A stretch of 34,915 bases of DNA from Nitrospirota bacterium (GTDB taxonomy: Bacteria; Nitrospirota; Thermodesulfovibrionia; Thermodesulfovibrionales; SM23-35), in contig JACAEY010000011.1 in the NCBI GenBank assembly GCA_013388605.1, positions 1-34,915 of the forward strand, written 5' to 3'. Below, piece by piece: positions 1 through 34,915 of this stretch (the stretch's first letter is position 1; every line of letters starts with the position of its first letter). A program made the position numbers and the translations under genes. A model generated the notes under the pieces. That model was not told the origin of the DNA. It saw only the letters and a list, made by a program, of their open reading frames with translations, and did not search any database.

Positions 1-107
1 AAATACTTCGTTATCGCCGATGTCAATGTCGTCTTACCATGATCAATATGCCCTATCGTCCCTACATTAATATGGGGCTTTACCCTCTCAAATTTAGCCT
101 TTGCCAT
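1..107 (-). CDS. tuf: Elongation factor Tu, N-terminal part (runs off the left edge)
   Basis: Reverse-strand translation [36 protein letters not shown]-loop GHIDHGKT; position downstream of fusA. Confidence 0.95.
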
Positions 108-117
108 CTTTGCCTCC

Positions 118-2193
118 TTATTCTCCTCTTACTTTTGCTACAATCTCTTCAGAAACACCCTTTGGAACTTCCTCATAATGTGAAAATTGCATTGTATAAG
201 TAGCTCTACCCTGTGTTATTGACCTTAAATCAGTAGCATACCCAAACATCTCTGAAAGTGGCGCCAGGGCTTTTATGACCTGCGCATTACCTCTTATTTC
301 TATATTCTGAACCTTTCCCCTACGAGAATTAATATCACCTATGACATCTCCCATAAACTCCTCTGGTGTTACAACCTCAACACTCATTATAGGTTCAATA
401 AGGACTGGTTTAGCCTTCTTCGCCGCCTCCCTGAACCCTAATGAACCTGCAATTTTGAATGCCATCTCGGAAGAATCAACCTCGTGATAGGAGCCATCAT
501 ACAACTTTACCTTTATGTCTATAACTGGATATCCTGCAAGAATCCCTCTATCTGCTGCCTCGCGTATTCCTTTTTCTACTGCAGGAATATATTCCTTAGG
601 AATGACTCCTCCAACTATTGCATTAACAAATTGAATTCCTCCACCACGTTCCAGTGGTTCCACCTCGACAAAAACATGACCATATTGTCCTCGTCCCCCA
701 GTCTGTTTTATAAACTTCCCCTCTGCCTTTGACATTGTTCTTATAGTCTCTTTATATGCAACCTGTGGTTTACCGACATTCGCACTTACCTTAAATTCTC
801 TGAGGAGTCTATCAACGATTATTTCAAGATGAAGCTCGCCCATACCTGATATAATTGTCTGCCCTGTATCCTCATTAAATGACACCTTAAATGATGGGTC
901 TTCCTGTGCAAGCTTATAAAGGGTCTGAGAAAGTTTCTCCTGATCTGCTTTTGTCTTAGGTTCTATTGCAACAGACATCACTGGCTCAGGAAATTCAATA
1001 GAACCAAGAATAATTGGATTTTTTTCATCACATAAGGTATCTCCTGTAAGAGTATTCCTAAGTCCTACGACTGCTGTAATGTCGCCAGCTGATACTTCTT
1101 TTATTTCTTCCCGCTTATTAGAGTGCATCTTCAAAAGTCTTCCAACTCTTTCCTTCGTATCCTTTGTTGAATTGTATACATAAGAACCAGATTGAAGTAC
1201 TCCTGAATAAACACGTATAAAGGTGAGTTGACCAACAAACGGGTCTGTCATAACTTTAAAGGCGAGAGCTGCAAAAGGTTCATTATCATCGGCATGCCTG
1301 ACTATCTGAGAACCATCAGATGGTGAAATTCCTTTTATAGGCGGAATATCGAGTGGTGATGGAAGATAATCAACTATTGCATCCAGAAGGAGCTGGATAC
1401 CTTTATTTCTAAAGGCAGAGCCACATAAAACAGGTGTTATCTTCCTTTGGATAGTCCCCTTTCTTATTGCCGCTTTTATTTCATCTGCATAAATCTCTTC
1501 TCCTTTAATGAATTTCTCCATGATATTTTCATCAACATCAGCTAATACTTCAAGCATCTTTTCTCTGTATTCTCTTGCTATAGGAATAAGTCTGTCTGGG
1601 ATATCTCCTTCAATATATTTAGCTCCAAGTGTCTCATCATCAAAAAATATTGCTTTCATCCTGACAAGGTCTATCGGTCCTCTAAAAGAGCCTTCAGCAC
1701 CTATCGGTATCTGCAAAGCTACAGGATTAGCACCAAGTCGTTCTATCATACTTTCTATACTCATAAAAAAATCCGCACCTACTCTGTCCATTTTGTTCAT
1801 AAAAGAAATCCTTGGAACACCATATTTGTCTGCCTGTCTCCAAACGGTCTCTGACTGAGGTTCCACGCCGGCTACGGAATCAAAAAGGGCAACAGCGCCA
1901 TCAAGAACCCTCAAACACCTTTCGACCTCAATCGTAAAATCTACATGTCCAGGGGTATCGATAATATTGATCCTATGGTCTTTCCAAAAACATGTGGTAG
2001 CAGCTGATGTAATCGTAATTCCTCTTTCCTGCTCCTGAACCATCCAATCCATAACTGCCGTGCCTTCGTCTACCTCTCCCATCTTGTATGTAACACCTGT
2101 ATAATAAAGAATCCGTTCTGTGGTCGTAGTTTTCCCTGCATCTATATGTGCCATAATGCCAATGTTGCGTGTCTTTTCTAAAGGAAATTTCAA
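118..2193 (-). CDS. fusA: Elongation factor G
   Basis: 691 aa; [58 protein letters not shown]; between rpsG and tuf. Confidence 0.98.
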
Positions 2194-2214
2194 GTATCTT
2201 CTCCCCTGTATTAT

Positions 2215-2685
2215 TTACCATCTATAATGTGCAAAAGCCTTGTTGGCTTCTGCCATCTTATGGGTATCTTCCTTTTTCTTAATAGAAGAACCCGTATTAT
2301 TGTAAGCATCCAACAATTCTCCTGCGATTTTCTCTTGCATCGTCTTTTCTGTTCTTGTTCGAGAGTAATTGATAATCCATCTAAATGCGAGAGCAATACG
2401 CCTTTGGGGTTTTACCTCAACTGGAACCTGATATGTTGCACCACCAACTCTTCTGGGTTTAACTTCAACAATGGGCTTTACATTCTCAATAGCCGTCTTA
2501 AATACCTTGAGCGGGTCGCTACCAGTTTTCTTCTTTATGATCTCGAAAGCACCATAACAAATCTTTTCTGATATTGACCTTTTACCATCTTTCATAATTG
2601 CATTAACAAACTTGCTCACGAGTTTATTGTTGTACTTTGGATCAGGCAAGATATCTCTCTTTTCCACAACCCTTCTTCTTGGCAT
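2215..2685 (-). CDS. rpsG: 30S ribosomal protein S7
   Basis: 156 aa [37 protein letters not shown]...; str operon context. Confidence 0.98.
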
Positions 2686-2696
2686 TTCATCCCTTT

Positions 2697-3068
2697 CTAC
2701 TTAGGTCTCTTAGAACCATATTTAGATCTTCCCTGTCTTCTATCCACAACTCCCATTGTATCAAGAGTTCCTCTTATTACATGATATCTAACTCCTGGAA
2801 GGTCTTTTACCCTACCGCCCCTTATCATTACAATAGAGTGTTCCTGCAGATTATGACCTACTCCTGGAATATATGAAGTAACTTCCATTCCGTTCATCAG
2901 TCTAACTCTTGCAACCTTTCTTAATGCGGAATTTGGTTTTTTGGGAGTCGTAGTATATACTCTCACACAAACTCCTCTTTGCTGAGGTGATCCCATTAGT
3001 GCTGGACTCTTTGTCTTCCTCTCAACCCTTTTACGTCCTTGTCTAACCAATTGTGCAATTGTAGGCAC
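2697..3068 (-). CDS. rpsL: 30S ribosomal protein S12
   Basis: 123 aa [14 protein letters not shown]...[19 protein letters not shown]...[17 protein letters not shown]. Confidence 0.98.
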
Positions 3069-3122
3069 TTAAACCTCTTTTAGATGAATAAAATTATTTA
3101 TTTTATTTTTAATGAAAATGAT

Positions 3123-3152
3123 AAGTTACCAGAATAATTTTTTATTTGTCAA
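3123..3152 (-). promoter_or_regulatory. Predicted sigma70-type promoter for rpsL-rpsG-fusA-tuf
   Basis: Minus strand TTGACA-(18 nt)-TAACTT about 60 nt upstream of rpsL in an AT-rich 527-bp divergent intergenic region. Confidence 0.5.
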
Positions 3153-3595
3153 GTATATGTATACTATTTAACTTTTTTTTTTAAAAAAATTCTTTTTATT
3201 TCTTCTTTAAAAGGTTAGTAGGATTGATAATGATTTAAAGAATATTAAATATTAACCAATAGAAGCCTACTACTAACGAATAAAATTATATAATACATAT
3301 TTATAAATTTACAACTTACAACTAAGTTCATAAGATATTCATCTAAAAAGTTCTAATTCATTGATATCCTGACGCTTTATATGCTATATTGCTTTACAAA
3401 AATAAAACCAAAGTAGAGCGCTTGTTATAGAACTTTATTGCAACCGCACCCCTTAATAACTGCGGACTAAAATTTGGTTACAGAATTGCATAATTAATTT
3501 AGGGGAAAATAAATTGATGAACTTTAATCGCCTTGTAATGTAAAATAATAAATCTAAAAATTAATTTTATATAAGAAAATAGAAAAGAGGTTGTT

Positions 3596-4735
3596 ATGTT
3601 GAAGCGTTATTTACTAGCCCCTGGTCCAACGCCAGTTCCTCCGGAGGTGCTACTTGCTATGTCAGCACCTATAATTCACCACAGATCACCCGATTTTCTT
3701 CCAGTACTTGATGCTGCAAAAAAGGGTTTACAGTGGTTATACCAAACAAAAAATGATGTACTCATCCTGTGTTCATCTGGTACAGGTGGAATGGTAGGAG
3801 CAGTGAATAACTTTTTCAATCAGGGAGATAAGGTTATTGTTATAAATGGTGGTAAGTTTGGAGAACGATGGACAAAAATATGCCAATCATACGGGCTTAA
3901 AGTAGATGAAATTACAGTTGAGTGGGGTTATGCAGTAAAGCCTGAAATAATAGAAGAGAAGCTTAAAAAGGATAAGGAGATTAAAGGGGTTTTTGTACAG
4001 GCATCTGAGACATCAACAGGCGTATACCATGACATAAAAACACTTGCTTCAATAGTGAAAAAATATGAAGATACACTTTTTATCGTTGATGCTATAAGTG
4101 CCCTTGTTGCACATGATCTTAGAACTGACGAATGGGAGATAGATATAATGGTTGGAGGTTCACAGAAAGGGTTGATGCTACCGCCTGGGCTAGCCTTTGT
4201 CAGTGTTAGTGAAAAGGCATGGAAAAGGGCAGAAAAATCAAGGTTACCAAAGTTCTATTTCAATTTCAAAAAAGAACGAGAAAATCTCGCAAAGAACCAG
4301 ACAAATTTTACATCTCCCGTCACTCTTATTATCGGTCTGAATGAGAGTTTAAAGATTCTTCAGAAAGAAGGGCTTGAGAATGTATTCAAAAGGCATGAGA
4401 GACTTTCTCGTGCTACAAGGGAATCTGTCATGTCTCTCGGTTTAGAGCTTTATTCAAAAGATACGCCATCAAATGCAGTTACTGCAATTATGACACCTCC
4501 TGGAGTAGATGGACAGGCAGTTTACAAAAATCTCAGAGAAAGATATGGGATTACAGCAGCAGGAGGACAGGACAGGGCAAGAGGGAAAATATTCCGTATA
4601 GCCCATTTAGGATTCATTGATAGATTTGATGTAATAACCGCGATTGCAGCAATTGAAATGGTTTTAAAAGGAATGGGACAGCCTATAAAGCTCGGTACAG
4701 GTGTAGCTGTAGCCGAAGAACTATTAATCAGTTAA
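3596..4735 (+). CDS. Class-V aminotransferase (serine-pyruvate / alanine-glyoxylate aminotransferase family)
   Basis: MLKRYLLAPGPTPVPPEVLLAMSAPIIHHRSPDF; PLP-lysine region GGSQKGLMLPPGLAFVSVS; immediately upstream of serA. Confidence 0.9.
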   Translation: MLKRYLLAPGPTPVPPEVLLAMSAPIIHHRSPDFLPVLDAAKKGLQWLYQTKNDVLILCSSGTGGMVGAVNNFFNQGDKVIVINGGKFGERWTKICQSYGLKVDEITVEWGYAVKPEIIEEKLKKDKEIKGVFVQASETSTGVYHDIKTLASIVKKYEDTLFIVDAISALVAHDLRTDEWEIDIMVGGSQKGLMLPPGLAFVSVSEKAWKRAEKSRLPKFYFNFKKERENLAKNQTNFTSPVTLIIGLNESLKILQKEGLENVFKRHERLSRATRESVMSLGLELYSKDTPSNAVTAIMTPPGVDGQAVYKNLRERYGITAAGGQDRARGKIFRIAHLGFIDRFDVITAIAAIEMVLKGMGQPIKLGTGVAVAEELLIS

Positions 4736-4755
4736 ATAACTACTCAGAGGTATAT

Positions 4756-7634
<2,879 letters not shown>

Positions 7635-7656
7635 TTCATAAATTTAATTATAATTT

Positions 7657-8349
7657 ATGCTCTCAAGACTCCTAAATCTATTATATCCTTCTAAATGCCC
7701 ATCCTGTAAAGGTTTATCTGATGTCTTCTCTCATTCACCAATCTGTTCATCCTGTTGGTCAAAAATAACAAAATATACTGGGCCTTCATGCAAGATATGT
7801 GCAAAACCATTTATATCTATGTATGCAGAAATATGCTCAGAATGTCTCAAAAAAGCGCCTCCTTTTTCTAAGGTTATCAATTACGGTCTTTATGAGGGAG
7901 TTCTTGTAGATGCAATCAACCATTTAAAATTTAATGGACTTAAAAGACTTGTTAAACCTCTTAGTAGATTATTGCTAAACTTTGATTTCCAAGGTATGGA
8001 TGGTGTAGTGCCTGTACCTTTAAGTAAGAAAAGACTGATAGAAAGGGGTTTCAATCAATCACTTCTTTTTGCACAAACCATATCGAAAGAAAAGAAACTA
8101 CCACTATTTATGGATATTTTACTCAAAGTAAAAGAAACAGCACCTCAAACATGTTTATCAGGTAAAGAAAGGCTGTCAAATCTCAAAAATGCATTCATTA
8201 TAAAGGGAAATATAAGAAACTTAAGGCTTCTTCTTGTTGATGATGTAATGACAACAGGGACAACAGTGTCAGAGTGCTCCAAACAGCTTATTAATGCTGG
8301 TGCAAAAGAGGTGGTTGTTCTTACTCTTGCAAGAGTGAGGATGGTTTGA
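7657..8349 (+). CDS. comF: ComF family protein / amidophosphoribosyltransferase-like
   Basis: N-terminal Cys4 motif CPSCKG...CSSC / CKIC...CSEC; PRTase motif LLLVDDVMTTGTTVSECSKQL. Confidence 0.9.
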   Translation: MLSRLLNLLYPSKCPSCKGLSDVFSHSPICSSCWSKITKYTGPSCKICAKPFISMYAEICSECLKKAPPFSKVINYGLYEGVLVDAINHLKFNGLKRLVKPLSRLLLNFDFQGMDGVVPVPLSKKRLIERGFNQSLLFAQTISKEKKLPLFMDILLKVKETAPQTCLSGKERLSNLKNAFIIKGNIRNLRLLLVDDVMTTGTTVSECSKQLINAGAKEVVVLTLARVRMV

Positions 8350-8477
8350 TGTATCCAAGCATAAGACTAATCTGGTTCTATAGGTAACAATTTAAGGTAA
8401 ATCCTTCTAAAGATTATAACTCCTCGTTACACATTTTCAATTTATATTTTTCTAAATATTTCAAAGATTTAAGTATT

Positions 8478-9014
8478 TTGGCAAATAATTTGCTTAAGAA
8501 ATTCTTAGGTAGTTCCTTAAAGATTTTCCAGAAATTTCGGGTTTATATTATGCAAAGAATAGTAGAAAAAGTTGAAAGAAGACATCTCCCTGATAGGCGT
8601 AAAAGTCCGACCCTATTAATTAGCAGATATACATTTATTGGTGGCAGAAGAAAAACAATAAGAAGATACTCAGACAGGAAAAAATATATTTTTGTTGATA
8701 TCTATAGTCCTCAATTATTGCTGATGCTTCTTTTTTTACTTATTCTTAATATAAGTGACGGTTATTTAACCCTCATATTGATCAGAGAAAATATTGCAGT
8801 TGAAGTTAACCCTATTATGTCCTTTTATTTAGAATTAGGAAATATATCATTTTTGACTGCAAAATTATTCTTTACAATATTACCACTATTTACATTCTGC
8901 ATTTGTAAAAATTTCTCTATCACAAAGGCATCTTTGTCAACTGTTATGATAATTTATATTTCTCTAATACTGTATGAGTTAAATCTAATTTTTAAATTTC
9001 TTCCTCCATTCTAA
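8478..9014 (+). CDS. DUF5658-like membrane protein with charged N-terminus
   Basis: RRHLPDRRKSP...GGRRKTIRR followed by hydrophobic helices with NISDGYLTLILIRENIAVEVNPIMSFYLELG. Start uncertain (TTG 8478 or an internal ATG). Confidence 0.6.
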   Translation: MANNLLKKFLGSSLKIFQKFRVYIMQRIVEKVERRHLPDRRKSPTLLISRYTFIGGRRKTIRRYSDRKKYIFVDIYSPQLLLMLLFLLILNISDGYLTLILIRENIAVEVNPIMSFYLELGNISFLTAKLFFTILPLFTFCICKNFSITKASLSTVMIIYISLILYELNLIFKFLPPF

Positions 9015-9163
9015 TTCACTATTAATTCTAATAACCTTCTTGACAACATCTAGTGTCTTCAGTAAAAACTTCATAATATTTAATGATGATTTTAAAAATA
9101 ATTTTTGTTAGAATTGTTAATCTTTAATTTTCTGATATATTATGTTTAAGAAAAGATAAATTA

Positions 9164-9820
9164 ATGATTGATCTACACACACACAGTCTCTTCAGTGATG
9201 GAGAACTCCTCCCATCCGAATTGATTAGAAGGGCTGAAATAATTGGTTATAAGGCCATAGCGATCACAGATCATGTAGATTCATCAAATATTGATTTTGT
9301 AATTCCAAGAATTGTGGATATTGTAAAAAAAATAAAGGGATTTGTTTCAATTGAGGTAATCCCTGGCGCTGAGATTACACATGTTTCTCCTGCCCTTATC
9401 TCCCAAATTGTTAAAGAAGCAAGACATTTAGGAGCAAAAATAGTAGTGGTCCACGGAGAAACTATTATAGAGCCTGTTGCAACAGGTACAAACAAAGCTG
9501 CTATAGAAGCAGATGCCGATATACTTGCCCATCCTGGTATTATCTCTATGGAAGATCTTCTTTTTGCAAAAGACAGGGGCGTTACACTCGAGATTACCTC
9601 GAGAAAGGGACATTGCCTATCAAATGGATACGTTGCAAAAGAGGCTATGAAATTCGGTGTTCCTTTATGCATAAATACAGATGCCCATAGCCCTTCAGAT
9701 TTAATAACAAAAGATATGGCTACAAAAATACTTCTTGCATCCGGAATTGATAAAAGTCGTATCGAACTGATATTTGAAAATTCAAAGTATATTATTGAAA
9801 AAATCCTTAGGAGAAATTAA
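9164..9820 (+). CDS. PHP domain (histidinol-phosphatase type) phosphoesterase
   Basis: MIDLHTHSLFSDGELLPSELIRRAEIIGYKAIAITDHVDSSN; later ILAHPG and INTDAHSPSDL. Confidence 0.9.
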   Translation: MIDLHTHSLFSDGELLPSELIRRAEIIGYKAIAITDHVDSSNIDFVIPRIVDIVKKIKGFVSIEVIPGAEITHVSPALISQIVKEARHLGAKIVVVHGETIIEPVATGTNKAAIEADADILAHPGIISMEDLLFAKDRGVTLEITSRKGHCLSNGYVAKEAMKFGVPLCINTDAHSPSDLITKDMATKILLASGIDKSRIELIFENSKYIIEKILRRN

Positions 9821-10518
9821 TGCCCAAACCGATTAAAAAGAGGGTACAAAAGAAAGTTACAGATACTGAAAAAGAAGTCAAGGACAGGCTTATTAATCTG
9901 AAAGAAGCTTTTAAGCAGCGACAAAAATATATATTAAGATATATTATTTTAGGACTTTTGCTAATAATAGCTATCTCAGGCTATCTATTTTATGATTATT
10001 CCTCAGGTAAAAAAGCCTTAGCATTAGCATCTGAAGCATATAAAAGTTACTACAACATATACCAAAAACAAACTTTAAATAGAGCTGAACAATTAACAAA
10101 AGCCCTTGAGCTATTTAAAAAGTCTTACAATACAAAAAAATCTCCAGTGGTACTTCTTTATGTTGGAAATTGCTATTATGAGCTTGGTAGATATGATGAG
10201 GCTTTAAAAACACTCAAGGATTTTTTAAATATATATTCAAAAGAGGATAAACTTGTTCCACTTGCATATAAAAAGATGTCGAATATTTATTTAAAAAAGG
10301 GTGATATAAAAGAGGCTATGAAAACACTCGAAATACTTTATAATCTAAAAGGATACATATATAAAGATCTTGCTCTCATAGAATATGCAAGGCTTCTCGA
10401 AAAAGAAGGTAGAATAGAAGAGGCAAAGAAAAAATATAAAGAACTAACTGAAAAATTCTCTAATTCACCTTTTAGGTCTGAAGCAGAGTCAAAACTATTT
10501 GAAAAGAAAGAAGGCTAA
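9820..10518 (+). CDS. Single-pass membrane-anchored TPR protein
   Basis: Basic N-terminus, TM segment YIILGLLLIIAISGYLFYDY, repeated TPR-like helices (YVGNCYYELGRYDEALKTLKDFL...). Confidence 0.75.
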   Translation: MPKPIKKRVQKKVTDTEKEVKDRLINLKEAFKQRQKYILRYIILGLLLIIAISGYLFYDYSSGKKALALASEAYKSYYNIYQKQTLNRAEQLTKALELFKKSYNTKKSPVVLLYVGNCYYELGRYDEALKTLKDFLNIYSKEDKLVPLAYKKMSNIYLKKGDIKEAMKTLEILYNLKGYIYKDLALIEYARLLEKEGRIEEAKKKYKELTEKFSNSPFRSEAESKLFEKKEG

Positions 10519-11798
10519 GTCTTTTGTGAAGAATGCCTATTATTTTTCATTTTATATTTAATCGAAACCTTTTTTATCCCTCTATTTTTTATTCTTTTAT
10601 TTGAACCTCTTTTCTTCATGATGGTTTTTTTCTTTACTTTATAAGAAGCCTTTTTAACATACATTTTTTCAAAGTTATCTATTACAAATTTCTCTTTTGG
10701 AGGAATAAAAATTGCAGAACCTGCCTTAAGTGGAATTAACTTCTCCATAGAATTCAGATCGATTATAACCCGAAGTGGAATTCTAGTCTTTCTCGAAATC
10801 TTTTTGAGGGTGTCTCCCTTTTTTATATAATATATCTCTATTGAAAACCGCTCCTTTTCTGGAATCATTGATAAATTCTTTAAAAATATATCCTTTGTGC
10901 CAGCGGGTATTCTCAGGGTATACTCAGAAACATCAGGTGGCGTACACCATCTTGTGAGTTCAGGGTTTAATTCCTTTATGGTCTTTAGATCTGTATCTGC
11001 ACAATCTGCTGCAACATCAAGGTCAATTGGGTAATCAAGCGTAACTTCATCATAATCAAAAGGAGGATGGTATTCAATGTCATCGAATCCGAATTCCTTC
11101 GGACTGTTTGCTATCATACTGGCTGCTATAAATTTTGGAACATAATCTTTAGTCTCATTTCTTAAATATTTTGTATTTAGTAACGACCAGTAATCTTCGG
11201 TCTTTGTCATATTTAATGCCTTGAGTACCTTACCCTCTCCAGCATTGTAAGCTGCCATTGCAAGATTCCATGAACCAAACATCTTATATAAATCCTTAAA
11301 ATAATTTGCTGCAGCAACAGTAGATTTAATAGGATCTCTCCTTTCATCCATCCACCAGTTTATCTTTAATCCGTATTTTCTTGCAGTTGAGGCAATAAAC
11401 TGCCAGTATCCAACTGCGCGTGCAGGGGAACAGGCATTGGGACTGAACCCGCTTTCAATCAAAGGTATAAAAACAATTTCCTCTGGTATATTTTCTTTTT
11501 TTAATATATTCTTCATCAATTCAATGTATTTCCCCGACCTGCTGAGCCAGAGTGAAAATTTCTCTCTTATTTTTTCTGTAAAGAGATTAATATGTTTATT
11601 AACAGCTTTAATGGCAATTTCATTAGAATTATAATCTGAGATTATTTCAGGCGTGCCTATTTTTTCTTCGGGTGGTAAGGAAATTTTTATTTGCTCAAAC
11701 TGCTCAGATGAATTATCAGCGTTAAAACCTGATGCGTAAGCAGTAAAAACAAACAATAAAATAAAAGTCCGTATGATTAACAGAATAAATTTAATCAT
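10515..11798 (-). CDS. mltD: Lytic murein transglycosylase (MltD-like) with LysM domain and basic C-terminal tail
   Basis: Signal peptide; IPEEIVFIPLIESGFSPNACSPARAVGYWQFIASTARKYGL, AMAAYNAGEGKVLKAL; LysM-like IYYIKKGDTLKKISRKTRIPLRVIIDLNSM. Confidence 0.9.
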   Translation of the reverse strand: MIKFILLIIRTFILLFVFTAYASGFNADNSSEQFEQIKISLPPEEKIGTPEIISDYNSNEIAIKAVNKHINLFTEKIREKFSLWLSRSGKYIELMKNILKKENIPEEIVFIPLIESGFSPNACSPARAVGYWQFIASTARKYGLKINWWMDERRDPIKSTVAAANYFKDLYKMFGSWNLAMAAYNAGEGKVLKALNMTKTEDYWSLLNTKYLRNETKDYVPKFIAASMIANSPKEFGFDDIEYHPPFDYDEVTLDYPIDLDVAADCADTDLKTIKELNPELTRWCTPPDVSEYTLRIPAGTKDIFLKNLSMIPEKERFSIEIYYIKKGDTLKKISRKTRIPLRVIIDLNSMEKLIPLKAGSAIFIPPKEKFVIDNFEKMYVKKASYKVKKKTIMKKRGSNKRIKNRGIKKVSIKYKMKNNRHSSQKT

Positions 11799-11807
11799 AC
11801 AGGCTAT

Positions 11808-11837
11808 TTTTTATCCTAAAAGAGAGTTTATTGTCAA
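11808..11837 (-). promoter_or_regulatory. Predicted promoter for the mltD-like gene
   Basis: Minus strand TTGACA-(18 nt)-TAAAAA ending about 10 nt before the ATG at 11798. Confidence 0.4.
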
Positions 11838-12010
11838 GAGAAAAATAGTAACATCACATGGATGAGTACATTTCTTGAAAAAAAGATGTTTTTGTGTTAA
11901 TCTTTCAAACTTAATAATTATTTCTCCATAACAGGAATTTTCATATTATTTATTAAACATTAAATATTGTAAATTGGAATGGTAAAAGAAAGAGGAGGAA
12001 AAACAGGAAA

Positions 12011-12768
12011 ATGGTAGCTACTATTAAGGAACTTCTGGAAGCGGGTGTTCATTTTGGCCATCAGGTAAAAAGATGGCATCCTAAAATGAAGAAATACATA
12101 TTTGGTGAAAAGAACGGTATCTATATTATTGATCTTCAGAAGACACTGAAAGGGCTCGAAGATGCCTATAATTTCATAAAAGATGTATCATCAACTGGGG
12201 CATCTGTCCTATTTGTTGGAACGAAGAAACAGTCACAGGATGCTATTCAGGAAGAGGCAAGACGTTCAGGTGCATTTTTTGTCAATCAACGCTGGCTTGG
12301 AGGGATGCTAACAAATTTTTACACAATAAAAAAGAGTATTGAAAAACTGAAGAAGATTGAATCTATGAAAGAAGACGGTACCTTAGAACGTCTTCCGAAA
12401 AAGGAAGTTGCAGCTTTTGAAAAAGAGAGAGCAAAATTAGAAAAGAATCTACTTGGTATAAAAGATATGCCATCCACACCTGGGGCGATATATATAGTTG
12501 ATCCCAAGAAAGAAAGGATTGCTGTTGCTGAGGCAAAAAAGCTTTCTATCCCTATTGTTGCTATCGTTGATACAAACTGTGACCCCGATGAAGTGGACTA
12601 TGTAATACCTGGCAATGATGATGCTATAAGGGCAATAAAACTCATAACTTCCAAGATAGCTGATGCTGTTATTGAAGGAAGAGAGGCTTATTCTAAGGTA
12701 ATAGCAGAGGAATCAGAAAAGCTCAGGGCAGAAGAGAAGATACAACAAGAAGAAACAGAGGTAGCGGA

Positions 12769-12772
<4 letters not shown>
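12011..12772 (+). CDS. rpsB: 30S ribosomal protein S2
   Basis: [51 protein letters not shown] upstream. Confidence 0.98.
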
Positions 12773-14654
<1,882 letters not shown>

Positions 14655-14655
14655 C

Positions 14656-15351
14656 ATTAAAAAGGTTAAAAAAATAACTGAGAAAAAAACTGTTAAGAAA
14701 CCCTCAAAAAAATATTCTAAGAAGACTGTCAAAAAAACTCCTAAGAAGCCCGTAACTAAAAAGAGAAAGGGAAGAGTCCTTAAAAAAGTCAGGACTGTCA
14801 AAAAGACTAAAAAAGTTAAAGCTCCGAAAAAAACTACTAAAGTCAAAAAAATTAGCAAAAAGGTCAGGGCTCCAAAAAAGGTTAGACCCCCAAAAAAGCT
14901 TAAGCCTGCTGAAGAGCAAAAGCCCCAAAAGCCAGCATCAAAAATCTCTATTTTCAAAAAAACTGAAGATGAAAGAGCTGCTATACTAAGATCAGCCCTT
15001 ATTAAAAAAAGAGAGGATATTGTAAAGGAGGCAAAGTCTGAAATATCCAGATATATTAAAGGTGAGACTAAACAACTTGTTGACACTGCCCTTGATGACG
15101 GAGACTGGTCAGTTATTGACTTATCAGAAGATATCAGTTTCCAGAAATTAAGCTCTCATAGGAAAACCCTCCTAAAAATTGATGAGGCATTGAGAAAACT
15201 TGATGAAGGAACATATGGAAAATGCGAGGAATGTGGCGAAGAGATAAATGAAGAAAGGCTGAAGGTTCTTCCTTTTGCAATATATTGCAGAGACTGCCAA
15301 GAGAAAATAGAGATTCTTGAGGAAATGGAGAAGAAAGAGAGAATAGAATAA
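14656..15351 (+). CDS. TraR/DksA C4 zinc-finger family protein with long Lys/Pro-rich N-terminal region; probable ATT start; not in the ORF track
   Basis: Frame open from stop TAA 14641-14643 to TAA 15349-15351. Translation IKKVKKITEKKTVKKPSKKYSKKTVKKTPKKPVTKKRKGR...RKTLLKIDEALRKLDEGTYGKCEECGEEINEERLKVLPFAIYCRDCQEKIE. CxxC-(17)-CxxC zinc finger; GGAGGT at 14645-14650. Confidence 0.85.
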   Translation: MKKVKKITEKKTVKKPSKKYSKKTVKKTPKKPVTKKRKGRVLKKVRTVKKTKKVKAPKKTTKVKKISKKVRAPKKVRPPKKLKPAEEQKPQKPASKISIFKKTEDERAAILRSALIKKREDIVKEAKSEISRYIKGETKQLVDTALDDGDWSVIDLSEDISFQKLSSHRKTLLKIDEALRKLDEGTYGKCEECGEEINEERLKVLPFAIYCRDCQEKIEILEEMEKKERIE

Positions 15352-15379
15352 ATCAATGGAAATATCTTAATTCCTTGAA

Positions 15380-16345
15380 TTAGAGACGGTTATACACTTC
15401 AGAAAGTATCTCCGTTGCTCCTTTTATAAGTAAATCCTCGGCAAGATTTGTTCCAAGCTCCTCAGCACTATTAGGTTTCCCTTCCACATGCCCTTTTATA
15501 ATCCTTTCCCCTTTCATACTCCCTACGAGACCATCCATTATAATTCTTTCTAACTCAATTCTTGCAAAAGCCGCTATTGGAACCTGGCATCCACCTCCAA
15601 GTCTCTTAAGAAATGCCCTTTCAGCCTTAACAGACACTGATGTCTCAAAATGATTTATAGAGCTAACTATACTGTTAATAGATTCATCATCAATCCTGCA
15701 CTCTACCCCGATAGCACCCTGACCTATTGCTGGAAGGCTAGTATCAGGCTGTAAAATCTCTGTTATCCTTTGAGACAGACCCAATCTCTTCAGACCCGCA
15801 ACAGCTGCAATAATTGCATCAAAATCTCCTTCATCAAGTTTTCTGATCCTTGTATCAAGGTTGCCTCTTAGTGTGACAATCTTTAAATCAGGTCTAAGAT
15901 GCATTAGCTGACATGAGCGCCTTAGGCTACTTGTTCCTATAATCGCACCATGAGGTAAGTCATTAAAATTTTGAATTTTGAATCTTGAATCATGAATCTT
16001 CGTTATCAGAGCATCTCTTGGATCTTCCCTCCTACATATAGCAGCGAGATGAAGTCTTTCTGGCAGTTCTGTAGGAACATCCTTCATGCTATGGACTGCT
16101 ATGTCTACCTTATGTTGTAAAAGTGCATCTTCGATCTCCTTTACAAAGAGACCCTTTCCACCAATCTTAGCAAGTGACACATCGAGCATCTTATCACCTG
16201 TAGTCTTTATTTTTTTAATAATTATCTCTATTTCAGGGTATTTATTTTGTAACTCTGCTTTAACCCATTCTGCTTGCCACAATGCAAGTTTACTACCCCT
16301 TGTCCCGATATATAACTTATCTACTTTCTTCATCGTTAATTCCAT
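15380..16345 (-). CDS. hemC: Porphobilinogen deaminase (hydroxymethylbilane synthase)
   Basis: YIGTRGSKLALWQAEWV, MKDVPTELPERL, GTSSLRRSCQL, VAGLKRLGL, GGGCQVPIAAFA. Confidence 0.97.
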   Translation of the reverse strand: MELTMKKVDKLYIGTRGSKLALWQAEWVKAELQNKYPEIEIIIKKIKTTGDKMLDVSLAKIGGKGLFVKEIEDALLQHKVDIAVHSMKDVPTELPERLHLAAICRREDPRDALITKIHDSRFKIQNFNDLPHGAIIGTSSLRRSCQLMHLRPDLKIVTLRGNLDTRIRKLDEGDFDAIIAAVAGLKRLGLSQRITEILQPDTSLPAIGQGAIGVECRIDDESINSIVSSINHFETSVSVKAERAFLKRLGGGCQVPIAAFARIELERIIMDGLVGSMKGERIIKGHVEGKPNSAEELGTNLAEDLLIKGATEILSEVYNRL

Positions 16346-17588
16346 AAAGCTTTTTTATTATCGCCACCATAAGATCCCTATCTTCCGAATCTTTCTTTAG
16401 TGCTGTAGTTGGTGGATGAATAAGTTTATTAACTATAGAAGAAGCCATATATTCAATAGCCTTTCTCTTTTTTTCATCGATATCAGGAAACCTATTCAAA
16501 AGTTTTTCAATCTCATCATTTTTAATCTTTTCCGCTCTTTTCCTAAGAGCAATAATAGTTGGAAATGATTCAAGGGAAGAAAGCCAATGAAAATATGGTA
16601 TTATTTCTTCTTCGACAATCTTCTCAGCCTTATCAGCTTCTTTCTTCCTCTCAAACATATTAGCATCAACAATTCCCTGCAGGTCGTCGATATTATAAAG
16701 AAAGACATTATCCAAGTCATTAATTTTAGGATCAATATTTCTTGGAACTGAAATGTCAATGATAAATACCTGTCTTTGTTTTCTTTCTTTCATTACCTTC
16801 TGCATTTGCTCTTTTAGAAGAATGTAATTCGGAGCACCTGTTGAGCAGATGATGATGTCAGAATGCACTATCTCTCTTAAAAAATTTTCAAGCGATACAG
16901 GTCTCCCATTGAATTCCTTAGCAAGCTCACAAGCCCGCTCATACCTCCTATTTGCCACAATAACTTCCTTCACTCCATTATTCATTAGATGTTTAGCAGC
17001 AAGTTCTGCCATTTCACCTGCACCTAAAAGCATGAATACCTTTCCAGATAGGTCTGTAAAAATCTTTTTAGCAAGTTCAACTGCTGCAAAGCTTATTGAG
17101 ACAGCATTCTCAGCTATCCTTGTCTCTGTCCTTACCCTTTTGGCAACAGAGATGGCTTTCTTCATTAATTTATTCAGGAGTATCCCAGTCGTTTTATTTT
17201 CGAGTGCAAATTCATAAGCCTCCTTTAATTGCCCTAGGATCTGTGGTTCGCCTATAACCATAGAATCAAGGCTTGAAGCCACACGGAAGATATGTCTGAC
17301 TGCATTTACATCATTGTATAGATAAATACTCTTATCAAGTAATGACCTATCTATATTATGGAACTCTGTTAGGAAGTTCTTTATCGATTCGGATGCCTTT
17401 TCTGTATCTCTGACCCCTGCATATAGTTCAACTCTATTACAGGTAGATAGAATAACAACCTCATCTATGTAAGGAAGGTTCTTTACCAGTGTAAGCCCTT
17501 CCCTAAGTTTATCTTTATTAAAGGCTACTTTTTCCCTTATTTCAATATCAGCTGTATTATGGTTAAGACCTGCTACCAATATTTTCAT
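16317..17588 (-). CDS. hemA: Glutamyl-tRNA reductase
   Basis: MKILVAGLNHNTADIEIREKVAF, ILSTCNRVELYAGV, SSLDSMVIGEPQILGQLKEAYE. Confidence 0.97.
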   Translation of the reverse strand: MKILVAGLNHNTADIEIREKVAFNKDKLREGLTLVKNLPYIDEVVILSTCNRVELYAGVRDTEKASESIKNFLTEFHNIDRSLLDKSIYLYNDVNAVRHIFRVASSLDSMVIGEPQILGQLKEAYEFALENKTTGILLNKLMKKAISVAKRVRTETRIAENAVSISFAAVELAKKIFTDLSGKVFMLLGAGEMAELAAKHLMNNGVKEVIVANRRYERACELAKEFNGRPVSLENFLREIVHSDIIICSTGAPNYILLKEQMQKVMKERKQRQVFIIDISVPRNIDPKINDLDNVFLYNIDDLQGIVDANMFERKKEADKAEKIVEEEIIPYFHWLSSLESFPTIIALRKRAEKIKNDEIEKLLNRFPDIDEKKRKAIEYMASSIVNKLIHPPTTALKKDSEDRDLMVAIIKKLYGINDEESR

Positions 17589-18400
17589 AGGAACACATGA
17601 AGTCCCTTATGGAGTAATTTGATACCAAAAAAGGCAATAATAATAGTTAAAAATCCCGCAATTGATAATATGGCTGCCCTTTTGCCTCTCCATCCTGCAA
17701 TGAGTCTAGCATGGAGGATGATCGCATAAATAAACCATGTTACAAGTGACCAGACCTCTCTAGGATCCCATCTCCAGAAGCTTCCCCACGCGGTCTCTGC
17801 CCATAAAGAGCCTGTAAGTATAGCAAGTGTTAGAAGAGGAAAGCCGATTGTTATCAGTCTATAGTTCAGCTCGTCAAGGGTCTGAAGACTTGGGAGTCTT
17901 GCAAATAGACCCCCGATGTTTTTTGATTTTACATAGTGCTCTTGAACGAGGTACATAGTTCCCACACCAAAGGCAAGGGCAAACGCAGCATTGCCAAGGA
18001 AAGCAATAACAGTGTGTATTATAAGCCAGTAACTTTGAAGCACAGGGCTCAATGGTCTTATTTCCCTCGAAAGCATAGAAGACGAAATCATCAAGACGAG
18101 AACAACTGGCATCACAAAAGAACTCAGAATTTTCATCCTGTACCTGAGCTGCAAAAGAAAGAAGATCAAGATGATACTCCATGAAAAAAAAGATGTTGAT
18201 TCGTGAAAATTGGTTATAGGTATGTAACCTGCTGCAATATAACGGTAGATGATGTTTGCACTATGGAAAGTAAAACCTACACCAACAAGAAAAAACATAA
18301 TTAGTGAAGTAATTTTTCTACTCCTGAAAAGCTCTACAATTCCAACGAGTGTTGCTAAGAAATAAAAAATGAGGGCAAATTCAAACAGATATGATTCCAT
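17585..18400 (-). CDS. ccsB: Cytochrome c biogenesis protein CcsA/CcsB-type (ResC-like, ABC-type assembly protein)
   Basis: Multi-TM; WAETAWGSFWRWDPREVWSLVTWFIYAIILHARL (WWD-type region). Start placed at ATG 18398-18400 (MESYLFEFALI), coupled to the upstream ORF by TAATG. Confidence 0.9.
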   Translation of the reverse strand: MESYLFEFALIFYFLATLVGIVELFRSRKITSLIMFFLVGVGFTFHSANIIYRYIAAGYIPITNFHESTSFFSWSIILIFFLLQLRYRMKILSSFVMPVVLVLMISSSMLSREIRPLSPVLQSYWLIIHTVIAFLGNAAFALAFGVGTMYLVQEHYVKSKNIGGLFARLPSLQTLDELNYRLITIGFPLLTLAILTGSLWAETAWGSFWRWDPREVWSLVTWFIYAIILHARLIAGWRGKRAAILSIAGFLTIIIAFFGIKLLHKGLHVFL

Positions 18401-18591
18401 TAAAAACAGCCGAGCTGGCAATTTGTAATCTTTATATGAAGATCGTCTGCAGCTTCTCCAACAACTTTATATGAAACCCCTAATTCCTCCGCTATCTTCC
18501 TAGCAACAGCACACTGGAGTTTTCCATCTTTAGCCTTCTTTTTGATCTCTTCTAAAATCTTGTCTTTCAATTTATTGATCTCCAATTCCAT
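18400..18591 (-). CDS. Small protein with HTH-like sequence and C-terminal CQLGCF motif
   Basis: 63 aa MELEINKLKDKILEEIKKKAKDGKLQCAVARKIAEELGVSYKVVGEAADDLHIKITNCQLGCF; TAATG overlap with ccsB. Confidence 0.7.
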   Translation of the reverse strand: MELEINKLKDKILEEIKKKAKDGKLQCAVARKIAEELGVSYKVVGEAADDLHIKITNCQLGCF

Positions 18592-18723
18592 ATGGACTTA
18601 AAACGGCTTACAAAAACATTTTACAATATCATTATTTAAAAACTCAATTTAATGTATAAGTTACAATCTCACGATATTTCTCCATTTTCAAACAAAATAG
18701 ACAAGTTATAATACTAATTAAGT

Positions 18724-19701
18724 ATGCTGAAAGAAGTAATAATACTGCTTGGTCCTACAGGCGTCGGAAAGACAGGTGTTTCACTTCTTTTGGCAAAAGC
18801 CCTAGATACTGAGATTATCAGTGCAGATTCAATGCAGATTTACAGGTATATGGATATTGGCACTGCTAAACCTACGTCAGAAGAGAAGAAACTGGTTAAA
18901 CATCACATGATTGATATCATTGACCCATGGGAAACTTATAGTACGGGAAGATATATTAAAGAAGTTGTACCCATCATAGATAAACTTCATAGTAAAGGAA
19001 AAATTCCTATAATTGTTGGTGGCACAGGTCTTTATATTAAGGCAATGACAAGAGGCATATTCAGTGGTCCACCTGCTGACTGGTTATTAAGGGAAGAACT
19101 TTTATCTTTAGAAACCGAAGAGAAAGGTATTCTTTACACTTTTTTAAAAGCCCTTGACCCTAAGACAGCAAATAAAATAACTCTAAATGACAAACGCAGG
19201 ATTATACGAGCAATAGAGGTCTATCTGAAGAGTAATTTGAGCATGTCAGAGATGCAAAGAATCATGACAAAGCCCCTCCAGTACGAATTCATAAAAATAG
19301 GTCTATACAAGGAGAGAAAAGAACTATACAGGATAATAGAGCACAGAGTTAATGAGATGATAAGTAAAGGGCTTGTGGAAGAAGTGAAAAATGTGATGAG
19401 CGTGATAAAGAAATATGGCGAGACAGTTAGTATTAAAAATCATGTCTCAAACATTACACATTACCTATCCATGCAGGCTATAGGATATAAGGAAATTGAA
19501 CTTTATCTTGAAGGATATATTACCCTTGAAGAGGCTATAAGGCTAATAAAAAGGGCCACAAAGAGATATGCAAAAAGGCAACTTACATGGTTCAGAAAGG
19601 AAGAAGAGATTCATTGGATAGATATAACAGGCATCTTCGAAAGTAAGGAGATCTTCAAAAAAGTGCAACAAACTCTTGATGGGTTGGGTTGCATTATTTA
19701 G
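18724..19701 (+). CDS. miaA: tRNA dimethylallyltransferase
   Basis: IILLGPTGVGKTGVSLLLAKALDTEIISADSMQIYRYMDIGTAKPT; RYAKRQLTWFRK. Confidence 0.97.
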   Translation: MLKEVIILLGPTGVGKTGVSLLLAKALDTEIISADSMQIYRYMDIGTAKPTSEEKKLVKHHMIDIIDPWETYSTGRYIKEVVPIIDKLHSKGKIPIIVGGTGLYIKAMTRGIFSGPPADWLLREELLSLETEEKGILYTFLKALDPKTANKITLNDKRRIIRAIEVYLKSNLSMSEMQRIMTKPLQYEFIKIGLYKERKELYRIIEHRVNEMISKGLVEEVKNVMSVIKKYGETVSIKNHVSNITHYLSMQAIGYKEIELYLEGYITLEEAIRLIKRATKRYAKRQLTWFRKEEEIHWIDITGIFESKEIFKKVQQTLDGLGCII

Positions 19702-19740
19702 GAAAAATACTTTATGGTAAATAAAAAATGGATAAAAGAA

Positions 19741-19951
19741 ATGGCTAATCCACTTGGAAGATTCAGAATCTTCGAGATAAATATCTTAATCAACTTTTGA
19801 ATGATAAGATACCTGCTATAATGTATCTAACTACTGGTGCAAGACTAAAAGGAGTGATAAAAGGTTTCAACAATTTTATAATCATGCAAAGGAGAATACA
19901 TACTCTCTAATATACAAGCATGCTATAGCAACTATATTAACATTAACCTAA
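19741..19951 (+). pseudogene. hfq: Frameshifted hfq remnant
   Basis: Three frames: MANPLGRF (from 19741), then NLRDKYLNQLLNDKIPAIMYLTTGARLKGVIKGFNNFIIM (from 19767), then AKENTYSLIYKHAIATILTLT* (about 19886-19951). Hfq Sm1 pattern and YKHAI Sm2 signature; canonical miaA-hfq order. Confidence 0.88.
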
Positions 19952-19971
19952 AAAGGACATTGAAATAAAAA

Positions 19972-20379
19972 TTGAGAACCGATAGAATGCCCAGAAACCC
20001 AATTCCTACAGTTGATATTATTATAAAATATAAAGGCGGCATTTTACTGGTAAAGAGAAAGAATCCTCCCGAGGGATGGGCACTCCCAGGCGGATTTGTG
20101 GATTATGGAGAAAGCCTTGAATCTGCTGCTATTCGTGAGGCAAAGGAAGAAACAGGGCTTGATATTGAACTTATTAGGCAATTTCATACATATTCTGACC
20201 CAAAAAGAGATTCAAGACATCACAGCATAACAACGGTTTATATAGCAAAGGCAAAAGGTGATGCCAAAGCAGGAGACGACGCAGGAGAGATAGGAATCTT
20301 TAACAGAGATACACTTCCAGAGCATATAGCCTTTGACCATAGAGAAATCCTGAATGATTATTTTACTGGGAGGTATTAA
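19972..20379 (+). CDS. NUDIX hydrolase
   Basis: [28 protein letters not shown] matches the Nudix box GX5EX7REUXEEXGU. Confidence 0.93.
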
Positions 20380-20383
20380 GTAA

Positions 20384-21058
20384 ATGCTTAAATTAATGCG
20401 TAAACATGCAAAATACTTCTATGTCCTTTTTTTTATTGTCATTCTTTCATTCATATTTTGGGGAATAGGTAATGTGGACAGAACAAGCGAAAAAGATATT
20501 GTTGCAGAAGTTGGTAAATATAAAATAACAACCGATGAATACTGGAGGACTTACGAAAATATCTACCGCTTTTATAGAGAAATATATAAAGATAAGTTCA
20601 ACGAAGATATGGAAAAAAAGATGAAATTGAGAGAAAAAGTTCTCGACTCTATGGTTGATGAGCAGGTACTTTTAATTGCAGCAAAAGAGATAGGAATTAA
20701 AGTAAACAATGAAGAGCTTCACGAGGCAATAACACATGAGCCAGCCTTTATGAGAGATGGAATATTTGACAAAAATATATATATAAACAGATTGAGACTT
20801 AACAGAATTACTGTGGGAGAATATGAGAAATCTAAAATAAATGAACTTACACTTACAAAAATGAAACGTCTAATAGAACTGTCTGTTGACACGTCAGATA
20901 TTACACTTGAAACTCAACAATTATCATCTGATGAAAGTGCAATGAATATGCTAAAAGATACACTCCTTAATCAGAAACGAGAGATGGCTGTGAAGTCATA
21001 TATTGAAGGTTTCAAGAAAAAAATAAAAATTAAGACTGATATACAACTCATTTCCTGA
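20384..21058 (+). CDS. Membrane-anchored SurA-N/PpiD-N-like chaperone domain protein without a recognisable PPIase domain
   Basis: MLKLMRKHAKYFYVLFFIVILSFIFWGIGNVDR is PpiD-like, followed by a helical SurA_N-type region; ends at 224 aa. Confidence 0.7.
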   Translation: MLKLMRKHAKYFYVLFFIVILSFIFWGIGNVDRTSEKDIVAEVGKYKITTDEYWRTYENIYRFYREIYKDKFNEDMEKKMKLREKVLDSMVDEQVLLIAAKEIGIKVNNEELHEAITHEPAFMRDGIFDKNIYINRLRLNRITVGEYEKSKINELTLTKMKRLIELSVDTSDITLETQQLSSDESAMNMLKDTLLNQKREMAVKSYIEGFKKKIKIKTDIQLIS

Positions 21059-21102
21059 TTAAGAAAAGACACATACATATCATTTTATCTTTATCTTCAT
21101 TG

Positions 21103-21325
21103 CTGTCCAAAATATTCTATATAAGAGTTATGAGACCCGATTTTCGAACCAAAATAAACTACCTCTTATTATGTTTAAAGCTTCACCTGACTTTAATCAC
21201 TATTAATAATCTTTGGCTGAGACCTCCGCTTCGACTCCAGTCTCATCGAGGTTACCCGTGATTTTTCTTCTAAAATCGGTTCTCATACCTGTCTTTCCAA
21301 GAGCATGAAGTATTATTTTGGACAG
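21103..21325. repeat. Nested imperfect inverted-repeat element (MITE-like or structured RNA)
   Basis: Outer CTGTCCAAAATA (21103-21114) / TATTTTGGACAG (21314-21325); middle TATGAGACCCGATTTT (21129-21144) / AAAATCGGTTCTCATA (21272-21287), 15/16; inner TGAGAC (21218-21223) / GTCTCA (21240-21245). Confidence 0.6.
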
Positions 21326-21425
21326 ATGTGCTTTATCTTAATAATTAACAAAAAATTTTTAAGAACCACTGAATTTCTATTGTTTGAAAAGCTCGCAATC
21401 TTTATAGTAATATTAAAAAAATTAA

Positions 21426-21511
21426 GCCGAAGTGGTGGAATCTGGTAGACACGCACGTTTGAGGGGCGTGTGGGGAAACCCGTGCGGGTTCAAATCCCGC
21501 CTTCGGCACCA
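21426..21511 (+). tRNA. tRNA-Leu (anticodon GAG), CCA encoded
   Basis: GCCGAAG...CTTCGGC acceptor pair, anticodon arm CACGT-TTGAGGG-GCGTG, variable arm TGGGGAAACCCG-like, T arm GCGGGTTCAAATCCCGC, CCA. Confidence 0.96.
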
Positions 21512-21571
21512 AAAATGTCGATTTCGACTATTTTGGAGATGATCCAAAAAGGAAGCGCTACCTAATATTTT

Positions 21572-22015
21572 TTAAACCTTTCCAAATACATACCTTCCAA
21601 TTATTCTTTCTAAGTCAATTGCAGATTCTGTTTCCATAATTATTCCTGCCTCAGGTAAAATTTTATCTGAGCCTCCAGGTGTAATCTCTATATACTTTTC
21701 ACCTATGAGTCCTTTTGTTCTTATTGATGCAATAGCATCTTCCTGAATCTTAACATCCTTATTAATAAGAAGAGCAATTTCTGCCTGATAATCTTTATTG
21801 AGTGTAATGTTTTTCACACTTCCTACTTCAACACCTGCTATTTCAACTACAGCTCCGGCTTTAATTCCACCCGCCTTTTCAAATTTTGCATACAGTACAT
21901 ACTTTTCCTCACCGATAAACTCAAGCTTCCCAAGTTTTACGGAAAGATATCCAAAACATAGGACTCCGATCAATACAAAAAAACCCACTGCCAATTCAAG
22001 ATCAATTTTCTTCAC
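21572..22015 (-). CDS. mlaD: MlaD/MCE-family phospholipid transport substrate-binding protein
   Basis: MKKIDLELAVGFFVLIGVLCFGYLSVKLG...AGAVVEIAGVEVGSVKNITL...IRTKGLIGEKYIEITPGG. Confidence 0.93.
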   Translation of the reverse strand: MKKIDLELAVGFFVLIGVLCFGYLSVKLGKLEFIGEEKYVLYAKFEKAGGIKAGAVVEIAGVEVGSVKNITLNKDYQAEIALLINKDVKIQEDAIASIRTKGLIGEKYIEITPGGSDKILPEAGIIMETESAIDLERIIGRYVFGKV

Positions 22016-22037
22016 CTTAACCTCCTAAAAGGCTAAC

Positions 22038-22781
22038 CTAATATTCAATAGGACCCTCATGGCTTCCTGTAATAAATTGTTTAACTATTGGATTGGTTGA
22101 ATTTTGAATCTCCTCAGGAGTACCTACATCAACAATAGTGCCATTATGTAACATAGCGACCTTGTCAGTAATTTCAAATATCTTTGGAACCTCATGGCTT
22201 ATTATCACACCAGTATAACCATATTTCTCATGGGTAGCCTTTATGAGAGCATGTATTGAACTTGCTATAACAGGATCAAGTCCTGTAGTTGGCTCATCGA
22301 AAAGCACTAAAGATGGCTCTGTAATGAGAGCCCTTGCAAGAGCTACCCTTTTTTTCATCCCACCGCTTAATTCTCCCGGGTACTTTTTCCCCATCCCCTT
22401 AAGTCCAACAACTTCAAGGGCATCCAGAACCCGATCACGGATTTCTGACTTGGACAGTTTTGTCTTTTCACGCAAAGGAAAGGCAATATTTCCATATACA
22501 GTAAGGGAATCAAACAATGCTCCGCCCTGGAAAAGCACACCCAGTCTTTCCCTAATTTTATCAAGCTCTTTTATATCAATCTTTGTTATATCAACCCCTT
22601 CAATTAATATACTCCCCTTATCAGGCATAAGAAGACCAATTATGTGTTTTATTAATACGCTTTTACCGCACCCACTTATTCCCATTATGGTAACTATCTC
22701 TTTTTCAGAAATTTTTAGATTAACACCATTTAGGACTTTCTGACCATTAAAAGATTTATGGAGGTCAACGATTTCTATCAT
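22038..22781 (-). CDS. mlaF: Phospholipid ABC transporter ATP-binding protein
   Basis: Walker A GISGCGKSV, signature LSGGMKKRVALARAL, Walker B LVLFDEPTTGLDP. Confidence 0.95.
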   Translation of the reverse strand: MIEIVDLHKSFNGQKVLNGVNLKISEKEIVTIMGISGCGKSVLIKHIIGLLMPDKGSILIEGVDITKIDIKELDKIRERLGVLFQGGALFDSLTVYGNIAFPLREKTKLSKSEIRDRVLDALEVVGLKGMGKKYPGELSGGMKKRVALARALITEPSLVLFDEPTTGLDPVIASSIHALIKATHEKYGYTGVIISHEVPKIFEITDKVAMLHNGTIVDVGTPEEIQNSTNPIVKQFITGSHEGPIEY

Positions 22782-22790
22782 CTTATCATC

Positions 22791-23561
22791 CTATAGAAGA
22801 ACAGCGCCAAGGAAATAATCCCATATAAGGATCAAAATGGAGCATAAAACAACTGCTTCTGTTGTTGATTTACTTACACCTTCTGCACCAAATCCTGTGT
22901 AAAAACCCTTATAACAGCATATCCATGAAACTATCAATCCAAAGCTCAAAGACTTATAAAGTCCTACCATTATATCTTCCATAAACACATAATCCTTCAT
23001 AAGCGAGAAATATGTCCCTGAACTGATTCCGAGGATTTCTACACCCACTAAATACCCACCAAATATACCAATGACATCAAATATTGCTACAATCAGGGGA
23101 AAAGCTATTAATGCTGCAACTATGTTTGGTACAATGAGATACCGTAATGGATTCAGTGCCATAGCACTGAGGGCATCTATCTGTTCAGAAATCCTCATCA
23201 TACCTATTTCTGCAGCAAGTGCAGAACCTGCTCTTCCTGTAACCATCAGGGCAGAAAGTACCGGACCTAATTCTCTAATTAAACTAAGTGCAATTCCTGG
23301 TCCAAGTAAAGCCTCTGAACCAAACTTTCTGAGTATGTAAAATAATTGAAGAGCAAGTACCATACCTGTAAACGAACCTGTGAGAAGGATGACTAACATC
23401 GATTTGTTTCCAAAAAACCTGATCTGCCTTAAAAGTAGCCTGATTTTAAATGGAGGAACAAATATAAAATAGAAAGAATTAATAAGAAATACAAACATAT
23501 GTCCGATTGTTCGGAGTTGTAAGAGTGTCCACAGTCCTATTATCCTTATCAAAGTCCTCAC
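22791..23561 (-). CDS. mlaE: Phospholipid ABC transporter permease
   Basis: MlaE family motifs RELGPVLSALMVTGRAGSALAAEIGMMRISEQIDALSAMALNPLRYLIVP. Confidence 0.95.
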   Translation of the reverse strand: MRTLIRIIGLWTLLQLRTIGHMFVFLINSFYFIFVPPFKIRLLLRQIRFFGNKSMLVILLTGSFTGMVLALQLFYILRKFGSEALLGPGIALSLIRELGPVLSALMVTGRAGSALAAEIGMMRISEQIDALSAMALNPLRYLIVPNIVAALIAFPLIVAIFDVIGIFGGYLVGVEILGISSGTYFSLMKDYVFMEDIMVGLYKSLSFGLIVSWICCYKGFYTGFGAEGVSKSTTEAVVLCSILILIWDYFLGAVLL

Positions 23562-23701
23562 TTAATTCTTTTCATTTTTTATATATTAAAAAAGTTCAAC
23601 CAGAACCGGTCATGTATTTTATCAGAAATGCCGAAGATAAAGAATAAAGTAGAATTATCTTAGGGTTGCGGCTACTGTGCTTTATTATGTTAAAATAATT
23701 T

Positions 23702-25102
23702 GTGATCCATGACATCCATGAAGAATGTGGTATCTTTGGTGTTTACGGTCACCCTGAGGCCGCAAATTTAACATATCTCGGATTATATGCACTTCAGCAT
23801 CGAGGTCAGGAAGGTGCTGGCATCTGTTCATCGGACGGCAGACATCTATTTCTTGAAAAATCAAGAGGTCTTGTTGCAGATGCATTCAATGAAAAAAGAC
23901 TCAGGAGACTTCCAGGACATATATCTATAGGTCACAATAGGTATTCCACAGCAGGCAGTAGTGTCCTTAGAAATGTCCAGCCTATAGTTGCAAAATTTGC
24001 CCTCGGCACCCTTGCAGTTGCACACAATGGGAATCTCATTAATGCATTAGAAATCAGGGCTTCTCTTGAAAATGAAGGGGCAATATTCCAATCTTCTTCT
24101 GATAGTGAAGTAATGGTTCATCTTATTGCTCATTCAAAGGGAGATGACTTCTACGAGAGAGTTTTATATGCACTCAAGCAGATAAGTGGTGCTTTTAGTC
24201 TCCTAATTCTCAGAGAAAAGGAGTTGCTCGCTATACGAGACCCTTACGGTGTCAGACCTCTTTCTCTTGGCATAAAAGATGGTGCTTATATTGTTGCATC
24301 TGAGACATGTGCATTTGATCTTATAGGCGCTATGTATGTAAGGGATATTGAACCGGGTGAAGTTCTCATCATAGGTGAAGAAGGCCTCAGGTCTATGAAA
24401 CTTATGAACAGTTATAAAAAGGCTTTCTGTGTTTTTGAATTTATATACTTTTCAAGGCCAGACAGTAATATCTTTGGCGGAGTGAGCGTTAATGAAATGA
24501 GAAAAGAATTCGGTAGACAGCTTGCAAGGGAATCCATGAACAATGCCGACCTTGTTATACCAGTGCCTGATTCAGGTGTACCTGCGGCGATTGGTTTTTC
24601 AGAAGAGAGCAAAGTACCTTTTGATTTTGGTCTGATAAGAAACCACTATGTTGGAAGAACATTCATTGAGCCAAAGCATCACATAAGACATTTTGGAGTA
24701 AAGATAAAGCTTAACCCTGTTAGAAAGCTTCTCGAAGGTAAGAGGGTTATCGTGATAGATGACTCAATCGTTAGAGGAACAACGAGCAAAAAGATCGTTA
24801 AGATGGTAAAGGAAGGTGGAGGTGCAAAAGAAGTCCATCTAAAGATATGCTCCCCACCTACTATTGGACCATGTTTTTATGGAATTGATACACCAACAAG
24901 GCAGGAACTTATCGCATCGACTCATCTTGTTGAAGAAATCAGAAAATATATTACTGCTGATTCACTTTCTTACTTGAGCCTTGAAGGACTTAAAAGGATA
25001 ATCCCCGGAGCCCATAACTACTGCACAGCCTGCTTTGATAACAATTACCCTATCAGTTTTCCTGGTGAACATCTTGAACAGATGCAATTCTTATTCAGGT
25101 AA
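23702..25102 (+). CDS. purF: Amidophosphoribosyltransferase
   Basis: Short propeptide then [57 protein letters not shown] start; in-frame stop TAA at 23696. Confidence 0.97.
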
Positions 25103-25108
25103 GAACTA

Positions 25109-26248
25109 TTGATAGCTTCAACATTAATGGACATCTTCAGAGTAAATCTTGGAGTAAAGAAATATGAAAAGGTTCTTATCTTTAATGACATTCCTATTGA
25201 AAAAGAGGAGATGGATGAATCAGAGAGACAGCGTAGATTTAATTTAAGGACCCTTGCCCTGCTCGCGGCTGAGATTGGAAAGAATTATTGTAAGAAGATA
25301 CTTTTTTGCGAATATCCAGCCACATGTGGACATGGTATAGAGCCACCTGAAGAGCTATGGAAACTTGCTTTTGGACAGAAAACAATTGAAGTCCTGAAAA
25401 AAGAAGGACTTCTTATGCTTGTTCTTTCTAAGGATGCAAGGAATAAAGTTCTAAACAGAGTAGAAGAAATCATTAAAAAATATAAGAAGAATTCAGTTGA
25501 TTGTGTTATTGCCCTTTCAAACTATTCTACCACCCACACAATGTTCAGGGATTTTTTAACCAGAATTTGCGGTTGCAGGTACGCAAGTATGCCTCTTTTT
25601 GATATATCTATGCTTGAGGGTCCCATGTGTGTTGACTGGAAATCCCTTGCAAAAAATACAAAAAAGATTGCAGATGAAATAAACAAGGCTGACCTTATTG
25701 AGGTAAAAACTTTTAATGGTACATATATTACTTTTTCCAAAAAGGGAAGGAAAGTACTATCTGATACAGGGATTCTGAAAAGACCAGGTTCATTCAGCAA
25801 TCTTCCAGCAGGCGAAGTATTCCTTGCACCTCTTGAAGGAACAGCAAGAGGAAAACTTATCCTTGAGTGGGCTCCGACAAGGCGTCTCACTTCACCTATA
25901 TCACTTACAGTCCGGGATGGATACGTTACTGATATTCAGGGAAGAGATAAATATACAGAATATCTAAAAGCAAAGCTTTCCGAAAGGAAAGAAAATGGTA
26001 ATATCGCCGAACTCGGTATAGGAACGAATAACCGAGCTACAAGACCAGATAACATCCTCGAATCAGAAAAGATCTTTGGAACCATTCATATTGCACTCGG
26101 AGACAACAGTTCTTTTGGCGGGAGAATCAAAACTCCCTTTCACCAGGACTTTGTCTTTTTTAGACCAACAGTTAAATTAATTTTTAAGGATGAATCAAAA
26201 AAGATGATTATCAAATCAGGTAAATTTCTAAGCAGTGAGGTTTCATGA
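25109..26248 (+). CDS. M29-family (thermophilic-type) aminopeptidase
   Basis: NLPAGEVFLAPLEGTARGKLIL and IAELGIGTNNRA...SEKIFGTIHIALGDNSSFGG...FHQDFVF resemble M29 metal-ligand motifs. Confidence 0.85.
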   Translation: MIASTLMDIFRVNLGVKKYEKVLIFNDIPIEKEEMDESERQRRFNLRTLALLAAEIGKNYCKKILFCEYPATCGHGIEPPEELWKLAFGQKTIEVLKKEGLLMLVLSKDARNKVLNRVEEIIKKYKKNSVDCVIALSNYSTTHTMFRDFLTRICGCRYASMPLFDISMLEGPMCVDWKSLAKNTKKIADEINKADLIEVKTFNGTYITFSKKGRKVLSDTGILKRPGSFSNLPAGEVFLAPLEGTARGKLILEWAPTRRLTSPISLTVRDGYVTDIQGRDKYTEYLKAKLSERKENGNIAELGIGTNNRATRPDNILESEKIFGTIHIALGDNSSFGGRIKTPFHQDFVFFRPTVKLIFKDESKKMIIKSGKFLSSEVS

Positions 26249-27105
26249 AAACCTTAACACTCGGTTTTTCTCCCTGCCCAAATGATACCTTTCTTTTTTA
26301 TGCCCTTGTAAATAAAAAAATAGATACTGAAGGCTTAGATTTTAAAGAAGTTTTGCTTGATGTAGAGACACTTAATCAGATGGCTTTGTGCTCTGAAATT
26401 GATATTACAAAAACGTCGTGTCATGCCTTTGGACAACTACTCGAAGATTACTGTCTTCTCCGTTCCGGAAGTGCAATCGGCAGAAATTGCGGACCGCTCA
26501 TCGTTTCTAAAAAAGCTCTTAGCATTTATGAGATGCGGGATATAAAGATAGCTATTCCAGGAAGACTGACAACAGCAAATCTCCTTTTACAACTTCTTAT
26601 CAAAGATATTTATAGTTCTCACAATTCCATAAACATTCATATTGTTGAAATGCCTTTTTATAAAATCATGGATGCTATTTTAAAAGAAGAAGTAGATGCG
26701 GGTTTGATAATTCATGAAGGGAGATTCACCTATCTTTCTTATGGTTTAAGAAAGGTTATAGACCTTGGTGAGTGGTGGGAAAAAAACACTGGGTTACCTG
26801 TTCCACTCGGCTGTATAATCGCAAAAAGAAATTTGGGTAAAGAAATAATAAAAAGGGTAGACTTAATTATAAAGAAAAGCATTGAATATTCTCTAAACAA
26901 TAAAAATGAATCAAGATCTTACATAAAACATTATTCTCAGGAGCTTGAAGATAAGACAATAGAGCAACATATTAATCTCTATGTAAATGATTTTTCATTA
27001 GATATTAAAGAGGACGGATTATCAGCTATTCAGGAACTTTTCAGACGGGCAGAATTAGTTGGATTAGTCAAAAAAAAGAGAGACAACTTGTTATGCGATA
27101 TGTAA
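26245..27105 (+). CDS. mqnD: 1,4-dihydroxy-6-naphthoate synthase (futalosine menaquinone pathway)
   Basis: [77 protein letters not shown]. Confidence 0.92.
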
Positions 27106-28970
27106 TACTTGGAACCGCTGGACATATAGACCACGGTAAGAGTGCCCTTGTTAAGGCACTCACAGGGATAGATCCAGATAGACTTAAAGAAGAGAAGGAA
27201 AGAGGTATCACAATAGATCTTGGTTTTGCAGAACTCAGCTATCCTGATGGCTTAACAATCGGAATTGTAGATGTACCAGGACATGAAAGACTTGTAAGAA
27301 ACATGCTGGCAGGTGCAGGAGGTATAGATTTAGTTCTTCTTGTGATTGCTGCGGATGAAGGTATTATGCCACAGAGTCGTGAACATTTACATATCTGTAA
27401 TCTTTTGAAGATCAAGTCTGGTCTTATTATTATCACTAAAGCTGACCTCGTTGAGAATGAATGGATTGAGCTTTTAAAAGATGAAATAAAAGATTTCGTT
27501 AGGGGGACGTTTCTGGATGGAGCAAAAATAATCCCTGTATCTTCAAAGACTATGTTTAATATAGACCTTCTAAAAGAAGAGATAAGAGCAGTAGCATTAA
27601 ATGTAGAACCAAAACCAGTAAAAGGTCTTTTCAGGCTTCCTATTGACAGGGTCTTTACCCTAAAAGGATTTGGAACTGTTGTTACAGGGACTGCAGTCTC
27701 AGGAAGTATCTCTGTAGATGAACCTGTTGAGGTATTACCAAGTAATATTAAGAGCAAAGTTCGGGGGCTCCATAGTCATAGAAAACCAATGCAGACTGCT
27801 TTCGCAGGACAAAGGGTTGCAATAAACCTACAGGGAGTCGAGAAAGAAGACCTGAAAAGAGGAGATTCTGTTGTCCTACCCGGAAGATTTATTCCTACTA
27901 AGATAATTGATGCAAAGGTTGATCTCCTTCAGGATGCTCCGCCTCTTAAAAATAAAGTGCTTGTCCATTTTCATCTTGCAACCTCTGAGACTATTGCAAG
28001 AGTTATCCTTTATGGCAAAGATGAACTAAGACCAGGAGAAAGTTGCTACTGCCAGTATAGACTTCAAGAACCGATTGTCTCTATGTCTGGTGACAGATAC
28101 ATAATTAGAAGATTTTCTCCTGTTGATACTATAGGTGGTGGAGAAGTACTTGATCCATCTCCGCCAAAAAGAAAACAGAAGGATATTGTTGAAGACTTAA
28201 AGCTACTTGAAAAAAGCAACCTCACAGAAAAAATTTCTTTTAAGGTCTGGCAATCAGGGTTTCACGGGATTTCTATAAAAGCAATTGAAGGATGGGTAAA
28301 GACTGAACTCACAGCAATAAAAGATTCTATTCATAAATTAAAAGAGAAAGGTATTATCGTAGAGATAGAAGACATACTTATCCATAAAACATTTCTTGAT
28401 CTTTTCAGAGAAAAGGTTTTACATGTGTTGAAGGAATTTCACTCAAAGAATCCTTTAAAACCAGGGATGCCAAAAGAAGAGCTCAGGGCAATGTTGAAGA
28501 TGGAACCAAAACTTTTTACAGGACTTATTAACTCTATTAGAGATGTAGTTACTGAGAAGGAAGTTTTAAGGCTGAAAACATTTAGTACCATTCTATCACA
28601 AGCAGATGAATCTATGAAAAACAGGATAATAGAGATGTTACAGATTGGCAGATTTCAACCTCCTACTAAAGAGGAATTATCACATTCTCTTAAGCTTGAC
28701 CACAAACACCTATCTGATATTTTAAACCATCTTGTAAAAGAGGGAACACTTGTAAGAATAAATGATTCCTTGTATCTGACTACCTCTATTTATACTGAAA
28801 TGATCAATAAGCTCAAAGATCTTTTCAGCAAAAAGCCTGAAATGACAGTAGCAGAATTCAGAGATATTCTTTCTACAACAAGAAAATATGCCCTTCCTAT
28901 TCTTGAATACCTTGATTCAATCAAGGTAACGCTCCGAGTTGGAGATGTTAGAAAGCTATTACTTAAATAA
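27093..28970 (+). CDS. selB: Selenocysteine-specific elongation factor
   Basis: [49 protein letters not shown]-terminal winged-helix region. Confidence 0.94.
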
Positions 28971-29040
28971 CTATTTAAATCTTTTCACTCAAAAAATGCA
29001 TTTTGAGGGTTAAAAGACTCAAATAGTTTTATAATATTTT
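28969..29040 (+). terminator. Long imperfect nested hairpin with U-rich tail after selB
   Basis: AACTATTT-aaat-CTTTT-ca-CTCAAAA-aatgca-TTTTGAG-ggtt-AAAAG-actc-AAATAGTT then TTATAATATTTT. Confidence 0.55.
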
Positions 29041-29110
29041 AGGCGAGTAATCTCAACACTTAAGAAAGAAATTTCTAAAGATTATTAAAGATTTGAAGAA
29101 ACGCAGGGTA

Positions 29111-29139
29111 TTGACAAATAGTTTTTATTTTGTTAATTA
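29111..29139 (+). promoter_or_regulatory. Predicted sigma70-type promoter for rho
   Basis: TTGACA (29111-29116), 17-nt spacer, TAATTA (29134-29139), upstream of a structured leader. Confidence 0.55.
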
Positions 29140-29234
29140 TATATAAGATTCTTCTATGTGTATAAACCCCCCTGGATAGGTAAAGACCTACCGGGAAAAA
29201 ATGAACCCCATAAATAGTCCAAAGAGGAGTAATT

Positions 29235-30494
29235 ATGGAAAATATTTCTATTTCTGAACTAAAGGAAAAAACTGTTGAAGAACTCACAGAGGTTGCAAGA
29301 GGACTAAAAGTAGAAGGTGCATCCGGAATGAGAAAACAGGACCTAATTTTTGCAATCCTTCAGGCACAGACTGAAAAAATAGGTTACGTATTCTCAGAAG
29401 GTGTTCTGGAAATCCTTCCAGATGGATTCGGTTTTTTAAGATCCCCTGACTATAGCTATTTACCAGGACCTGACGATATATATGTATCACCGTCTCAAAT
29501 AAGAAGGTTCAGTCTTAGGACAGGTGATCTTGTCTCGGGCCAGATAAGACCTCCGAAAGAAGGCGAAAGATATTTTGCACTCCTGAAGGTTGAGGCAATA
29601 AACCATGAATCTCCTGAGGAGAATATAAAACGAACACTTTTTGATAATTTAACCCCATATTACCCTACCCAGAAGATAAACCTTGAATACGATCCTAATG
29701 ACTGTTCAACGAGAGTTATGGATCTCATAACACCTATAGGTATGGGTCAAAGGGGTATGATAGTCGCAGCACCCAGGACTGGGAAGACCATGCTTCTCCA
29801 GTCTATAGCTAAGGCTATCAGAAAGAACCATCGTGATATTCATCTCATCATCCTTCTGATCGATGAAAGACCTGAAGAAGTGACTGATTGGAAAAGGCAA
29901 GTCCCAACAGCAGAGATTATAAGCTCTACTTTTGATGAGCCTCCACAAAGGCATTGCCAGGTTTCGGAAATAGTTATTGAGAAAGCTAAACGCCTCGTAG
30001 AATGTAAAAGAAATGTTGTTATTTTACTTGACAGTATTACAAGACTTGCAAGGGCTTATAATTCCATTATTCCTACAAGTGGCAAAGTGCTTTCAGGAGG
30101 TCTTGATGCAAATGCCTTACAGAAGCCGAAAAGATTTTTTGGTACAGCAAGGAATATAGAAAATGGTGGGAGCCTTACAATACTTGCAACTGCACTTGTA
30201 GACACTGGTAGTAGAATGGATGATGTTATCTTTGAGGAATTTAAAGGTACAGGAAATATGGAATTGCATCTTGATAGAAAGCTTGTTGACCGAAGAATAT
30301 TCCCGAGTATTGATATTAACGCATCTGGGACGAGAAAAGAAGAACTGCTCGTTGATAAAGATGTTCTCAATAAAATGTGGATTCTCAGAAAAGTTCTAAC
30401 CCCTTTGAGCACTGTAGAGAGCATGGAATTCCTTCTCGGAAAACTTACTGGCACAAAGAGCAACAAAGAATTCCTTGATATGATGAACAAATAA
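29235..30494 (+). CDS. rho: Transcription termination factor Rho
   Basis: [75 protein letters not shown]. Confidence 0.98.
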
Positions 30495-30523
30495 CCCTTC
30501 CAAAATCTTTTTGTTCTTAAACA

Positions 30524-30922
30524 GTGGAATACATATTAGAAGATGACAATTATTGCTTTGTATGCGGAGAAAAAAATCCAATTGGTCTTCATCTCACATT
30601 TATACTTAAAGGGAGTATAGTTGTAAGTGAATTTATTCCGAAAAAAGTTCATCAGGGATATAAGGACATTGTTCATGGTGGAATCATCTCGACAATCCTT
30701 GATGAAATAATGGTAAAGACGGCTCTTTTGCAAGGTATACCTGCAATTACAGCAGAAATGAGGGTGAGATTCAGAACTCCTCTCATTGTTGGAGAAAAAA
30801 TATCTATTGAAGCCTCTATTGTAAAAATGAATAAAAAGATAGTTGAAGTTTCAGCAAATATCAAAAAAATAGACAATATTCTTGTAGCAGAAGGATACTC
30901 CAAATTGGTAAGACAGGACTAA
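30524..30922 (+). CDS. PaaI-like hotdog thioesterase
   Basis: NYCFVCGEKNPIGLHLTF...HQGYKDIVHGGIISTILDEIM; GTG start. Confidence 0.85.
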   Translation: MEYILEDDNYCFVCGEKNPIGLHLTFILKGSIVVSEFIPKKVHQGYKDIVHGGIISTILDEIMVKTALLQGIPAITAEMRVRFRTPLIVGEKISIEASIVKMNKKIVEVSANIKKIDNILVAEGYSKLVRQD

Positions 30923-30952
30923 TTTGATACAATACAATCAAGTCTACAGTAT

Positions 30953-31603
30953 TTATTGCACCTTAACTATAACGATATTCCTTTTTATATCAGACATGGG
31001 TATCAGAAGAGTAAATACTTCATAATCAACCTTTTTAAGCATTGCTATCTCTTCAGTTACTTTTGGTCCTTTGCTTAGAATCAGGAACCCGTCTTTTTTT
31101 ACAATAGGAGAAGTCTTTTTAATAAAGGCCTTGATGTCAAATAACGCTCTTGTCATACCAACATCAACAAATGAGGGAATTTCCTTATTAACCTTAATTT
31201 CTTCAATCCTTTTTCCTATTACTTCGACCTTTTCCAATCTGAGTTGCATTATTATATGTCTTAGAAAAGAGGACTTTTTCTTAGAGGGTTCAATTAGGAA
31301 TATTTCTATTTCGGGTCTGATTATTTTTATAGGTAGTCCAGGAAAACCAGCCCCGCTTCCGATGTCAGCAGCCATTATTTTTCCATTCGGGATTACACTC
31401 AGATAAAGTAGGGAATCAAGAAAATGTTTAATTATGATATCTTCGTCTCTTTTTAGTCCGGTAAGGTTATAAACTTTGTTCCATTTCTTTAGTTCTGTAA
31501 GATAATTCATGAAGATATTAACTTGTTCACTTGAAAATGTTAACCCTAATTCTATAAGCCCATTCTTTAAAAGTTCATCAGGTTTCTTAATAAACATTTG
31601 CAT
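30953..31603 (-). CDS. rsmG: 16S rRNA (guanine527-N7)-methyltransferase
   Basis: WNKVYNLTGLKRDEDIIIKHFLDSLLYLSVIP, ADIGSGAGFPGLPIKI, EPSKKKSSFLRHI. Start may be the second ATG at 31597. Confidence 0.95.
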   Translation of the reverse strand: MQMFIKKPDELLKNGLIELGLTFSSEQVNIFMNYLTELKKWNKVYNLTGLKRDEDIIIKHFLDSLLYLSVIPNGKIMAADIGSGAGFPGLPIKIIRPEIEIFLIEPSKKKSSFLRHIIMQLRLEKVEVIGKRIEEIKVNKEIPSFVDVGMTRALFDIKAFIKKTSPIVKKDGFLILSKGPKVTEEIAMLKKVDYEVFTLLIPMSDIKRNIVIVKVQ

Positions 31604-31726
31604 TATATAGATGCATTTTTCACGTAAATATTTCTATTTATTATTCCAGCACTACAAAAAATCAAGACAAACTAAGGTTTATGTTCAGCATGTCTTTCTA
31701 AAAGATTTTACAGATTCAGAACAATC

Positions 31727-31757
31727 AAAAAGAGGGCATATTATCAGCCCCCTTTTT
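31727..31757 (-). terminator. Intrinsic (potentially bidirectional) terminator downstream of atpE
   Basis: Minus strand AAAAAGGGGGC-TGATAATAT-GCCCTCTTTTT: 11-bp stem (one G-T) with 9-nt loop and U tract. Confidence 0.85.
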
Positions 31758-31775
31758 GATATATATTTGGTTTCT

Positions 31776-32153
31776 CTACTGAAGAAGAGCCTTAAATGGA
31801 TTCACAAAGAGGATAATAAGAGCGATAACAAGGGCATAAATTGTGAGTGACTCCACCATTGCAAGGCCGATAATCAGGTTAACCTGAATTTTACCTGCTG
31901 CACCTGGGTTTCTCGCTATTCCCTCACAAGCCTTGCTTGTAGCAATACCCTGACCAATACCACATCCGAGAGCACCAATTCCTACTCCAATACCTGCTGC
32001 AAGAGCAGCCATTGCATAATAAAATACATTTGAACCTTTCCCGGCGGCTGCTGCTTCTTCAGCAAGGCAGATGGGTGCAAAAACCCATAGGAGAGTGAGA
32101 GCTAAAAGAATTACAATCGCAGTCTTCCTCATTGCGTTTTCTCCTCCTTTCAA
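31776..32153 (-). CDS. atpE: ATP synthase F0 subunit c (extended N-terminus with signal-like segment)
   Basis: [67 protein letters not shown]. Confidence 0.96.
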
Positions 32154-32165
32154 AATATTATTATA

Positions 32166-32858
32166 TTAATGTGCCTCTTCAACGGCACCTGCAAGATAAA
32201 GTGTTGATAAAAGCGCAAAGACAAGTGCCTGGACAACACTAACCAGGACACCAAGAGCTAAAATTGCTGTCGGTATAATCCAAGGTGCAAGCACAGCAAG
32301 AACAAGCAAGAGAATATGCTTAGCAGTCATATTCCCAAATAACCTTACAGTAAGGGTTAAAGGCCTTGCTATATGTCCAATAAACTCAACAATAAACATC
32401 AATATCATAAGTGGAAGGGCAGCAATTGATCGAACAGGACCAAGAAAATGATTGATATATTTTATGCCGTGCACCCTTATTCCATAATAATGGGTTGCGA
32501 GAAATACAGGAACTGCCATCGCTGCATTTGTATTAACATTTGCGGTAGCAGCGGTAAACCCCGGAATTAGACCCATTAAATTACATAGCAATATAAACAT
32601 GAATATCGTGCAGATTAAAGGAAATAAAGTCCTTCCCCAGTGATGTCCAATATTCTCCTCTACCAACTTCAACATTGCCTCTGTTATCACCTCAATGAAA
32701 TTCTGAACACCTTTTGGAACGAGACTGAGTGATGAGCGAATAGCAAATGCAATTAGAATTAAAATTATTGATACAAGAAATGCATGTGTTACATTGTGAG
32801 GTATTACCTCTGGTTTAACTAAAACATCTATCAAGAGAGCTTCATGTAAAGCTTCCAT
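32166..32858 (-). CDS. atpB: ATP synthase F0 subunit a
   Basis: LMGLIPGFTAATANVNTNAAMAV, EFIGHIARPLTLTVRLFGNMTAKH, VQALVFALLSTLYLAGAV. Confidence 0.96.
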   Translation of the reverse strand: MEALHEALLIDVLVKPEVIPHNVTHAFLVSIILILIAFAIRSSLSLVPKGVQNFIEVITEAMLKLVEENIGHHWGRTLFPLICTIFMFILLCNLMGLIPGFTAATANVNTNAAMAVPVFLATHYYGIRVHGIKYINHFLGPVRSIAALPLMILMFIVEFIGHIARPLTLTVRLFGNMTAKHILLLVLAVLAPWIIPTAILALGVLVSVVQALVFALLSTLYLAGAVEEAH

Positions 32859-32940
32859 AGATTACCTCCCCATAAGAAAAGTCAAAGTATATTACATAGA
32901 CGGTATGAAAAAGTCAAGGGCAAAAACCTAAGAAAATATT

Positions 32941-33843
32941 TTAAAACACCAGCATCACAGCATTGGGGACTACTTCAAAATCTGCCGGGGTCTTGCCAAA
33001 ATAATCACCATCTATCTGGATATGGGCATCTCCTTTGACTTTCACCTGTGATGCTTTTATATAATCCACATCACCATATCCAAGATGCCTTCCTACTACT
33101 ATGCCAATAACATATCTAAGAATGTCAATTCGCCTTTTACCTTTGAAAAGACAGACATAAAAGAATGGGTCTGTAAGCCTTGCATTAGGTGTAATCTTAA
33201 AATTACCACCATATTTTGCCACCTTACTTATAATCACTGAATAGCCATTACAAGTTTTTCCATTTATGTCTATGATTATCTCTTTTGGATTATAAGTCAT
33301 AAGGGTCTCGAAACCACTAATAATATATGCCCCCTTGCCCGAGATCTTTTTGACAGTTTCATTTATTCTGGAGACTGTTTCACCATCAAAGCCGATGCCT
33401 GCCATCAATAAAAAATATCGACTAATAGGCGATGAGTGGTGAGTCAGTTGATTTTCATAAATGCTTGATATCTTACCAAGTGATACAGCCTTAGATGTTC
33501 TGCTTAAAGCAAATTCTATTGCACTTTCTACATTCTCTGGCACTCCCAGTTCTTTCGCAAGAACGTTTGTAGTGCCAAAAGGTAAAATTGCCATTGGGAT
33601 TTCTGTTCCTGCAACTCCATTTACAACTTCATTAAAAGTGCCATCACCACCCGCTGCAATGATAAGAGACGGGTTATCCTTTATTGCTTCTATTGTGAGA
33701 TTTTCTGCATGACCTTTATTCCTTGTAGTAAGTACCTCAACCCTATAACCTTTTGATTTTAATAAATCGTATGCTTTTGCAATCTTTCTCTCGGATGCCT
33801 TTTTTGCTATTGGATTAAATATGATAATAATTGAGGATTTCAT
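32941..33843 (-). CDS. Diacylglycerol/lipid kinase family protein (YegS/DgkB-like)
   Basis: IIFNPIAKKASERKIAKAYDLL, LIIAAGGDGTFNEVVNGV, MAILPFGTTNVLAKELGVP, MAGIGFDGETV. Confidence 0.92.
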   Translation of the reverse strand: MKSSIIIIFNPIAKKASERKIAKAYDLLKSKGYRVEVLTTRNKGHAENLTIEAIKDNPSLIIAAGGDGTFNEVVNGVAGTEIPMAILPFGTTNVLAKELGVPENVESAIEFALSRTSKAVSLGKISSIYENQLTHHSSPISRYFLLMAGIGFDGETVSRINETVKKISGKGAYIISGFETLMTYNPKEIIIDINGKTCNGYSVIISKVAKYGGNFKITPNARLTDPFFYVCLFKGKRRIDILRYVIGIVVGRHLGYGDVDYIKASQVKVKGDAHIQIDGDYFGKTPADFEVVPNAVMLVF

Positions 33844-34648
33844 CTAAAGGAATAATACCTTTACATAAAGAAACTTCTCCTACCATTATGGGTCTTTTCT
33901 CAAGATATTCTATTATATATTTAATGTCTGCCTTTTCATTTACAAAAAATGCCCTTCCTCCAATTTTGTTACCTTTGTCTTTTATCTTGGGAATCCTTAC
34001 ATATCCAAAATATTTAGATGCTACATATCCTGTTGTATAATCAGGGTCATCAGATATACATAATTCAGCTATTACTTCTTCACATGAAGATACCTTTGAA
34101 GCAAGTACAAGTGCTTCCCTTACAGTCTCATTATTGATTCCATGTGCTGAAAGTCTTTTTGAAAGCCTTTTCAATGCAAAATCTGTAATACCAAGCCTTG
34201 ATACCCTTATTCCTCTCATCCTGTTTGGATCGAGACGTCTTCCTTTTTTTGAAGTAATTATTGCTGCCCCTCTCATGCCATCTTTTTTGATTATCTCAAA
34301 AGCCCTATAAATTGATATTCCTGATATGCCTGCCAACTGGAGTAATTTTCTTGCAATTTTTTCTCCCTCTATTGGAGATGAATTTTCAATTGTAAATAAG
34401 GGCAAAGTTGATATAATCTTTGGTCTATCTTTTATCTCTTCAATTGTAATAACAATCTTATCAGGTTTTCCTCTTGAATGATTCATCGCCCTATTAATAT
34501 ATTTTTTAACCACCTGATGAATCTCTTCTGCCTCATAAATACCTTCAGCACCTGAGATATGCATCTCTTTCGGATTTAAAACTGGCTGGTAAGGAGAGAT
34601 AAGTTTTTTAGACCCCCTCATCCTTATGTTCCAGAGCTTTTTCATCAT
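33815..34648 (-). CDS. bioW: 6-carboxyhexanoate-CoA ligase (biotin synthesis)
   Basis: LWNIRMRGSK...HISGAEGIY; GVSRLGITDFAL-like region RVSRLGITDFALKRL; SDDPDYTTGYVASKYFGYVRIPKIKDKGNKIGGRAFFV. Confidence 0.88.
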   Translation of the reverse strand: MMKKLWNIRMRGSKKLISPYQPVLNPKEMHISGAEGIYEAEEIHQVVKKYINRAMNHSRGKPDKIVITIEEIKDRPKIISTLPLFTIENSSPIEGEKIARKLLQLAGISGISIYRAFEIIKKDGMRGAAIITSKKGRRLDPNRMRGIRVSRLGITDFALKRLSKRLSAHGINNETVREALVLASKVSSCEEVIAELCISDDPDYTTGYVASKYFGYVRIPKIKDKGNKIGGRAFFVNEKADIKYIIEYLEKRPIMVGEVSLCKGIIPLDEILNYYHI

Positions 34649-34915
34649 TTATTTTCCTGAAAACTTACATAATTTTAGAAGTCAATTACATTAAATTTCA
34701 ACTAAGATAGTTCATGTTCAATCTATATTTTCTGTTCAAGAGCTAAAGGGGAAGGAGATTTGAAAAGCGATATTAATATTGCAATTGTTGTTAACACGGA
34801 AAATGCAGTTACCCTCTCTTAGCATATAAAAAAGTTCTCCTTTCGTAAATAAACTCTAAACGAAAGGACAAAAATATGCAGCACGGCTTTATTATCCCTT
34901 GCAGAGAGTAGTATA

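Follow-up and report, generated by a model that had tools for sequence, protein, structure and literature searches.

A probable hfq pseudogene decaying in place in a Thermodesulfovibrionales lineage

Main

The interval between miaA and a NUDIX hydrolase gene in the genome of an uncultured Thermodesulfovibrionales bacterium (Nitrospirota) contains the remains of an hfq gene. We conclude, with a probability of about 90%, that positions 19741–19985 (+) represent a genuine, moderately recent unitary hfq pseudogene that is decaying in place. The window analysed here is one whole contig of 34,915 nucleotides from a single MAG (1.675 Mb in 156 contigs, 97% complete), which is the sole representative of its genus among the genomes compared. 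Judged by MiaA, its nearest named relatives are MAGs assigned to Thermodesulfovibrionales and Nitrospirota, with identities of at most 69%.

An hfq relic in the ancestral slot

The genes around the relic are intact. Upstream lies miaA, encoding tRNA dimethylallyltransferase (18724–19701, +; 325-residue open reading frame; Pfam IPPT, E = 8e-83; at most 69% identity to relatives), and downstream lies the NUDIX hydrolase gene (19987–20379, +; Pfam NUDIX, E = 3e-23; at most 86% identity), followed by the conserved next gene of the shared order, which encodes a SurA-like N-terminal domain (20384–21058, +; Pfam SurA_N_3, E = 5e-43). The miaA–hfq–NUDIX–SurA-like order is shared throughout the family and by several lineages outside it, and the relic occupies the ancestral hfq position within it, with homology that spans the whole gene at the orthologous site. 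Comparison with the miaA–hfq loci of relatives, proposed in a preliminary description of this DNA, revealed exactly one intact Hfq in each of the 19 same-family genomes searched.

Two observations concern other genes of the region. In two relatives (L119 and L131), the NUDIX gene adjoining hfq is cut to fragments with open frames of 51 and 63 residues, suggesting that this member of the hfq operon was lost independently there. Elsewhere in the window, ATT is the apparent start codon of a 231-residue gene behind frr (14656–15351, +), which has a Lys-rich N terminus and a DksA/TraR zinc finger (Pfam PF01258, E = 1e-15): GGAGG lies just upstream, and the beginning of the open frame offers no ATG, GTG or TTG nearby. 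ATT occupies this position in the nearest relative, L231, too, and in L236 ATA and ATT codons take the place of ATG; other relatives appear to begin at ATG. The ATT may possibly be a conserved rare start codon.

To delimit the relic, an Hfq profile built from the 19 same-family genomes was aligned to the window with frame changes allowed, and 60 shuffled copies served as the control. The alignment spans 19767–19973 and scores 213, compared with at most 38 in the shuffles, in agreement with the earlier proposal that Hfq residues lie directly behind miaA. Three frame breaks fall within 245 bp. The N-terminal piece and the first break occupy 19741–19766 (+), where the distance from the start codon to the conserved Asn-Leu-Gln, fixed at 24 nt in relatives, is 26 nt from the window ATG at 19741, a net change of +2 before 19767. 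Translation from this ATG yields only 19 codons before a stop. The Sm1-region piece (19767–19886, +) holds 40 codons in one frame and is recognized by Pfam PF17209 (E = 1.2e-9) as well as by the profile alignment. A second break at 19887–19888 (+), net −1, is shown by the profile alignment and also by tblastn with the proteins of relatives; it is followed by the Sm2-region piece with YKHAI (19889–19939, +) and by a third break at 19940–19949 (+), net +7, both placed by the profile alignment. Beyond the third break, the C-terminal tail piece (19947–19985, +), identified from the profile alignment and comparison with relatives, encodes 12 further residues and ends in the ancestral stop TAG at 19983–19985, just ahead of the NUDIX ATG at 19987. 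The relic is thus not a single open Hfq frame: profile positions 2–40 of 64 match in one frame, which falls below the TIGR02383 cut-off. In the former ribosome-binding region (19716–19740, +), comparison of upstream DNA by eye with eight relatives showed that the AGGAG Shine–Dalgarno motif present in seven of the eight is gone from the window, in a spacer that is otherwise still alignable.

These boundaries revise the preliminary description in several respects. It had placed the remnant at 19741–19951; the start is retained, and the end moves to 19985, because the earlier reading stopped at a premature TAA and, owing to the third break, missed the C-terminal tail. Both frame changes that it reported, near 19765 and at 19884–19890, are present, and the net +7 break had escaped it. 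It equated each change with a 1-nt deletion, which is correct for the second; the first is a net gain of 2, the same modulo 3.

Residue changes and evolutionary rate

The relic was earlier described as well conserved in its remaining residues, which does not hold by Hfq standards. Nine of 30 family-invariant positions are changed, compared with 0–2 in each of the 19 intact relatives when these were left out one at a time. In E. coli numbering, the changed invariant positions include Q8, N28 and D40; R16 and R17, on the rim and almost invariant within the family, have changed as well. The relic residues aligned to Q8, R16/R17, N28 and D40 are R, L/N, T and N, so that conserved RNA-binding and core residues are not kept. 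The best identity of the relic to an Hfq of a relative is 71%, compared with 83–100% between each intact Hfq and its nearest relative.

Because dS between genera is saturated, we used excess dN and tip length as measures of rate. On one topology, derived from the three neighbouring proteins and kept fixed, the window Hfq tip is 0.44, or 18% of the Hfq tree, compared with 8% for MiaA, 4% for NUDIX and 8% for the SurA-like protein. After scaling of the tip lengths, the relic has changed about 2.5–5 times as much as its neighbours predict. Mean dN between relic and relatives is 0.21, against 0.12 among the relatives at similar, saturated dS, and NUDIX dN is 0.08–0.13. If the dN excess is neutral, a rough estimate is about 0.1 substitutions per site since constraint was lost, which would be a minor part of the branch and far more than a sequencing slip. 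The pN/pS of the relic is still below 1 and its Sm1 and Sm2 cores are recognizable; this ratio and most of the residues still reflect past purifying selection.

RNA chaperones elsewhere in the genome

The preliminary description held that the canonical Hfq locus had been lost, and profile searches of the 97% complete genome agree: PF17209, TIGR02383 and PF01423 match no second Hfq or LSm protein. ProQ and CsrA were likewise not found in this genome. CsrA is also missing from all 17 same-family genomes searched, so that among these absences only the Hfq loss is new in the window lineage; elsewhere in the order, some families do have CsrA. The genome encodes one KH_KhpA-B protein. In bacteria that have neither Hfq nor ProQ, KhpA and KhpB have been proposed to act as RNA chaperones (PMC9037510). 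Among the families searched, no candidate for a general RNA chaperone was found besides this KH protein.

The relic could be real and the role of Hfq nevertheless have passed to an undetected Sm-like protein or a second hfq copy. The assembly may lack about 3% of the genome, and weakly similar Hfq equivalents are known in some bacteria (PMC9037510). Given that the three profiles give no further match and that same-family relatives carry one hfq copy each, we regard such a replacement as very unlikely.

Decay or assembly error

The preliminary description left open whether inactivation was recent or the indels arose in assembly. An intact hfq obscured by assembly or base-calling errors would fit a source that is a MAG in 156 contigs, and single-base indels are common in some technologies; two of the three breaks are small. 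To estimate the background of such breaks, we sampled contigs amounting to 340 kb of the assembly, of which about 90 kb of homologous coding DNA was tested against the proteins of relatives, a sample with little power to reveal breaks where a gene is short or little conserved. It contained no other credible frame break, so three breaks in 245 bp stand outside the assembly background. The sole other candidate (L143, near position 2776) was rejected, since by eye the query that matched there resembles the translation of a non-coding stretch, probably rRNA. Moreover, one of the hfq breaks is a net gain of 7, and neither the substitutions at invariant residues nor the loss of the Shine–Dalgarno motif can be an indel artefact. 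Assembly error is thus very unlikely. Four mutually independent lines of sequence evidence (changes at invariant sites, tip length, Shine–Dalgarno loss and the lack of background breaks) point to decay. Together with the three breaks themselves, they favour genuine decay that is past a very recent stage.

That the locus encodes a diverged but functional LSm protein, made through recoding by programmed frameshifting or with initiation at a non-canonical start, is hardly credible: the pN/pS below 1 and the recognizable cores would suit it, but it needs three shifts in 80 codons, in a gene whose Shine–Dalgarno motif is gone and whose first frame ends after 19 codons, and the 19 intact relatives all have plain single-frame genes with nothing of the kind.

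Discussion

The decay of hfq in place suggests the following course of events. An ancestor would have carried a single-copy hfq in the miaA–hfq–NUDIX–SurA-like order, and the gene would have been inactivated in the window lineage after its split from the sampled genera. The inactive copy would then have decayed by small indels and relaxed substitution while the flanking genes remained intact. With the ATG reading limited to 19 codons, functional Hfq is probably no longer made, and any sRNA regulation would be Hfq-independent or reduced.

A broader and more tentative possibility, which we hold at somewhat less than even odds, is that we see this lineage in the act of losing the last of its widely known global sRNA chaperones, with Hfq, ProQ and CsrA all absent. 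If so, trans-acting sRNA regulation would work without these three proteins, perhaps through the KhpA/B-type KH protein, or would have largely vanished.

The hfq loss itself can be dated to a single branch, in a family where the gene is otherwise kept, and offers a natural before-and-after pair in which to follow the fate of sRNAs and their targets once Hfq goes.

Other lineages of the order also lack Hfq, which makes this comparison repeatable. Hfq is absent in 15 of 80 relatives, all 15 in other families of the order. At the two hfq-less miaA loci checked (L040 and L041, both of Thermodesulfovibrionales type), unrelated genes come after miaA and no relic of hfq can be seen, which suggests another, older loss or a relocation. 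In our literature search no paper dealt with Hfq in Thermodesulfovibrionales, and the top results held nothing specific on an hfq pseudogene.

Because Hfq is missing from about half of bacteria (PMC9037510), the loss is in itself unsurprising, a clean example of a known and fairly ordinary event, and its interest lies mainly in a relic that shows the loss in progress. With members of the Hfq family (PF17209, TIGR02383) at the Thermodesulfovibrionales miaA–hfq locus, the relic shares its position, its flanking genes and homology from start to stop; unlike the intact genes there, it has no single open frame and no Shine–Dalgarno motif, and core RNA-binding and structural residues are changed. 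As in known lineage losses (PMC9037510), a regulatory gene has gone in one lineage and its neighbours remain. Unlike those losses, the relic in the window is still readable, and the loss has been caught in progress.
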